From assembly GCF_900452865.1 (NCBI RefSeq), contig NZ_UGOZ01000001.1, positions 496,001 through 560,000 of the forward strand: a stretch of DNA of 64,000 nt. The letters are read 5' to 3'. Positions 1 to 64,000 of this stretch are shown piece after piece (position 1 is the first letter of the stretch; each line of letters starts with the position of its first letter). Origin of the DNA: Legionella taurinensis. GTDB taxonomy: Bacteria > Pseudomonadota > Gammaproteobacteria > Legionellales > Legionellaceae. A program made the position numbers and the translations under genes. The notes below the pieces were generated by a model. It did no database searches. It saw only the letters and a list, made by a program, of their open reading frames with translations, and was not told the DNA's origin.

Positions 1-935
1 CCGGGGGTAACATGATTATAATTGTAAGTAACACCCAACCCATCGGGTATATAACCTCTTTTAATATACAATCTCTGCGCACTGCCATAGCCATCATAAA
101 GTCCAACTCCAATACCTACTTTATTTTGTTTTTTAACTGCCTCAAGCTCTGCTATATCAAGTAACGATGAAGCAATCCCGTGGTTTCGATAAGGGGGTAG
201 GACGTTTAGATCCATAATTTCAGGGATGCCTTGATTTTTAAATGATTGATATAAAGAATTCCATTTCAATGTGATGTAGCCAGCAAATTCATTTTTATAA
301 AAAGCGATCCAGACGATACGTTCATTAAGCTTTTGTTCATGAAGGTAGGCTTCAAAAGTAGATGGCGGTTTGGGCCAGTGGTGTTTGGCGAAATTACTTA
401 CGATAAGGGGAATATCCTCAGCAACAAATGCTCTTATAGAGATGGTTTCATTATTTGGTCGGCTTTTGAATTGATTTAGATTCAAAGCCATATAAACCAT
501 ATTCCATTCATAATCTGCGGGTTTTAAATTCAGTAAGGGATTAAAACCTATATGTTTATAAAAGTTATAGGTTTTTAGATAATTTTCATCAGATTCTGCT
601 GGAGCCAAAGTTTCAACGGTCATGGTAGAGCCACTTTGTTGTCGTGCATATTGTACAGCTTCCTGGATTAATAGGTATCCTATTCCTTGGCTATGAAATG
701 CTCGTAAAACTCCCATCCAATAGATATTGCTGTTTGCAGGGTATGGAAAATCAAGGCTTAATAGCCCCACATAAGCCTCATTTGATTTGGCCGCAAAATT
801 AATGCGTGATCGAACCCCTAACGCATAATGTTCATTACACTCTGGCAATCCAAAATATTCAGGTAAGTCTGTTGTAATCTGACGACACAACAGCTCAGCT
901 TCATCAGCTGAAATGTGTTCAATTTTGTAATTCAT
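1..935 (-). CDS. Tandem GNAT N-acetyltransferase (partial, runs off window start)
   Basis: An open frame starts at the ATG at 933-935 and is uninterrupted to base 3. Two GNAT-like halves are visible. The first, about residues 1-165, has an acetyl-CoA-binding type motif (FHSQGIGYLLIQEA). The second, after about residue 175, has another (PPYRNHGIASSLL) followed by the usual helix and a RGYIPDG-type ending. The C-terminus lies outside the window. Such double-GNAT proteins acetylate small amines or antibiotics; the substrate cannot be read from sequence. It is the last visible member of a minus-strand stack of acetyltransferases and kinases. Confidence 0.8.
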   Translation of the reverse strand, partial: MNYKIEHISADEAELLCRQITTDLPEYFGLPECNEHYALGVRSRINFAAKSNEAYVGLLSLDFPYPANSNIYWMGVLRAFHSQGIGYLLIQEAVQYARQQSGSTMTVETLAPAESDENYLKTYNFYKHIGFNPLLNLKPADYEWNMVYMALNLNQFKSRPNNETISIRAFVAEDIPLIVSNFAKHHWPKPPSTFEAYLHEQKLNERIVWIAFYKNEFAGYITLKWNSLYQSFKNQGIPEIMDLNVLPPYRNHGIASSLLDIAELEAVKKQNKVGIGVGLYDGYGSAQRLYIKRGYIPDGLGVTYNYNHVTP

Positions 936-1025
936 TAGTATTCTCGGTTTTACCATAATATGAAATGATTGGGCATTGTTCAGAGTGTTATTGTTCCAAA
1001 TAATTTAACCAAAAAAAGAGGTAAG

Positions 1026-1607
1026 TTATGGCGACAACAACGTTTTAATCCAGCTATTATCGACAAAGCGATATTCAAGCACATCTGATAATTCATCAGT
1101 CCGATAAGCATAAAATACCATACGTACAGGTTTTATTCTAAATCCACAATAAAATTCGCTCATTGGTAGCGGTTTGTCCTGATAATTAACGTCAATGTCC
1201 TTCTTTTTCTTTTCGAGTTGATGCTTGTTTAAAATGGGTTGGGATGAAGTAGCTGCATAGCTATAAAATCTAATCTGCGCCTCGCGGGGATATGTTTGCC
1301 AATATAGTTCATTTTCCTCAGGCAATAAGGACTCAACTACGCCATCAATAATTACTTCACGCTGTAACAACTCGAACCAAAAAGTGAGCGAGGCAATCGG
1401 ATTAGTGGTTAACTCGGCCACCTTTCGGGTGCCTTTTTGAGTGAAAAACAATAAGCTTTGTTCACTAATCTCACGAATAGCGACCACCCGTGCATGGGGA
1501 ATGGACTTTTTTGTTGCAGTAGACAGGACTGCTTGTTGAGGATTGGGCGCACCTTTATGGCGCTCCTCATCTATCCATATATTGAGTTGTTTTATGGGGT
1601 CAATCAT
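1026..1607 (-). CDS. PdxH-like pyridoxamine-phosphate oxidase family protein
   Basis: The product is 193 aa, slightly shorter than typical PdxH (about 210-220). The N-terminal flavin-binding split-barrel is recognisable from residues HARVVAIREI and FFTQKGTRKVAEL near residues 35-65. The middle matches PdxH (QREVIIDGVVE; YWQTYPREAQI) and the C-terminal dimerisation region is present but divergent (GFRIKPVRMVFY, where true PdxH usually ends with a conserved R-x-R tail). It probably binds FMN and oxidises a pyridoxine-type or other small substrate. The start has no strong ribosome site. It lies in the co-directional cargo stack; a duplicate rather than the housekeeping pdxH is likely. Confidence 0.75.
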   Translation of the reverse strand: MIDPIKQLNIWIDEERHKGAPNPQQAVLSTATKKSIPHARVVAIREISEQSLLFFTQKGTRKVAELTTNPIASLTFWFELLQREVIIDGVVESLLPEENELYWQTYPREAQIRFYSYAATSSQPILNKHQLEKKKKDIDVNYQDKPLPMSEFYCGFRIKPVRMVFYAYRTDELSDVLEYRFVDNSWIKTLLSP

Positions 1608-1637
1608 ATTATTAAGCCATTAGTCTCATATCTATGC

Positions 1638-2455
1638 TTAGTATAAATGATGATTTATTCCAGTTGAAATTTCCCCATCTTGGTGCAATTCCAAGTGAGA
1701 GATTTGTCCTTGTTTATTTTTGAAAAAATTAATTTGGATATCTGGTATTTTCCCAAAAAATTGAGTTTCTGATTCGGGAAAAAGTTGTGTTTTTGGTTGA
1801 TTTGTTTCTTGTGTGACTAAGAAACCATTTTCTAGAGAAATAACGAGTTGCTTTAAGGGTGTTAAGCCGTATGGACCAACATAGGGAGCAACGTTGTAAG
1901 TACCAACATAGTTAGCAAGTGTTTCAGATGATACGTTTATTTCTTTTCTTTCTGAGGGTAATGTAACTGTCTTGCCATGAGCTAGGGTCACCATTTTCAA
2001 AGCAAGATCCTGCGCAACATATCCTAATGCATTTAGATTGGCCAATACGATTACAGTTAACTTGTCATCTGGCGAGTAGATTAGTTTTGTATTGAATCCA
2101 CTGGTGCCACCGGCATGTGTTATTGATTTATGCCCATCTAAAGAATGTACTCTTACTCCGAAGCCATAATCATTTTTAAAAGGTTCAATCATTTTCTCTA
2201 GTGATGCCGATGATAGTATTTTCCCTCCAAACAATCCTTGTTCCCATAGCAGTAAATCGTGAGTTGTGGAGTAAAGAGAACCTGCTGAATAGGGTATGCT
2301 CATATCTAAGAAATCTGCATTACAAAGTCCATTGGGACTCACCATATAGCCAGACGCGCGATGTAATATTATCTCAGAATGGGAGTCATATCCTGAATCG
2401 TTCATATCAAGAGGTTTGAAGATATTATGAATAACAAAATCTGCATAGCTTTGAC
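1638..2455 (-). pseudogene. Serine hydrolase (class C beta-lactamase family), C-terminal piece cut by an IS
   Basis: This is the downstream part of a beta-lactamase/transpeptidase-like serine hydrolase. The first native residues after the IS are QSYADFVIHNIFKPLDM, the normal continuation of the N-terminal piece at 3725-4229. A HAGGTSGFNT motif (about 155 residues further on) fits the KTG-equivalent box of the family (here H-A-G). The last ~100 residues resemble the lipocalin-like C-terminal domain often fused to these hydrolases. Removing the IS plus one copy of its GTC duplication restores codons for I-S-G-Q-S-Y-A in frame. Confidence 0.85.
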
Positions 2456-2486
2456 TGACGTGGTCAACCAAATTTGTACACTCCAG

Positions 2487-3323
2487 TTAAGCCACTTTTT
2501 TCAATAGCCCCCAATAGTGGTTTTCAAATTGATTTGGGCTTTGATAATCCAAAGACGAATGTAATCTTTGATTGTTATAAAAGATAGTAATGTAATCGAG
2601 GATATCCTGCTTTGCCTCCTTCCGGGTTTGATAATTACGCCAATGTACTCGCTCGTCTTTCAAGCGACCGAAAAAACTTTCAGCAATGCTATTGTCCCAG
2701 CAGTCACCTTTTTTGCTCATGCTGCCCACTAGACCATATTGATTGAGAAGGTCACGATATTGTTTACTGGCATATTGTGAGCCTCTGTCGGAATGCACAA
2801 TAAGGCCTGAACTTGGATTTCTCTGCCAAATGGCCATTGTTAATGCATCACAAACCGTATCAGTCTTCATTCTCGAACTCATGTTCCAACCCACTACTTT
2901 CCGAGAAAACAAATCAATCACCACGGTCAGGTATAACCAGCCCTCATGGGTTGAGATATAAGTAATATCGGACACATAGGCACGATTGGGCTCATTGACC
3001 TGAAACCTCCTGTTTAACACATTATCAAAAACAGGTTGCTTGTGATTGCTGTTTGTTGTCACTTTGTATTTCTTTTTATATCGAACAAAAATACCAGCCT
3101 CACGCATCAAACTACGGGTTTTTCTTCGACCAACCGGATAACCAAGAGCATTCAGTGCTTTCCTTATCCTGCGATTTCCATACGAGAACTTGCTGGATTC
3201 CGAGATTTTTTTAACCCACTCCAATAGCTCTTGATGTTCTGGTTCATTGTTCGGGTTTGTTTGTTTCCGCTTTTGATAACTATAGTATCCAGAAGGAGTA
3301 ACGCCCATGAGGTGGCACATCAT
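2487..3323 (-). CDS. IS3-family transposase OrfB (DDE integrase domain)
   Basis: The 278-residue open part carries the DDE rve catalytic core: first Asp in VSDITYIS, second in HSDRGSQYAS, and Glu in NSIAESFFGRLKDE. The upstream region (HLMGVTPSGYYSY) is the usual HTH_21-type start. The reading frame is open upstream of the ATG, back to the orfA overlap, in the -1 frame. The functional transposase is therefore probably an OrfAB fusion made by slippage at the A7G run at 3400-3407 on the minus strand. Confidence 0.92.
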   Translation of the reverse strand: MMCHLMGVTPSGYYSYQKRKQTNPNNEPEHQELLEWVKKISESSKFSYGNRRIRKALNALGYPVGRRKTRSLMREAGIFVRYKKKYKVTTNSNHKQPVFDNVLNRRFQVNEPNRAYVSDITYISTHEGWLYLTVVIDLFSRKVVGWNMSSRMKTDTVCDALTMAIWQRNPSSGLIVHSDRGSQYASKQYRDLLNQYGLVGSMSKKGDCWDNSIAESFFGRLKDERVHWRNYQTRKEAKQDILDYITIFYNNQRLHSSLDYQSPNQFENHYWGLLKKVA

Positions 3324-3367
3324 GCCAACCGGCCAGGTCTTCTTGTGTTGGGCGATAAACGAATATT

Positions 3368-3661
3368 TTATTTCGCTTCTTTCGCAAAGAAGACCGTGGC
3401 TTTTTTTAGTATTTCTTTCTCCATTGTCAGCCTTCTGACTTCTTCTCGTAACTGGCGAATCTCAAGTTGCTCTTCCGTCAATTTACCATTTCCACGAAAA
3501 GCATTTTCATTATTCTCTGCTGCCTCTCGAATCCAGCGACTCAAAATATTCGAATTAATTCCCAAGCTCCTGGCAGCGTCTAAACATGCGTATCCTTGTT
3601 CAGTTACTAAGCTAACCGCATCCAGTTTAAATTCCTTTGTATATTTTCTTCTTGTAGACAT
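3368..3661 (-). CDS. IS3-family transposase OrfA (HTH)
   Basis: The 97-aa product begins MSTRRKYTKEFK. The start at 3661 is chosen because a GGAGG lies five bases upstream. It holds the HTH_Tnp_1 domain (about residues 1-50) followed by a leucine-zipper-like heptad region (ENGKLTEEQLEIRQLREEV.. pattern) used for multimerisation. An A7G slippery run near its 3' end (minus strand, 3400-3407) is the expected site of the -1 frameshift into orfB. Confidence 0.9.
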   Translation of the reverse strand: MSTRRKYTKEFKLDAVSLVTEQGYACLDAARSLGINSNILSRWIREAAENNENAFRGNGKLTEEQLEIRQLREEVRRLTMEKEILKKATVFFAKEAK

Positions 3662-3724
3662 TGTGACCTCCAATTAAGCAAATTATCTCTTAACTGGTAT
3701 GTCCAAATCAATTGAACCACATCA

Positions 3725-4229
3725 GACCACTTATTTTTTCAATTAGATATCCTAGGAGCACATAGGCCGAATTATTGTACTCAAAGTCTGATCCAGGTTG
3801 GAAATTTAATGGTTTGTTGCGAAAAAATTCGATTTGTTGTTCTGGTGTTTTGGTACTTGTTGTAAATGCAGCAAAATCAGGAAAACTAGTGTAACTAGGA
3901 ATCCCTGAGGTGTGGTTTAACAAATGGAAGAGTGTTACCTTGTCCCAAGCAGAAGGTGCATCTGGCATGTATTTATTAATGAAATCGCTTATTTTAAGCT
4001 TACCCTGTTCTTCAAGCAATAAAATTGCTACGGCTGTAAACTGCTTTGTGAGCGAAGCGATGCGAAATTTTGTAGTTGTTGTATTAGGTATTTGCCATTC
4101 AAGATTGGCGTAGCCATAACCTTTATCCAGAATAATATGCCCATGTTGTGCGACAAGAATTGATCCCATGAATTGTTTATCTGCTACATATGACTGTACA
4201 ACCTGTTCCATGCGCAATGCTTTATTCAT
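3725..4229 (-). pseudogene. Serine hydrolase (class C beta-lactamase family), N-terminal piece cut by an IS
   Basis: This is the upstream part of the split hydrolase. The active-site S-x-x-K motif is visible as ASLTKQFTA (about residue 58), and the Y-x-N equivalent is in the FEYNNSAYVLLGYLIEKISG segment just before the break. No signal peptide precedes it. Several in-phase ATGs lie at 4211-4241, so the start is uncertain; 4229 is used. The ATGs overlap the stop of the upstream gene, suggesting translational coupling. With the IS inserted, the frame reads a few IS-encoded residues and stops. Confidence 0.85.
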
Positions 4230-4800
4230 CCTCATCTTCATTCTTAACCCAATAATCGGCAGGGCCACCGCCAGGTGTTGGCCTGGTTGATAATGGACTT
4301 AGCTTATATGTTGATCCTTTCTCGTTACCACTGGATCCGCTAGATTCTTTTTTTCGATTTGCAAAGATGGTTTTGTTTGCCGTATCAATTAAAATTTTAT
4401 CCTTAAGTATTAAGAGCAAATCGTTATCTTGTATCCTATTATCATGCTCGAATTTACAAACGACAAATAGATAGGCATCATTTTTATCATTAAATTGAGC
4501 AATTGTTTTTCTTTCCAAAGAGTCCATGGTTTTTATCATGACTTGGAAAATAAATGGGGTTGCATTATTAAAATCACCATTACCCTCTGCATATTTGGCA
4601 TGGGTAATAGAAATGTTCTCTTTATTTAATTCATGCAATAGTTCATGGTCATCATATAGTCTATAAATAACTTTTTTTCTTTCCATATCATCTATAGATG
4701 ATTTTTCTGACATAAAGAATTTTGCGTCATTTAATTCATCACACTCAGCAATAAGTTTTTCTTCGCCTCTTGCATAATGTTCGGTAATTTTAAAATTCAT
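4222..4800 (-). CDS. Hypothetical protein, Gly/Ser/Thr/Pro-rich tail
   Basis: This is 192 aa when started at the MNFKITEHYARG methionine; an in-frame ATG 39 bases upstream gives a poorer N-terminus. No family is recognised. The protein is charged and soluble-looking, with two similar-looking halves (FFMSEKSS..ELNDAK and QFNDKNDAYLFVVCKFEHD). Its C-terminal tail is low-complexity (SSGSSGNEKG, then TRPTPGGGPADYW, then EDEDE). The stop overlaps the possible start codons of the downstream serine hydrolase, so both were probably translated from one message. Confidence 0.6.
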   Translation of the reverse strand: MNFKITEHYARGEEKLIAECDELNDAKFFMSEKSSIDDMERKKVIYRLYDDHELLHELNKENISITHAKYAEGNGDFNNATPFIFQVMIKTMDSLERKTIAQFNDKNDAYLFVVCKFEHDNRIQDNDLLLILKDKILIDTANKTIFANRKKESSGSSGNEKGSTYKLSPLSTRPTPGGGPADYWVKNEDEDE

Positions 4801-4887
4801 ATGACATCTCAAATAAATAGTCATTTTTAATGATAGCATATTGATGTTCTAAGGAGGCCAAGAAGATTCCCGACCCTTAACCTGAAT

Positions 4888-5778
4888 TTAATAAATGGAA
4901 AGAGTGCATTTCCCCGCATCTAATATAACCTCTTTCCCAATTGGTAGAACGCATCGTTTTGCGCCGTGACCATAAGGAAAGTCTTTAATGCAAGGGACTT
5001 TAAAATGAGAGATCCATTCATTAATTACGTCATCAACAGTACCTTCTAGAGAATTTGAATCTTTTCCTGTGGAATTTTCAAATTGACCAATGATAATACC
5101 CGCTACTTGATTAAAAATACCAGCTAAGTCCAATTGAGAGAACATTCTATCAAGATTGTAAGGCTCAATATTAATATCTTCTATCAGTAGAATACTTCCT
5201 TCAAATTCAGGTTGAAAAGGAGTTCCCATTAACGTTGTGAGTAACGTTAAATTCCCTCCAACTATAGGGCCTTTAGCAATTCCTGGACAAACGCCTATTC
5301 CTTCAGTGATTCGATAAGATTTTCCAGATAAACAAGCCATTAATGTTTGTTCAATCAGGGTATTGGGCTGAACGGTTAAGGTAAACCCTGTGTAGGTGGC
5401 AAGCTTGGTTTTTTTCAACAAACCGAGTTGTAAAGCAGTTGTATCACTAAATCCAACCAATATTTTGGGGTGAGAGCGAATTACATCATAATCAAGTAAA
5501 GGTAATAGTCGCTGGGAACCTTGGCCGCCACGCGTTGCTATAATCGCTTTAACCGTAGAATCTGTAAAAAAATCCATGAGGTCCTTTGTGCGATCTATAT
5601 CACTACCTGCTAGAAATCGATCTGAATCATAAATATGATTTCCAAGTTTCACTTTAAATCCATTTTTCTCTAAAAATTGCACACCCGCTTCAATAGCACC
5701 AGGCATTAAGGGGCTTGAGGGAGTAACTAATCCTATGGTGTCACCTGGTCTTAATGGCGCAGGATAAAGAGATCGCAT
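4888..5778 (-). CDS. LD-carboxypeptidase (peptidase S66, LdcA/MccF type)
   Basis: The 296-aa product has the full S66 layout. The catalytic triad is readable as Ser111 (GFSDTT), Glu200 (EDINIEPYNLDRM) and His271 (FPYGHG). Members cleave the L,D bond of murein tetrapeptides during cell-wall recycling, or (MccF) detoxify microcin C-type peptidyl-nucleotides. Sequence alone does not decide between them. A GGAG seven bases upstream sets the ATG at 5778; the TTG four codons earlier is not needed. A short remnant of a second copy occurs at 31243-31310. Confidence 0.9.
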   Translation of the reverse strand: MRSLYPAPLRPGDTIGLVTPSSPLMPGAIEAGVQFLEKNGFKVKLGNHIYDSDRFLAGSDIDRTKDLMDFFTDSTVKAIIATRGGQGSQRLLPLLDYDVIRSHPKILVGFSDTTALQLGLLKKTKLATYTGFTLTVQPNTLIEQTLMACLSGKSYRITEGIGVCPGIAKGPIVGGNLTLLTTLMGTPFQPEFEGSILLIEDINIEPYNLDRMFSQLDLAGIFNQVAGIIIGQFENSTGKDSNSLEGTVDDVINEWISHFKVPCIKDFPYGHGAKRCVLPIGKEVILDAGKCTLSIY

Positions 5779-5837
5779 TTTGTTCTCCAAAAAATAGTTT
5801 GGTTGTTGAGTCTCTCATTAGCAATTTATTTTAAAGC

Positions 5838-6203
5838 CTAAGTTTGACAATTTGTTCCCTGATGAAAAATCATTTGCCAATTGCTTCCATTATGTCTCCA
5901 TATGGAAGAGCGTAATGACTGCCGAGTGCCAATAGTTACTTTGTAAGTTGCAAGAATGACATTTTTTGAAAGCTCTGATGAGGTGAAATCCTCAACAGCA
6001 TAACATTCCTGTTTTTCTTCAGGGAGGGATTCAAGCAAATCTAATTTATTATAAATCCTGCCTGAGCTGCCATATTCAACAAAATCATCGGCAATTAACA
6101 GTCTTAATTGATCTGTAGATTGTCTTACAGAGGGCGTTAAGAGCAATAACTCTAGATTGTAGATTTCTTCATTCTTTATTGTTAACTGGGGATCTTGTCG
6201 CAT
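5838..6203 (-). CDS. DUF4440/SnoaL-like (NTF2-fold) protein
   Basis: The product is about 121 aa from the MRQDPQL start; an ATG nine codons upstream is also possible. The pattern LELLLLTPSVRQS..LLADDFVEYGSSGRIYNK..IWRHNGSNWQMIFHQGT fits the small DUF4440 cone-shaped NTF2-like fold, in which the W..IFHQGT ending is typical. These proteins bind small ligands or act as isomerase or hydrolase-like enzymes; function here is unknown. It sits in the cargo stack with short gaps on both sides. Confidence 0.75.
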   Translation of the reverse strand: MRQDPQLTIKNEEIYNLELLLLTPSVRQSTDQLRLLIADDFVEYGSSGRIYNKLDLLESLPEEKQECYAVEDFTSSELSKNVILATYKVTIGTRQSLRSSIWRHNGSNWQMIFHQGTNCQT

Positions 6204-6244
6204 AATCAATCCTGTTGTTCGGTTTATCAAATTAATATCAAAAG

Positions 6245-6700
6245 TTAAAGATGTTTTTCCATGATGATGGTCCTTTCTTCTCCATAGTATTCATTACGTA
6301 AAGCTTTATAACCAAGTTTTCGATAAAATCCTTCTGCAGTAACTGAAGAGGGAACTGTGAGGCTCTGAATATTCTGTTCCCGTGCGATCTTTTCTAAATA
6401 ACACATTAATAAAAATCCTATATTTTTACCTTGCTTGCCGGGTAACACAAAAACGGAGCGTATGACATTTTCCTCAAGGCTTGCAGTACCTATGATGCAA
6501 TCTAATTCTGTTATGACAAAAACCTGTCTCTGAGTCATAAGTTTTGATATTTGATCTGGAGAGAAATTTTCAATTACCCTTTTTATGATTACATTAGAAT
6601 AATCTTTTGAATTAACTTCTGTTAATGTTTGGATGATAAGATGACTTATTGCTTCTGCATCACTAGGCTCTGCTTTGCGAATCAATGTACTAGTTGTCAT
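6245..6700 (-). CDS. GNAT N-acetyltransferase
   Basis: The 151-aa product is single-domain. Motif A is visible as VFVLPGKQGKNIGFLLMCYLE (about residues 95-115), followed by VPSSVTAEGFYRKLGYKALR, the usual acetyl-CoA helix and final strand. The N-terminus (IRKAEPSDAEAISHLI) is also standard. An AGAGGA ribosome site precedes the ATG. The substrate is not predictable. It belongs to the minus-strand stack behind the ICE repressor. Confidence 0.85.
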   Translation of the reverse strand: MTTSTLIRKAEPSDAEAISHLIIQTLTEVNSKDYSNVIIKRVIENFSPDQISKLMTQRQVFVITELDCIIGTASLEENVIRSVFVLPGKQGKNIGFLLMCYLEKIAREQNIQSLTVPSSVTAEGFYRKLGYKALRNEYYGEERTIIMEKHL

Positions 6701-6718
6701 AGGTTCCTCTTTGTATTT

Positions 6719-7669
6719 TTAAAAGTTAAAGAGGGAGCATAGCGTCATCTGTTTAAGTTCACTTAGCCATTGATCCCTTGGTTTTCCGTCTGGGGCTGTG
6801 GGCTCATACCAATTGTTTTTGCACCAAAGGTAAATATCCAAGCTTTTCATTTGTGTAAACCAGTTGATTTGCTTTAATTCAGTATTATTTATAGGAAGTA
6901 TGGTGCAATACCCCTCGATATACCAATCGAACAACTGTTTCCATGTTTCATGGGGCTTGGCACATAAATCCAGATATGGTTTGGCTATGTCAGCCATATA
7001 CCAATGATGTACGGGTTCATCAAAATCAATAATATAAACTTTATTCCCATCATAAAGGACATTTCCTGGTCTGTGATCGCCGTGGGTCAGGCCAAAATTT
7101 GATGGTGTAGGTGTAAGCTGATTAAAGAATGAAGCAATTTTTTGATGAAGGTCTTTTATTTCATTACTTTCACCATGTAAATAGTCCTCTGTTTCCTTCC
7201 ATAAATCACGCCAGGTTCTAAAATGATGCTCTTTAGGTTGGTAGGATTGTGATGCACGATGAAGCGTTGCAAGGCTCTTGCCCCACTTGAAATATTTTTC
7301 TTTGCTTGTGTCGTCAAAATCGATAACATTGCCTGGTACTTCAATACAAACATGGGCTAAAAATTCCAATTCCACTTGCTTGATTGTTTCAATAAATGCA
7401 TTGTTTTTAGAGTTAATCGCTTGGCAAACAGGGGCATCGTTGAAAAATAGGTGGTTTTGAAAATCAATTGCGGCTGCTAGTTCGTTATAGGGTCTTATCT
7501 GCTCATGAGTGATACGTAAATAATAGCCTTGATCTTCGAATTCAAAGCGGTAAACACAGTTAATTTGGTTATTTATAAGCTTTAGATTTGTAGGTTTATC
7601 AACCCACATCATTGCAGCATTATAAGCTGATTCGTCAGTTATTTTTTTTAAGGTTGTTTCCCAGTTCAT
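6719..7669 (-). CDS. Aminoglycoside phosphotransferase (APH)-family kinase
   Basis: The 316-aa product is of the HomS/SrkA/APH fold. The catalytic loop reads LTHGDHRPGNVLYD (about residues 195-208) and the Mg-binding Asp is in VYIIDFDEP. The N-lobe is present (CVYRFEFEDQGYYLRI). The order with no gaps and the W-rich C-lobe (DQWLSELKQ, YLWCKNNWYEP) resemble stress-response kinase SrkA-like proteins as much as true antibiotic kinases. I would not call resistance from sequence alone. Confidence 0.85.
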   Translation of the reverse strand: MNWETTLKKITDESAYNAAMMWVDKPTNLKLINNQINCVYRFEFEDQGYYLRITHEQIRPYNELAAAIDFQNHLFFNDAPVCQAINSKNNAFIETIKQVELEFLAHVCIEVPGNVIDFDDTSKEKYFKWGKSLATLHRASQSYQPKEHHFRTWRDLWKETEDYLHGESNEIKDLHQKIASFFNQLTPTPSNFGLTHGDHRPGNVLYDGNKVYIIDFDEPVHHWYMADIAKPYLDLCAKPHETWKQLFDWYIEGYCTILPINNTELKQINWFTQMKSLDIYLWCKNNWYEPTAPDGKPRDQWLSELKQMTLCSLFNF

Positions 7670-7685
7670 TTCGTTATACCTATCT

Positions 7686-8138
7686 TTATGAATTCAATAT
7701 TGATAACTTGGATAAGCGATCTAGGTGATAATCAATCAATTTTTTTACTTTGTTTTTATCAAATTCTGGGCAGAATCTTGGGTAAGTACGGTCAAGACCA
7801 TAAGACCATTTTTCCAATAGGGCATGATCATATTCCAGCATCTCTTCTATGATAAATTGTGGAGTATAGAAATCATCAGAATGAACACCTACACCACCAT
7901 CGTATAAGTTCCTTGTTGGGAGTCTAATAACGACATGATCACACTCATCACCTGAAGGCATCATAACAAAGCAGATATGTGCTTTTTCAGGGAAACGATT
8001 ATTCCATGCTTCATAAAATAACTGAGCAAATACACCACAAGGACCGTAATTAATTCTAGGGGTGCCCTCATGAAAACCTAATAACTGGTTTATGTCACTT
8101 GTTAGATCATTTAGTATGGTTTTGGCTTCATCATTCAT
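7686..8138 (-). CDS. Hypothetical protein with conserved-looking Cys/His residues
   Basis: The product is 150 aa with no certain family. The segment YGPCGVFAQLFYEAWN (about residues 31-46), then CDHVVIRLP (about residue 72) and YDGGVGVH read like the Cys-helix, His-strand and acidic turn of papain-like or transglutaminase-like folds. That is pattern inference only. It is packed between a GNAT gene and an APH-like gene in the same operon-like stack, which suggests another small-molecule or peptide-modifying enzyme. Confidence 0.6.
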   Translation of the reverse strand: MNDEAKTILNDLTSDINQLLGFHEGTPRINYGPCGVFAQLFYEAWNNRFPEKAHICFVMMPSGDECDHVVIRLPTRNLYDGGVGVHSDDFYTPQFIIEEMLEYDHALLEKWSYGLDRTYPRFCPEFDKNKVKKLIDYHLDRLSKLSILNS

Positions 8139-8152
8139 TTGTTAGATGCATC

Positions 8153-8686
8153 CTATGAAAATGGAGTTAAAGCTCTAATCATAACAATATAATCTAGGTC
8201 TTGGCTGAACGTTGATGTTACAAACCCCGCTTTTTCATAGCATCGAATTGCGTGGAGATTATTACTGTTTGGATCAACGAGAACAGCCCGGAACTGAGTT
8301 AAATATTTTGAGATAAAGCTGTTTATTATAGATTCCCCTATACCTTTGCCACGATCTTTTGCTTGTGCGATAAAAAGATCTACTCCGGCAAGTTGATTTG
8401 GAGTGTATTCTTTAAATAAAGGATTGTTATAACCTTCTATACATTCAGGTAAAGATACAGTCAGGCAATAATATTGTATAAATCCTATGGCCTTATCATT
8501 TTTGATAATGATAAAGCTGGGTACATTTTCTTGACCTAAAATTCTGGGTAAGTATTTCTTTTGAATATCTTCAAGCGACCAAGTTTCGTTTCTAGCATAC
8601 AATTGGTTAATCGTTGGTTCTTTGAACCAAGTGTAGAGAAGCTCCAGGTCATTTTCGCATAGGTTCTTGAATTGGAGAGAGTTCAT
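8153..8686 (-). CDS. AAC(6')-like GNAT acetyltransferase
   Basis: The 177-aa product starts at the ATG that overlaps the previous stop (ATGA), which implies coupled translation. The segment NQLAGVDLFIAQAKDRGKGIG followed by VDPNSNNLHAIRCYEKAGF closely follows the layout of aminoglycoside 6'-N-acetyltransferases of the AAC(6')-I type (IDQ..GKGLG.. and DPSPSN.RAIRCYEKAGF). The match covers motif A, motif B and the N-terminal W-containing region. Whether it modifies aminoglycosides needs testing. Confidence 0.85.
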   Translation of the reverse strand: MNSLQFKNLCENDLELLYTWFKEPTINQLYARNETWSLEDIQKKYLPRILGQENVPSFIIIKNDKAIGFIQYYCLTVSLPECIEGYNNPLFKEYTPNQLAGVDLFIAQAKDRGKGIGESIINSFISKYLTQFRAVLVDPNSNNLHAIRCYEKAGFVTSTFSQDLDYIVMIRALTPFS

Positions 8687-9297
8687 TCTGTAGGCCAATT
8701 CACGTTTAGATTGGGTAGATTATCAAGATCATATTTTGCGTAGACAAGTGTATCGCTGATTTCACCTGTAATTGGTTTTTTTCTATTTGATTTTAGGGTT
8801 GCCTCTAAAGTGTAATTCAGTCGCTCGGGAATCATTCGACTTCTGCTATTATCAAGGTCACAGGTAATGGCCATTCGTTTTACGCCTAATTGTTTGAACG
8901 CATATTGTGTAATGGCATTAATCGCTTCGGTCATCAAACCTTCTTTTGCACGAGAGCTGCGTATCCAATATCCTGTCTCAACAGAGGGTACTTCCCAAAG
9001 AATATGATGATATCCGGTCCCGCCAATAAATTCTCCAGTGGTTTTGTCATAAATAAATAGTTGAAGCCACGGTTCTTCATTTCTCTTTAGAATCCAGTTG
9101 GCGGCAGCGAGTCGAGCCTGTTCTTCTGAGTCTTCTACAGAGGGCTTTGTTTTAGCCCAATCCATAAATCGATGGAGTTCTTCATAGGATTCTAAAATAG
9201 CGGCATTCACTGCCTTACCGTCATTTACTTGGGTGGGTCTTATTAATAACCTAGGGGTTATTATCGGCATGGGTAGGTTTATCAAAATCGGTTTCAT
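8683..9297 (-). CDS. RimJ/RimL-type GNAT acetyltransferase
   Basis: The 204-aa product carries the RimJ/RimL (Acetyltransf_3) pattern: PRLLIRPTQVNDGKAVNAAI at the start, GTGYHHILWEVPSVETGYWI in the middle, and then EGLMTEAINAITQYAFKQLG as motif A. Relatives acetylate N-terminal residues of ribosomal proteins or small molecules. An AAGGA site precedes the ATG, only 29 bases after the repressor stop, and its own stop overlaps the next GNAT by four bases. Confidence 0.88.
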   Translation of the reverse strand: MKPILINLPMPIITPRLLIRPTQVNDGKAVNAAILESYEELHRFMDWAKTKPSVEDSEEQARLAAANWILKRNEEPWLQLFIYDKTTGEFIGGTGYHHILWEVPSVETGYWIRSSRAKEGLMTEAINAITQYAFKQLGVKRMAITCDLDNSRSRMIPERLNYTLEATLKSNRKKPITGEISDTLVYAKYDLDNLPNLNVNWPTE

Positions 9298-9326
9298 TAA
9301 TTATCCTTGGATTCATCTTAAATAGA

Positions 9327-10010
9327 TCATAATTTAATAAATCTATTCAGACTTATAACCGCCCCAACTAATTCACAGCTGGTGTCGGGATCGACTCGAA
9401 CACTTGCCCAATCTTCATTAAGCGCAATTAATTCAAATGCTGGAGATGTTTTAGAAGTAGAAAGCTGCTTATATTTGCGAATAATCACTTCATTTTCAGA
9501 ATCAAGCTTAGCCACCACAAAATCTCCTGGATTTGGAGTGGTATCAGGATCAATGATGAGCACATCATTCACTCTGAATTCTGGAGTCATACTGTCATCC
9601 CTTACTTCCATCGCAAAGGCATTTGGACCGATACGCTCAGTCAGTCCTGAACTAACTGGGATTAATGCAACCTTTTCAGAGTAGTGTTCCTCTTTGATTT
9701 GTTGAATAAGTAGTGCAGGATTTACAGCCTGCTTGTAATCCAGCACTGGAATTAGAGCACCCAAGCCAGGAGTTTTATTTAATCTTCCTTGCTTGTCATC
9801 GGACAAACACATTAAAAAGGATGGAGATACCTCTAGTGCTTTAGCTAGTTGTTTGATTTCTTCGGGGCCAGGGGTTCTTTCGCCGCGTTCGTAATTGTTG
9901 ATGCGAGAGACTTTTAAATCCTCTGTTAACTCTGCTAGAGCCTTTCTCGTTAGGCCTTTAGTGGTTCGTTCATGTCTAATTCGTTGTCCTATTTTCTCTT
10001 TGATGTTCAT
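9327..10010 (-). CDS. XRE-S24 repressor (LvrR/CI/LexA-like) of the ICE
   Basis: The 227-aa product has an N-terminal XRE helix-turn-helix (about residues 5-66, RKALAELTEDLKVSRINNYERG). The C-terminal S24 peptidase domain has the nucleophile Ser in VRDDSMTPEF (about residue 140) and the Lys region in EVIIRKYKQL. The usual Ala-Gly cleavage dipeptide is not obvious; the hinge reads LGALIPVL. By position, divergent from lvrA, it should repress the ICE regulatory and transfer genes and respond to DNA damage. GNAT cargo follows it in the same direction. Confidence 0.88.
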   Translation of the reverse strand: MNIKEKIGQRIRHERTTKGLTRKALAELTEDLKVSRINNYERGERTPGPEEIKQLAKALEVSPSFLMCLSDDKQGRLNKTPGLGALIPVLDYKQAVNPALLIQQIKEEHYSEKVALIPVSSGLTERIGPNAFAMEVRDDSMTPEFRVNDVLIIDPDTTPNPGDFVVAKLDSENEVIIRKYKQLSTSKTSPAFELIALNEDWASVRVDPDTSCELVGAVISLNRFIKL

Positions 10011-10056
10011 TCCATGTTACGTCCATAAAAATACTTAATAAATATGATACCAGATA

Positions 10057-10081
10057 TTGACACATTCTCAATATGTGTTAA
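10057..10081. promoter_or_regulatory. Palindromic operator candidate between repressor and lvrA
   Basis: Two 9-bp arms, TTGACACAT (10057-10065) and ATGTGTTAA (10073-10081), form an inverted repeat with one mismatch around a 7-bp centre. This is a typical size for a CI/LexA-like dimer. It lies 46 bp upstream of the repressor start, so repressor autoregulation and control of the divergent lvr genes are both plausible. The left arm also contains a TTGACA-like -35 hexamer. Confidence 0.55.
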
Positions 10082-10094
10082 GTTCTAATTATAG

Positions 10095-10111
10095 TTGCTC
10101 GATTCGAGTAA
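10095..10111. promoter_or_regulatory. Second palindromic site in the lvr control region
   Basis: TTGCTCG, ATT, CGAGTAA is an inverted repeat with 6 of 7 arm positions matching and a 3-bp centre. Its sequence is unrelated to the palindrome at 10057-10081, so it may be bound by a different protein or be a second-class operator. It lies about 100 bp upstream of lvrA. Confidence 0.4.
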
Positions 10112-10209
10112 TAATGCACAATAAGAGCATTAATATGGGTCATTAATTTTCAAAATATAACATACAGCAAAATTGATGATTAATTAAGTCAACGGAAGAA
10201 GAGGGATCA

Positions 10210-11100
10210 ATGGAGTTCACTGTTAATGACAACGAAATGGTTGCATTGTGTGGCTTACCGCACATTCAGCAATTAGCTTATTTTAGAGGGATTAGGCCTT
10301 ATATGAATGTGAAAACCGGGATAGTAGGGATTGATAGGGGGATAAGCTATCAATCCATTGCCGAACAACTGTATATCGAACCACATCAAGGCATCAAAAG
10401 TGTTAGCTTTTCTCGTGCACAAACACGCCGTGCAATCGCTGGTCTTGAAAGAGCGGGTCTTATTAAATTCGAATCCAGAGATCATCAATTAATTTTAAAA
10501 TGCCTTTTAGCGACAAGGGATTATTATGTCCAGAAAAAAGCCGTCACAAAGCCGTCACAGCAAGGCATCAGTCCTGAATTTCAAGATGTCCTTGATAATA
10601 GTAGCCAATCGAACTTCGAACCAGTTAAAGCCGACATAGCTAAATGTGCAAAAGCCGACATACCTCATAAAGAGAATAATTATTTATATTTATTTACGCA
10701 ATTTGAAAAATTTTGGTCGCATTACCCAAGCAAAAAATCCAAACAAAAAGCATGGCAGGAGTTTAAACAAATCAATCCCGATGATTTTCTAGTGGACAAA
10801 ATAATCAGCGCTCTGATTGCACAAGTGAAGAATTGGGATGAGCAAGCCCTTGCAGGTGATTGGGTTCCTCCATGGAAGTATCCAGCCAACTGGTTAGCTC
10901 AACACTGCTGGGATGATGAAATTTCCGCTGTCAGAAAACAGGAGCATAGCAATGCAAAACATACAGCAACTCGTGCAAAAAAATCTCCAATCGAAATTTT
11001 CTGGGACTCATGCGGAGACACGGACTTCGATTTCAACGATGAAGAGCCCGGGCAATCATCAAGTAACATCGTCCAGTTCAGCAGCTCCCGAAGTTCATGA
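10210..11100 (+). CDS. lvrA: LvrA-like ICE regulatory/replication-type protein
   Basis: The 296-aa product begins with a winged-helix-like region (about residues 40-95, ISYQSIAEQL..SFSRAQTRRAIAGLERAGLI), as in plasmid and phage replication initiators. After a linker comes a DnaT-like module, FEKFWSHYPSKKSKQKAWQEFKQ..WKYPANWLAQHCWDD (about residues 165-240). This arrangement and the gene order before LvrB and a CsrA-like protein match the Legionella lvrA locus. An AAGAAGAGGG run lies near the start. The function of LvrA is not established. Confidence 0.82.
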   Translation: MEFTVNDNEMVALCGLPHIQQLAYFRGIRPYMNVKTGIVGIDRGISYQSIAEQLYIEPHQGIKSVSFSRAQTRRAIAGLERAGLIKFESRDHQLILKCLLATRDYYVQKKAVTKPSQQGISPEFQDVLDNSSQSNFEPVKADIAKCAKADIPHKENNYLYLFTQFEKFWSHYPSKKSKQKAWQEFKQINPDDFLVDKIISALIAQVKNWDEQALAGDWVPPWKYPANWLAQHCWDDEISAVRKQEHSNAKHTATRAKKSPIEIFWDSCGDTDFDFNDEEPGQSSSNIVQFSSSRSS

Positions 11101-11431
11101 CAAGCGTATAGATACCCTGTTTAGCCGTCTTGGGGCGATTTATGGCCATATCTGGTGGAGTAATTTCCAAAATGAACGTGGGTTGGCTGGTGCTAAAAAA
11201 GAGTGGTTTGACGCTTTATTGCGTTTTGACAACCAAATCCTGAAAGAGGTTTTGCTCATGCTTCGTGAGGGGAGAGGGTATCCACCAACACTGCCTCAGT
11301 TTATTGAAGATTGTAAAGCAATCCAGGGTCGCAGAATTCCTCGCCCTATGAATCAAGATTCCAACAAACCAGCGAGCCGTGAAGTCGCTGAGATGCATAT
11401 CAAAGCCATGTTAAAAAAATTAAACAGTTAA
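10952..11431 (+). CDS. lvrB: LvrB-like protein (phage replication protein P-like)
   Basis: The start at 10952 is chosen because AGGAG lies eight bases upstream, inside the end of lvrA; the product is then 159 aa. The core (LFSRLGAIYGHIWWSNFQNERGLAGAKKEWFDALLRFD..GYPPTLPQFIEDCKAI) resembles phage replication protein P-type segments, in which the PPTLPQF motif is typical. The last part is basic. The overlap of 149 bases with lvrA in another frame is large but supported by the ribosome site and by the continuing similarity. Confidence 0.78.
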   Translation: MQNIQQLVQKNLQSKFSGTHAETRTSISTMKSPGNHQVTSSSSAAPEVHDKRIDTLFSRLGAIYGHIWWSNFQNERGLAGAKKEWFDALLRFDNQILKEVLLMLREGRGYPPTLPQFIEDCKAIQGRRIPRPMNQDSNKPASREVAEMHIKAMLKKLNS

Positions 11432-11450
11432 TCAAAACAGGAGTGTTGCC

Positions 11451-11660
11451 ATGCTAGTACTTACTCGCCGTGTTGGAGAGGAAATCCTCATAGACAAAGG
11501 CCAGATTCAAATCAAAATTTTATACGTTCGTAGAGGTCACATTGCGGTAGGGATTCATGCGCCGTCAAATGTGGATGTTGATCGTAAAGAAATCTATTTA
11601 AGGAAGAAGGCTAATCCTGAGGTTGTCACACAGCAAGAAATTGTTTCAGAAACCAATTAA
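11451..11660 (+). CDS. lvrC: CsrA-family RNA-binding regulator LvrC
   Basis: The 69-aa product is clearly CsrA family: MLVLTRRVGEEILI at the start, then IQIKILYVRRGHIAVGIHAP and VDRKEIYLRKK, with the RNA-binding arginines in place (TRR and the second-strand RG). CsrA proteins bind GGA motifs near ribosome sites. An AGGAGTG ribosome site precedes it. Its place between the lvr genes and the transfer operon suggests post-transcriptional control of conjugation. It differs from a chromosomal CsrA in the basic insertion YVRRGH. Confidence 0.92.
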   Translation: MLVLTRRVGEEILIDKGQIQIKILYVRRGHIAVGIHAPSNVDVDRKEIYLRKKANPEVVTQQEIVSETN

Positions 11661-11668
11661 TTATCAAC

Positions 11669-11687
11669 TCAGGGCATGAAGCCCTGA
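11669..11687 (+). promoter_or_regulatory. Stem-loop between lvrC and the transfer operon
   Basis: TCAGGGC (11669-11675) and GCCCTGA (11681-11687) form a perfect 7-bp stem with loop ATGAA. No T-tract follows, so it is not a classic terminator. It ends directly at the GGAG ribosome site (11689-11692) of the first transfer gene, so it could tune translation or RNA stability there. CsrA/LvrC action at that GGA is a reasonable guess. Confidence 0.45.
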
Positions 11688-11698
11688 TGGAGTTTGTT

Positions 11699-12145
11699 AT
11701 GTTCAAAATGTTACTTGCTACTTCACTAAGCATCTTAACTTTTACGACCCATGCGCTGGCAGATGTTACTCAGATTAATCGTTATGCCACAGTCGCTAAT
11801 AAACCTTTAGCTGCTCAAGTTAATCCTTTATTGGCAGTGCAACAAATTCATTTCCCCCAAGAAGTTAAAACTGTTGGTCAGGCAATAGAATGGTGGTTGC
11901 AATACTCTGGTTATTCCTTAGCTGTAAAAGAAAAGCAACCCCAAAGTTTACAGGCAGTAATGCTGCAGACCTTACCTCAAATCGATAGAAATTTAGGCCC
12001 TTTAAGCGTTAAGGATGGACTTGAAGTCCTTGCGGGACAGCAAGTCTTTATGCTGGTTGTTAATCCGTTGCTACGGGAAGTGAATTTCAAATTGAAACCT
12101 GGCTATCTACCTGTTGTTAAAAAAATAGTAAGGAGTAAATCATGA
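11699..12145 (+). CDS. ICE type IV pilus PilL-like N-terminal protein (TIGR03748-like)
   Basis: From the ATG at 11699 (GGAG seven bases before) the product is 148 aa. It has an N-terminal signal peptide (MLLATSLSILTFTTHALA). The body, NRYATVANKPLAAQVNPLL..IHFPQEVKTVGQAIEWWLQYSGYSL..ALQ..DGLEVLAG, matches the PilL/TIGR03748 pattern seen at the head of PFGI-1-type transfer operons. It is probably periplasmic. Its stop overlaps the next start (ATGA). Confidence 0.75.
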   Translation: MFKMLLATSLSILTFTTHALADVTQINRYATVANKPLAAQVNPLLAVQQIHFPQEVKTVGQAIEWWLQYSGYSLAVKEKQPQSLQAVMLQTLPQIDRNLGPLSVKDGLEVLAGQQVFMLVVNPLLREVNFKLKPGYLPVVKKIVRSKS

Positions 12146-12753
12146 TTTCGTTAAATAAATCCGTGAGTAAATGGGTATTTATTGCATTAGTTAATGTAGC
12201 GATTGTTAGTGGCATTGTCCTTGGAGTAATGCATTCGAATGACAATACCACAGACAATGATGTCATTAGTTCTCGTTTAAACGACATTCAATCTCAACTC
12301 ATTACTCTTCAAACAGAAATTAAAAAGCCAGTAGAAAAAATTGATTTAAGTTCCATCAATCAGGATTTTAATAAACTGGCCGGATTAATTGAACAATTGA
12401 AATCTACAGATGAAAGCAAATTAAATCAGTTGGTGCTTGAAAGCAGATCAGAATTAACCCAGAAGCTCGATACTATCCATAAGGTCGTTAACACTCTGGA
12501 TAAGAAAGAACACCCCATCAAATATCTACCCGTTACTGCTTTGCCCTTTAAAGTTCTGAGCATAGACAGCATTCAACAAGTCAGTGTAGCTAGTGTTATC
12601 TATGATTTTAAAACTGTCCCAATGGAAAGAGGGGATACCCTGGCAGGATGGTCTGTCTTAGAAATTGATTTTGGCAGGCAACACCTTGTATTTGAAAACA
12701 GTAATAAAGATCGTGTTCCAGTGAATATGGAACAAGGTGAGCAACATGTTTAA
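12142..12753 (+). CDS. Inner-membrane anchored coiled-coil transfer protein
   Basis: The 203-aa product has one N-terminal transmembrane helix (about residues 11-30, WVFIALVNVAIVSGIVLGV). A long coiled coil follows (about 40-130, SRLNDIQSQLITLQTEIKK). The small C-terminal beta domain (VIYDFKTVPMERGDTLAGWSVLEIDFGRQHLVF) resembles PilP- or OmpA-like secretion accessories. No exact family is known to me. The AAGGAG site and ATGA overlap with its neighbour place it firmly in the transfer operon. Confidence 0.72.
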   Translation: MISLNKSVSKWVFIALVNVAIVSGIVLGVMHSNDNTTDNDVISSRLNDIQSQLITLQTEIKKPVEKIDLSSINQDFNKLAGLIEQLKSTDESKLNQLVLESRSELTQKLDTIHKVVNTLDKKEHPIKYLPVTALPFKVLSIDSIQQVSVASVIYDFKTVPMERGDTLAGWSVLEIDFGRQHLVFENSNKDRVPVNMEQGEQHV

Positions 12754-13585
12754 ACAAACAGTACTCACTCTCACTTTGCTATCAACTCATGCAGTACACG
12801 CTGAATTGAATATCCCTGGCATTAATACTCAATCATTGAATACTCAAAGTGCACAAGACCAAACTTTAGCGAGAGCTGGGTTAACTGTAAATAATGACGA
12901 TCTAACTTTGGAACAAGACGTAAACAAATTAAAGCTCAATGAACAACAACTTCATGAAGCCAAAGTTTGGGAGCTAACCCTTGAGGAAGAAAAGCGTTAT
13001 GTATTCCTCATGAAGAATCGCAGCAAGATCTATTATCAGGGATTAAGACAAACCCCACTGGATATACTGGGGCTTAATGCCAGAAATGAAGACGAACGCA
13101 ATCATTTTGCAGAACTTGCAGCAGCTCAGGAAGCCCAGAAAGTCTCTAAAAATATTGCCTGGAATAATGCATTTTATAAAGCATATAACAAGCTCTTTGC
13201 TAATGTACCTGTTGTTGGTGATTTTGATCCGTCTCCTTACTCACCCTATGTCTATAAGTCTGTTCAACTAAATCAGGGAGACATCCTTTATCTGTTTATG
13301 AAACCAGATGAAGCAGTCAAAACTATTTTGATGATTTTAACTGAAGCAGTTGAAAATACTCCGGATACTCGCTTACACCTCATGCTTTTGGATAGTGATG
13401 ATTTATCAATTCAATTATGGGCTAACAAGAATCAAATCCCACAACATCTGATAAACAGTGGTCGTCTTACGCTTAATCATGGTGACCTGAATTATCAATC
13501 TTTAAAGGCAAATAAAAAAACCACCCCGTTGTTATTACTTTCTAAAAATGGCAGTTCAAGCGTTGTTGATCTGGGGAGGTTTTAA
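12746..13585 (+). CDS. ICE transfer protein, TIGR03759-like (PFL_4693 family)
   Basis: Started at the ATG at 12746, the product is 279 aa. A GTG three codons earlier is possible, but AAGGTGAG lies at the right distance from the ATG. It begins with a signal peptide (FKQTVLTLTLLSTHAVHA). The central region (VWELTLEEEKRYVFLMKNRSKIYYQGLRQTPLDILGLNA) is the hallmark of this periplasmic family. The C-terminal half has alternating beta and alpha segments. The family member is secreted and of unknown mechanism. Confidence 0.75.
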   Translation: MFKQTVLTLTLLSTHAVHAELNIPGINTQSLNTQSAQDQTLARAGLTVNNDDLTLEQDVNKLKLNEQQLHEAKVWELTLEEEKRYVFLMKNRSKIYYQGLRQTPLDILGLNARNEDERNHFAELAAAQEAQKVSKNIAWNNAFYKAYNKLFANVPVVGDFDPSPYSPYVYKSVQLNQGDILYLFMKPDEAVKTILMILTEAVENTPDTRLHLMLLDSDDLSIQLWANKNQIPQHLINSGRLTLNHGDLNYQSLKANKKTTPLLLLSKNGSSSVVDLGRF

Positions 13586-13586
13586 G

Positions 13587-14045
13587 ATGAGAAAGATATC
13601 ACTGATTGCGGGTTTATTGATGATTACTTCCTGCTATGCGTATCAAGTCATCGATATGGAACATTACATCAAAGAATCGCAAGAGCAACTATCAGAGGAA
13701 TCACTGAAACTTCAGGTAAAACTGGATGCACGATTACCTGCTACCAGCAAAGCAACAGCGGGCAAAGTATTAAAACGCAAATTAGAATTGGTAAACTTTT
13801 CTTATTCTATCTTTATCATTGGTGATGATGCTGCATCCCGTGAATGGTTAAAAGATCATGCACAAGAGTTAGAAAAAATAAATGCACTGGGTTTTATTAC
13901 TAATATAGACAGCAGTTCCAGTCTGCAGGAACTTCAGGAATTAACCAAAGCACCATTATTGCCTGCTAATGTAGATGATCTTTTAGCCATCTTCAATGAA
14001 AGCCATTACCCACTAATTTTTCATGAGGGTGAGATATGGCAATAA
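13587..14045 (+). CDS. ICE transfer protein, TIGR03765-like (PFL_4695 family)
   Basis: Start at 13587 follows a strong GGGGAGG; the product is 152 aa. A short signal-like N-terminus (MRKISLIAGLLMITSCYAYQ) includes a Cys that could be lipidated, but the consensus is weak. The remainder (VNFSYSIFIIGDDAASREWLKDHAQELEKINALGFITNI..AKAPLLPANVDDLLAIFNESHYPLIFHEGEI) fits the TIGR03765 family of thioredoxin-like appearance. The start lies inside the last bases of the preceding frame region, showing tight packing. Confidence 0.72.
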   Translation: MRKISLIAGLLMITSCYAYQVIDMEHYIKESQEQLSEESLKLQVKLDARLPATSKATAGKVLKRKLELVNFSYSIFIIGDDAASREWLKDHAQELEKINALGFITNIDSSSSLQELQELTKAPLLPANVDDLLAIFNESHYPLIFHEGEIWQ

Positions 14046-14734
14046 AGACTCAAACCCAAAAGAAATCCAAAAGAATCATCATGAGCTTGCTGTTACTTGT
14101 CTTTATAGGTTGGTTGATTTTATTGGGTTGGGCATTGAGTCTATGGGGAATGACTGGCTTTGATTCAGCCTGGGAAACCATCTATGAACTATCTAAACAA
14201 CAAACTATAGCAGTCGCAGAATTTAATGATGCTTCAGTGGCTGAGCGTTTCAAATCATGGGTTACCTCAGTACCAACTGAAAAGATGACTGACAAAGTAG
14301 CAAAAGTCACTACCGTTATTAAAAATGAATTAAATACGGTTTTACCCGAAAACAACTCTGAATTGGATCAGATAGTGGATGACTTATTTACCATTACAAA
14401 ACAAGTTGGGTTGCTTATCAGCCTGACTGCTCATGTGATGTTTATCAAGCTGATGATTCTTCTGGCAAGCATTCCATTATTTGCTTTAGCTATGACAGCA
14501 GGTTTGGTCGATGGTTTGAATCAACGAGCCATTCGCACCGCGTCTTTAGGACGTGAATCCTCTTATGTATTCCATCAACTAAATCGCTACTTCAAACGTG
14601 GTTTGCTGATGTTATTGGCCTTATGGCTAGCAGTTCCTTTGTGTATTACCCCAGCACTAATGTTCATACCCGTCAGTATCTTATTAAGTGTGATGGTTTC
14701 CATTACAGCCAGTCGCTTTAAGAAATATTTGTAA
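14036..14734 (+). CDS. ICE inner-membrane protein, DUF4400/TIGR03747-like
   Basis: The 232-aa product is a membrane protein with helices near residues 15-40, 125-160 and 185-225. It is preceded by a GGGTGAG site and overlaps the previous stop. The pattern IIMSLLLLVFIGWLILLGW..GFDSAWETI and later AMTAGLVDGLNQRAIRTASLGRESSYVFHQLNRYFKRG is typical of the TIGR03747 family of ICE membrane proteins. It is a probable component of the conjugation machine base. Confidence 0.85.
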   Translation: MAIKTQTQKKSKRIIMSLLLLVFIGWLILLGWALSLWGMTGFDSAWETIYELSKQQTIAVAEFNDASVAERFKSWVTSVPTEKMTDKVAKVTTVIKNELNTVLPENNSELDQIVDDLFTITKQVGLLISLTAHVMFIKLMILLASIPLFALAMTAGLVDGLNQRAIRTASLGRESSYVFHQLNRYFKRGLLMLLALWLAVPLCITPALMFIPVSILLSVMVSITASRFKKYL

Positions 14735-14743
14735 GGAGAAAAA

Positions 14744-15070
14744 ATGAAAAGATTGTTTTTGATTTTAATGCTGAGTACGACTTGCTTTGCGACACACGCC
14801 AGTGAAGAAGCTCTAAATCAAACTTTGGTCAGAGTTATTAACCAAATCAACGCCATCATGCCTTTGCTTGATGAAGCCGAAACGGAAATTGAACCTAATA
14901 CCCGTATCCAATTACACATTGAATCTTTTGAAGGATCTGATGGCAAGTCGCATCCTGGCTTGCGTAATGATTTATTGGTTATCCGCAATGCCCTAATTGA
15001 TTACATCAATAAACCTGCCATTGAACCTAAAACTATCAAGCCTTTAGCGCTTGATTTCATTGGTAAGTAG
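14744..15070 (+). CDS. RAQPRD-family ICE pilus-region protein
   Basis: The 108-aa product has a cleavable signal peptide (FLILMLSTTCFATHA). The layout (LNQTLVRVINQINAIMPLLDEAETE..NDLLVIRNALIDYINKPAIEP) corresponds to the RAQPRD family (TIGR01690), although the namesake motif is degenerate. Function unknown; it is always found among the pilus-like genes of these ICEs. AAGGAG precedes the start. Confidence 0.68.
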   Translation: MKRLFLILMLSTTCFATHASEEALNQTLVRVINQINAIMPLLDEAETEIEPNTRIQLHIESFEGSDGKSHPGLRNDLLVIRNALIDYINKPAIEPKTIKPLALDFIGK

Positions 15071-15072
15071 CC

Positions 15073-15336
15073 ATGGGCAAAGTGGATATCGCTAAAACAT
15101 TTGCGGCCAGTTTCAAGCAAGCAGCAGGTAATACAGCTGCTGGGGTGTACTCAAGTTGCATTCGGTTCATCGCGATCATGATGGTCATTATCGCAGTGAT
15201 CTGGTGCATCAATCACTTTATGGGCAATGAAGAAAGAGAACAAGATGGTTTTCTCATTCGTCTTGGTTCTCGTTCAATCCGCATTGTAATGGGACTTTGC
15301 CTATTCATTCTAATTTTAATCGTAAAGGGGAATTAA
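15073..15336 (+). CDS. Small ICE membrane protein, DUF3262/TIGR03758-like
   Basis: The 87-aa product has two transmembrane helices (about residues 25-45 and 65-85) around a short charged turn (NEEREQDGF). The FKQAAGNTAAGVYSSCIRFI start is family-like. Such small two-helix proteins resemble VirB2/VirB3-type pilus subunits or their partners. It is separated from its upstream neighbour by only a few bases. Confidence 0.78.
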   Translation: MGKVDIAKTFAASFKQAAGNTAAGVYSSCIRFIAIMMVIIAVIWCINHFMGNEEREQDGFLIRLGSRSIRIVMGLCLFILILIVKGN

Positions 15337-15338
15337 CC

Positions 15339-15716
15339 ATGAAAAATAAAAACGCCCAATGGTGGCAAAAAATCGGTACGGGTTTTATCACTTTAAACTA
15401 CGCACCAGCCCTGTTTGCTGATAACTGGTTCCCCAAAATTTCTAATGCCGATGATATTAGTGACGGTAATAAAAGCATGATGACGGTGACAGGAAATTAC
15501 GTCAGGCAAGGATTGGGATTATTACTCTTTATTGCTGCTGTAATGAGTTTTATCAAGTTCATCACAACCGTTCAGCACGGCATAGAGGAATCCAAGAAAA
15601 ATGATGGTTCTATGGTGGCCTTTGGTACTTTTGCAGTGATGGGTATTACTTATCTGGCAATCAGTATTGTTGCAGGTTATGTGGGTTACACCATGATTAC
15701 CAAATTCAAGATTTAA
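15339..15716 (+). CDS. ICE membrane protein, TIGR03745-like (PFL_4702 family)
   Basis: The start at 15339 has AGGGGA just upstream; the product is 125 aa. A signal-like N-terminus (GTGFITLNYAPALFA) is followed by two transmembrane helices (about residues 60-80 and 100-120, GLGLLLFIAAVMSFIKFI and GTFAVMGITYLAISIVAGYV). This is the PFL_4702-type topology, likened to pilin-type VirB2 proteins. It is co-transcribed with its neighbours. Confidence 0.82.
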   Translation: MKNKNAQWWQKIGTGFITLNYAPALFADNWFPKISNADDISDGNKSMMTVTGNYVRQGLGLLLFIAAVMSFIKFITTVQHGIEESKKNDGSMVAFGTFAVMGITYLAISIVAGYVGYTMITKFKI

Positions 15717-15726
15717 GGTGACTGCC

Positions 15727-16089
15727 ATGAACCGACCTTCATCACGCCATTTGTCTCATGATTACGAAGCCTACAAAGGGTTAAGTCTGCGGGAACTGTT
15801 CTGGATTGTCATTGTAGCAACACCATTGACCAGTCTCCTATTTACCTTAAGTGGGATACTTGCAGGCTACCCTCTGGCATTTGGTTGCGTCGGTTTTTTG
15901 GTGGGCTTTGTCTTGTCCATTACGGTTTGTCCAAAGCGTGTTGCCCGATTAAAAGCGGGCAAACCTCATGGTTATCTAATGAAGAAAACCATTTTAGGGT
16001 TTGCACGTTGGGGCATAAGAACTTCGCCTTATCTTTCTCATAAAGGCATCTGGCAAAAATCCAAATTAGTAGGTGAACCTCATGTTTAA
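15727..16089 (+). CDS. ICE inner-membrane protein, TIGR03750/DUF3487-like
   Basis: The ATG at 15727 lies six bases after AAGGTG; the product is 120 aa. Two adjacent transmembrane helices (about residues 25-45 and 50-70) are followed by a basic segment (CPKRVARLKAGKPHGYLMKK), the TIGR03750 hallmark and reminiscent of VirB3. It ends overlapping the next gene. Confidence 0.82.
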   Translation: MNRPSSRHLSHDYEAYKGLSLRELFWIVIVATPLTSLLFTLSGILAGYPLAFGCVGFLVGFVLSITVCPKRVARLKAGKPHGYLMKKTILGFARWGIRTSPYLSHKGIWQKSKLVGEPHV

Positions 16090-16744
16090 TTACTGGAAGA
16101 AAATCGATAGCTTAAATCATCACAACCGCCTTTTATTGGCCTTTGTCTCAGTGCTTGTATTCATTGTAGCTGGACTGATTATCACTTTGGCCAAATCCCC
16201 TAATCATTATGAGTTTTGGCTAACCCCTTCAATGGCAACAAATGGTGGATTAATTAAAGCAGAGCAAATTCCTGCTGAGTATGTGCAAGGGTTTGTTGCA
16301 ACGTTAATGCCTGCTTTAAATACTTGGTCCAAAGCAGGTAAAAGTGAGTTCACTAATAACCTCGCCAGTTTCCACTATTACTTCACCCCACGTCATAGAC
16401 ATTTAATGGAGCAAACACTGGCAGCTTATAAAGATGCTCAACTCTTCAATAGAGTTCAAGTGGCCAGTCTTTATCGTTTTATGGAAGACAGTGATGTGAA
16501 AGCTTTAGGTAATAACATGTGGGAAGTGCATCTGGTCTTGCGTATCACGCAAAGACTTAAAGACAACAGTCCTATGGTCATCGCTGACAAGGTGGTTGAT
16601 TACCATCTTCGAGTAGTCAAAGTGACCTTATCTCGTCTGCAAAATCCCTTTCAATTAGCTCTGGATGGTTATACCCAACCTGAAGCCCTGGTCAAAGATT
16701 TGTTAGCTACACCATTGGAGGAAAAACAACATGACAAAGTATAA
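16082..16744 (+). CDS. ICE transfer protein, TIGR03746-like (PFL_4703, TraE/VirB5-8 like)
   Basis: Started at the ATG at 16082 (AGGTG upstream) the product is 220 aa. An N-terminal transmembrane helix is present (LLLAFVSVLVFIVAGLIITLA, about residues 18-38). The periplasmic part holds a VirB8/TraE-like domain (YFTPRHRHLMEQTLAAYKD, then LVLRITQRLKDNSPMVIADKVVDYHLRVV). It probably forms part of the inner-membrane platform and overlaps both neighbours by a few bases. Confidence 0.85.
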   Translation: MFNYWKKIDSLNHHNRLLLAFVSVLVFIVAGLIITLAKSPNHYEFWLTPSMATNGGLIKAEQIPAEYVQGFVATLMPALNTWSKAGKSEFTNNLASFHYYFTPRHRHLMEQTLAAYKDAQLFNRVQVASLYRFMEDSDVKALGNNMWEVHLVLRITQRLKDNSPMVIADKVVDYHLRVVKVTLSRLQNPFQLALDGYTQPEALVKDLLATPLEEKQHDKV

Positions 16745-17516
16745 ATGGTTGTTCGTATTAATCAGTGTTTTGGTCAGTATGGAGGTTTTCGCACTCGATG
16801 CCGAGCATGTGTTATGGGATAAAACGCCTATTCATTTGAGTATTTCTTTAAATGAGGAACGATTAGTTCATTTCCCCCAAGCCATTAGCATTATCGACAA
16901 CGAAGCTGGCGAAAAAATCTCAGTATTAAAAATTCAGGATACTCTTTATCTTAAAGGAAAGGAATCTTTTGATAACAAACGCCTGCTCGTTCAGCTTATG
17001 CCCCAAGGCGAAGTGATTATTCTTAACTTATCTGCCAATGAGAAAATCACCGCCAATAAACCTGTAGAAATCTTGTTGGAAAATAAAGAAGAATCTAACA
17101 ACAATCAACCGGAAACGGCTAATAGTTTTGATATCAACTCAATCACACTGACCCGTTTCGCTATCCAATCCCTATATGCCCCACAAAGACTATTAGTCAT
17201 TCCTGAAGGGGTTGGTCGTATTCCCATGCAAACCAGAAAACAAATAAGTCTGATTTATGGTGCCAGTATGGAGTCTCGTCCTTTGATTTCATGGCATGGA
17301 GGTGCCTTTTATGTCACAGCGGTCGAATTAAAAAATCTGTTGAATAAAGAGGTAGTTGTTGATCCTCGTCGGATGGTGGGAAATTGGCAAACCGCTACCT
17401 TCTATCCCACCAATACATTAGCAGCGCGAGGTAAAGAAGACACAACTACCGTATTTCTGGTTTCGGACAGACCATTTAATGAAGCCTTAGCTACTGGTAG
17501 GGAGTTTGTACGATGA
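16731..17516 (+). CDS. ICE periplasmic protein, TIGR03749-like (TraK/VirB9-like)
   Basis: The 261-aa product has a clear signal peptide (WLFVLISVLVSMEVFA). The body, with AEHVLWDKTPIHLSISLNEERLVHFPQAI and later SRPLISWHGGAFYVTAVELKNLL, is the TIGR03749 family, placed like TraK/VirB9 secretins of the outer-membrane core complex. AGGAAAAA precedes the start. Its stop overlaps the next ATG. Confidence 0.85.
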   Translation: MTKYKWLFVLISVLVSMEVFALDAEHVLWDKTPIHLSISLNEERLVHFPQAISIIDNEAGEKISVLKIQDTLYLKGKESFDNKRLLVQLMPQGEVIILNLSANEKITANKPVEILLENKEESNNNQPETANSFDINSITLTRFAIQSLYAPQRLLVIPEGVGRIPMQTRKQISLIYGASMESRPLISWHGGAFYVTAVELKNLLNKEVVVDPRRMVGNWQTATFYPTNTLAARGKEDTTTVFLVSDRPFNEALATGREFVR

Positions 17517-18856
17517 AGAAAAATGCCGGATTAAAAGTATTAACTGGTGCTGTAGTAGGAGTCGCTGCTTTGATACTAATGAATAGTGGCCATCATTCAT
17601 CTGCACCTGATAAACAACAAAGTGATCCTAATAACTTAAATGAAGCCATAGCCAGTCAATTCAATGACAATATTCGTGATGTTGCGGCCAGACAGCAAGA
17701 GACTGAAAAGAAACTGGCAAGTCTTGAGGCGCAGAATAAAATGCTCAAGGAGCAAAACACTCAAGGAAACATTAATGCACCACAAACCAACAATCCAGAA
17801 TTAACCAAAGAGCTTGATGCCCTAAAAGAACAAATCGCAGAACTTAAATCCTCACAGGAACAACAACCTCCGGATCAACCTTATTCAATTAATGGTGAAC
17901 CAGCAAAAAAACCAATTAAAAAAAGCACTATTAAAGACATAGATCAGTTACTTATGAAACATGAAAACAATCAAACCGAACTTGCTTATTGGGACAGACT
18001 CAATGCCAAGCGTAAATCTTTAACCGAAAAAACTAAAATCAATCTGAAAAAAACAGAAGTAAAAAAAGCTATTCCTTTCTACACCATTCCAGCCGGATCG
18101 GATCTTGGTCACACCACTTTATTATCCGCATTAATTGGTGAAGTTCCAGTGGAAGGAAAATTAATGCAACCACTCTTTCCCTTTTCAGCGGTCATTAATC
18201 GAGGAGATCTAATGGCTGCTAATGGTATTCCTTTACCGCCTAATATTTCAGGGATGAAGGTCAATGGCTATGCCATAGGAGTAGGCTCATTTCTCGATAA
18301 CATCAGTTGTGCACGAGCTTATGTCACCTCTGCTTTATTTGTCTTTGAGGACGGCCATTTTGTAACCATCGGCAAGGAGCAAATGAATGGAACCGCTGAG
18401 ATGATTAATAATGAAAGTCTGGGTTATCTGACGACTGCCTTCGGTAACCCATGCATCAAAGGCCAATATTTTACCAATGCTCCGCGTGTATTAACAGCCA
18501 TGATTGCAACAGATGGATTTAAAGGGTTTGGTAATGCACTGTCTCAATGGCAAATGACCTACACGGCCAATGACAATGGCGGAACTGCTATACCAACAGG
18601 ATCTATGGGTAAGTACGCTTTAGGTGGGGCGCTATCTCAAAGTTCAGTTAAAGCAGCTGATTGGCTGGAAAAAAGGATTCAGGGCAGTTTTGACATGGTA
18701 TTTGTTCCTGCCAGTGTCGCTTATAAATCAGGGTATCGACCCAATCAGTTTTCATTTCATTTAACACAAACCATCAAACTCGATAAAGAAGCGAAGGGGA
18801 GAGTAATAGATTATGGCCACTCACAACAAACTACGCATGATTTTAGCCTTAGGTAG
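17513..18856 (+). CDS. TraB/VirB10-like core protein, TIGR03752-like
   Basis: The 447-aa product has one N-terminal transmembrane helix (about residues 6-24, KVLTGAVVGVAALILM). A Gln/Asn/Pro-rich coiled-coil linker follows (about 50-125), then a VirB10-like beta-barrel domain from about residue 190 (FYTIPAGSDLGHTTLLSALIGEVP..FPFSAVINRGDLMAANG). These proteins bridge the inner and outer membranes in T4SS. A cysteine (SCARAYVTSALF) and a G/A/S-rich stretch at about 365 are also typical. Confidence 0.88.
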   Translation: MKKNAGLKVLTGAVVGVAALILMNSGHHSSAPDKQQSDPNNLNEAIASQFNDNIRDVAARQQETEKKLASLEAQNKMLKEQNTQGNINAPQTNNPELTKELDALKEQIAELKSSQEQQPPDQPYSINGEPAKKPIKKSTIKDIDQLLMKHENNQTELAYWDRLNAKRKSLTEKTKINLKKTEVKKAIPFYTIPAGSDLGHTTLLSALIGEVPVEGKLMQPLFPFSAVINRGDLMAANGIPLPPNISGMKVNGYAIGVGSFLDNISCARAYVTSALFVFEDGHFVTIGKEQMNGTAEMINNESLGYLTTAFGNPCIKGQYFTNAPRVLTAMIATDGFKGFGNALSQWQMTYTANDNGGTAIPTGSMGKYALGGALSQSSVKAADWLEKRIQGSFDMVFVPASVAYKSGYRPNQFSFHLTQTIKLDKEAKGRVIDYGHSQQTTHDFSLR

Positions 18857-19202
18857 CACATTGACTTTGAGCGCATGTGCTTCTTCGATAGTAGCCTCCA
18901 AAGCAATACCTGAAGGAGGTTTGACCGTCAGTCAGCTCTATCAGCAAAGCATTAGTGAACCTACACAAAGTTGGTCTGTAAAACGAACACTAAACAAGCC
19001 TGTCAATTATGAAGGGTATACCCGTGATGCCTCTAATGAAATTCAGAATTTATTTAAGCCTCTGGATAACCCACAAATCCCAATTTATGTGTTTCCTCAT
19101 GTGGCTTTAATTGGTGATGAGCAATTGATTAAACCTGGCTACACCACAGGTTTTTTTCTCTACAAACAAAACCAGTTTGCTTTGGCATCTGAACAATATT
19201 GA
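18813..19202 (+). CDS. VirB7-like lipoprotein, TIGR03751-like
   Basis: The 129-aa product has a lipoprotein signal with a lipobox ending LSAC at about residue 22 (MILALGSTLTLSAC). It starts within the end of the VirB10-like gene (GGGGAG upstream), so the two are coupled. The C-terminal part (PQIPIYVFPHVALIGDEQLIKPGYTTGFFLYKQNQFAL) is the conserved block of the family. It probably anchors the outer-membrane core complex. Confidence 0.88.
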   Translation: MATHNKLRMILALGSTLTLSACASSIVASKAIPEGGLTVSQLYQQSISEPTQSWSVKRTLNKPVNYEGYTRDASNEIQNLFKPLDNPQIPIYVFPHVALIGDEQLIKPGYTTGFFLYKQNQFALASEQY

Positions 19203-19211
19203 GGGGATGGT

Positions 19212-22010
19212 ATGAAGCTATTATTAAATGAAGCCAGCGATTGGTTGTTAGGTTCTAAATCCAGGAGTGCTATTACAGAGAAGGAAGTTAAAAAAGGGTA
19301 TAACAATCCCCATCCTTCATTACCTGATCAACTCGCTATAGTCGATTTTTGTGATAAACAAAATCTGTTTTTGTTAAATGATGGAATCAGTATCGGCTCA
19401 GGATTCGAATTAGCCAGCATACCTGCAGAAGCCGCATCTCCTGCTCATCTGGAGTCCGTATTTAATAAAATTCGTGACACTTTTGCAGCAGTAGTTCCCT
19501 TACATAAAGACGATCCTTGGGTAATGCAAATGTATGTGAATGATGAGTACAGCTTAAAACCTGTTTTGAATCACATAACAAATAATCTTGACCCCAAAAT
19601 CGCTCAAATGTCCTTTACTCAGGATTATCTGGCCAGACTCGATGATCTATTCACCAAGATGGTAAGACCAGAGGGATTATTTTTAGATCCAAAAACTGAT
19701 ATGCCTTATCGAGGCCGAAGAAGACGCGTTCGTGTTTTATTTTATCGCTTATACAAACAAGTTCAAACAACACGAGATCAGGCATTGCTGGAACATCAGG
19801 AAGTGATGGCGCAGATTGAAAGCAAGTTAAAATCACCAGGCCTACAACTGAAAAGACTAACAGGTAAGGACTATTATCAATGGTGGGTACGCTGGTTTAA
19901 TCCTGAACCTGCAATGACTAATAGCAATATTGATGAATTACTCAGTCACTTTCCCTACCCTAAAGAAAAACAACCCACTGGATACAATCTAAGTCAGGCT
20001 ATATTTTTTACCCCACCTGAAAGTAATGAAAAAGGGTTTGTATTTGATGGTTATCAACATCGAATATTATATGTAGATGGCTTAAGAGAAGCGCCTGAAA
20101 CAGGTTTGTTATCTCGTGAAAAACCTCAAGCAAATCCCAAACATCGTTATGCATTATTAGACAGATTACCAGAGGGAGCAATCTACACAATTCAGGTCAC
20201 TTTTAGTAATGATGACGCTCTTGATGCTCATTTAATGCGACTTGAAAAAGGAATCATTGGTACCAGTTTAAAACCGCAACAGGTCAGAGATGATATTAAA
20301 ACTGCCCGAGATGAATTATCAATGGGTAACAGACTATTTTGGGTTAATCAGGCAATATTCTATCGTGCAAAAACTGAAGAACAGGCAATCCAAATTGAAA
20401 AAGACCTAAAGGACTTGTTCATTGATGCCAAAATGCCTTTAATACCTTCCAGTTATGATCTTCACCCAATCAACAGTTACCTTAATGCATTACCCTTTAA
20501 TTTTGTGCCCACTTTTGCACGTCAGTATTTACGATTTGACCGTTTAATCTATGCCTCAGAGTTAGCGGCTTTACTTCCAGTCTATGGTCGTAATCAAGGT
20601 GCGCGACATTTGCCTTGCCTTACGTTTTTTAATCGTCTGGGTGAGCCGGTATTGTTTGATCCATTACACACTGACTTTATTAGCCAAAATTCCCATATGG
20701 CGCTTTTTGCTAACTCAGGCGGAGGAAAGTCTGTAGCAGCGGGATGGATAATTAATACACTAATGGCCACTAAAAATGCACGTATAGTGCTGTTTGAGAT
20801 GGGTAATTCTTTTGACCGTTTTCTCACCCATTGCCGAGCTAAGGGAAAAAGTGTCAAACAATTATTATTAAGCAATCAAAAAAGCAAAGCAGTTCCATTA
20901 AATCCATTTTGTGAAGCCTACAAAGCACTTGATGAAATCAGTAGTAATTTAAGTGATGAAAAAGCCAAACACTTGGCCGAAAAAATAATGCAATTGAAAG
21001 AAGGATTACATGAGGCTGCAAATTCTGCTGAGCAGGCTTGTAACGAAGAATCACGTAACTATTTGGCTGAGTTGTCACTTGCTTTGCGTACCATGATTAC
21101 TGAGGCTAATGATTTAGAAGAAAAAAGCTTCACTCTAGCTGATGAAACCATACTAATTGAAGTCTTAAGTGATGCCATATTAACTTCCTTCAATGCCAAT
21201 ATTCCGCAGATGCTAACTGAACATGTATTAGCTGCCTTTGCCAGAAGAATGGAAAAAGAGACAGTTCCTCGCAAAAAAGATCGTATTTTAGATATGCATG
21301 ACCGATTAAAAAGTTATGTAATTAATAGCAATAAATCACGCTTTTTTAATGTACCAACAGAACCTTTGGGTGATTTTGATATTTTCCATGTCGATGTGTC
21401 AGCTATTAAAGATGATAAAGGGAAATTGGCTTTGGTTATGGTATCGCTCTTACCACGAATTCTTGCTATGGCTGAAGAAAACCAAAATAATAATCGCCCG
21501 ACTTTTCTCTTTTTTGACGAAGCTCATATCCAGTTTCAAATTCCATCTGTGGTCACATGCGCACTGCTTGTAGCTAAAGTTGCACGTAAACTGGGCTTGT
21601 GGCTGGTTCCCAGTACTCAAAATGTCGCTGACATGAATTCTGAAATGGCCACCAAGATTTTATCACTGATTGAAACATGGATTTTATTAGGCATTGATGA
21701 AAAGGAACTGGTTGATGTCCAAAAATTCAAACAATTAACTCCTGAGCAAATAGCGCTTATTCGTGACATTGATTCGCAAAAAGGACTTTACGCTGAGGCA
21801 GTCTTACTCGGTTCACGTTATCAAGGATTATTTCGCGTCATTCCAACGCGCTACATCTTGGCGTTACTACTCAATGAAAAAGCAGAAAAGGCCGAACGTC
21901 ATGCACTAGAAGAACAATACGATGTTCTTAAAGCAGCTGAGATTGTGGCTAGCAGATTGGAGAACAAAGTACGCAATCAAAATGATGGAGGTTATTTTTA
22001 TGAGGATTAA
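19212..22010 (+). CDS. traC: VirB4/TraC-type conjugation ATPase, TIGR03744-like
   Basis: The 932-aa product is the largest protein of the operon. The N-terminal CagE/TrbE-VirB-like domain occupies about residues 1-430. The Walker A motif FANSGGGKSV is at about 500 and Walker B FLFFDEAHI at about 766. The C-terminal RecA-like ATPase lobe includes WLVPSTQNVADMNS. It powers pilus assembly and substrate transfer at the inner membrane. A GAGGGG site precedes the ATG. No frameshift or stop is present, so this copy looks functional. Confidence 0.93.
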   Translation: MKLLLNEASDWLLGSKSRSAITEKEVKKGYNNPHPSLPDQLAIVDFCDKQNLFLLNDGISIGSGFELASIPAEAASPAHLESVFNKIRDTFAAVVPLHKDDPWVMQMYVNDEYSLKPVLNHITNNLDPKIAQMSFTQDYLARLDDLFTKMVRPEGLFLDPKTDMPYRGRRRRVRVLFYRLYKQVQTTRDQALLEHQEVMAQIESKLKSPGLQLKRLTGKDYYQWWVRWFNPEPAMTNSNIDELLSHFPYPKEKQPTGYNLSQAIFFTPPESNEKGFVFDGYQHRILYVDGLREAPETGLLSREKPQANPKHRYALLDRLPEGAIYTIQVTFSNDDALDAHLMRLEKGIIGTSLKPQQVRDDIKTARDELSMGNRLFWVNQAIFYRAKTEEQAIQIEKDLKDLFIDAKMPLIPSSYDLHPINSYLNALPFNFVPTFARQYLRFDRLIYASELAALLPVYGRNQGARHLPCLTFFNRLGEPVLFDPLHTDFISQNSHMALFANSGGGKSVAAGWIINTLMATKNARIVLFEMGNSFDRFLTHCRAKGKSVKQLLLSNQKSKAVPLNPFCEAYKALDEISSNLSDEKAKHLAEKIMQLKEGLHEAANSAEQACNEESRNYLAELSLALRTMITEANDLEEKSFTLADETILIEVLSDAILTSFNANIPQMLTEHVLAAFARRMEKETVPRKKDRILDMHDRLKSYVINSNKSRFFNVPTEPLGDFDIFHVDVSAIKDDKGKLALVMVSLLPRILAMAEENQNNNRPTFLFFDEAHIQFQIPSVVTCALLVAKVARKLGLWLVPSTQNVADMNSEMATKILSLIETWILLGIDEKELVDVQKFKQLTPEQIALIRDIDSQKGLYAEAVLLGSRYQGLFRVIPTRYILALLLNEKAEKAERHALEEQYDVLKAAEIVASRLENKVRNQNDGGYFYED

Positions 22011-23013
22011 CCATTCTATATTACTTGCATTGTTCTTTGGTTCCACAGTCCTGTATGCACAGGAAAGTATTAAACCACCTAATCCTATTAGTAGTTTTGG
22101 TATTGCAACCAAAGTTATTAGTAAAATATTTACCAATAGCCATTATAAAGTTATAGGCAGTTGCACTTGGGCGGTTGGCAAGTTGCCACCCAAACTGGTT
22201 CCTGTACCTGCAGTGGAACAGTTTCTTCCTGATTTAATAGTCACCGTTGCTAATAGACCTGAAACCAACCCATGGATAGAGGCTAAAGCTTTGTTTGAAA
22301 ATCCTGCCAGTCAGGCGTTGTATAAACAAACTTATAAGTTGGCGACAGGTTCAGATTTGGGTTTTGGTGATGATGCAGGACAGATTAACTCAATGCACCT
22401 CAATGATGAGCGAACCAGAATCGTAGATGTGATAGGCAGTCCTGCTGGATTGTATCGTTTTCCTTACCTTTCGCACCGTCCCGAAACACGATTCGGATTT
22501 CCCTATTACATTAGTGAAGCTGATGCTGTATCTGATAGAACTGAAATAGCTGAAATTGCTTATATGGCTACTCATCCTCAATTACTGTTTAACCACGATA
22601 TTGGCAGTCAGGCTGATATCTGGGGACATGAAATTCCACGATTAATGAGGGTAACTCAACCTTCACGATTTCGTGCATCAATTGTTGCTGCAATGCATGC
22701 TGCTGATATCGTTACCAATAAAAACAGTCTGCATGTCACTCAAAGTACCAGTAATTCTTGTGGTCCAAATTGTGTTGTTTCCAACGTGATTTTTGACCCA
22801 AAACGTAAGCAGGTAATTTGGCAGGAAGTCTATCCCAAGAATCGTAATATAAACCCCACTGACACAAGTGATATGGGCATAGAAGATGATAAAGCAGGAA
22901 ATGGAAATTATGTCTTTGTGGTTTGGCGTAAATATCGTGGCTGTATTCATCATGAAGGAAAGTACATCCGCGCTCTATCATTCCCTAAAGTAGGCCAACC
23001 TCAAAAAAGATAG
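22000..23013 (+). CDS. TraU-like pilus assembly protein, TIGR03756-like
   Basis: The start at 22000 is chosen because GGAGG lies nine bases upstream; the longer frame begins inside traC. The product is 337 aa with a signal peptide (RINHSILLALFFGSTVLYAQ). It contains the TraU-like block VIGSCTWAVGKLPPKLVPVPAVEQFLPDLIVTVANRP and several conserved cysteines (SCGPNCVVS, YRGCIH). It is periplasmic and required for DNA transfer in F-like systems. The overlap with traC is 11 bases. Confidence 0.88.
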   Translation: MRINHSILLALFFGSTVLYAQESIKPPNPISSFGIATKVISKIFTNSHYKVIGSCTWAVGKLPPKLVPVPAVEQFLPDLIVTVANRPETNPWIEAKALFENPASQALYKQTYKLATGSDLGFGDDAGQINSMHLNDERTRIVDVIGSPAGLYRFPYLSHRPETRFGFPYYISEADAVSDRTEIAEIAYMATHPQLLFNHDIGSQADIWGHEIPRLMRVTQPSRFRASIVAAMHAADIVTNKNSLHVTQSTSNSCGPNCVVSNVIFDPKRKQVIWQEVYPKNRNINPTDTSDMGIEDDKAGNGNYVFVVWRKYRGCIHHEGKYIRALSFPKVGQPQKR

Positions 23014-23022
23014 GAAGATATT

Positions 23023-24411
23023 ATGAATAAAATAACAATTGCACTAATTTGTTTCCTCCCAACAATCTTATTTGCCGATTCATTTATGCCCAATGAGTCA
23101 GACTACTATTATAAATTGGGTGGTTCATCTAACTTGTACATACCTCCAGTTAATAACGATCAAACCATCACTATAGGAGGAAATGTTGATGCTCGTCTGG
23201 GTTTTACCTGTAGTGGCTTTAATCCCGTCGTATCTATCACCAATACTTTTCAGGATATGAAATCTTCAGCAATGAATATACCTGGTGGAATTATTGATAA
23301 TTTGAAAGGCTCAGTAGCTGGTTACCCGATGTATAAGCTACAGCAATCCATGCCAGCTCTTTATAACGTTTTACAAAATACTGCTTCTGGTGCGTTGAAT
23401 GAATTTGCCGTCAAAGTGAAAGATTGCCAGGACGTTAAACAGACTCTGGAAGAAGGTCAATCGCCTATGGAAAGTATGTTATCAGTTTCAGACAGTCAAG
23501 GTTGGCTAGATGCTGCTAGACGTGCAAAAACAGAAAATGTAGATGTTACTGCAACCGCCAAAAACATCGCAAAGAAAAGAGATGAATATGGCTTACCTTG
23601 GATTGGACATGAAGCAGGTAATGCAGGTGGTAAGTATCAAAGACCAATTAAAGTTATTAATGATGTGGTGATAGCTGGTTACAACATTCTATTAAACCGA
23701 AAACCCTTAAATAACGATAAAAAAGCTGATGTAATCACACCAATGACTCAGAACTGGAAAACCCCAAAGGAGGCTGCTGACTGGGCAGTAAAAGTTTTAG
23801 GAGATATTCATGTCAGCGCCAGTGAAGACAAAAACGATAAAACCAAACATGATGCCAAAGCAGGTATAGGATTATCTGCTTTATTGCAAAGCTGCGACAG
23901 TAGCAACACATGCACCTCTAATGTAGCCAAAGCACTGTGGAAATTGGTAGATAAACAATGGCCTTTGACTGAAGAAAAACTTAAGTTAGTCAGTGCATCT
24001 AATTTGATGATTACTGATGAAATTATCATCACCATTCAGCGTTTACCTCGTGAAGAACAAATACTCACGGTATCTAAACTAGCGGAGCAAATTGCTGTGC
24101 AAAACATGCTGGATAAGGCATTGATGATGCGCAAAATTCTTCAAGCTGGATTACAAGTACAAGAAGTACAAAACCTGAAACCTGCCTTGGATATGGTGCG
24201 GTTTGCATTAAAAAAGCTGGATGACGATATTCATTCATTGGCATTTGAAAGTGAAGTACGCAAAAAAATGATGACAGAAACTCTAACTATGTTAATGGAC
24301 ATGCGCTCCAATGAAATAGCCAAAGGTTTACCAGGTGATGATCATGAGCAATCAAGTGTGAAAAATGGAGCTGTGTATGTGAAACCCCAAACCAACTTCA
24401 AAGGAGATTGA
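23023..24411 (+). CDS. TraH-like protein, TIGR03755-like (PFL_4711 family)
   Basis: The 462-aa product has a signal peptide (TIALICFLPTILFA). The pattern GGNVDARLGFTCSGFNPVVSITNTFQDMKSSAMNIPGG matches the head of the TIGR03755 family. A long helical middle with SGALNEFAVKVKDCQ and a C-terminal coiled coil follow. In F-type systems TraH-like proteins support pilus assembly in the periplasm. It is spaced ten bases from the TraU-like gene. Confidence 0.85.
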   Translation: MNKITIALICFLPTILFADSFMPNESDYYYKLGGSSNLYIPPVNNDQTITIGGNVDARLGFTCSGFNPVVSITNTFQDMKSSAMNIPGGIIDNLKGSVAGYPMYKLQQSMPALYNVLQNTASGALNEFAVKVKDCQDVKQTLEEGQSPMESMLSVSDSQGWLDAARRAKTENVDVTATAKNIAKKRDEYGLPWIGHEAGNAGGKYQRPIKVINDVVIAGYNILLNRKPLNNDKKADVITPMTQNWKTPKEAADWAVKVLGDIHVSASEDKNDKTKHDAKAGIGLSALLQSCDSSNTCTSNVAKALWKLVDKQWPLTEEKLKLVSASNLMITDEIIITIQRLPREEQILTVSKLAEQIAVQNMLDKALMMRKILQAGLQVQEVQNLKPALDMVRFALKKLDDDIHSLAFESEVRKKMMTETLTMLMDMRSNEIAKGLPGDDHEQSSVKNGAVYVKPQTNFKGD

Positions 24412-24412
24412 T

Positions 24413-25975
24413 ATGGTAGTTTTTAGTCCATTATCCCTCTACACCACTTATTTAGGTTGGCAGCAATATGAGGTGTTGTTCAATGCCCTGTGGCAAACAG
24501 GGCTACTTTATCTTGGCTTTCTCATGGTGGCATATCGATTTTTGAAAAATGTCCTGGCTCCAGCCGGATCCACTCATCATGCAGCTGAACATGCATTGAA
24601 TAATTTTCTTTACGAACTGGCCATGACATTCTTAATATGTGGAATCTTTGTTTATCCCTGTGTGCCTTTAGAAGAAAAAGCATTGAGCTTTAAACCTATG
24701 TGCGGGATTAAAAAAGGTTCAGATGCAAAGACCTCTACTTTAAAAGATACAGGTACTACTTATGATGAAGCATTTGCAGATGTATTGACCCCTAGTGTCA
24801 AAATGCCTATAGGATTTGCCATTTTGCAAAACTATATGACTGGGATCACTTATGGCTTAATGAAAGTAACAGGGTGTACCGATAGCTTACAAGCCATCGA
24901 AGGCGATTTAATTTCCACGTATCTACCAACAGAAGTTCGGGAACAAGCCCTAAAATTTCATAGGCAATGTTTTTTGGAAGCCAGAAATAGTTATCACAAT
25001 GAACCATATGACAAGGCCAAGGTAAAAGAAATCCTGAAAAAATATGGTGGTGAAGAAGATCTGAAATGGATAGGTTCAAAAGTCTATCAAACTCTGTATT
25101 ACGGAAAAATTCATGCCCGACAACCTGTACCAGGATTTAGTTTTAAAGAGGCTCCGAATAGCAATTTGGAAAAGGCTGCTCAACGAGGTGATATTGATTC
25201 AAAACACTTGCCAGAGGAAGGTTATCCAACATGTAATCAATGGTGGGGTAAACTAAAAACAGATTTGGTGAAAGTCGCTAATGAAGCCAGTGTTTTTGAT
25301 AGCCATTTGAATTATTTCGCTGTGTTAGACAGAGTTCGGACTTTTAAAACTAACCATCCCAAAGCGTGGGGATCGCAATTAAGTTCAGAAGATTACATCG
25401 CCAAAATGCTGCTTAATGATAGCCGTGATATGCAAGCCAACAGTGTTAAAAATCTTATGGATAATACTAATGGTGCATTCGGTGGTGCCATATCGCATGG
25501 ACTGGTTAACATGGGGCAATGGACAAAATCATGGACTTCTACTCCATTAAAACGAGAAGCAATAATGCAAACACTCCCCGTGATGCAAGCCTTCCTTTAT
25601 TTTTTTCTTATTATTATCACTCCTGTAGTTCTTGCCTTAAGTGGATATAACCCTAAAGCCTTAGGCAGCATATGCGGACTTTTTATCATGGCGATTTTTA
25701 TGCAATACCTCTGGCATCTTGTGGGTTTCGTTGAACGGAGTGTTCTTGATCCCCTAGGCCAAAACGATGCGGTATCTGCCATGAGAAATGCGGCTGTACT
25801 GTTTTATTTTATCGCACCTATGTTGCTCTTAAGAGTATCTAGCCATTTTGGTGGAGAGGCAGGTGCAGCATTAACAGGGTTAGTAGCAGCATCAGGTGAG
25901 CAAAGTGATAAGGTGGCTCGTTCGGGAGCACAAGTTATGGAGCAAGGAGCAAGAATCGCCCGTATGGGAAAATAA
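24413..25975 (+). CDS. TraG N-terminal-like mating-pair membrane protein
   Basis: The 520-aa product has N-terminal transmembrane segments (about 22-45 and 60-85), and a C-terminal cluster (about 395-440 and 460-490, FLYFFLIIITPVVLALSGY). A central soluble part is rich in charged residues. TraG_N-type features such as the LVASSGEQSDKVARSGAQVMEQGARIARMGK-like tail fit the PFGI-1 TraG-like family involved in mating-pair stabilisation. AAGGAG precedes the ATG. It is the last long gene before the coupling-protein block. Confidence 0.82.
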   Translation: MVVFSPLSLYTTYLGWQQYEVLFNALWQTGLLYLGFLMVAYRFLKNVLAPAGSTHHAAEHALNNFLYELAMTFLICGIFVYPCVPLEEKALSFKPMCGIKKGSDAKTSTLKDTGTTYDEAFADVLTPSVKMPIGFAILQNYMTGITYGLMKVTGCTDSLQAIEGDLISTYLPTEVREQALKFHRQCFLEARNSYHNEPYDKAKVKEILKKYGGEEDLKWIGSKVYQTLYYGKIHARQPVPGFSFKEAPNSNLEKAAQRGDIDSKHLPEEGYPTCNQWWGKLKTDLVKVANEASVFDSHLNYFAVLDRVRTFKTNHPKAWGSQLSSEDYIAKMLLNDSRDMQANSVKNLMDNTNGAFGGAISHGLVNMGQWTKSWTSTPLKREAIMQTLPVMQAFLYFFLIIITPVVLALSGYNPKALGSICGLFIMAIFMQYLWHLVGFVERSVLDPLGQNDAVSAMRNAAVLFYFIAPMLLLRVSSHFGGEAGAALTGLVAASGEQSDKVARSGAQVMEQGARIARMGK

Positions 25976-25989
25976 TGAAGAAAACAGAC

Positions 25990-26199
25990 TTAACCATTTC
26001 CAGGAAAAACGGATTTAGCATACTCCTTATCACTAATTAATCCCTCATCATGAAGATGTTGGGCAGTAAGTGCTGAGTAACGTTTCCTGATGGGTTTGTC
26101 TGAGGCAAAAGCAATAATAAATTGCAAAGCAAAAAGAGCAAACTTCCCAAGGATTTTAAATGCCATAAAGGCTATGGACTTATAACTTTTCCTAATCAT
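25990..26199 (-). CDS. Small membrane protein on the opposite strand, SHOCT-like C-terminus
   Basis: The product is 69 aa from the ATG at 26199; longer frames exist. It has a hydrophobic stretch (IAFMAFKILGKFALFALQFIIAF) and a C-terminal helix reading YSALTAQHLHDEGLISDKEYAKSVF, which follows the SHOCT-like (L..LhdeGlISdeEY) pattern. It is transcribed against the transfer operon in the only gap between TraG- and TraD-region genes. No clear ribosome site is visible. The call is moderate. Confidence 0.5.
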   Translation of the reverse strand: MIRKSYKSIAFMAFKILGKFALFALQFIIAFASDKPIRKRYSALTAQHLHDEGLISDKEYAKSVFPGNG

Positions 26200-26212
26200 A
26201 AGGAGATTTCCA

Positions 26213-26545
26213 ATGTTAAAAAAATACATCCGTTCAACTATTATAGTCATGATTCAAGTAATCCTGCCAGTGTTGCTGCTTTTAATGATTGCTCCTCAAC
26301 TGTTGCAATTTAGTCATGAGTTCAATCAAGCCAGTAACTTTTTTATAACCCATAAAATTGGCTTCCTCATTATTCATATAATCTTTTACCTGGCACTGTT
26401 TGGATTATGGCGAAGAATCATTTACTTCTATGTTAAGCGAACCAATATCGAAATTACTGCTGAGCAAGTTCAAACAGCTTTGAAGGCTAAATGGTACTTG
26501 TTAGTAGCAATGGCTTTTTTTGAGCTAATGGTTTGGTGGAAATAA
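26213..26545 (+). CDS. Small polytopic membrane protein upstream of traD
   Basis: The 110-aa product has three hydrophobic segments (about residues 8-30, 48-68 and 92-108). An AAGGAG site lies seven bases before the ATG. It ends two bases before the TraD start. Position suggests a coupling-protein partner. I do not recognise the family; the basic stretch KRTNIEITAEQVQTALKAKW is the only distinctive part. Confidence 0.7.
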   Translation: MLKKYIRSTIIVMIQVILPVLLLLMIAPQLLQFSHEFNQASNFFITHKIGFLIIHIIFYLALFGLWRRIIYFYVKRTNIEITAEQVQTALKAKWYLLVAMAFFELMVWWK

Positions 26546-26547
26546 TT

Positions 26548-28542
26548 ATGACTAATTATCCTGTTGAAAATCTGTTACGTGAGCCAACCGAGATCTATAC
26601 CAGTATTACTTGTACTGCCCTTGCCTTACTTGCTGTTACGAAACCGCATTTATTTTTATTAACCCAAGGCATGGGATATTACGCAGGAGTGAGTCTAGGT
26701 TGTTTAAGTTTAGTCAGAGGATGGCAAGCCTTTAAAATCAAACGCTATCATCGTCGATTAATTACTATGCCGTATTATGCATTATCAACCATTCAAGTGC
26801 CCTTATCTCAAAAATGGCTATTTGTTGGCAAAGGGTTTCGTTGGTTCCCCCATCACACCCAGCGCTTGCATCAGATTAAACAAATAAAGAATGAATCATT
26901 TATGCAAAGAGGAAAATGCTACAGAGCAGTAAGAGAATTTTGCCAAAACCATGAAAAAACAATATTGGCAAAACTGTTAAGTAGTTCATCTAAACTAAAT
27001 CCTTTCAGACCAGATCCACCTGTAGGTGGTAGCCCTTATCTGCATGGATTAGGTGAAAAGGATAGTTCAGTTTATATACCTCAGGACGTGCGTGTAGGTC
27101 ATACCTTTGTTGTAGGTACAACACGGGTCGGAAAAACAAGGTTGGCCAGTATTCTGATTAATCAGGATATCCGAAATGGTGATGCAGTGATTGTAGTAGA
27201 TCCCAAGGGGGATCTAGATCTAGTACGTGACATGTACGCAGCCTGCGAAGCATCAGGACGTCTAGAGGATTTTCGTATAGTGCATTTAGGATTTCCCGAG
27301 TTATCAGCCCATTACAATCCCTTAAAAAATTATGATCAGGTAAGCGAAGTTCCAACACGAATAACTGATGCAATTGCTGCAGAAGGAGAAGGCAAACAAT
27401 TCGCAGCCTTCGCATGGAAATACGTTAACATAGTCGCAATTTGCTTAGAGGATATGCAACAACCCATCACCTATAAATCAATAGCATTCTACATCAGCCG
27501 ACTAGATCAACTACTCATGGCCTATTCAGACACCATCATGCCAAACCACTATCCTGATTATAATGATCAGATAGAGGCTATCCTAACCAACTATGAAGAA
27601 CGCCAAAGCCGTAAAAATAAAAATACAGCTCCTATGGATAGACCCAAAGCAGTTGCTGAGTACTTAAAAAATTATATAAATAAAACTATCGCTGCAGGAA
27701 ATGTAGAAAGCCTCCATGATCAAGTTCTAATAGATCTGTATGATGCTGCGATCATGGATAAACATTATTATGACAAAATTACCGCAAGCGTGGGGCCCGT
27801 TTTATCTGAGATCAATAAAAGTAACGCTTCTGCTATTTTCTCATTTAACAAAAGTCCTAATGAAATTGAATTAATGACTGCAATTAAAGAAAAAAAAGTC
27901 ATTTACATAGGCCTAGATAGTCTGACTAATCCGAATATAGCCCAAGCAGTGGGTAAAGCATTCTTATCAGATTTAGTCTCTACTGCAGGAAAGATCTATA
28001 AAGAAAGTAATGCCAATTATCGTTTAAATCTACATTGTGATGAGTTATCAGAAATCATACAGGATTCGTTCGTAAAAATTCTCAATAAAGCTGGTGGTGC
28101 TGGCTTTCAAGTAACCGCCTATGCGCAAACTATACAAGATATGGAAGTCTCTCTTGGCTCAAAAGCTAAAGCAGCAGTAACCGAGGGTAATTTTAATACT
28201 CTGATTATGCTTAGAGTTAAAAATGAGGAAACCGCTAATTTATTGGTTAAAGCCTTACCTCAAGTTGGTGTCGTCGATCATACTCAAGTATCTATGGTTA
28301 ATGATACTCCAAATGGAGAGGATGGAATTTATTTTAATACTACAAATGAAGATCGTGTACAAACTACCTCTGTACCCATGGTTGACGTAAATGACCTTAT
28401 TTCTTTACCTAAGGGGCAGGCATTTATTTTGGTGAATGGAGGCGAACTTTATAAAATTCGAATTCCGTTACCATCGAATAATAAAAGATCAATTAAAAAC
28501 TTCACCAACATTACTAATCTAGTCAATGGTGTTAGGTTTTAA
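26548..28542 (+). CDS. traD: TraD/VirD4-type coupling protein (SXT/TOL subfamily)
   Basis: The ATG at 26548 follows a GGTGGA; the product is 664 aa. Two N-terminal transmembrane helices precede the Walker A motif VGTTRVGKTRLAS (about residue 190) and Walker B VIVVDPKGD (about 214). The second acidic box LHCDELSEI is at about 495 and TraG-D_C-like residues follow (FQVTAYAQTIQDMEVSLGSKAKAAV). It docks the relaxase-DNA complex to the secretion channel. It appears intact. Confidence 0.92.
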   Translation: MTNYPVENLLREPTEIYTSITCTALALLAVTKPHLFLLTQGMGYYAGVSLGCLSLVRGWQAFKIKRYHRRLITMPYYALSTIQVPLSQKWLFVGKGFRWFPHHTQRLHQIKQIKNESFMQRGKCYRAVREFCQNHEKTILAKLLSSSSKLNPFRPDPPVGGSPYLHGLGEKDSSVYIPQDVRVGHTFVVGTTRVGKTRLASILINQDIRNGDAVIVVDPKGDLDLVRDMYAACEASGRLEDFRIVHLGFPELSAHYNPLKNYDQVSEVPTRITDAIAAEGEGKQFAAFAWKYVNIVAICLEDMQQPITYKSIAFYISRLDQLLMAYSDTIMPNHYPDYNDQIEAILTNYEERQSRKNKNTAPMDRPKAVAEYLKNYINKTIAAGNVESLHDQVLIDLYDAAIMDKHYYDKITASVGPVLSEINKSNASAIFSFNKSPNEIELMTAIKEKKVIYIGLDSLTNPNIAQAVGKAFLSDLVSTAGKIYKESNANYRLNLHCDELSEIIQDSFVKILNKAGGAGFQVTAYAQTIQDMEVSLGSKAKAAVTEGNFNTLIMLRVKNEETANLLVKALPQVGVVDHTQVSMVNDTPNGEDGIYFNTTNEDRVQTTSVPMVDVNDLISLPKGQAFILVNGGELYKIRIPLPSNNKRSIKNFTNITNLVNGVRF

Positions 28543-28648
28543 ATCCGGTGGTTGCACTTATAATCTATGTGAAGAACATAAATTTGAGGTTTTGAATCAG
28601 CTAATAATAGTCTATTCTTATGGTTGGTTTAGTAGAAATAGCAGATTT

Positions 28649-29659
28649 ATGACAAAATCAGTTGGACAGCCCTCTTATCTAGCCCAGGTCAGAAGACTGA
28701 GAGCTCTGGCTGTTGAAGTTGCCAAACTCTATCCATTTAAGATTAAAGCACTCGAGTTTATTAAATACAGTGCCAATGCCATATTTAAAATAACTGATAC
28801 TCAAAACAAACAATACGTCCTCAGAATTAACCCAATTGAACATCATACCCACCAGGCCATTTTAGAAGAAATCAGGTGGCTAAATCACATTACTAATTCA
28901 ACAGATTTACTTGTGCCAAAACCTGTAAAAACGATTGATGAAAACTATGTCGTTAAAACAGATATTCCTTCGAACAGATTTTGCATGGTTTTTGAATGGT
29001 TGCCTGGCAAAAAAAGATGGAATAGCATCAATGAACAATATGCCTATGAGCTGGGAACAATGATTGCCCAATTGCAAAAAAGTGGACAAGTCATAGAGAT
29101 GCAGCATCGTAATTATTGGCTGACAGAGGGACTGGCTGGCACGGATAAAGCTAGATTCTACAATCTGGAACAATTAACAGATGTTTCTATCGAAGAACAA
29201 AAACATATCACTACAGCAAGAAAACTTGTTTATGAACAATTGAAACAATATGAAATGGTTCATAAAGATAAAACAGGAGTAATACACTCTGATGTACAAC
29301 CGAATAATATTCTTGTTCATCAAGGACATTATTCAGTGATTGATTTTGATGAATGCGGGATTGGTTTTTACGGAGATGATCTGGCTGTAGCATTAGGCGC
29401 TTTTGAACATGTTGCCGAGGGGAATAAGCATAAGAGTTTTACGAAATTAAAAGAATCTTTATTCAACGGCTATTCCAGGTATATGCCATTATCTGAGGAA
29501 GATATTCAATTAAACCCATATTTCATGCTTGCTAGAAGATTAATGACTATAGCCTGGCTTGAAGCTCAAAAAAATAACCCTGGCCTGAGATACTATTATC
29601 CTATAGCCATAGAGAGAGCCATACAATTTTTGCAACAATTAGATAATAAAAAATTATAA
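28649..29659 (+). CDS. APH-family phosphotransferase
   Basis: From the MTKSVGQPS start the product is 336 aa; a frame 41 codons longer begins inside traD and adds nothing family-like. The catalytic loop is IHSDVQPNNILVH (about residue 212) and the metal-binding site SVIDFDECG. The N-lobe reads SANAIFKITDTQNKQYVLRI. It is the first gene after the transfer operon and is likely cargo. It might confer aminoglycoside or spectinomycin-like resistance, or act as a general protein kinase-like enzyme. Confidence 0.82.
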   Translation: MTKSVGQPSYLAQVRRLRALAVEVAKLYPFKIKALEFIKYSANAIFKITDTQNKQYVLRINPIEHHTHQAILEEIRWLNHITNSTDLLVPKPVKTIDENYVVKTDIPSNRFCMVFEWLPGKKRWNSINEQYAYELGTMIAQLQKSGQVIEMQHRNYWLTEGLAGTDKARFYNLEQLTDVSIEEQKHITTARKLVYEQLKQYEMVHKDKTGVIHSDVQPNNILVHQGHYSVIDFDECGIGFYGDDLAVALGAFEHVAEGNKHKSFTKLKESLFNGYSRYMPLSEEDIQLNPYFMLARRLMTIAWLEAQKNNPGLRYYYPIAIERAIQFLQQLDNKKL

Positions 29660-29726
29660 ATTAAAGCCTGATTAAGCCTTAATCTGGCCCAAATATATTA
29701 TTGAAGATTTAAAACACTTAAATGAT

Positions 29727-30209
29727 TTAAATTAAACATTTTCCCTTTTTGGTCATCGCATAGTAATACCATGAACCTATCAAATAATTGCCCTTCATTG
29801 GAAGAATATAAAGTCTTCTACATTCATTTTGACCAGTTTTATGATTTTTTCTATATCGTCCCTTAAGCCAACCCCCTCCTGCTATCGCCTTATCAATTTC
29901 TTGTTTAACTACTAAAGCACCAGATGAATCTTTAAAATTGATTTGATTAGTTCCAACTGTTTCAGGATGGATTGGAGAGGCTAGAACAGTACCACTAAAT
30001 TCAATTGCAAAAATAAGGCTAGAATTCTTTTTAAATTTACTGATGGCTTTATTTTTTCCATATTGCTGGATATAAGCTTTTGCTTGTTTAACGGTATTAA
30101 TAACATTTTTTTCATCTATTTTTCTTTCACTTTGCCCAGCCAAAACAACCATACTTATTAGGCTAATTGTTAAAAAGAAAATAATACGGAGGATCAATTT
30201 GATACTCAT
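29727..30209 (-). CDS. Secreted single-Cache-like protein
   Basis: The start at the MSIKLILR methionine gives 160 aa with a signal peptide (IIFFLTISLISMVVLAG). The rest reads KNVINTVKQAKAYIQQYGKNKAISKFKK..FAIEFSGTVLASPIHPETVGTNQINFKDSSGALVVKQEIDKAIAGGGW, the order of a Cache-type sensor domain. It carries no signalling partner domain, so it is a stand-alone periplasmic binding protein by appearance. It is convergent with the upstream APH gene. Confidence 0.68.
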   Translation of the reverse strand: MSIKLILRIIFFLTISLISMVVLAGQSERKIDEKNVINTVKQAKAYIQQYGKNKAISKFKKNSSLIFAIEFSGTVLASPIHPETVGTNQINFKDSSGALVVKQEIDKAIAGGGWLKGRYRKNHKTGQNECRRLYILPMKGNYLIGSWYYYAMTKKGKCLI

Positions 30210-30247
30210 ACAGACTCCTAATTTCAATATATTTCCTAATATAATAC

Positions 30248-31204
30248 TTATTTTTTAAGCCTATCCCCTGATTGATGAAAAATGTTTAACAGCTTCTCAA
30301 TATCAAACATAACTTTCTTGCTATTGGCTGTTAGCATTGAGTGTTTTCGCATAAAAGCTATAGAATAAAATAACCTATAAAAATCAAGCCTTTCTTGTGC
30401 TGATTTATCAAGATTTAAAGCTGCTGCCCAGTAATCAGTATAAATAGTATCAAGCCCTTCAAGTTCAAGACATGTACTTGTTAGCGCAATTACCAGTAAG
30501 GGGTCACCAAAACAAATTTCATCAACATCTACAATCCCTGCGATCTGACCATCATGGATCAATACGTTACGCTCGCTGGCATCCCATAAAAAAGGTGTTG
30601 GTCGAATAATGCTAAAGTTCTCTTTCATTTTTTGAGCTACGTTAAGAACTTGTGTAACCATATCTGGATTAAAAACAGCGTTTTTGGTTATATGCTCTTT
30701 GTATAGCTCCAATCTTTTTGTCAAAAATTCATACCAGGTTTTTTCTGTTGGGATTACGTCATAACTGTCCAAAATACCATAACCTGGCCCGTCAGGAAGG
30801 CTGGCACATACAGCCTGGATATTAACCATTTCATTAGCTAAATTTCTCTTTTCTGTATTCGTTAGTTCTTGGTAAACATTAATTAGATCATCGCCAGGCA
30901 AACGCATCATCAGTAATGAAGGAAAAGGGGAATACTTGCCATCTAAATCTGAATTAATAAACTCAGCTAGAGGGACTCCAAGAGGGATTAGCATTTTCTG
31001 CCATGCAATAGCAGCGTGAAATTTATGTTTGTGACTGATATCAGTCAAACGGAGTACATATTCTGCAGCAGTAGTCTTTACAGAATATACAAAATTCTGA
31101 TCACCAGTTGCCAATCTTGTGGCAGATAGCACTTGCTCTCCTGTCATTGAATGTACAACAGAAGACGTAATTTGTTCATTGGGTATTGGACTATCAGAAT
31201 TCAT
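30248..31204 (-). CDS. APH-family phosphotransferase
   Basis: The 318-aa product has an N-lobe (DQNFVYSVKTTAAEYVLRLTDI). The catalytic loop is degenerate: FLWDASERNVLIHDGQIAGIVDVDEICFGDP has W-D-A-S-x-R-N in place of H-x-D-x-x-x-x-N, but retains the N and the D-x-D of the metal site. It may therefore be an inactive or divergent kinase. No strong ribosome site. It is the third APH-like gene in the window. Confidence 0.75.
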   Translation of the reverse strand: MNSDSPIPNEQITSSVVHSMTGEQVLSATRLATGDQNFVYSVKTTAAEYVLRLTDISHKHKFHAAIAWQKMLIPLGVPLAEFINSDLDGKYSPFPSLLMMRLPGDDLINVYQELTNTEKRNLANEMVNIQAVCASLPDGPGYGILDSYDVIPTEKTWYEFLTKRLELYKEHITKNAVFNPDMVTQVLNVAQKMKENFSIIRPTPFLWDASERNVLIHDGQIAGIVDVDEICFGDPLLVIALTSTCLELEGLDTIYTDYWAAALNLDKSAQERLDFYRLFYSIAFMRKHSMLTANSKKVMFDIEKLLNIFHQSGDRLKK

Positions 31205-31242
31205 TAGAATAAGTGCAACTTAATTTATTTTTTATAGCGTAA

Positions 31243-31310
31243 GTATACCTTATAGGGCTTGAAGGAGTAACAAGACAAATGGTGTCGCCTATTTTAAGTG
31301 GAGTAATCAT
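31243..31310 (-). pseudogene. Remnant of an LD-carboxypeptidase (S66) start
   Basis: Read on the minus strand from the ATG at 31310, the residues MITPLKIGDTICLVTPSSPI match the head of the S66 protein at 4888-5778 (PAPLRPGDTIGLVTPSSPL). Nothing else of that gene is present. It is a decayed second copy just upstream of the 30248-31204 kinase, showing that the cargo cluster was duplicated or shuffled. Confidence 0.75.
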
Positions 31311-31407
31311 GGTTTTTATCTTTTATTTATCGAATTAAAATATAATATTAAACATAAATTACCATATAATTAAGACTTAAGTGGCTGAATAAATTACAAG
31401 GATTTTA

Positions 31408-33138
31408 GTGAATTTAAATGAGCGTTTAATATCCGCCAGTAAAAATGGTAATTTTATAGAAATATTATTATTGGAGCGTAATCAAAGTGAATATAACAAA
31501 GAAGAACTTATCACTCTGATTATAAATCTTCATAATGAGAATAAAATTAATGTTATTAGTGAGTTTAATAATCTAATAACACAGAGTGTTGATTATAACT
31601 TTTATTTTGTTCTGGATTTATTCGGTAAAATATTACCCAAATTAAATGCTACTGTGTTGTCTGTTATTACTTGCATCAAATATTTAGTTGATAAATATGG
31701 AAAAAACCCAGCAACAAATACGTTATTTGAAGCATTCTGCAATTTTTGTCAAGTTGGATCAGATCGAGTAAATCAAGCTTTAGAACTTTCTCAACAAAAT
31801 GAATGGATTGAATTCATTTGTCCAACATTAGTGGCTGGTTCCTACTTAAACCCGGTAGAATATTTAGATAAAACTATAACGTTGTCAGGAGACAAAAATA
31901 GGCATGTACAAGTTACATCAGTTTTTGCATTAGGGAAGTTGTATTATGCTTGTGAAAAGGAATTACTAAAAAAATCTTGTGAAACATTAAGTAACTTACT
32001 AAATTCGGATTTTGATAGTTTCTTATTCTCTAATATTCTTCATTCAGCTCTGCTACTAGTAGCCAATGAAAATACCGTAGAGCAAGACGTTTCAGAAACT
32101 ATAAAGCATCTATTAAATTATGATGATTATGAAATTAATTACGTAGCCTCGGATATATTGGCAAAAAAAATGGGCCAATTGCCCTTAAGTATTTCATCAA
32201 TGATGATAAAAATGTTACGTGAAAAAAAATTTTTAAATGAGACAATAATAAGGCAAATAGATCTTTTTTTATGTGAGCTTTTTGAAAAGGAAAAAAAATT
32301 TATCGATGCAATTGAGCTTATCGAAAGAATTTTATTGAATAATCCAAGCAAAATTTCTATCACTCAATTTGAGTTAACTATAAGTCACCTATCAGATAAA
32401 AATTTAAGTGATTTAACTACCAGATGGTTTTTGTCCAAAAAGAAAAGGCTTTGCCACTCTGTGTCAGATATATTAAATACTCTTAATAAAAAAAATACTA
32501 ATTTACATGCAGAACTTCCACAAAATACTAACACCGCCAATGGTACCTTTGTTTTTTTGACAAAAAAAACCATTGGCTGGATGTATGATTTTCCTTTGAC
32601 AGCTTGTAGTTACATAATGTCACTTCTCACTCATCCTCTAAATTCTTCGGATAGCGAAAAGGAGGAAATGATAGCATTGTTATTCGATCCGATATTGATA
32701 TCGTACCCTTCTACAGTAAAAGATTTCCTTAAAAATGAAAAAAAGAATTTAGACAAAAAGACAAAACCATTAATTACTAAGCTCCTCAAAAAATTTGATG
32801 AATATTTCAAAAATATTTCAACTACCTATGAAATAAAAGAATTAAATCCATATCTTAACCACCGTGAATCCTATGCCAGATATACTCAAAAAGTGATGGA
32901 AGAAGAATGGAAAAAAGCGCAAAAAGAATCAACTTTAATGAGTATGTGTAATACATTTCAAATATTATATGGCCGAGGTGCAATTAATTATGTTACTGGA
33001 AGAAATGAGGCTAAAGAGCGTATCGAAATCCCCCTCAATAGTTTAAGTTATACTACCGAATTTCCTGCACTTGGGTATCTAGATCCCCATGGACTTTATA
33101 TCTTACGTTATAATTTTCGTTACGAAGGATGTGAATGA
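31408..33138 (+). CDS. HEAT-like alpha-helical protein, first gene of an AT-rich two-gene cassette
   Basis: The 576-aa product uses GTG at 31408 with AAGGA just upstream. It is almost all helical, with repeat-like segments such as HVQVTSVFALGKLYYACEK and EINYVASDILAKKMGQLPL, typical of HEAT/ARM scaffolds, and no visible catalytic motif. The C-terminus (TFQILYGRGAINYVTGRNEAKERIEIPL..LGYLDPHGLYILRYNFRYEG) looks like a separate beta-containing domain. It overlaps the next gene by four bases, so the two form one unit. Base composition is more AT-rich than the transfer operon, suggesting separate acquisition. Confidence 0.7.
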   Translation: MNLNERLISASKNGNFIEILLLERNQSEYNKEELITLIINLHNENKINVISEFNNLITQSVDYNFYFVLDLFGKILPKLNATVLSVITCIKYLVDKYGKNPATNTLFEAFCNFCQVGSDRVNQALELSQQNEWIEFICPTLVAGSYLNPVEYLDKTITLSGDKNRHVQVTSVFALGKLYYACEKELLKKSCETLSNLLNSDFDSFLFSNILHSALLLVANENTVEQDVSETIKHLLNYDDYEINYVASDILAKKMGQLPLSISSMMIKMLREKKFLNETIIRQIDLFLCELFEKEKKFIDAIELIERILLNNPSKISITQFELTISHLSDKNLSDLTTRWFLSKKKRLCHSVSDILNTLNKKNTNLHAELPQNTNTANGTFVFLTKKTIGWMYDFPLTACSYIMSLLTHPLNSSDSEKEEMIALLFDPILISYPSTVKDFLKNEKKNLDKKTKPLITKLLKKFDEYFKNISTTYEIKELNPYLNHRESYARYTQKVMEEEWKKAQKESTLMSMCNTFQILYGRGAINYVTGRNEAKERIEIPLNSLSYTTEFPALGYLDPHGLYILRYNFRYEGCE

Positions 33139-33932
33139 TGAAGTTAATCATTAGAGAGTATCTTGCTTCACTTAAAGAACGTGATGAACTTGATGCTTTG
33201 TTACCGGATCTTCTCTCACAAATGGGTTTAGTTGTTTTCTCTAAGCCAGGAAGAGGCACTAAACAATATGGTGTAGACATAGCAGCTTTTGGCTCTCTTA
33301 ATGGAGAACCGCCAAAAGTCTATTTGTTTTCTATTAAAGCGGGTGATTTGGGTAGACAAGATTGGTGTAGTGGCTCACCACAAGATTTACTCCCTTCGAT
33401 ACAACAAATTATACATACTTATATTCCGACTCATTTACCAAGTAAATATTCTAATGTTCCAATTGAGATATGTATCTGTTTTGGTGGAGATATTAAAGAA
33501 CAAATAAGATTAGATATATCAACTTTTGAAAAAGAAAACACCAGTGACAAAATATCTTTTTCTGAATGGGGTGGTGAGGAATTGTCTTCTCATATAATTA
33601 AATATTTTTTAAATGAGAATTTGATGCCAACGGCTGCCCGTCATTTATTTAGAAAATCTTTATCAATGCTGGATGAGCCTCAAACATCATATAAATATTT
33701 CAACAACCTAATTAATAGTATTCTTTGTATAGATAAAAGTGCCGCAAATGATACAAAAAGAGATTTAACATCATTAAGACAAATTAATATCTGTTTGTGG
33801 ACATTATTTACCTGGTGTCGTGAGTCAAACAATCTAGAGTCAGCCTATTTATGCAGTGAAATAGTTGTTCTTAAATCATGGGAGATTTGTAAAAAAACAT
33901 TTGGGAAACGTGGAAAGAATGCAAAACTTATT
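33135..33932 (+). pseudogene. PD-(D/E)XK-like nuclease, N-terminal piece cut by an IS
   Basis: The first ~140 residues read like a restriction-endonuclease fold: LLPDLLSQMGLVVFSKPGRGTKQYGVDIAAFG with Asp at about residue 47, and VYLFSIKAGDLGRQDW with a Lys at about residue 67 (a degenerate D..[E/S]xK site). A helical region follows. The gene is cut at the IS left end; the remaining part continues at 35131-36046. It was coupled to the HEAT-like gene upstream. As a unit it resembles a defence or anti-plasmid cassette, but I cannot name it. Confidence 0.75.
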
Positions 33933-33980
33933 TGACCTATCCCCTCAATTAGTACCAGTTTCTCGATGAGAAAACCAACA

Positions 33981-34799
33981 TTAAGCCACCTGTTGAGCAA
34001 AGTCCACTGGTGGAAAATAATTTAATGCACTATGTGGCCTCACATGGTTGTAATGATGCCGCCATTTACCAATTTCAAAACGCGCCTCTTCCAATGTTCT
34101 AAACCAATTTTGGTTGAGGCATTCGTTACGGAATTTCCCATTAAGGCTTTCAACGAAACCGTTTTGTGTTGGTTTGCCAGGCTGGATAAAGTTCAACCGT
34201 ACATTGGTTGATTTAGACCAGAAAAACATAGCCTTAGAGGTAAATTCGGTGCCATTGTCACAGACAATCTGTTCAGGGTAACCGCGCTCTTCACCAAGTT
34301 GTTCTAAAAAGCGTGTAACTTGTTGTCCAGAAATAGAGAGTGCAACAAGTTGCCCCAACAGTTCGCGGTTAAAATTGTCAATGACGTTCAATACACGAAA
34401 ACGACGACCACTCGCCAATTGGTCCGAGACAAAGTCCATCGACCAACGCTTGTTCTTCTGAGTTGGCACATCCATAATCAAGCGAGGACGTTGGAGTTTT
34501 TTTCGTGTTTTAGTACGAATCTGCAGACCTTCCTCAAGGTAAATCCGATAGGTGCGCTTCTTGTTCTGAACTAAACCTTCTCTTCGTAACAAGCTATGCA
34601 GCAACAAATAGCCATAACGAGGATATTGAACGGCCAACTCTTTCATACGTGCTTTCAACCCATCATCCGAGCGTTTTTTCTTTAGGTAGCGGTACGCCGT
34701 GCGACTTAGCCCAACCAGTTTGCAGGCAACTCGCTCACTGAGCTTAAAGTGAGTTACCAAATGCTTTGCAACACGTTTCTTACTGGTGGGCTTTACCAC
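33981..34799 (-). CDS. IS3-family transposase OrfB, copy 1
   Basis: The 272-aa product has HTH_21-type helices at the N-terminus (HFKLSERVACKLVGLSRTAYRYL). The DDE core shows the first Asp in WSMDFVSD, the second in VCDNGTEF and Glu in NGFVESLNGKFRNE. It begins with GTG overlapping the end of OrfA. An A-rich run (AAAAAAG) at the junction allows -1 slippage into OrfB. Confidence 0.93.
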   Translation of the reverse strand: MVKPTSKKRVAKHLVTHFKLSERVACKLVGLSRTAYRYLKKKRSDDGLKARMKELAVQYPRYGYLLLHSLLRREGLVQNKKRTYRIYLEEGLQIRTKTRKKLQRPRLIMDVPTQKNKRWSMDFVSDQLASGRRFRVLNVIDNFNRELLGQLVALSISGQQVTRFLEQLGEERGYPEQIVCDNGTEFTSKAMFFWSKSTNVRLNFIQPGKPTQNGFVESLNGKFRNECLNQNWFRTLEEARFEIGKWRHHYNHVRPHSALNYFPPVDFAQQVA

Positions 34800-35056
34800 T
34801 TTTTTGAAACAACGTCCTTTAGCGCTTCATTCTCCAGTAGCTTTTCTGCAAGAAGTTTTTTCAGCTTCTGGTTCTCTGATTCCAGCTCGCGTAAGCGCTT
34901 CGCTTCGTTGACCTCTAAGCCCGCATACTTGCTACGCCAATTATAGAAGCAACCGCTTGTTATCCCCATACTACGACAGATATCACCAACCTTAGCGCCA
35001 GCCTCATGCTCTTTGATTGCTTTGATTATCTGCTCTTCGCTGTAACGTCTTTTCAT
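34793..35056 (-). CDS. IS3-family transposase OrfA, copy 1
   Basis: The 87-aa HTH_Tnp_1 protein (YSEEQIIKAIKEHEAGAKVGDICRSMGITSGCFYNWRSKY) ends with a leucine-zipper-like region (LRELESENQKLKKLLAEKL). It overlaps OrfB by seven bases. It matches the 62004-62267 copy residue for residue. Confidence 0.93.
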   Translation of the reverse strand: MKRRYSEEQIIKAIKEHEAGAKVGDICRSMGITSGCFYNWRSKYAGLEVNEAKRLRELESENQKLKKLLAEKLLENEALKDVVSKKW

Positions 35057-35130
35057 TTTGAGTTCTCCATTGTCACAATTTTAATGGATTTCTCATCTTT
35101 GTCATGGGCTTATTTTTGGGGGATAGGTCA

Positions 35131-36046
35131 GGTTCAGAATGTGTTTTTGTCTATTCTATCTTTATATATCACCATTTCCATTCAATTTTTAAATAAATTA
35201 CTGCCTCATTTTGATAAGTTACATGCTCTTTCTTTTGGTATTAAATCACCTAATCCAATAGATATAAATTTAAAATTATTCGATATTCTAGGACGAATCT
35301 CTATCTATGGTATATGGCTTTATTGGCAGTTTATTAAAAATTCTGGAATTGGTGATGAAGTCAAAACTAAGGAAATTCAATTACAACTGAATAATTGTTC
35401 AACTGCTGTAAAAGAGCTAATTCAATTTAACCCCATATTATTTACACCTTATACTGATAATCAGGCGGTTGATATAGCATTAGCCCTATGGTTTTTATCT
35501 AGGGAGTCGTCAAATAGAAAGGATTTGCATACATGGCTATCCGAAATGATTAAGCGTATTGATTTAAATTTTCAGCTTAAAAGCCATTATCCAATTATGT
35601 TTAATTCTTATGAAGAATTGATTGAACATCCTAAAGCTTTAGAAAACTACTATACATCAGCAACTGCAAGTAGTACTTTATATCCGATTATTGCAATGTT
35701 TGCGGTTATTCTCAAATTTGATGATATTTATAATCAATTACAAGCATTAAAAACCAAACATCTTACACATTGTAATTTTCAATTATGGTATCCCGATCAG
35801 CTTTCTGAAACACATATTTATACTAATAGTTCTATTCATGGGGTATCTTTAGTAAATATAGATATACATGAAAGTAGTGCTCCTTTCATCAAGCAAATCT
35901 TCGATGAATGCGAACTAAATAATTCTTTTTCAGAGTTATCCGCAGTAAAAGCGGATTTCTGGCCGATGATTTTTATTGTTTGTAGGCATTATAAGCTTCC
36001 ATTGCCCCCTCATTTGATTAAATGGTTAGAAAATTCTCAATATTAG
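35131..36046 (+). pseudogene. PD-(D/E)XK-like nuclease, C-terminal piece after the IS
   Basis: The open frame resumes right after the IS with VQNVFLSILSLYITISIQFLNKLL and runs to the stop at 36044-36046 (about 304 residues). It is helical with a hydrophobic segment (ISIYGIWLYWQFI). It fits as the missing C-terminal half of the 33135 gene. Simple removal of the IS would not restore the frame: about two bases (modulo 3) are missing, consistent with a small deletion at the IS left edge. Confidence 0.65.
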
Positions 36047-36086
36047 TTCTGAGTCACTGCAATTTATCAGCAGTGACGCAGAACCC

Positions 36087-36106
36087 AGTACTTGATTTTA
36101 CCCAGT
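36087..36106. repeat. 20-bp motif shared with 45440-45459
   Basis: AGTACTTGATTTTACCCAGT here and AGTATTTGATTTTACCCAAT at 45440-45459 agree at 18 of 20 positions. Both lie in long non-coding gaps of the integration and defence zone. It could be a recombination scar or a protein-binding element. Here it continues with TAAAA, forming a small TTTTAC-CCA-GTAAAA palindrome. Confidence 0.5.
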
Positions 36107-36126
36107 AAAAGCAACACATTCAGCCA

Positions 36127-36161
36127 TTTTATCCTATCGGACCAAATCCGATAGGATAAAA
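36127..36161. terminator. 15-bp perfect stem-loop (probable bidirectional terminator)
   Basis: TTTTATCCTATCGGA (36127-36141) and TCCGATAGGATAAAA (36147-36161) pair perfectly around a CCAAA loop. The flanking A and T runs give U-tracts in both directions. It lies about 80 bases after the end of the interrupted nuclease gene and before the hammerhead-containing leader, so it probably isolates the two. Confidence 0.7.
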
Positions 36162-36215
36162 TTTCCTTTCATAACCCCTTGCCCAGCAAGCACCATTTTG
36201 ATAGTTTTAAATAAA

Positions 36216-36268
36216 GCATAACTGATGAGCCTGGGCAGTTCAGGCGAAACCTTATTAAGGTCTTATGC
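36216..36268 (+). ncRNA. Type I hammerhead ribozyme, copy A
   Basis: All hammerhead core positions are present. Stem I: GCATAA (36216-36221) with TTATGC (36263-36268). Core CTGATGA is at 36222-36228. Stem II: GCCTG (36229-36233) with CAGGC (36241-36245), closed by a 7-nt loop. GAAA is at 36246-36249. Stem III: CCTT (36250-36253) with AAGG (36257-36260), loop ATT. The A-U pair (36249/36261) and cleavage base C36262 (GUC, cut after it) are as required. Because stems II and III are hairpins and stem I is open, this is type I. It is followed by the hairpin module at 36271-36318 and lies upstream of the recombinase pair. Confidence 0.85.
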
Positions 36269-36270
36269 TA

Positions 36271-36318
36271 AGCCATCCTGTTCCCTAACCTAATGGCTGG
36301 ACGTTTGAGTCGGGAAAC
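36271..36318 (+). ncRNA. Conserved hairpin module after the hammerhead (STAXI-like), copy A
   Basis: Hairpin 1 is AGCCAT (36271-36276) with ATGGCT (36293-36298). Hairpin 2 is GTTT (36303-36306) with AAAC (36315-36318), whose loop includes GAGTCGGG. A CCC in the first loop (36283-36285) can pair with GGG at 36312-36314 as a short pseudoknot. The second copy at 44065-44111 preserves the shape while changing bases. Context (antirestriction, XerD-like integrases) fits the published STAXI RNA class; the assignment is by memory of that motif and not verified. Confidence 0.5.
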
Positions 36319-36346
36319 CCTTCATGGATATCTGTCATTCGGCAGC

Positions 36347-36368
36347 GTAAATTTCTAAAGAAATTTAC
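36347..36368 (+). other. Hairpin in the 36.3-kb leader
   Basis: GTAAATTTCT (36347-36356) and AGAAATTTAC (36359-36368) form a perfect 10-bp stem with a 2-nt loop, flanked by two copies of CTGTCAT. The rest of the 36370-36618 gap has no gene. It ends with AGAGAACAATATC before the next ATG, giving only a weak ribosome site. Confidence 0.4.
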
Positions 36369-36618
36369 TGTCATCACAACACCTTGTTATGACTCAGTCT
36401 AAGCGCAGAGTTACTTCTTTGCGTATTCATCTACCTATTTAAATAAAAAAGGAGAACAACACTAAAAAACCGCAGTAAACAGGCTATATCGTTTGCCTTA
36501 TAACGATTGATTTGCCCCCCAGTTGGAGCCTTGTGGCGTAAGCCTGGTATCGCTTTTGAGTGAGCCGCTCGATCAACACTAAACCAAAGTCAGGGCAAGT
36601 ATTTTAGAGAACAATATC

Positions 36619-37425
36619 ATGCGAAAAGAGTCTTTGAGGCGATCTGCCAATCGCTACTTAAAATCGGATACACGAGGCAGCTTCAAGGATAAACAAAATC
36701 GAGCTTTCGTCATTCACAAAATGATTGATGATTTATTCACGAATGGTGAGATCCCCAGTTCTTGGTCTGTTTTAAAAATTCAACATATCCAAAACCTGAT
36801 TCAGCTTTGGCAAGACAATAAAGTTAAGCCTGCTACTATTATGGATTACATGACCACGATTCGAAGTTTCTTAAACAACATCGATTGTCCATTACAAGGA
36901 ATCGATAATAAATCCTTGGGATTGGGTCGAATTTATTCGTCCAAAAGAAAAAAAATAGTTTCTCCAGATATTTGGACAAATATAAATGAGCCGGTCGCGA
37001 AAATTATTATGGCCTGTCAAATCCAATTCGGTTTGACCTTCAATGAAGCCATTAATCTAAGACCAGACATACACATTAAAGAACACAAACTTTTGCTCAC
37101 CCGTGAAGTTGCCTTTAATTCAGAGGATAGAAAAATCCCCATTCGTCACAAGAGCCAACTCGTGATTCTTCAGGCATTGATTCAATACAGCAAAGGCCGT
37201 CAAAGTTTGTTAGATATGCATCGCTATAATACCATTCGCACCCTTTGGGGTATGGCACTAAGTGCTTATAAATTACCAACCAATAAAACTTACCGATACC
37301 TTTATGCTCAACAATTAAAAAAAGAACTGCAGCCCATTCTTGGTAATTACCAAACGAATTGGCTCATTCGCGATGAAATGGGGATTAAATCCCCTAATAC
37401 ACTATGGCTCTACTTAAATGAGTAA
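36619..37425 (+). CDS. XerD-like recombinase paralog, degenerate active site
   Basis: The 268-aa product has the SAM-like N-terminal domain of the Phage_integr_N/Integrase_1 (PF12834/PF12835-type) family. Aligned by eye with the next protein, the catalytic Arg I position is Thr (FGLTFNEA against FGLRREES). The box II His is Lys (KTYRYLYAQ against HGLRHAYAQ), and the GH-box His is Ile (MGIKSPNT against LGHSRLGI). The tyrosine region remains (LWLYLNE). It is probably an inactive partner of the downstream recombinase, which overlaps it by eight bases. Confidence 0.75.
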   Translation: MRKESLRRSANRYLKSDTRGSFKDKQNRAFVIHKMIDDLFTNGEIPSSWSVLKIQHIQNLIQLWQDNKVKPATIMDYMTTIRSFLNNIDCPLQGIDNKSLGLGRIYSSKRKKIVSPDIWTNINEPVAKIIMACQIQFGLTFNEAINLRPDIHIKEHKLLLTREVAFNSEDRKIPIRHKSQLVILQALIQYSKGRQSLLDMHRYNTIRTLWGMALSAYKLPTNKTYRYLYAQQLKKELQPILGNYQTNWLIRDEMGIKSPNTLWLYLNE

Positions 37426-38320
37426 ATCAAAACTAAAAAGCGCACAGTTCTCGATAAATGAATGCGTTAAAAGTATCAAGGTATACTCCTTTGCCAGCAA
37501 AGCCGATATGCGCCTCATGTTAAATCGCTGCATTAAAGACTTACATGAATTAGGATATCAGGTAGGACACATTAATGGCCTCAAACCCAAGCATATTCAT
37601 ATTTTGGTCGAGCATTGGAAAACCCAGGACAAAAATCCTGCAACAATAAAAAACTACATGGCAAAATTACGCAAACTAAGCATTTTGCTGGATAAGCCTC
37701 ATCTGGTTAAACCCGATAATGACGCATATCAAATCTCAAAGCGTAGCTACATTCCTACTCATAGCAAAGCTATACATCAGATAGATTTTTCAAAATGTAC
37801 CGATCCTATGATTCAATTATCCCTTGAAGCCCAATCGCTTTTTGGATTACGTCGGGAAGAATCAATGAAATTGGTTATTAGCGATGCCTGGCAAGGTGAT
37901 TGTCTTAAAATAAAACCTAGCTGGACAAAAGGGGGTATTGGACGAATTGTTGAAATCACTAATGAGGAACAACGTCAGTGGATTGCTAAAACCATGCAGT
38001 TAGTGTTACCAGGACACTCGTTGATTCCCAAAAACCGAACCTACAAACAGCACCTTAGTCATTATCAAGTTCAAACACAAAATATGGGCCTTAGCAAATG
38101 CCATGGCCTGCGCCATGCCTATGCTCAGCGGCTATACGTGGAATTGACTAAAAGTTTTGATGTAAATGGGAAAGGATTAATTTGTCCTATAAACGGTGGT
38201 AAATCTTCAAAAAACCTCAAGGGTCATGAACGCGAATGGGATAGAAGTGCGAGGGAAATACTTAGCCGCCAATTGGGGCATTCTCGTTTAGGGATCATCA
38301 AAACCTATTGTGGAAAGTAA
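37418..38320 (+). CDS. XerD-like tyrosine recombinase (Integrase_1 type)
   Basis: The 300-aa product is the active-looking partner of the upstream paralog. Catalytic residues visible are Arg (FGLRREES), His-Leu-Arg (CHGLRHAYAQ), His (QLGHSRLG) and the nucleophile Tyr (KTYCGK). The final residues lie inside the left inverted repeat of the RIT element, and the stop follows immediately. The C-terminus was therefore supplied or altered by that insertion. Together with its paralog it fits the XerDC-like pair found near STAXI RNAs. Confidence 0.78.
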   Translation: MSKSKLKSAQFSINECVKSIKVYSFASKADMRLMLNRCIKDLHELGYQVGHINGLKPKHIHILVEHWKTQDKNPATIKNYMAKLRKLSILLDKPHLVKPDNDAYQISKRSYIPTHSKAIHQIDFSKCTDPMIQLSLEAQSLFGLRREESMKLVISDAWQGDCLKIKPSWTKGGIGRIVEITNEEQRQWIAKTMQLVLPGHSLIPKNRTYKQHLSHYQVQTQNMGLSKCHGLRHAYAQRLYVELTKSFDVNGKGLICPINGGKSSKNLKGHEREWDRSAREILSRQLGHSRLGIIKTYCGK

Positions 38321-38340
38321 GTGATTATGTAAAGTAACTC
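38300..38340 (+). repeat. RIT left inverted repeat
   Basis: This 41-bp end begins AAAACCTATTGTGGAAAG and includes TGATTATGTAAAGTA. It overlaps the last codons (K-T-Y-C-G-K) and stop of the 37418 recombinase gene. Confidence 0.85.
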
Positions 38341-38396
38341 GAAAAAGAACAGTACTATCAATATATAGATGCCTAAATACTTTACATAATATCTCC

Positions 38397-38449
38397 GATA
38401 ATCCTTCTATGCGGCCATAAAAGACCGCCGCACTTAAAGGAGGATTATC
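38397..38449 (+). promoter_or_regulatory. Hairpin burying the ribosome site of the first RIT recombinase
   Basis: GATAATCCTTCT (38397-38408) pairs with AGGAGGATTATC (38438-38449) over 12 positions with one wobble. An inner GCGG/CCGC pairs as well (38411-38414 with 38428-38431). The AAAGGAGG ribosome site of the first recombinase (ATG 38451) lies inside the 3' arm, so this RNA would keep translation low unless the hairpin opens. This is a credible throttle on a transposase-like protein. Confidence 0.65.
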
Positions 38450-38450
38450 T

Positions 38451-39707
38451 ATGAATAAGGTTAAATCAAAAAAGTTATCACTAGATGAATTAGTTTTTGG
38501 TGCTTTAAGTCAATTACAAGTACTTAAATATAACGCTCGCTCAATTCGTCGTTATCAGTCCACTTGGACAAGGCTAATAACGTTTGCCAAAAAGTATGGC
38601 TTCAAAAATCAGCTTTGTGAAAAGCTTATTCTTGAATTTTTAGCACTTTATGATATTCGCTCTGATTTGCCAACTGCTGCATACAATGATTGGCGAAGAC
38701 ATGCAGAATTTAGCCTTAAAATACTGTGGAATTATGCCCGTTTTGGCTATTTCGAGCGTTGCAAAATTGTATTAGACAAACTCGAAATCCCATTTGCAAT
38801 GCAGAAAAGTCTATATGAATATAAAAAATATTGCATAGAGAAACGTTACTTGAGTCCCAACACTGCAAGTGTATCTATTAGCCAAATAAGTTTATTTCTT
38901 AATTTCATGGGAAAACGAGATATTAAAACATTTCGCCAGATACAACCCAAAGACATATCCGATTTTATCTGTTCATTATCGCGTTACAGTCAAAAAACTA
39001 TTTCAGGAATTGCTTCCTATCTACGTATGTACTTCAAATTCCTGATTTATCGAGGTGACTTGAAAAATGATTTGAGCCAGTCAGTACCTAGTGTTTCTGT
39101 TCCTTATCAGGCAAAAATACCATCCGTTTGGGACCGCGAATTGATAACTAAATTACTTGATACAGTCGATAGAAGCTCACCCAGAGGAAAACGTGATTAC
39201 GCTATGTTGCTACTGGCCTGCCGATTAGGGTTAAGGTTAGGCGATATTCGTGAGCTTACATTAGATAATATTGACTGGGAAGCAGAAATGATCTCAATCA
39301 CTCAAGGCAAAACTAAAGCTCCTTTATGTCTCCCTTTAACCAATGAAGTGGGTAATGCTCTGATCGATTATATTAAATTCGCTCGTCCCGAAACAAATTA
39401 TAGGCAAGTATTTCTGAAGTTAACACAGCCTTTCACTCCCTATAGCAAAAATACTCATTTTTATAACATAGTTAGATACTGGCGCGATTTATCTGGTATT
39501 AAATTTAGAAGCCAACAACACCAAGGTCTGCATTCACTACGACATAGTTTAGCCACTTATTTGCTAGAGGATAATATTCCATTTTCGCTGATTGCTGATA
39601 TTTTAGGTCATGCCTCCATGAATACAACGATGATCTACGCTAAAGCGAGCGTTGAAACATTACGTCAAGTGGCATTGAGTATCAATGAGGTGAATCATGT
39701 CAACTAA
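38451..39707 (+). CDS. RIT recombinase A (tyrosine recombinase)
   Basis: The 418-aa product starts three bases after the GATTATC arm, with AAAGGAGG upstream. Catalytic Arg is in CRLGLRLGDIREL, His-Leu-Arg in LHSLRHSLA and His-Tyr in LGHASMNTTMIYAKA. The N-terminal domain includes a SAM-like fold. It belongs to the three-recombinase set that acts together in RIT elements. Its stop overlaps the next start. Confidence 0.85.
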   Translation: MNKVKSKKLSLDELVFGALSQLQVLKYNARSIRRYQSTWTRLITFAKKYGFKNQLCEKLILEFLALYDIRSDLPTAAYNDWRRHAEFSLKILWNYARFGYFERCKIVLDKLEIPFAMQKSLYEYKKYCIEKRYLSPNTASVSISQISLFLNFMGKRDIKTFRQIQPKDISDFICSLSRYSQKTISGIASYLRMYFKFLIYRGDLKNDLSQSVPSVSVPYQAKIPSVWDRELITKLLDTVDRSSPRGKRDYAMLLLACRLGLRLGDIRELTLDNIDWEAEMISITQGKTKAPLCLPLTNEVGNALIDYIKFARPETNYRQVFLKLTQPFTPYSKNTHFYNIVRYWRDLSGIKFRSQQHQGLHSLRHSLATYLLEDNIPFSLIADILGHASMNTTMIYAKASVETLRQVALSINEVNHVN

Positions 39708-40695
39708 CAGCAAAGCTATTCAGTTTGAAAGCCCACTTGCACCAATGATGAATCAACTGATTCTGGAAAAACGAGCCAGTGGATATAAATATGAAAAACT
39801 AGACCGTATTTTAAAGTGCTTTGATCACTTCCTGTGCCATACGACAATAAAGCAAAATGAGTTACCTAAAGAACTTGTATTGCAATGGCTGGAGAAACAA
39901 CCTGATGAGCAAGCTTCAACACAACAACGTCGAATTATTCTCGTTCGGCAACTTGCGCGATTAATGATACGATTGGGTTACCCAGCCTATGTACCTCCTT
40001 ATCGCTTTGGCGCTCAACGGTCATATGCTTTCTCACCCTATATTTTTACACAAATTGAGATTCAAAAAATTCTTCATGCTGTAGATCAACTTAAGCCAGC
40101 AGCAAGTTCGCCCCTGCGACATCTTATTATTCCAGAGATATTTCGCTTATTGTATGGATGTGGATTTCGATTAAGTGAGGTATTGAATTTACGTGTTCGT
40201 GATGTTGATTTGAAACAAGGTGTTATCACTATTCGAGAAGGTAAGCATGGTAAAGACCGGCTGGTTCCACCTGCGTTGGACATGGTAGAACGCTTGCGAG
40301 TATATGCTGAAAGCATAGATACTAACTCTCTGGAAAAACGAACTGAAGACACTTTCTTTTTCCCCTCACCGTCAGAAAGTTGTTGGGGCAAAGGAACCAT
40401 TTATACCCTATTCCGAAAGATGTTACTCCAATGTGGTATTCCTCATGGAGGCAGAGGGAAAGGACCAAGAGTCCATGATCTTCGCCACACTTTTGCGGTA
40501 CACAGACTGGTTCAGTGGTATGAGGAAGGTTGTGATCTGAATGCGAAGCTACCTTTTCTTGTAGCCTATCTTGGCCATAAAAATTTTACAGGTACACAGA
40601 AATATCTTCATCTGACTGCTGAGTTATTTCCTAACCTGACTGAACGCATGAATGAACAGTTTGGCGGTGTAATACCAAAAGGGAGACAATCATGA
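39697..40695 (+). CDS. RIT recombinase B (tyrosine recombinase)
   Basis: The 332-aa product overlaps recombinase A by 11 bases. Catalytic residues: Arg in CGFRLSEVLNL, His-Leu-Arg in VHDLRHTFAVHRL, and His-Tyr in YLGHKNFTGTQKYLHL. It is similar in fold to Tn554-type TnpB. Its stop overlaps the start of recombinase C. Confidence 0.85.
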   Translation: MSTNSKAIQFESPLAPMMNQLILEKRASGYKYEKLDRILKCFDHFLCHTTIKQNELPKELVLQWLEKQPDEQASTQQRRIILVRQLARLMIRLGYPAYVPPYRFGAQRSYAFSPYIFTQIEIQKILHAVDQLKPAASSPLRHLIIPEIFRLLYGCGFRLSEVLNLRVRDVDLKQGVITIREGKHGKDRLVPPALDMVERLRVYAESIDTNSLEKRTEDTFFFPSPSESCWGKGTIYTLFRKMLLQCGIPHGGRGKGPRVHDLRHTFAVHRLVQWYEEGCDLNAKLPFLVAYLGHKNFTGTQKYLHLTAELFPNLTERMNEQFGGVIPKGRQS

Positions 40696-41699
40696 AACCA
40701 ACAGATTTTTCAATTTATTTAAGCCGCTTCTTGAGCAACTATCTGGCTGGCCAAAGGAACTTAAGCCCGAATACTATAAAAGCATACCGTGATGTCTTTA
40801 TTCTACTATTGCGATTTTGTCGTGATGTAAAAAATATTCCGATTGAAAAACTACAACTTGAACAGGTTGATGTGGTTTTAATAGAGGCATTTCTCGATCA
40901 TATTGAAAAAGATCGACACTGTACGCCACGCACATTAAATCATCGTCTAACCACACTGCATGCATTTTTTCGGTATATTCAAGTAGAAGATCCACTATAT
41001 TTGCTGCAATGCCAGCGGATACTGGCCATTCCGTTGCGCCGGTTTGTCCGTCCTGAAGTGAGCTATCTCTCTAAAGATCATCTTGCTGCTCTTTTAGCAC
41101 AACCAAATCTTGGAAAACCTGAGGGTAGGAGAGATGTTGTGCTATTAAGTACTCTTTACGATACTGGTGCGCGAGTTCAGGAATTAATTGACCTTACCGT
41201 GGGGGATGTACGATTAAAGACGCCAGCCCAAGTTCGTATTTTAGGCAAAGGAAGAAAAATACGTGTAGTTCCTCTTATGGATAATACAGCTAATCTTTTG
41301 CAGAGCTATTTGCATGAAAATAATTTATTGCTTCCTGAGACGTTTGATTATCCATTGTTCCGGAACAATCAAGGTAACAAATTAACACGTGTAGGGGTTA
41401 ATTATATTCTACAAAAATATGAACGGTTAGTACGTGAAGCTTCTCCCCAGTATAAACAAAGAATCAGTCCGCATACGCTTCGACATACAAAAGGTATGCA
41501 TTTGCTACAAGGTGGCGTCTCTTTAGATATTATTCGCGACTTCTTAGGCCACGTAGACATAAAAACCACAGAGATTTATGCCAGAGCTAATCTTGAAATG
41601 AAACGAGCAGCAATTGAAAAAGTCAGTACGGCACCAATACCAAAAATACCTTCATGGAAAGAAAATAAATCATTATTGCAGTGGCTGCAATCTTTATAG
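40692..41699 (+). CDS. RIT recombinase C (tyrosine recombinase)
   Basis: The 335-aa product begins in ATGA overlap with recombinase B. Catalytic residues: Arg in DTGARVQELIDL, His-Leu-Arg in PHTLRHTKGMHLL, and His-Tyr in FLGHVDIKTTEIYARA. It completes the RIT trio; all three look intact. Confidence 0.85.
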   Translation: MKPTDFSIYLSRFLSNYLAGQRNLSPNTIKAYRDVFILLLRFCRDVKNIPIEKLQLEQVDVVLIEAFLDHIEKDRHCTPRTLNHRLTTLHAFFRYIQVEDPLYLLQCQRILAIPLRRFVRPEVSYLSKDHLAALLAQPNLGKPEGRRDVVLLSTLYDTGARVQELIDLTVGDVRLKTPAQVRILGKGRKIRVVPLMDNTANLLQSYLHENNLLLPETFDYPLFRNNQGNKLTRVGVNYILQKYERLVREASPQYKQRISPHTLRHTKGMHLLQGGVSLDIIRDFLGHVDIKTTEIYARANLEMKRAAIEKVSTAPIPKIPSWKENKSLLQWLQSL

Positions 41700-41801
41700 A
41701 GGACACATACATGCGCTATTTTAATCGAGAACCACCTGTAATTTTTTAGATATTATGTAATGTAATTTGGTGGATGAGCCATGAAATTATTAGATTTTAT
41801 T

Positions 41802-41842
41802 GAACTACTTTACATAATCACTTACTTTCCACAATAAGTTTT
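41802..41842 (-). repeat. RIT right inverted repeat
   Basis: This is the inverse of the left end, ending CCACAATAAGTTTT. It pairs with 38300-38340 at 38 of 41 positions. The outer 18 bases copy, in reverse, the last codons of the 37418 integrase gene. Confidence 0.85.
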
Positions 41843-41934
41843 ATGCAAAGCTTTCCATAACATTTATATTGGTTAAAAATTTTATCTCTTTTGTTTTGCT
41901 ACACTTTGATATGAATAGACGAATAGAGATATTG

Positions 41935-43890
41935 ATGTCTTCTAACCTAACTAAATCTAAATTTAAGTTGGCACTCGAATGCCCCACTAAGCTTTATTAT
42001 GTCGATAAACGTGAATACGCAAACCAACTAACAGAAGATGCATTTCTCAAAGCACTAGCAGAAGGGGGTTATCAAGTTGAGGCTTTAGCCCGATGCTATT
42101 ACCCTCAAGGCATTCTGATTAAAGAAGATGACAATAAATCATCAATAACCGCTACTCAAAAATTGCTGCTTGATGAATCCATAATATTATTTGAAGCAGC
42201 CATTCAATATAAGAGGTATTTTGTTCGAGCAGATATTTTAATCAAAGAGAAGAATCACCTTAAGCTCATTGAGGTAAAAGCAAAATCTATTGATAAAAAC
42301 ACAAGAACCAATATTGAAAAAAGAGATGGAACAATTAATGCTGATTGGAAATCGTACATTGCAGATATTGCTTTTCAGAAATGGGTATTACAGAACGCTT
42401 ATCCAAATTACCGAATCTCAAGCTATCTGATGCTTATTGATAAAGATAGCCTTTGTCCAACGGATGGATTGAACCAAAAGTTTATTTTGGAGAAAGATCA
42501 ATTTGGAAAGCCACGCGTGAAAATAGCAGATACTTTATCTGCTGAGGATTTATCTGTCCCACTCTTAAAAGAAATGAATGTAGACGATCTAATTGAAAAA
42601 ATTTGGACTGAACGCGATGAAAAAGGCATTGATTTTAAAAATCAATTCCAGGAATTCAGTGACTATTATTTCAGAGATAAAAAATCACCACCTATTCTAA
42701 AAAAGGAATGCGCTAAATGCCAATTTAGAACACTTCAAGATGAGGCAGGTTTTAAATCAGGATTTAAGGAGTGTTGGACTGAAGCTTTGCAGTATAGTGA
42801 CTCTGATTTTCAAGATTCCACCATACTTGATTTATGGGCTTATCCCAAAAAAGATGAATGCTTAAAATCAGGACTTATTAAGCTCAAAGATTTTGATGAG
42901 TCTGATTTTCAAACTAAAAGTGACGGTAAGCCAGGTCTTTCTCAATCTGAGCGGCAATGGCTTCAGATAGAAAAAGTTAAAAATGTTGATAATGAGGTAT
43001 GGTTGGACAAGCAAGGGCTAGAAGATGAAATCGCTTCATGGACTTACCCATTACATTTTATTGATTTTGAAACAGCTATGATGCCAATTCCCTTTAAAAA
43101 AGGCATGCATCCATATCAAGGTGTTGCATTCCAGTTTTCACATCATATCATTGACCAGCAAGGGAATATTGAGCATTTTGGTGAATACTTAAATACTGAT
43201 CCAGGCATCGATCCTTCTATCGAGTTTGTTCGGGCTCTTAAAAAAGAATTAGAAAAAGATACCGGGACCATTTTTCGTTACAGCAATCATGAAAATACAT
43301 ACCTCAATTTTATTTTGCGCCAACTTGAAGAAATGTCCGAATCACCTCCCGATAAAGAAGAACTATGTGACTTCATAAAATCAATTACTAAATCGTCTGG
43401 TAAAAGTCGTGAACAATGGGAGGGAGCTCGATGCATGGTTGATTTATGGGAGCTGGTAAAACGATTTTATTATGATCCTTTTACTAAAGGGTCAAACTCT
43501 ATTAAAACAATATTTCCAACAATCATAAAGCGTTCTAAGTTTTTACAGGATAAATACAGTAAACCCATTTATGGAGCTAAAAATGGAGTCTCCAGTAAAA
43601 ATTTTACAGATCAACAATGGATTGTTTTTGATCACAACGAAATTAAAGATCCTTATTCATTGCTTGCCCCCATCAATAAAGAAATACCAAATGAGAAAAT
43701 TGAACTGTTATTTGAAGATGATCAATTAAAGGAAGGAGGGGCTGCAACCATTGCTTATGCCAAATTACAATTTACTCATATGAGTGATTTTGAGCGTGAT
43801 GAGCTGAGAAAAGCACTTTTAAGATACTGCGAGTTGGACACCTTGGCAATGGTTATGATTGTTGAAGCATGGTTTGATATGCTGAGTTAA
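41935..43890 (+). CDS. DUF2779 protein: PD-(D/E)XK nuclease fused to DEDD exonuclease
   Basis: The product is 651 aa from the MSSNLTKSKF start; a longer frame is possible but non-conserved. The N-terminus resembles Cas4/RecB nucleases: CPTKLYY near residue 15, an Asp in RADILI (about 101) and EVKAKS (about 114). A Cys pair plus a third Cys lie at about residues 259-281 (ECAKCQFRT, KECW), suggesting an iron-sulfur cluster. The C-terminal half has an RNase H-like exonuclease: FIDFETA at about 376 and RYCELDTLAM at about 630. The double-nuclease form is typical of DUF2779. A role in DNA processing or defence is likely. Confidence 0.85.
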   Translation: MSSNLTKSKFKLALECPTKLYYVDKREYANQLTEDAFLKALAEGGYQVEALARCYYPQGILIKEDDNKSSITATQKLLLDESIILFEAAIQYKRYFVRADILIKEKNHLKLIEVKAKSIDKNTRTNIEKRDGTINADWKSYIADIAFQKWVLQNAYPNYRISSYLMLIDKDSLCPTDGLNQKFILEKDQFGKPRVKIADTLSAEDLSVPLLKEMNVDDLIEKIWTERDEKGIDFKNQFQEFSDYYFRDKKSPPILKKECAKCQFRTLQDEAGFKSGFKECWTEALQYSDSDFQDSTILDLWAYPKKDECLKSGLIKLKDFDESDFQTKSDGKPGLSQSERQWLQIEKVKNVDNEVWLDKQGLEDEIASWTYPLHFIDFETAMMPIPFKKGMHPYQGVAFQFSHHIIDQQGNIEHFGEYLNTDPGIDPSIEFVRALKKELEKDTGTIFRYSNHENTYLNFILRQLEEMSESPPDKEELCDFIKSITKSSGKSREQWEGARCMVDLWELVKRFYYDPFTKGSNSIKTIFPTIIKRSKFLQDKYSKPIYGAKNGVSSKNFTDQQWIVFDHNEIKDPYSLLAPINKEIPNEKIELLFEDDQLKEGGAATIAYAKLQFTHMSDFERDELRKALLRYCELDTLAMVMIVEAWFDMLS

Positions 43891-44001
43891 ATCATCATGC
43901 AGGTTGTTGTTAAAATATCAATTAATATCAAATAGATTCATTTGATAACAGCATCAGAAAAAGTATTGATTTTCCAATAAGGCCAGATAAAATTGAGGCT
44001 A

Positions 44002-44060
44002 CACAACTGATGATCCAGTGTGAGTCTGGTGAAACCTGATTAAATTTTTCGGGTCTTGTG
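44002..44060 (+). ncRNA. Type I hammerhead ribozyme, copy B
   Basis: Stem I: CACAA (44002-44006) with TTGTG (44056-44060). Core CTGATGA is at 44007-44013. Stem II: CCAG (44015-44018) with CTGG (44026-44029), with a U-U at the base (44014/44030). GAAA is at 44031-44034. Stem III: CCTGA (44035-44039) with TCGGG (44049-44053). A-U pair is 44034/44054 and cleavage base C44055. All three stems differ in sequence from copy A yet pair, which is strong covariation. The only flaw is the missing G-C at the base of stem II. It lies in the leader of the small gene 44308 and ardA. Confidence 0.8.
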
Positions 44061-44064
44061 ATAA

Positions 44065-44111
44065 CACCATCTTCTTCCTTAATTTAATGGTGGAACGTTT
44101 AGTCGGGAAAC
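44065..44111 (+). ncRNA. Conserved hairpin module after the hammerhead (STAXI-like), copy B
   Basis: Hairpin 1 is CACCAT (44065-44070) with ATGGTG (44087-44092). Hairpin 2 is GTTT (44097-44100) with AAAC (44108-44111), whose loop is AGTCGGG. Relative to copy A the first stem changed two pairs in step, and GTCGGGAAAC is unchanged. A further hairpin, TTGAATCTT with AAGATTCAA (44114-44122/44132-44140), and the shared string TTCATGGATAT follow. Confidence 0.5.
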
Positions 44112-44216
44112 TTTTGAATCTTGTTTATCTCAAGATTCAATTTCATGGATATGATTCATGGCTTTATGCCCAGGAATGCTATAAGCATAACTTCTTTAAC
44201 AATCAGGCAAATCAAC

Positions 44217-44273
44217 CACCGTTTCGGTGATTTTGTTTTGCAAACCCATTGGGGATTTTTTATCCCAATGGGG
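44217..44273 (+). terminator. Stem-loops before the 44308 gene (possible attenuator)
   Basis: CACCG-TTTC-GGTG (44217-44229) is followed by ATTTTGTTTT. Then CCCATTGGGGAT (44245-44256) pairs, with one bulged base, with ATCCCAATGGG (44262-44272). Either could stop or pause transcription 35-80 bases upstream of the 44308 gene. The hammerhead and STAXI-like modules stand just upstream, so this leader seems built for control rather than being empty. Confidence 0.45.
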
Positions 44274-44307
44274 ATAGGTAATCCTCTTTAAATCAAGGAG
44301 CAATACC

Positions 44308-44508
44308 ATGCAAACAATTAATCCTAACTCTTTGGAAATTGAACATCTGTTAGTTGAATTAGCTTTGTGCGTCAATGATCTTCAGGTTTATCGCCAGAAG
44401 TTAACTATGGATGATGCTAATCAGGCAGAACTAAGTTTAAGCAAATTGGAATCGCTGATTTCATTTATCAGAAATCACAGGAATCCTTTAAGGCTTGTTG
44501 TAATTTAA
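44308..44508 (+). CDS. Small hypothetical protein upstream of ardA
   Basis: The 66-aa product has a strong AAGGAG site before its ATG. It is helical and acidic-neutral (INPNSLEIEHLLVELALCVNDLQ..DANQAELSLSKLESLISFIRNH). No family recognised. It lies between the ribozyme-containing leader and ardA, so it might be a regulator or companion of ArdA. Confidence 0.65.
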   Translation: MQTINPNSLEIEHLLVELALCVNDLQVYRQKLTMDDANQAELSLSKLESLISFIRNHRNPLRLVVI

Positions 44509-44549
44509 TTAGCAAAATATATCTATTTTCAAATCTAATAACAACCTAA

Positions 44550-44569
44550 TGCGGGAGCATGCTCCCGCA
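44550..44569. promoter_or_regulatory. Perfect 20-bp palindrome upstream of ardA
   Basis: TGCGGGAGCATGCTCCCGCA is a perfect palindrome, 38 bases before the ardA ATG. It is GC-rich in an AT-rich setting. No loop or T-tract is present, so a protein-binding site is more likely than a terminator, although RNA pairing could cover the leader of ardA. Confidence 0.55.
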
Positions 44570-44607
44570 GGGACTTGCTCTCTTTATAATTTCAGGAGAA
44601 CAAGCCC

Positions 44608-45114
44608 ATGGATAAACCTAAAATTTATGTAGCCTGCTTGGCATCTTACAATAATGGTATTTTATATGGTGAATGGATAGATGCTACCCAAAGCGAAAGC
44701 GAAGTAATGGCAGATATACAAACCCTGTTAGCAAATAGTCCAATAGAGAATGCCGAGGAATTTGCGATCCATGATTTTGAAGGATTTGGTAATCTCAGGC
44801 TTGATGAGTATGAGTCTATTGCAACAGTGGTAGCTTATGCGGAATTTATAGTTGAGCATGACGAACTTGGACAGGCTTTGCTTGCTGAATATGGGCTTGA
44901 AGATGCAGAAAAGATGGTAACTGATTGTTATCATGGCTGTTACGATTCAGAAGTTGATTTTGCCTGGCATCTTTTTGAAGAATGCTATAGTAATGCGATA
45001 CCAGATAATTTGATGTGTTATTTTGATTGTGAGGCTTTTGCTCGTGATCTTTTTATCAGTGATTATTGTTCGGTAGAAGGAAATGGAATGACTCATGTTT
45101 TTTCAAGGTACTAA
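44608..45114 (+). CDS. ardA: Antirestriction protein ArdA
   Basis: The 168-aa product has the ArdA signature from the start (KIYVACLASYNNGILYGEWIDATQSESEVMADIQTLL). The conserved acidic surface EEFAIHDFEGFGNLRLDEYESI follows. ArdA mimics DNA and blocks type I restriction enzymes, which protects incoming single-strand DNA after conjugation. AGGAGAACA precedes the start. Location near the ICE end fits its role as an early-transferred gene. Confidence 0.95.
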   Translation: MDKPKIYVACLASYNNGILYGEWIDATQSESEVMADIQTLLANSPIENAEEFAIHDFEGFGNLRLDEYESIATVVAYAEFIVEHDELGQALLAEYGLEDAEKMVTDCYHGCYDSEVDFAWHLFEECYSNAIPDNLMCYFDCEAFARDLFISDYCSVEGNGMTHVFSRY

Positions 45115-45136
45115 GCCCCATTTTCGGGGCTTTTTT
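45113..45136 (+). terminator. Rho-independent terminator after ardA
   Basis: AGCCCC (45114-45119) and GGGGCT (45126-45131) form the stem with a short ATTTTC loop, followed by a T-run to 45136. It immediately follows the ardA stop. Confidence 0.9.
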
Positions 45137-45174
45137 ATTGTTTAATAAATGAACCATGGGTAGCTGATTAGATT

Positions 45175-45193
45175 GATAATTGATAATGATAAT
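45175..45193. promoter_or_regulatory. Tandem GATAAT repeats (Fur-box-like)
   Basis: GATAATTGATAATGATAAT contains three GATAAT hexamers and matches the tandem-hexamer view of the Fur box. It precedes no obvious iron gene, so function is uncertain. It may instead be an AT-rich binding site in the control region of the R-M operon. Confidence 0.3.
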
Positions 45194-45373
45194 CAGATCT
45201 ATTTATATTAAATAATAGCAATCACCGTAAGAGGATATTCAAATATCAGTTGTAGAATGTTAGTGTTAATAAAATAATTAACAAATTGAGTGGGATTTTT
45301 AGTAATTTATTCCTGAATATAATGAAAAAATCAAAATAGCCCCTTATTGCGAAAGAAGAGTATAATCTTCGCG

Positions 45374-45392
45374 TTACCTATTTTGTAGGTAA
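45374..45392. promoter_or_regulatory. Inverted repeat upstream of the R-M operon (site 1)
   Basis: TTACCTA (45374-45380) and TAGGTAA (45386-45392) are perfect arms around TTTTG. TATAAT (45361-45366) stands just upstream as a -10 candidate. The site therefore overlaps or follows the start of transcription, a normal place for repression of a restriction gene. Confidence 0.5.
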
Positions 45393-45449
45393 AATTTAGA
45401 TTGGAATTTTCAAGAATGCATTCCTCACTCTTTTGAATTAGTATTTGAT

Positions 45450-45474
45450 TTTACCCAATTTTACATTGGGTAAA
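45450..45474. promoter_or_regulatory. Inverted repeat upstream of the R-M operon (site 2)
   Basis: TTTACCCAAT (45450-45459) and ATTGGGTAAA (45465-45474) are perfect 10-bp arms around TTTAC. The core TTACCCA resembles TTACCTA of site 1, so the same protein may bind both. It follows the 20-bp motif shared with 36087-36106. Confidence 0.5.
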
Positions 45475-45604
45475 GTGTTTATCGATGATGATATATTTCG
45501 TATGTAAGCTCAACAAGTGATTTATTTTACATTCAAGTATAGTGAATTTATTGTTTCTACCTAGATGGTATGAGGCAGTTTTAGGTTTTAATAGAAGGTA
45601 TTAT

Positions 45605-46654
45605 ATGAATGTTGAACCTGGACTATTTGGTTTAATTAATACAAATAGAGATTTTACACGCAAAGAAACATGGGGTAAGAACCAATTTAACTCATCTTTT
45701 CCTGCTGCTTTATGTTGTTATATGGCCTCAAAGAATATGCTAGCGAACTATCTTTCTATTTCAAAAGGGATTTTTAAGCATGATTTAATATCTATAGATA
45801 ATGTATTTGGAATAAGCTTTAACGATGAAGATACTTTTTTTGCTTTTGAATCGCAGCATACTCCTTATCAAAAACATGTACTTGGCACCTTGCCAAGAAC
45901 AGATTTAGTTATACAAAGAAAAAGTACCGGAGAATGTTTATCTGGATTAGAAGTCAAGTTGACCGCACTTCCCGACAATACAACTTGCAATCTGGATGAA
46001 GGGTTATACGGATGTGAGATAGTAGTTAGGCCAGATACGATAGTCTATTTAGCCTGTAGCATTGCTTCGGGACTTTCATCATCTTTGAATGATCTAATTC
46101 CAGAAATTGCAATTCAAGATTGGACAGAAGCAAAATATGTATTAGAAAATATAGTTGAAATAGTAAATGCTATTGCCAAAATATCTGTGGTATTAGAAGA
46201 TAAACAGCGTCCTTTCCTCCTCCAGCCAATTTGGAAAACTATTGGAAAAGTCTCGGTTTTAGCTGAAAATTGTCTGGATATGTTTATTTGGAGTGATGCT
46301 GGTTTTTGTAATTTCATATCAAAAATTGCTAAGGGAGACACTAAAGCACCCTATATTACTCGGCAAACAAGAACAGCTGTTTGGTTATTTAAAATGCTTA
46401 GCGATATAAAGAATAAAGGGCATTTTGATCATAAAGTTATTATAGATTCACTTTCATATAATACAAAGAATGATAAGGCTTTTGCTTCAGCGGGAAATAT
46501 AACCAACAAATATATGAAATGTGAAAGATTAGTTAAACCTGCTATTCTAAAAAATGAAATCAAAGAAATCATTTTAGGTGGTGGGCAGAATTTATTAAGT
46601 CCAGAAAGGCGTTTTGATGCCATAATATTTAGTTCACCGAGGTTATTCGAATGA
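45605..46654 (+). CDS. HindVP-family type II restriction endonuclease
   Basis: The product is 349 aa when started at the MNVEPGLFGLINTN methionine, the usual family start; a frame 21 codons longer is possible. The segment GLFGLINTNRDFTRKETWGKNQFNSSFPAALCCYMA matches HindVP-type enzymes. The PD-(D/E)XK site is readable as Asp in LPRTDLVI (about residue 101) and SGLEVKLTA (about 116). HindV-type enzymes cut GRCGYC. It is co-transcribed with the methyltransferase, four bases overlapping. Confidence 0.9.
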   Translation: MNVEPGLFGLINTNRDFTRKETWGKNQFNSSFPAALCCYMASKNMLANYLSISKGIFKHDLISIDNVFGISFNDEDTFFAFESQHTPYQKHVLGTLPRTDLVIQRKSTGECLSGLEVKLTALPDNTTCNLDEGLYGCEIVVRPDTIVYLACSIASGLSSSLNDLIPEIAIQDWTEAKYVLENIVEIVNAIAKISVVLEDKQRPFLLQPIWKTIGKVSVLAENCLDMFIWSDAGFCNFISKIAKGDTKAPYITRQTRTAVWLFKMLSDIKNKGHFDHKVIIDSLSYNTKNDKAFASAGNITNKYMKCERLVKPAILKNEIKEIILGGGQNLLSPERRFDAIIFSSPRLFE

Positions 46655-47625
46655 GATGCATTGATCTTTTTGCAGGATGTGGGGGGATGTCTTTAGGTTT
46701 CCAGAACGCTGGTTTTACAATTATGGCTGCATTTGAGAATTGGAAACCTGCAATTAATGTATATAAGGAAAATTTTCATCATCCAATTTTTGAACAAGAC
46801 TTAACGGATGAGAAAAATGCTATTGAAAAAATAAAAGAATATTTACCAGATCTTATAATGGGAGGACCTCCGTGCCAAGATTTTTCTAGTGCAGGAAAAC
46901 GCGATATTAACGGGGGACGTGCCGACCTAACATATAATTTTGCGAACATTGTTTGTGCAGTGAAACCAGAATGGTTTGTTATGGAGAATGTGGAGCAAAT
47001 CAAGAAAAGCCATATACTTGTCGATATAATTGACCAATTTGAGGCTACAGGTTATGGTTTAACATCCATAATACTTGATGCATCTTATTGCGGTATACCT
47101 CAAGCAAGAACTCGGTTTTTTCTAATTGGCCATTATGGGGATAAGCACAATCAGTTGAAGGGTATTATCAAAAAAAACCTTTCTGATAAACCTACAACGA
47201 TTAGAGATTATCTAGGAGATAAACTTGGTTTAGAGAATTATTATCGTCATCCACGAAATTATAACCGAAGGGGTGTGTTTTCTATTGATGAACCTAGTCC
47301 GACTGTTCGGGGAGTCAACCGTCCGGTTCCAAAGGGGTATAAACTGAATACATGCGATCCTGCGAACGTAATTTTAGAAGATATTAGACCACTAACCACG
47401 ATTGAGCGAAGTTGGCTACAAACATTTCCAGAAAACTTTAAATTCGTAGGATGTAAAACCAATTTAGAGCAGATGATTGGTAATGCGGTTCCAGTTAAAT
47501 TAGGTACATTTATTGCGAGTGCTATTAAAGAATATTCTAATTTATATATAAATGAAAAACTTAAAACAGATCAAATATTTCAATTGTCTAATAGACCTCT
47601 TCATAAAGATCTTGAATTAGCTTAG
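46651..47625 (+). CDS. C5-cytosine DNA methyltransferase (HindV-like)
   Basis: The 324-aa product has the standard motifs in order: LFAGCGGMSLGF (I), GGPPCQDFSSAGKR (IV, catalytic Cys), VMENVEQI (VI), PQARTRFFLIG (VIII) and MIGNAVPVKLG (X). It modifies the same site that the HindVP-like enzyme cuts and so protects the host. The gene overlaps the endonuclease gene by four bases. Because endonuclease comes first, correct timing would need control at the upstream operators. Confidence 0.95.
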   Translation: MRCIDLFAGCGGMSLGFQNAGFTIMAAFENWKPAINVYKENFHHPIFEQDLTDEKNAIEKIKEYLPDLIMGGPPCQDFSSAGKRDINGGRADLTYNFANIVCAVKPEWFVMENVEQIKKSHILVDIIDQFEATGYGLTSIILDASYCGIPQARTRFFLIGHYGDKHNQLKGIIKKNLSDKPTTIRDYLGDKLGLENYYRHPRNYNRRGVFSIDEPSPTVRGVNRPVPKGYKLNTCDPANVILEDIRPLTTIERSWLQTFPENFKFVGCKTNLEQMIGNAVPVKLGTFIASAIKEYSNLYINEKLKTDQIFQLSNRPLHKDLELA

Positions 47626-47678
47626 TTACATACATATTTAATGGCAATTTTTTTTATGGTCCATTCTAAGTTGTTAAT

Positions 47679-47706
47679 TTAGGGTATCACGTTATTGATA
47701 CCCTAA
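47679..47706. terminator. Bidirectional terminator between methyltransferase and integrase
   Basis: TTAGGGTATCA (47679-47689) and TGATACCCTAA (47696-47706) form a perfect 11-bp stem with a CGTTAT loop. T-rich flanks lie on both sides. It separates the convergent methyltransferase and integrase genes. Confidence 0.78.
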
Positions 47707-47821
47707 TTTATTTGGTTTTGGGTTGTTTCCCGATGGCGATGAATGAAGTATTTTTTTATTTTGATAAATAAAGTCACCGGATTATTTGATTAATGAAAAA
47801 AAATTCCAAGAAAGATTTAAC

Positions 47822-49093
47822 TTATTGTGAATTAAAGATGGTTCCGTGCGTATCTAACTGCTCAATATTCATTAATTTATCCATTAAAGAAGCTTCAGTA
47901 TAATCATTGTGATCTAGCACTAAAATAAGTTTTTCAATAAAATTAGCCCATTTTTCTAGTGCTTCTTGACGTTGTGGGAGCATTTCATTTTTGTTATAGG
48001 TTGCCATTATCTTAGGCATTTTATGGCCGAGACATTTTTCTATCACTACGGGATCTACCTGGAGTGTTTCGCCAAGTTGTGTGGCAAATGTACGGCGCAG
48101 ATCATGAGCTGTCCATTGAGGGATGCCTATTCGATCTTGTATTCGTAACACGGCTTTTGGTAAGGCTTTATCTGAAAGTGGAGATATGCCATCAGCACCA
48201 CTGATAACATATTCTCCTGTACTACAATTATTCAGATCCTGAAATAATGATTTGACAAGCTCAGTTAAGTGCACTCGCATGATTAGTCCAGTTTTGGTAT
48301 GAGCAGGAGGGATAGTCCAAAGTGATCTCTCAAAATCCAACTCTTTCCATGTTGCTAGCCTCAGTTCTCCTGTGCGAACACCAGTTAACAGTATAATTTT
48401 GAGTGCATTTTTAATTTGCAGTGATATAGCGTTTTTATCACTATCTAAAAATAACCATATAGTTTTGACTTCATCCAGAGTTAAATATCGGTCTCGTGGT
48501 TTCTCTTGACCACCAATATCTCGAGATCGAATATTGGCAGCTGGATTTACTGACAGTTCTCCACGACTTACCGCATAGTTGAATGCCTGTTTTATTGTGC
48601 TAAGCACTTTATTAGCATGAACAGGGGAGCCACGTTTAACTATTTTGTCTAATTCTTTAGTGATATGTCTTGTTTGGATATTTTGAAGCTCTATATCACC
48701 TAATGAAGGGATAATATCTGAATAAATATGTTGTTTGATTTGCTGGGGTTGCTTTCGATGGCGTTCAATATAGTTAGTATACCAATTCAATACGAATTCT
48801 TTGACTGTGTATTTAGCTTGATCTTCTTCTTGCTTGGCCACCAGTTTTGGGTTTGTTCCAGTTCGACGGATGACACGTAGATCAATGAATTTCTTTTTTG
48901 CCTCAGCCAAACTCATTTCAGGATAATGCCCAATGATCATATAATCTTTTTTATCGTCAATTTTATAACGATAGATCCATGTTTTAGATCCCGTTGGATA
49001 AATGAATATACCAAAGCCACCGCCTTCATATTTTTCATCACGTTTTTCTTTAGGTTTGAGATTTTTAATGTAAGTGTCTGTGAACTTTGCCAT
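47822..49093 (-). CDS. int: P4-type tyrosine integrase of the ICE
   Basis: The 423-aa product starts at the MAKFTDTYIKNLKPK methionine; nine codons upstream an in-frame ATG is less likely. It has the DUF4102-type N-terminus (GGGFGIFIYPTGSKTWIYRY) and a SAM-like core-binding domain. The catalytic residues are Arg at about 236 (LLTGVRTGEL), His-Leu-Arg at about 331 (AHDLRRTFA), and Tyr at about 364 (MATYNK). It lies about 180 bases from the tRNA-Pro 3' half and points inward, the normal layout for an integrase at an ICE end. Confidence 0.92.
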   Translation of the reverse strand: MAKFTDTYIKNLKPKEKRDEKYEGGGFGIFIYPTGSKTWIYRYKIDDKKDYMIIGHYPEMSLAEAKKKFIDLRVIRRTGTNPKLVAKQEEDQAKYTVKEFVLNWYTNYIERHRKQPQQIKQHIYSDIIPSLGDIELQNIQTRHITKELDKIVKRGSPVHANKVLSTIKQAFNYAVSRGELSVNPAANIRSRDIGGQEKPRDRYLTLDEVKTIWLFLDSDKNAISLQIKNALKIILLTGVRTGELRLATWKELDFERSLWTIPPAHTKTGLIMRVHLTELVKSLFQDLNNCSTGEYVISGADGISPLSDKALPKAVLRIQDRIGIPQWTAHDLRRTFATQLGETLQVDPVVIEKCLGHKMPKIMATYNKNEMLPQRQEALEKWANFIEKLILVLDHNDYTEASLMDKLMNIEQLDTHGTIFNSQ

Positions 49094-49274
49094 ATTTTCT
49101 CCCATGCATATAAGTGGCACTAATGGGTACTTTGGTGGGTACTTAATTTTGTTTTTGAATGTTATCGAAAGTTACTAAATTATACCCATATTAGGCGTTA
49201 ATCCTTTACCGATCAAGGGTTTTTTGTTATATTTGATAGCTTAAGTTATTACTTTAAATATCGATGGAAAGAGG

Positions 49275-49319
49275 ATGGGGTGCTAGTGGTCGAAGGTTCA
49301 AATCCTTCCGTCCCGACCA
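49275..49319 (+). other. ICE attachment site: 3' half of tRNA-Pro(GGG)
   Basis: The 45-bp stretch begins in the anticodon loop (ATGGGGT). It contains the variable and T-arm region (GAAGG-TTCAAAT-CCTTC) and ends CGTCCCG-A-CCA, which matches the 3' part of bacterial tRNA-Pro(GGG). Upstream bases do not complete the anticodon stem, so no whole tRNA is here. This is the duplicated half created by integrase at one ICE end; the functional tRNA should lie at the other end, outside this window. Confidence 0.85.
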
Positions 49320-49540
49320 ATACCAGTAAGGCTTATAAGAAACATCCCTCCCCTAATAAAAATTCTTGGCTACACTTCTGGCTACACTTTCCAAAAATTT
49401 GATCTTATGAAATCAATTGGCTCATCCCATTGCCAGAGCCAATAGTTACCTCAAATACAGAATATCTCCATCTTATATTCTATTATTCAACATGTTAACA
49501 TAGGCATAGCCACTTTTTATTGGGTTAAAAGGAGAAGTAC
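49320..49540. other. Short gap with a small repeat after the attachment site
   Basis: No gene is seen. The string TTGGCTACACTTCTGGCTACACTTT contains a near-tandem GGCTACACTT pair, of the kind found just upstream of P4-type integrase genes. It may mark the boundary of a second, older integration. The remainder is AT-rich. Confidence 0.35.
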
Positions 49541-49705
49541 ATGAAGAATACTGCATTTAAAATAATCTTTTTTTTAGGAGCACTTATTCTAGGATTAAGT
49601 ATGTCATCGTGTACAACAAAAGCGGTTTCAACTGAAACTCATCCTGAGAATAGTTATGAGGGTGGTTTTGGTGGAGACGGTGGGCATACACATCCCAATA
49701 AATAA
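49541..49705 (+). CDS. Small Cys-lipidated candidate protein, His/Gly-rich tail
   Basis: AAAGGAG precedes the ATG. The 54-aa product has a hydrophobic signal (IIFFLGALILGLSMSSC) ending in a Cys. The mature part ends GGFGGDGGHTHPNK. The His residues fit a metal-linked role in this region, but that is inference. It is too short to have family support. Confidence 0.6.
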   Translation: MKNTAFKIIFFLGALILGLSMSSCTTKAVSTETHPENSYEGGFGGDGGHTHPNK

Positions 49706-49728
49706 TACTACGTTCAATAGGATAAAGA

Positions 49729-49902
49729 ATGGAATTAAATGCATGGTTTTTAGGTGCTGTAGGGATACTAATTATTTTACTATCAGGTCTAATAATTTTT
49801 TTTATAAAACATAAGAAAACCATGCATTTTTACATCGCTATAATTGTTACCCTCATTCTGGCAGCTATTTTTTTGTATGGAGTTTCATTTAGATTACCTT
49901 AA
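49729..49902 (+). CDS. Small two-helix membrane protein
   Basis: AGGA precedes the ATG. The 57-aa product has two transmembrane helices (GAVGILIILLSGLIIFF and YIAIIVTLILAAIFLYG) around a basic turn (KHKK). It lies with the small lipoprotein upstream of the metal-export genes. Its layout resembles the 53802 protein. Confidence 0.5.
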   Translation: MELNAWFLGAVGILIILLSGLIIFFIKHKKTMHFYIAIIVTLILAAIFLYGVSFRLP

Positions 49903-50115
49903 AATTCATGTCTCATTTAAAGATTATAAAGGAGGCTATTCCATATAAGGATAATCATCTAAACCTATTTGTATCCGATATATTATCCAGTTATTATTAG
50001 GTTGAAACAAACACGACGCATCAATCCATTTTACGAAATAAGATTAATTATTGAACAAAATCACTTCCATATTTGGTTTGTTATCTATGTAAACTAATTT
50101 AACAAGGAGTAATTG

Positions 50116-51027
50116 ATGAATAGGGAGGCTCATCAAGATATTAAAAAATTCACTAAAGAGCAATCACTTTGGTTGGCCCTATTACTCACAGGAAGCTTCC
50201 TAATAGCCGAAGTAATCGGTGGAATTATAACTGGAAGCCTTGCATTAATATCTGATGCAGCACACATGCTGACAGATGTCACCGCACTCATTATTGCTTT
50301 AATTGCTATTCGAATAGGTAAGCGCCCCGCTGATGCACGCCGCACCTTTGGTTACTACAGATTTGAAATTTTAGCTGCAGCATTTAACGCTGGTTTGTTA
50401 TTTCTAGTTGCTCTTTATATTTTGTTCGAAGCTTATCAACGATTAAAACAACCTCCAGAAATTTACTCCATGGGGATGCTAATCATTGCAAGCATCGGAT
50501 TAGTGATTAATTTGGTCTCTATGTATCTCTTATCCGAAGATAAGGAAAAAAGTTTGAATCTCAAAAGTGCCTATCTTGAGGTATGGAGTGATATGTTGGG
50601 TTCTTTAGGTGTTATCAGTGCAGCGCTTATCATCCGTTTTACGGGATGGGGATGGGTTGATTCAGCCATTGCCGTATTGATTGGCTTATGGGTATTACCC
50701 CGCACTTGGGTGTTACTTAAAGAGAGTATTAATATTTTACTGGAAGGTATTCCTCAAGGTATAGATATTGGGAAGATTACTGCTCTGATCTCTGCAGTCG
50801 AAGGCGTCAGAGATATTCACGATCTTCACGTATGGGCAATTACCAGTGATAAAATGAGTTTAACAGCACATGTAATTATCGACCCGGCTTATGATTATGA
50901 AGAACTATTAACGAAAATTAGGAAACTCTTATTAGCGCGATTTGATATTGCTCACACAACCTTACAGCATGAAAGTAAAAAGCATTTGAACGAAGAAGGT
51001 TTTTGTAGTTTTACTAATAAAGAATGA
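50116..51027 (+). CDS. czcD: CDF-family metal exporter (CzcD/ZitB-like)
   Basis: The 303-aa product starts at the ATG at 50116 (AAGGAG upstream). Six transmembrane helices are visible. The metal site in TM2 is HxxxD (DAAHMLTDVT, about residue 48); in TM5 the counterpart reads EVWSDMLGS (E-x-x-x-D). The C-terminal cytoplasmic domain ends with a metal-binding-type HVWAITSDKMSLTAHV. It exports Zn, Co or Cd from the cytoplasm by proton exchange. Confidence 0.9.
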   Translation: MNREAHQDIKKFTKEQSLWLALLLTGSFLIAEVIGGIITGSLALISDAAHMLTDVTALIIALIAIRIGKRPADARRTFGYYRFEILAAAFNAGLLFLVALYILFEAYQRLKQPPEIYSMGMLIIASIGLVINLVSMYLLSEDKEKSLNLKSAYLEVWSDMLGSLGVISAALIIRFTGWGWVDSAIAVLIGLWVLPRTWVLLKESINILLEGIPQGIDIGKITALISAVEGVRDIHDLHVWAITSDKMSLTAHVIIDPAYDYEELLTKIRKLLLARFDIAHTTLQHESKKHLNEEGFCSFTNKE

Positions 51028-51065
51028 AGCGACTATTTTGCTTTAACCAGTTTTCTTAGTGTTTA

Positions 51066-51114
51066 TTGACAATTCAAACAAGTTTATCTATTTTATAATT
51101 AAACACTTGTTTAA
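51066..51114 (+). promoter_or_regulatory. Promoter and operator of the arsR-type gene
   Basis: TTGACA (51066-51071) and TATTTT (51089-51094) with a 17-bp spacer form a promoter. A perfect 7-2-7 palindrome, TTAAACACTTGTTTAA (51099-51114), overlaps the expected start of transcription. It matches the A/T-rich operators of ArsR/SmtB metal sensors. The position makes autorepression of 51127 and its downstream genes likely. Confidence 0.7.
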
Positions 51115-51126
51115 CTGTTGAATTAT

Positions 51127-51444
51127 ATGAAACTGCCCTCAGATAACATAGTCATAGTGATAGCAGATATTCTGCGATTAATGGGTGAGCCTAATCGGTT
51201 AAAACTCTTATTGGCTTGTCTTGAAAAACCACAAGCAGTTAGCGATTTAGCAGAACAATTACAACTTTCTGTGCCTCTAGTTAGCCATCATTTGCGTCTG
51301 CTTCGTTCAGCACGATTAGTGTGTGCAAAACGAGAAGGGAAGCATATTTTTTATGAAATAGATGATGAGCATGTCCGCTGCATTTTAATGGATATGATTA
51401 GTCATTTTACAGAAGATTTAGAGGGTAATCATGAGCTTGTTTAA
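51127..51444 (+). CDS. ArsR/SmtB-family metal-sensing repressor
   Basis: The 105-aa product (ATG 51127; a TTG three codons earlier is possible) has the winged HTH (VSDLAEQLQLSVPLVSHHLRLLRSARLV). The sensory alpha-5 helix reads D-E-H followed after 11 residues by H and then E in the position of the second His (DDEHVRCILMDMISHFTE). This fits alpha-5 type Zn/Co/Cd sensors such as CzrA, with one changed ligand. It is upstream of a Cd/Zn ATPase, its probable target. Confidence 0.9.
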   Translation: MKLPSDNIVIVIADILRLMGEPNRLKLLLACLEKPQAVSDLAEQLQLSVPLVSHHLRLLRSARLVCAKREGKHIFYEIDDEHVRCILMDMISHFTEDLEGNHELV

Positions 51445-51579
51445 TCCATTTATTATAAAACTTATAAAAACTCATGATGGTATTGAGGCTTTTGCTACTA
51501 GCAATAAATCTTTAAACAATACTCTAGATAGTCCCTGCATAGCCAGAACAAGTGAGTGTAATTACAGCGGAAAGATTCT

Positions 51580-53709
51580 ATGACCAGTACAATAACAACA
51601 TTATTCGTTAGCGGATTGGATTGTCCATCAGAAGAAAAGCTGATTCGGGGACAATTGGAATCTATTCCCGAAGTGGAACAATTAACTTTTAACTTTATCA
51701 CCCAAGAAGTAACCATTCAACATTATTTAAATACACCTGCCCTTTTCTTGAATAAGATTGAAGCGCTGGGAATGAACGTCACATTAAAAACTGAACGAGA
51801 TAAAGAGCATTTGGAAGAAAATCCACATCCTTCATGGTGGATAATAGGCATAGCAGGGTTTTTGGCACTCATGGCCGAAGTCATTGCTTATAGCCTATCT
51901 GATGAGCAATCACTATGGGTTGCAGTACTTGCGCTCATTGCCATGGCCTTAAGTGGAAAAATCACACTTAAAAAAGGATGGTTAGCACTTCGTACCAAAA
52001 CCCTTAATATTAGTAGTCTAATGCTGATAGCCATTACAGGTGCTGTATTAATTGGTGAGTGGCCGGAAGCTGCTATGGTGACTGTCTTATTTGCCCTTGC
52101 TGAACGAATTGAAGTGTATTCATTGGATAAGGCACGAGAGGCTATTCGAAAGCTGATGGAAATTGCACCTGATGTGGCTACTGTTAAAGCGGTTGATGGC
52201 AGTTGGCAGAGTATCCCGGTCAGTCAAGTGGCTTTAGGCAATATCATCTGGGTAAAGCCTGGTGAACGAATTCCTTTAGATGGTGAAATAATCGTAGGGA
52301 AAAGCAGTATAAATCAAGCCCCCATTACCGGTGAGTCCATGCCTGTTGATAAAGGAGTAGGGGATAAGGTGTATGCGGGAACTCTCAATGAACATGGCTC
52401 TTTCCAGTTTAAAGTGAATGTCGCAGCAGGCGATACAGTTCTTGCAAAGATTGGAAAAACGATTGCGCAAGCCCAAGCGGAGCGTGCGCCTACCCAGCGT
52501 TTTGTAGATCAATTTGCTCATTACTATACGCCTCTTATGGTAATAATTGCTGTTTTAATTGCTATTATACCTTCTCTTTTCTTAGGAGGGGCATGGTCCT
52601 TATGGCTTTATAAAGCCTTAACCTTACTTGTCATTGCTTGCCCCTGTGCATTAGTTATTTCTACCCCTGTCACTGTCGTTAGTGGTCTTGCTGCTGCCGC
52701 TAAAAACGGTATTCTTATTAAAGGAGGAACCTATTTGGAGCAAGGACATCGCTTAAAAGCCATTGCGTTGGATAAAACAGGTACCCTTACCGAAGGTAAG
52801 CCAGTTGTTACGAAATTGATTCAAATAAGTGACCAAGGAAACACGAATGCTCTGCAACTTGCAGCCAGTTTGGATGATCATTCAGAACATCCTATTGCCA
52901 AGGCTATTGTTAAACAATGGCAAAAACAGCAACCAGCGGCATTACTTTCAGTAACTGATTTTAAAGCCCTTCCTGGACGTGGAGTGACGGGATTAATAGA
53001 GGGCACACGGTATTATGTCGGTAACCATCAATTGGCTGAAGACAATCAGGTTTGTAATCCAAAGATTGAAGCTCAACTTAAAGAGCTTGAGCAAACAGGG
53101 CAAACTACCATTATTTTAAGTGATTCAAAACACGTATTGGCAATTTTTGCTGTGGCAGATACTTTGCGTCCTACCAGTCAATTGGCTATCAAAGCATTAC
53201 ATCAACAAGGAATTAAAACCTGCATGTTAACAGGGGATAATGCGACTACAGCACTTGCCATTGCTAATCAGGTGGGTATCGATGAAGTTCGCGCAAATGT
53301 GTTACCCGTTGATAAACTCAAAGCAATTGCCGAGTTAATCACGCGTTATGGTGCAGTAGGCATGGTAGGGGATGGGATTAATGATGCACCTGCACTTGCC
53401 AAGGCGACCATAGGCTTTGCAATGGGAAAAGGTACCGATATCGCGCTTGAAACCGCTGATATCGCCATCATGAATGATAATTTAGTTAAGTTACCTCTAT
53501 TTATTGATTTAAGCCGTAAAACGGCAAGTGTGCTGTTCCAAAATATTAGTTTGTCTATTGTGGTTAAAATTATTTTTTTTGGTTTGGCACTGGCAGGTTT
53601 AGCTACGTTATGGATGGCTGTATTTGCAGATATGGGGGCTAGCCTCCTCGTGGTTGCCAATGGTTTGCGATTATTGACCTTTAAGAAAGTTGGTATCCAT
53701 AGTAAGTGA
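51580..53709 (+). CDS. cadA: Cd/Zn/Co-type P1B ATPase
   Basis: The 709-aa product has a degenerate N-terminal HMA domain (GLDCPSEE has one Cys), then six to eight membrane helices. The ion-binding motif ACPCALVIS is at about residue 353. The phosphorylation site DKTGTLTEG is at about 398, and the hinge GDGINDAPAL at about 597. CPC plus these context genes indicate Cd/Zn/Pb export. It follows the ArsR gene by about 135 bases. Confidence 0.93.
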   Translation: MTSTITTLFVSGLDCPSEEKLIRGQLESIPEVEQLTFNFITQEVTIQHYLNTPALFLNKIEALGMNVTLKTERDKEHLEENPHPSWWIIGIAGFLALMAEVIAYSLSDEQSLWVAVLALIAMALSGKITLKKGWLALRTKTLNISSLMLIAITGAVLIGEWPEAAMVTVLFALAERIEVYSLDKAREAIRKLMEIAPDVATVKAVDGSWQSIPVSQVALGNIIWVKPGERIPLDGEIIVGKSSINQAPITGESMPVDKGVGDKVYAGTLNEHGSFQFKVNVAAGDTVLAKIGKTIAQAQAERAPTQRFVDQFAHYYTPLMVIIAVLIAIIPSLFLGGAWSLWLYKALTLLVIACPCALVISTPVTVVSGLAAAAKNGILIKGGTYLEQGHRLKAIALDKTGTLTEGKPVVTKLIQISDQGNTNALQLAASLDDHSEHPIAKAIVKQWQKQQPAALLSVTDFKALPGRGVTGLIEGTRYYVGNHQLAEDNQVCNPKIEAQLKELEQTGQTTIILSDSKHVLAIFAVADTLRPTSQLAIKALHQQGIKTCMLTGDNATTALAIANQVGIDEVRANVLPVDKLKAIAELITRYGAVGMVGDGINDAPALAKATIGFAMGKGTDIALETADIAIMNDNLVKLPLFIDLSRKTASVLFQNISLSIVVKIIFFGLALAGLATLWMAVFADMGASLLVVANGLRLLTFKKVGIHSK

Positions 53710-53742
53710 GTACTCGTTACTGTCTCGATAAAGGAACTTTAC

Positions 53743-53805
53743 ATGCAGCAGCCTATGTTCATAAGTTTAATGATTATAAGTTGCTCATTGAGGAGAGAAG
53801 GATGA
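53743..53805 (+). CDS. 20-residue upstream peptide coupled to the 53802 gene
   Basis: AAAGGAA precedes an ATG at 53743. The 20-codon frame (MQQPMFISLMIISCSLRREG) ends in a TGA that overlaps the next ATG as ATGA. It may be a leader peptide that couples translation of the small membrane protein. There is no family support. Confidence 0.3.
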   Translation: MQQPMFISLMIISCSLRREG

Positions 53806-53987
53806 ACGCGGGTCTAATGATTACCTTAGTGCTTATACTATTTGCTATTGGGATGGCTTGGTTTGTTGTTATGAGACGTCGACAAGGAAAAAGCGTAAAA
53901 TTAGCTAAAAATATTGGGTTTATTGTTTCCATTGTAGCATTTATGGCACTTGTCATTTATTTCTACACGAGTGTATTAAATCGCTAA
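53802..53987 (+). CDS. Small two-helix membrane protein before czcC
   Basis: GAGGAGAG precedes the ATG at 53802. The 61-aa product has two transmembrane helices (MITLVLILFAIGMAWFVVM and IGFIVSIVAFMALVIYFYT) joined by a very basic segment (RRRQGKSVKLAK). Small membrane proteins like this occur beside metal RND systems; role unknown. It resembles the 49729 protein in layout. Confidence 0.6.
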   Translation: MNAGLMITLVLILFAIGMAWFVVMRRRQGKSVKLAKNIGFIVSIVAFMALVIYFYTSVLNR

Positions 53988-54020
53988 GTTAATACAGTTG
54001 AATGATAAAGGATTGATTAA

Positions 54021-55259
54021 ATGTGCCGTAACTTTTGGTTTATTGTCTTCTTAATGATAAGTGCGCTAGTAGCTCAAGCAAGCACTTTAACATTTCATCG
54101 TGCGTTAATATTAGCCTATCAAAACAATCCTACGTTACAAGCCCAAGTGGCTGTCGTTGAACAAGCAAAAGGGCAGTTTATCCAATCGAGGTTATATCCA
54201 AACCCTTCTTTAGCTGTAGATGCTGCCAATATAGGCGTCCCCTCTACGCTAGAGTCAGGATATAATGGCACAGAAACAACCATTTCAATCGAGCAACCAA
54301 TCCCCTTAGGGAACCGGTTATATTATCAGGGCGAAGCTGCCAAAATGGAATATTTTGCGGCCAGCCTAAAATTAGAAGCTACCCGTTCATCACTCTATAT
54401 CGATGTAGGAAATGCCTTTGTAGATGCCTTTTATGCTCAGTATTGGACCAAAGCGTCAAAACGCCTGGTTCAACTCAATGAGTTAGTGGTTTCGAGCATT
54501 AAAAAACGATTAGAGATAGGGGCGAATTCCGAAGTTGATTTGAGGTTAGCTGAGATAGCCCTTGATGAAGCGATCATTGTGTTTGATAGAGCACGTCGAG
54601 ATGAATTAAAAAGCAAGATTGCTTTAGCTAATTTAGTTGGTGTGACGAGCCTTAGCAAGTGTGTTTTAACTGAAAAAGGCCTTTCCCATCAACTAGATAC
54701 TTGGCCTTCCATTAAAAAACGCATCTTGACGAGCAATCTAATTAAAGCGCAAATGGCCTTGGTGAAGGCGATGGGGTCACGCATTACGGCAACCGCTAAG
54801 CAAGTTTGGCCTGATTTAAATCTCCAATTAGGATTTCGCCATTTTAAGCTAAACGATCAAAAAGCCGCTGTGGTTTCTGCTTCGGCTCCTATTCCAGTTT
54901 TTAACCGAAACCAGGGTAATGTCTATTCCGCTCTTGCGAAACGTAATGAGTCGATTAAGGAGTTACACAAAATAAAATTAAACTTAGATACCACATTATA
55001 CGCGGCCTTTTTAGATGGCTTGCAATTTAAAGAAGAGGTACAGAAAGTTACAACAAGAATGTTACCCAATGCCAATAAAGCGGTTGAATTGGCCCGTGAA
55101 GGTTTTGAGCAGGGGCGTTATAGTTACCTTATCCTTAATAATTCAATGCTCATGCTAAATCGTGAGGAAGAGCATTACACCAAAGCACATGCGGATTACC
55201 ATAAAGCCATTATTAAAATACAGGGACTGTTGATGAGTGATAAGTCTCAGGAAAAATAA
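54021..55259 (+). CDS. czcC: Outer-membrane efflux protein (CzcC/TolC-like)
   Basis: The 412-aa product has a signal peptide (FWFIVFLMISALVAQA) and the helical repeats of OMF proteins (LTFHRALILAYQNNPTLQAQVAVVEQAKGQF and ARSSLYIDVGNAFVDAFYAQYW). It forms the outer-membrane tunnel of the tripartite RND system with the next two genes. AAAGGATTG precedes the ATG. Confidence 0.88.
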   Translation: MCRNFWFIVFLMISALVAQASTLTFHRALILAYQNNPTLQAQVAVVEQAKGQFIQSRLYPNPSLAVDAANIGVPSTLESGYNGTETTISIEQPIPLGNRLYYQGEAAKMEYFAASLKLEATRSSLYIDVGNAFVDAFYAQYWTKASKRLVQLNELVVSSIKKRLEIGANSEVDLRLAEIALDEAIIVFDRARRDELKSKIALANLVGVTSLSKCVLTEKGLSHQLDTWPSIKKRILTSNLIKAQMALVKAMGSRITATAKQVWPDLNLQLGFRHFKLNDQKAAVVSASAPIPVFNRNQGNVYSALAKRNESIKELHKIKLNLDTTLYAAFLDGLQFKEEVQKVTTRMLPNANKAVELAREGFEQGRYSYLILNNSMLMLNREEEHYTKAHADYHKAIIKIQGLLMSDKSQEK

Positions 55260-55278
55260 CAAGTTAAAAGGAATTTAT

Positions 55279-56538
55279 GTGAAAAAGTACCATTATTTTC
55301 TAATCATCACAGCAATCCTGCTAGTTGGCGTTTTATGCTGGCTTTCAATCCGATTTACGTTTGCCACGGAAGCATCATCAAGTGGAAGTAGTTCTTCTTC
55401 AGAGGCAGAAGAACACGGCCCACATAATGGTCGCTTATTCCATAACAAGGATTTCACCTTGGAACTGGTTCTAACAGAAGAGGGTGCATCACCTAAATTT
55501 AAAGCGTATGTCTCATCCAATAAAGGGGATACTGTTTCACCATCCAAAGTAAGTCTTACTGTCGAATTAAAACGTCTTGAAGGAGATGTGACTACGATTA
55601 CCTTTGTACCTCAAAGTGACGCTTTAGTCAGTAATCAAGAGATTCAAGAACCTCACTCTTTTGATGTAACAATTAAAGCAATTTATGAGAATAAGCCCTA
55701 CAACTGGACCTATTCTTCCTACGAAGGAAGGATTACGTTGAGTGATAAAACAGCCCAAGAAGAAGGAATTAAAGTCAAAACGGCAGGACCAGGTGTAATA
55801 AAAAAATATGCCCACCTTAATGGACGTATCACGCTTAATCGCAATACCACTACCGAAGTTCGTGCCCGCTTCCAAGGGGTGGTCAAAAATGTATTCGTCA
55901 AATGGGGTGATTCGGTTAAAAAAGGCGATTTGTTAGCCACGATTGAAAGTAACGAGAGTTTGAAAGAGTATGAGGTGCGTGCGCCAACCGATGGCCGTAT
56001 TCTTACCCGAAATATCACGCCTGGAAATGTAGCCGGAACAGAGCCTCTTTTTACCATTGCTAATTTGTCCAATGTTTGGGCTGAACTTCATGTTTTTCCA
56101 CGTGATTTAGGTAAAATCAATGAAGGTCAAATGGTTACCATTCATTCTCAAGAAGAGGATAGAGAGGTGAGTGCACCCATTACTATGATTCTTCCTACTA
56201 CCGATCCACTGAGTCAAACCGTTATCGCCATTGTCACCATCGCTAACTCCTCTGAAGAATGGCGTCCTGGGACTATTGTTAAAGCCGATGTACTCATTGC
56301 AGAAAAACAGGTCTCATTAATGGTCCAAGCCTCCGCACTGCAAAATGTCAAAGAGGATACGGTTATTTTTATTAAGGTGGGTAATCAATATGAAATGCGT
56401 AAAGTAGGATTGGGTGAAAAAGATGATCAGTGGGTGGAAGTGACAAGTGGTTTAAAACCAGGAACAAATTATGTAGTCAGCAACAGTTTTTTAATTAAGG
56501 CTGATATTGAGAAGTCAGGTGCTGAGCATGAGCATTAA
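55279..56538 (+). CDS. czcB: RND membrane-fusion protein (CzcB-like)
   Basis: The GTG at 55279 follows an AAAAGGAA and is preferred over an ATG 14 codons earlier that lies inside czcC; the product is 419 aa. One N-terminal transmembrane helix is followed by a Ser-rich, His-containing stretch (SSSSSEAEEHGPHNGRLFHNKDFTLELVLTE), typical of metal-handling adaptors, then lipoyl and beta-barrel parts (GVVKNVFVKWGDSVKKGDLLATIES). It ends with EHEH, another possible metal-binding tail. Confidence 0.88.
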   Translation: MKKYHYFLIITAILLVGVLCWLSIRFTFATEASSSGSSSSSEAEEHGPHNGRLFHNKDFTLELVLTEEGASPKFKAYVSSNKGDTVSPSKVSLTVELKRLEGDVTTITFVPQSDALVSNQEIQEPHSFDVTIKAIYENKPYNWTYSSYEGRITLSDKTAQEEGIKVKTAGPGVIKKYAHLNGRITLNRNTTTEVRARFQGVVKNVFVKWGDSVKKGDLLATIESNESLKEYEVRAPTDGRILTRNITPGNVAGTEPLFTIANLSNVWAELHVFPRDLGKINEGQMVTIHSQEEDREVSAPITMILPTTDPLSQTVIAIVTIANSSEEWRPGTIVKADVLIAEKQVSLMVQASALQNVKEDTVIFIKVGNQYEMRKVGLGEKDDQWVEVTSGLKPGTNYVVSNSFLIKADIEKSGAEHEH

Positions 56539-59700
<3,162 letters not shown>

Positions 59701-59799
59701 GAGAGCCTAAAATACCAATTTCGTTAGGATTTGATTGCATGTTCTATATTGCTAATTATAATAATGAGAATACTCCTAGAGGTTGAATTTACAGTATTG

Positions 59800-60345
59800 T
59801 TATAGTTTCTCAATAATTGGAGTAACTATATCGATAGATATGTAAGGCTTGCTAAAGTAGAAAAGTCTATAATCAGAAAGTTCTGAAGCGCTTCCGAAGA
59901 AGTTCCGAAGTCTATTGTTTCTTAATAAGGATCCATTTTCTATTTGTCGTTGCGCCTTCTGGTTTACAATTACTTTCTTGCTAAGAGTGTTAAGCTCGTC
60001 TCTTAGCCACCGTTCTGTTGGTTGGTTAAGTTATTTCTTAACATTTTTGTTGTTAGCCCTCCGTGCGTACCTAAAACATTAATGATTTCAATTTGTCTTG
60101 GAGATAACTCCTGTTCAATTATTCGAGACTTCTTTTGAGCTCCGATTGGCTTTTTAAAAAAAGAATTTTACCTGAAAGTCATTGCCTTCCTCAGAAAATA
60201 TTGGTTCAGGTCGAGCTTGTTCTGCATAAAGACGTAAAATACGCCTGGTACCACCACCAAAGCGCTCAATAAATTTACGCGCATGAAATGCTTGTGCGAT
60301 TCGTTCGTTACGGCAAAGAAATAAATTTTAAGCGCCCTCATAGGT
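59800..60345 (-). pseudogene. Decayed COG2865-type ATP-binding DNA-binding regulator
   Basis: Reading minus, residues NERIAQAFHARKFIERFGGGTRRIL followed by EPIFSEEGNDF match the HATPase_c_4-like end of COG2865 (RecG-like) proteins. A later segment, ELSPRQIEIINVLGTHGGLTTKMLRNNL, is their C-terminal winged helix. A one-base frameshift at about 60020 (NQ-PTERWLRDEL resumes in another frame) and an in-frame stop near 60330 (after E-G-A) make it non-functional. The N-terminal part is missing. Confidence 0.7.
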
Positions 60346-60445
60346 TAGTGTGTATAAAAATAGGTACGCAATCCATTGCCTCTTTGATCTATTGAATTTA
60401 TAATCGGCACTCTGCTAAAAAAATAATTTTTAACAAGGAGATGTT

Positions 60446-60511
60446 ATGAAAGAATTTTATATTAATAGAATCGACGCAGAAGAAGATAAAGATGAGTATA
60501 TGCCCTGGTAA
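60446..60511 (+). CDS. 21-residue peptide frame upstream of the 2OG oxygenase
   Basis: AAGGAG is five bases before the ATG at 60446. The peptide is acidic (KEFYINRIDAEEDKDEYMPW) and ends at TAA. The same frame stays open after that stop (LKKINSIPSDIFAVEVYEINLKQ) to a TGA at the start region of the oxygenase gene. This could be a small gene broken by a nonsense change, or a short peptide in its own right. Confidence 0.4.
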   Translation: MKEFYINRIDAEEDKDEYMPW

Positions 60512-60560
60512 TTAAAGAAGATAAACAGTATTCCATCTGATATTTTTGCTGTAGAAGTAT

Positions 60561-61143
60561 ATGAAATTAATCTTAAACAATGATGTGTTTGCAGTAATTG
60601 ACGATTTTTTAGAGCCGTCAGGTTTTGAGAAAATTTGGAATTTTATTCAAACTGAAAAGTTTAAGTTTATCCATTCTTCCAGATGGGTCAATGCTTTTAG
60701 TCTTGAAGATGGCGCCCCTTTATGGGGCAACGTTACTATTTCTCATCCCAGGCCCGAACCTTGCACTACAGAGCAAATTTATCCTACCGCTACAACAATT
60801 GATTTATTTATACAGCAATTAATTGCAACATCTTCCGAATTTTCTCATTTAATAGGGTTTAAAGATCGAGATTGGGATTTTTTTTATGCTAGACCCTACC
60901 TTTATCCAAGAGGTTCCGGCCTTTCTTGGCATACTGACGGAAAATTCAAAATTTCAGGTGCTTATGTATATTACTGCCATCCTGTCTGGGACATGAATTG
61001 GGGGGCTGAATTATTAATTAATCCTATACCCCAACTTAATTTTGAATATCCCGAAGTCGCATTAATTAACAATGAGAAGAAAAGAATAGGGTTTCACCTT
61101 AATAGCTCTGAGTTGAATCATTATATGGGCGATGGGATAGGTT
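60561..61143 (+). pseudogene. 2OG-Fe(II) oxygenase, truncated by IS copy 2
   Basis: The frame gives 194 native residues before running into IS sequence. The WHTDG motif (GSGLSWHTDGKFKISG, about residue 128) supplies the H-x-D facial pair of prolyl-hydroxylase-like oxygenases. The distal His and the 2OG-binding Arg that should follow GDGIG are lost at the IS. The protein is therefore probably inactive. It overlaps the possible small gene at 60446. Confidence 0.72.
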
Positions 61144-61191
61144 TGACCTATCCCCTCAATTAGTACCAGTTTCTCGATGAGAAAACCAACA

Positions 61192-62010
61192 TTAAGCCAC
61201 CTGTTGAGCAAAGTCCACTGGTGGAAAATAATTTAATGCACTATGTGGCCTCACATGGTTGTAATGATGCCGCCATTTACCAATTTCAAAACGCGCCTCT
61301 TCCAATGTTCTAAACCAATTTTGGTTGAGGCATTCGTTACGGAATTTCCCATTAAGGCTTTCAACGAAACCGTTTTGTGTTGGTTTGCCAGGCTGGATAA
61401 AGTTCAACCGTACATTGGTTGATTTAGACCAGAAAAACATAGCCTTAGAGGTAAATTCGGTGCCATTGTCACAGACAATCTGTTCAGGGTAACCGCGCTC
61501 TTCACCAAGTTGTTCTAAAAAGCGTGTAACTTGTTGTCCAGAAATAGAGAGTGCAACAAGTTGCCCCAACAGTTCGCGGTTAAAATTGTCAATGACGTTC
61601 AATACACGAAAACGACGACCACTCGCCAATTGGTCCGAGACAAAGTCCATCGACCAACGCTTGTTCTTCTGAGTTGGCACATCCATAATCAAGCGAGGAC
61701 GTTGGAGTTTTTTTCGTGTTTTAGTACGAATCTGCAGACCTTCCTCAAGGTAAATCCGATAGGTGCGCTTCTTGTTCTGAACTAAACCTTCTCTTCGTAA
61801 CAAGCTATGCAGCAACAAATAGCCATAACGAGGATATTGAACGGCCAACTCTTTCATACGTGCTTTCAACCCATCATCCGAGCGTTTTTTCTTTAGGTAG
61901 CGGTACGCCGTGCGACTTAGCCCAACCAGTTTGCAGGCAACTCGCTCACTGAGCTTAAAGTGAGTTACCAAATGCTTTGCAACACGTTTCTTACTGGTGG
62001 GCTTTACCAC
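61192..62010 (-). CDS. IS3-family transposase OrfB, copy 2
   Basis: The 272-aa product is identical in sequence to the OrfB of copy 1, with the DDE residues in SMDFVSD, VCDNGTEF and GFVESLNGK. It begins with GTG inside the end of OrfA. Confidence 0.93.
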   Translation of the reverse strand: MVKPTSKKRVAKHLVTHFKLSERVACKLVGLSRTAYRYLKKKRSDDGLKARMKELAVQYPRYGYLLLHSLLRREGLVQNKKRTYRIYLEEGLQIRTKTRKKLQRPRLIMDVPTQKNKRWSMDFVSDQLASGRRFRVLNVIDNFNRELLGQLVALSISGQQVTRFLEQLGEERGYPEQIVCDNGTEFTSKAMFFWSKSTNVRLNFIQPGKPTQNGFVESLNGKFRNECLNQNWFRTLEEARFEIGKWRHHYNHVRPHSALNYFPPVDFAQQVA

Positions 62011-62267
62011 TTTTTTGAAACAACGTCCTTTAGCGCTTCATTCTCCAGTAGCTTTTCTGCAAGAAGTTTTTTCAGCTTCTGGTTCTCTGATTCCAGCTCG
62101 CGTAAGCGCTTCGCTTCGTTGACCTCTAAGCCCGCATACTTGCTACGCCAATTATAGAAGCAACCGCTTGTTATCCCCATACTACGACAGATATCACCAA
62201 CCTTAGCGCCAGCCTCATGCTCTTTGATTGCTTTGATTATCTGCTCTTCGCTGTAACGTCTTTTCAT
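62004..62267 (-). CDS. IS3-family transposase OrfA, copy 2
   Basis: This 87-aa HTH protein is the same as the OrfA of copy 1, with the leucine-zipper-like tail. It overlaps OrfB by seven bases with an A-rich slippery run. Confidence 0.93.
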   Translation of the reverse strand: MKRRYSEEQIIKAIKEHEAGAKVGDICRSMGITSGCFYNWRSKYAGLEVNEAKRLRELESENQKLKKLLAEKLLENEALKDVVSKKW

Positions 62268-62341
62268 TTTGAGTTCTCCATTGTCACAATTTTAATGGAT
62301 TTCTCATCTTTGTCATGGGCTTATTTTTGGGGGATAGGTCA

Positions 62342-62434
62342 ATCCCTGAAACCATAGCAATGAGCGCTTTGGTTTTGGCGGGCATCTTTAAAAAATCACC
62401 TCTTGGCGCAAGTGTTGAGATAACGCCATCTTAA
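62342..62434 (+). pseudogene. Tail of an unidentified gene cut by IS copy 2
   Basis: An open frame of 30 codons begins at the IS edge (IPETIAMSALVLAGIFKKSP) and ends at the TAA at 62432-62434. It does not join the 60561 oxygenase in frame or in sense. It is the end of some other protein whose body was lost. No family can be assigned from 30 residues. The rest of the gap to 62625 holds nothing clear. Confidence 0.45.
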
Positions 62435-62624
62435 ATTAAGATTCTTACACTTTTAAAATTTATAAATTTAGGGATAATAATACAAACTGTTATGCCGAAC
62501 TAATACTGGGCAATTGGTGGATATCATTATTCTGGGAGTCATGTAATATAGGAAAATAATCTTTTTTTTGGGGGGGACTTTGTCTTATTTTAAGGCCCTG
62601 TAAGTTCACAATCCAGCAAGATCT

Positions 62625-63476
62625 TTATGAGTTTACTGTGACACCGAATGGAACGAAAAGGGTTTTCCCATTGATTTGTACTTGAACAAACATTTTAATA
62701 AATCCAACTTTGTTGGGCTCTATATGAAATAGCAATTCAGGTCCTCCTCGTTCAGTATTATTTGTAGGTTCCTTGCCCATTGGATGGACATGAGTTACTG
62801 TTTTAAAGTCCTCATTAAAACCAACGATGTGAGCATAAGCACCCATAATGGGTTCTAAGGTATGAACTGGGTTTTCCTTTGCATCAGTGACATCAATTTT
62901 GCCCATGACTGCTTGACCGACGTGCAATGGTGTTTTATCAAAAGACAATTTGAATTGGTAGCCATCAACAATACTTTCAAATAATGGTTGTCGATGAATA
63001 GGATTTCCCAATCTCTTTTTGGTCTTTGGGGAAGGTAAATCAGCAACTACATATTCTTGGGTTTTTGTATTAGTTGGTATAAGATCAGCCCATGCTCGAT
63101 AGGAGGCGCTCTTAAGAGTAGGCTGCCATTCAAATTGATAGATACCTGGATTAGTTGTTTCGACTGGATGGACATGACTATAGTCATGGAGGCTATCATC
63201 GATAATTAACAAATGAATCTTTTGTGTATGTGCTTCAATAAGATCGTTTAAGGTGATTGGTTTATTGCGGTTCGTGTCAATTAATTTGATTAACACCAGT
63301 TTTTTGTCCTTTTTATCAATGATCTCTTGAATAGATAATTGCATGGTATTTTTTGATTTCAAAGAATGTGCCGCTTGATTTTTCATCATGCGTTGATTAG
63401 GCTTTTCTGAGAAAGCAGTAGAATAAAATAAATTAATGAATATCAAGCTAATTAGGGTGATGGCAAATTTCTTCAC
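62625..63476 (-). CDS. Secreted His-rich protein, probable metal-related
   Basis: The 283-aa product has a signal peptide (FAITLISLIFINLFYSTAFS). It contains paired HVHP motifs (YSHVHPVETT, about residue 100, and VTHVHPMGK, about residue 230) and a Met-Met plus Met-rich start after cleavage. The domain order looks like two beta-sandwich modules. Such features suggest copper or other metal binding outside the membrane, which would suit the metal-efflux neighbourhood. The family is not recognised with certainty. Confidence 0.68.
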   Translation of the reverse strand: MKKFAITLISLIFINLFYSTAFSEKPNQRMMKNQAAHSLKSKNTMQLSIQEIIDKKDKKLVLIKLIDTNRNKPITLNDLIEAHTQKIHLLIIDDSLHDYSHVHPVETTNPGIYQFEWQPTLKSASYRAWADLIPTNTKTQEYVVADLPSPKTKKRLGNPIHRQPLFESIVDGYQFKLSFDKTPLHVGQAVMGKIDVTDAKENPVHTLEPIMGAYAHIVGFNEDFKTVTHVHPMGKEPTNNTERGGPELLFHIEPNKVGFIKMFVQVQINGKTLFVPFGVTVNS

Positions 63477-64000
63477 AATAATTTCGTCTCCAAGAAAACC
63501 AATTGGTTATAAAATAATTTCTTATGGTCATATTCTGTATGCTATTTATTTTAATCAGCACATAGAATGATATCATGATTGTCTTTTTAAGACAGGCATT
63601 AAATATAAGTATTAAATATAAGTAGAGGTATCCTAAACGTTTTTTTGTAACTTCATTTTGCGTTTAATTGTTCATTCGATTATTGGATATCTTTCAGAAA
63701 GCAATTTACCAAAAATGATGGTTAGGAGCGTCATCGACGTTATTGATTGGGATGACGAAAATGATGTGATACGTGTCAATTAATTAGTGTACTATTTCAA
63801 AAGATAACTCAAATTTTGAATCGGTTTAGGACACGAAAAAGTGAACTAAAATCAATTCAGCTATCATTCAATTAATTCAAAACAAAGGGAAAAATTTTCT
63901 TTCACACGCTAAATAATTGTTAAGAGTTTTTGTTAGGAACACATCAAAGCATTCTCATTAAGTTTAGCAAAGGTTATTCCTAGCTAATCGTCTGTCAAAG
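63477..64000. other. No clear gene in the last 520 bases
   Basis: AT-rich with no long open frame. A short frame (63719-63784, MMVRSVIDVIDWDDENDVIRVN-like, in pieces) has no ribosome site and is probably chance or a remnant. Repeated AAATATAAGTA(TTA) at 63603-63622 is a small tandem repeat of low interest. Confidence 0.4.

What the first reader, a model, noticed from the sequence alone, without database searches (positions are those of the whole stretch)
36216..36268. Complete type I hammerhead ribozyme inside the ICE, upstream of a recombinase pair
Every core nucleotide of the hammerhead is present in the right order (CUGAUGA, GAA, the A-U pair, cleavage C). Stem I is 6 bp, stem II 5 bp and stem III 4 bp, all perfect. 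A self-cleaving RNA at this position would cut the leader transcript just before the STAXI-like module and upstream of the XerD-like genes. I know of no described role for a type I hammerhead in a Legionella ICE.
Basis: partly seen in the sequence, partly recalled or inferred. Interest (0 to 1): 0.9.

Follow-up and report, generated by a model that had tools for sequence, protein, structure and literature searches.

The report
Promoter-fused hammerhead ribozymes heading ICE operons
A self-cleaving RNA sits at what is probably the very start of two messenger RNAs of a mobile DNA element in Legionella, apparently as a built-in device that trims the front end of the message; ribozymes near one of these genes were already reported, but this shared layout may be new.

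Summary
The hammerhead is real. All core bases lie at 36216-36268, and its stems are supported by compensatory changes among 37 distinct relatives. It is not alone: a second, weaker copy lies at 43999-44063. In Legionellaceae the same unit recurs (matches in 84 of 143 genomes): a sigma70-like promoter, a type I hammerhead, then a compact pseudoknot. The -10 box is placed so that transcription should begin at about the first base of stem I. Among 80 named loci chosen by the recombinase Int2, 72 of 76 with room have a hammerhead upstream of the Int1-Int2 pair. Of 50 further hammerheads, 48 head an operon with orf66, SSB and/or ArdA. Rfam's RAGATH-32 is a truncated 3' part of this RNA. Best reading: a natural counterpart of the synthetic insulator RiboJ. 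The ribozyme removes its own first ~49 nt and leaves a 5'-OH messenger headed by a pseudoknot, on operons for establishment and integration. The anatomy rests on sequence comparison; cleavage, start site, stabilisation and benefit are inferred. A hammerhead just upstream of ardA in three Legionella strains was reported in 2011. I found no description of the promoter fusion, the pseudoknot or the two-operon set in the papers I could search.

The parts
36126..36162 (.). 16-bp inverted repeat upstream of the promoter, terminator-like; similar repeats precede the recombinase-type leaders read in relatives
   Evidence: terminator scan, 1 found against 0.8 expected in shuffles; sequences
36179..36207 (+). 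promoter 1: -35 TTGCCC 36179-36184, 17 nt, -10 TAGTTT 36202-36207 with TG before it; predicted start about A36214
   Evidence: best-scoring site in the 110 nt upstream; same spacing in 62 of 65 recombinase-type leaders. A strict 9-of-12 consensus scan did not find it
36214..36270 (+). hammerhead 1, type I (R1 model match 36214-36270); predicted cleavage after C36262
36271..36316 (+). pseudoknot 1: P1 36271-36276/36293-36298, P2 36301-36302/36309-36310, P3 36281-36285/36312-36316
   Evidence: 66 distinct relatives, 93.0% of 857 pair cells paired, 9 of 13 pairs with changes on both sides
36293..36373 (+). RAGATH-32 (RF02922) match; it starts at the 3' strand of P1, so the Rfam model lacks the 5' half of the pseudoknot
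   Evidence: 68.7 bits against gathering 41.8
36506..36600 (+). RAGATH-13 (RF02688), 18 nt before the first recombinase start codon
   Evidence: 95.9 bits against gathering 80
36619..37425 (+). Int1, recombinase-like protein with Phage_int_SAM_2
   Evidence: Pfam PF12834
37418..38320 (+). Int2, Phage_int_SAM_2 and Integrase_1
   Evidence: Pfam PF12834, PF12835
43966..43993 (+). promoter 2: -35 TTGATT 43966-43971, 16 nt, -10 TAAAAT 43988-43993
43999..44063 (+). hammerhead 2, weaker (5-bp stem I, U-U at the base of stem II, long stem III); predicted cleavage after C44055
   Evidence: 48.1 bits, E 1.2e-8; sequence
44065..44109 (+). pseudoknot 2: P1 44065-44070/44087-44092, P3 44075-44079/44105-44109
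   Evidence: row 2 of alignment A3
44308..44508 (+). orf66, small protein without a Pfam match, first gene of the second operon
44608..45114 (+). ArdA antirestriction protein
   Evidence: PF07275, E 5e-40

Best explanation
It is a natural, promoter-fused, 5'-terminal hammerhead. A sigma70-type promoter starts the RNA at about the first base of stem I. The ribozyme folds as soon as about 56 nt are made and cuts after C36262 (after C44055 in the second copy). The first ~49 nt, with the 5'-triphosphate, are released, and the messenger is left with a 5'-OH and a compact pseudoknot a few bases from its end. This would give both operons the same processed front end whatever the promoter or host, and would hide the messenger from decay that starts at a 5'-phosphate, as the synthetic ribozyme-plus-hairpin insulator RiboJ is thought to do. 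The operons so equipped (recombinase pair; orf66-SSB-ArdA) are those an ICE needs for integration and for settling in a new cell. Shown by comparison: hammerhead, pseudoknot, their order and spacing, the two operon kinds. Inferred: the start site, cleavage in cells, stabilisation or insulation, and the benefit in transfer.
For: Hammerhead: covariation; 100 of 101 distinct matches in the 80 named loci keep the core, with the free core position T 76, A 13, C 11 (matches were picked by a model that favours the core). Pseudoknot: 9 of 13 pairs with both-side changes, 0 of 500 shuffles. RNA rather than DNA, + strand: G-U cells outnumber A-C cells 31 to 4 in the hammerhead and 26 to 11 in the pseudoknot. 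Promoter placement: the best sigma70-like site in the 110 nt upstream ends its -10 box 12-19 nt before the core in 103 of 113 distinct leaders (62 of 65 recombinase-type, 41 of 48 ArdA-type), and in 5 of 5 places from four genomes outside Legionellaceae (13-16 nt). As a control, hammerheads in viral contigs give 6 of 69, about what 8 of some 80 positions would give by chance. The 7th base after the -10 box is A in 81 and G in 8 of 103. Genes: 72 of 76 Int2 loci with room have a hammerhead upstream, and 48 of 50 further hammerheads head orf66/SSB/ArdA; all 122 lie on the Int2 strand. Outside Legionellaceae hammerheads also head an Int1-like protein, an ArdA and an SSB (the Int1-like one has no Pfam match and was named by eye). 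L180 keeps promoter, pseudoknot and a RAGATH-13-like stretch but lacks the hammerhead, so its RNA would begin directly before the pseudoknot (read by eye). RiboJ layout and effect: PMC6206723, passages seen.
Against: No cleavage or 5'-end data were available. The strict consensus promoter scan finds nothing before hammerhead 1. Most leaders are related, so 103 of 113 is not 113 independent cases. Secondary-structure prediction gives all three stems in 53 of 113 leaders when only the ribozyme is transcribed from the predicted start, but in 13 of 113 with 75 nt downstream and 14 of 113 with 32 more nt upstream; shuffled flanks do much the same, so this neither supports nor excludes activity. L180 shows the operon can exist without the hammerhead. 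A few copies have a changed core base: L162, L065, L198 and L199. Three more Int2 loci with room have no upstream match (L181, L186, L196). The pseudoknot outside Legionellaceae was seen by eye only; a search scored no better than shuffles.
Confidence: 0.55

Rival explanations
1. Regulated switch: the pseudoknot (with RAGATH-32 and RAGATH-13) senses a protein or small molecule and controls ribozyme cleavage or translation, as an aptazyme or riboswitch-like leader.
For: The pseudoknot carries conserved single-stranded bases (UAA after P3, ACGUUUAGUC); RAGATH-32 is classed as cis-regulatory in Rfam; the leader is about 350 nt long before Int1.
Against: The hammerhead stems are complete and separate from the pseudoknot, no conserved alternative pairing between the two was looked for or noticed, and the same pseudoknot heads two different operons.
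Confidence: 0.2
2. RNA release or circularisation: cleavage at two hammerheads frees an RNA with 5'-OH and cyclic-phosphate ends that can be ligated, or the ~49-nt 5' piece itself acts as a small RNA.
For: 50 of the 80 loci have a second hammerhead on the same strand further downstream; in the window they are 7.8 kb apart.
Against: The second hammerhead has its own promoter-like site directly before it (41 of 48); the distance between copies varies by kilobases; the 5' piece shows no conservation beyond the ribozyme.
Confidence: 0.07
3. DNA element: the inverted repeats act as single-stranded DNA hairpins during conjugation (Frpo-like promoter or recombination site).
For: SSB and ArdA are typical leading-region genes, and single-stranded promoters are known there (listing; recalled); STAXI authors raised a single-stranded DNA role for their motif (PMC2864571, passage).
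Against: G-U pairs outnumber A-C mismatches on one strand, and the invariant unpaired bases are exactly those of the hammerhead core.
Confidence: 0.06
4. Plain inheritance: an ancient ribozyme carried along with these modules, now with little effect.
For: L180 lacks it, and single copies have changed core bases.
Against: Core kept in 100 of 101 distinct matches (model-selected); stems kept by compensatory change over 37 sequences.
Confidence: 0.12

Closest known systems
Bacterial hammerheads near ardA and integrase genes (Perreault et al. 2011, PMC3088659; passages seen)
   Same: Same ribozyme class; ardA directly downstream of a hammerhead in three Legionella strains; Agrobacterium copies flanking ardA cleave in vitro and in E. 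coli.
   Different: The passages I saw do not mention promoter fusion, a following pseudoknot, SSB, or a shared leader with the recombinase pair.
RAGATH-32 and RAGATH-13 (Rfam RF02922, RF02688)
   Same: Both lie in the same leader. Every one of the 86 RAGATH-32 matches over the cut-off in 143 genomes has a hammerhead match 15-24 nt upstream: 78, the other 8 by hand, two of these 8 with a changed core base.
   Different: The RAGATH-32 model starts inside the pseudoknot and shows no pairs in its first 36 positions, so it is a truncated part of a larger RNA. The original RAGATH papers were not held.
RiboJ, a synthetic ribozyme insulator (PMC6206723; passages seen)
   Same: Hammerhead placed directly behind a promoter and followed by a structured element that becomes the new 5' end.
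   Different: RiboJ is built from the sTRSV ribozyme plus a 23-nt hairpin. The natural unit is type I, minimal, and followed by a pseudoknot. Similarity of layout only.
STAXI motif (RF01728; Weinberg et al. 2010, PMC2864571; passage seen)
   Same: Pseudoknot near the same kinds of gene: SSB, antirestriction, integrase.
   Different: STAXI is two or three tandem pseudoknots in Enterobacteriales. No STAXI match here at E <= 10. I did not test whether STAXI loci have a hammerhead.
Hammerheads in viral contigs
   Same: Type I by pattern, with similar stem I bases.
   Different: Those I read sit between the end of one gene and the ribosome-binding site of the next, and have no promoter at a fixed distance (6 of 69).

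Membership tests
Hammerhead ribozyme | Invariant core CUGANGA, GAAA and a U-H cleavage site | tested here: met
   invariant columns of A1 are A8-A12, G14, A15, G33-C37, G47-T50 of the window copy; only the free core position varies
Hammerhead ribozyme | Three helices in type I order with compensatory change | tested here: met
   96.1% paired, 10 of 16 pairs with both-side changes, 0 of 500 shuffles
Hammerhead ribozyme | Score over the gathering threshold of an Rfam hammerhead model (a detection rule, not a biological feature) | tested here: not met
   best HH9 23.8 bits against 52. The Rfam models do not cover this lineage; covariation within the lineage outweighs this
Hammerhead ribozyme | Loop-loop or pseudoknot contact between stems I and II | tested here: inconclusive
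   loop II is partly conserved, but stem I is open and no partner was identified
Hammerhead ribozyme | Self-cleavage | not testable with these tools
RAGATH-32 | Match over the Rfam gathering score | tested here: met
   68.7 bits against 41.8
STAXI | Match to the Rfam model; tandem pseudoknots | tested here: not met
   no match at E <= 10; one pseudoknot, not a tandem
RiboJ-type insulator (works like) | Ribozyme directly behind the promoter, structured element behind the cut | tested here: met
   (promoter by prediction)
RiboJ-type insulator (works like) | Higher or promoter-independent expression after cleavage | not testable with these tools
   no expression data

The most novel reading that the evidence does not exclude
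Conjugative elements of Legionellaceae, and some elsewhere in Gammaproteobacteria, use a shared ribozyme-headed set of operons: every messenger for integration (Int1-Int2) and for protecting incoming DNA (SSB, ArdA) begins with a hammerhead that swaps its 5'-triphosphate for a 5'-OH in front of a pseudoknot, so that these messages last, or go unrecognised, in a freshly entered host. It would be a natural RiboJ and a reason why hammerheads cluster with these genes.
Probability: 0.35. Interest if true: 0.8.

Novelty: new variant of a known kind. Interest (0 to 1): 0.6.

Why it matters
What bacterial hammerheads are for has been open since they were found in large numbers. Here one lineage gives a fixed, testable design: promoter, ribozyme at the first base, pseudoknot, and always the same few genes. 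It turns a vague association (hammerheads near integrases and ardA) into a specific prediction of one 5'-OH end per operon, explains RAGATH-32 as part of a larger RNA, and offers a natural model for ribozyme insulators used in synthetic biology.

Tried and rejected
Chance or mis-read: rejected. STAXI: no match. Rfam Hammerhead_1 in 398 genomes drawn from the phylum: matched 1 genome, below the cut-off, and not this one; of no use for this lineage. R1 in a similar draw of 398: only this genome; in 369 of the class: 7, of which 3 are Legionellaceae. So the unit is common in Legionellaceae and rare elsewhere at this sensitivity. Close relatives of Int2 in viral contigs: none. Int2 homologues on plasmids: I fetched 5 of 165 records; the Legionella israelensis one has two hammerheads, the other four (Halioglobus, Pleionea, Shewanella, Acinetobacter) none by R1. 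So the leader does not follow this recombinase family everywhere.

Folding in context to argue for co-transcriptional cleavage: abandoned, because shuffled flanks behave alike. A first version of that script located the GAAA wrongly; its stem figures are void, and only its +1 counts are used. A pseudoknot search outside Legionellaceae was not discriminating, even for the window itself. Viral hammerheads as possible relatives: they proved to be a different, intergenic use and served as a control.

Rows dropped: of 126 places (122 plus 4), one without the core and one without flank were left out and duplicates merged, leaving 113. In one search, of 90 matches those too close to an end or duplicate were left out, leaving 69. 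In one search, 66 of the 96 distinct stretches were aligned. One search used the 150 hammerhead places that one search listed (its list was cut).

Papers: PMC3088659, PMC2864571 and PMC6206723 were seen as passages only; others as listings. Searches for a prior description. None showed this layout, but subscription journals and the original RAGATH papers are not held.

Full report
1. The observation. Rfam at gathering thresholds reports RAGATH-32 (36293-36373) and RAGATH-13 (36506-36600) but no hammerhead. With a permissive threshold the best hammerhead model is HH9 at 23.8 bits, gathering 52, E 0.0022. The single-sequence fold shows the three stems, but with an ordinary energy (z -1.12). A strict type I descriptor finds one place in the window against 0.003 per window in 300 Markov copies.

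2. Relatives settle it. RAGATH-13 occurs in 11 of 11 genomes of the genus. A descriptor found type I hammerheads about 240 nt upstream of RAGATH-13 in most of those loci. 37 distinct sequences aligned without trouble. The invariant columns are the hammerhead core; the one core position that varies freely is the one hammerheads leave free. Pairing is 96.1% of 588 cells, 10 of 16 pairs change on both sides, no shuffle of 500 does as well, and sliding the partners destroys it. A covariance model R1 then gave 38 matches in 22 loci (one place counted twice because two fetched stretches overlap), among them a second hammerhead in the window at 43999-44063. In the order (the same 143 genomes as the family) 84 of 143 have at least one match, up to 14 per genome.

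3. What it heads. In the 22 contexts, 36 of 38 matches head either the recombinase pair or an orf66/SSB/ArdA operon (SSB and ArdA by Pfam). To avoid choosing by the RNA, I searched 84,980 named genomes with the Int2 protein: 80 loci, almost all Legionella or Legionellaceae. R1 gave 122 matches in them, all on the Int2 strand. Of 76 loci with room upstream, 72 have a hammerhead within 1.7 kb, mostly 1.1-1.2 kb before Int2, that is before Int1. The exceptions are L180, L181, L186 and L196. The other 50 hammerheads lie downstream, and 48 head orf66, SSB and/or ArdA (20 have all three in order; 2 unassigned). In the window the second operon is orf66 (44308-44508) and ArdA (44608-45114), without SSB.

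4. What surrounds it. Directly behind the hammerhead lies a pseudoknot: P1 of 6 pairs, a 2-pair hairpin, and P3 UUCCC/GGGAA closing back over P1 (window 36271-36316 and 44065-44109). In 66 distinct sequences 93.0% of 857 cells pair and 9 of 13 pairs change on both sides, with no shuffle of 500 as good. P1 carries most of the covariation; P3 has few changes but includes UUCUC with GAGAA. Rfam's RAGATH-32 begins at the 3' strand of P1 and so contains only half of the pseudoknot. All 86 RAGATH-32 matches over the cut-off in 143 genomes have a hammerhead match 15-24 nt upstream: 78, 8 by hand, two of these 8 with a changed core base. In front of the hammerhead lies a sigma70-like site. Its -10 box ends 12-19 nt before the core in 103 of 113 distinct leaders, although the two operon kinds have unlike upstream sequences. 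With the usual spacing the start falls 6-9 nt before the core in 97 of those 103, that is at the first bases of stem I. In the window this is TTGCCC-17-TAGTTT, start about 36214, and TTGATT-16-TAAAAT for the second copy. These boxes are weak by consensus, and a strict scan misses the first. Five places from four genomes outside Legionellaceae show the same spacing with other sequences, and three of them head an Int1-like protein, an ArdA and an SSB (the Int1-like one named by eye). By contrast, 69 distinct hammerheads of the same pattern in viral contigs show no such placement (6 of 69) and lie between genes.

5. RNA, not DNA. On the + strand G-U pairs outnumber A-C mismatches 31 to 4 (hammerhead) and 26 to 11 (pseudoknot).

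6. How it probably works. The promoter starts the RNA at the ribozyme; the ribozyme is complete after about 56 nt, cuts itself off (49 nt in the window, counted), and leaves a 5'-OH messenger headed by the pseudoknot. 5'-OH ends are poor substrates for decay that begins at a 5'-phosphate (established knowledge, recalled). The synthetic insulator RiboJ, with the same order of parts, raised transcript abundance about twofold and protein two- to tenfold in E. coli (PMC6206723, passages). L180, where promoter and pseudoknot are kept but the hammerhead is missing, would make nearly the same RNA body with a triphosphate. That fits the idea that the ribozyme's job is the 5' end. What the 5'-OH and the pseudoknot gain for the element (longer life, insulation from the host promoter context, escape from 5'-end surveillance in a new cell) is inference.

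7. What is known. Hammerheads directly upstream of ardA in three Legionella strains and near many integrases were reported in 2011 (PMC3088659, passages). STAXI pseudoknots lie near the same gene kinds in Enterobacteriales (PMC2864571, passage). I found no description of the promoter-hammerhead-pseudoknot unit or of its two-operon set, with the limits of an open-licence library.

8. Limits. The organism is inferred to be a Legionella from relatives; G000 is unnamed. The loci are mostly one family, so counts are not independent. Fold prediction in context does not favour the hammerhead (13 of 113 with 75 nt downstream), and shuffled flanks behave alike. Four of four fetched plasmid homologues outside Legionella lack a hammerhead.

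Noticed in passing
window 36506-36600 and loci L003-L023: RAGATH-13, typed as ribozyme in Rfam, lies directly before the Int1 start codon (8-34 nt in loci where the start was read). That position suits a cis-acting leader for Int1 better than a free ribozyme.
   Followed up: partly
L219-L298 (viral contigs): 90 type I hammerhead pattern matches in 80 fetched loci; those read sit right after a stop codon and before the next ribosome-binding site, some two per locus.
   Followed up: partly
window 38451-41699: Three tyrosine recombinase genes in a row with overlapping ends, like a recombinase-in-trio element (name recalled).
   Followed up: no
window 33981-35056 and 61192-62267: Two copies of the same two-ORF insertion sequence with rve domains; the listed 272-aa and 87-aa translations are alike.
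   Followed up: no
window 45542-47625: HindVP-type restriction endonuclease and a C5 cytosine methylase downstream of ArdA.
   Followed up: no
window 36126-36162 and upstream of other recombinase-type leaders: Inverted repeat of the form TTTTGTCC...GGACAAAA with varying inner bases, at a similar distance before the promoter; terminator, operator or site unknown.
   Followed up: no
L180 8780-8890: Natural leader with promoter and pseudoknot but no hammerhead.
   Followed up: partly
L022 and L023: Weaker RAGATH-13 matches with the hammerhead about 650 nt upstream and a small ORF between.
   Followed up: no
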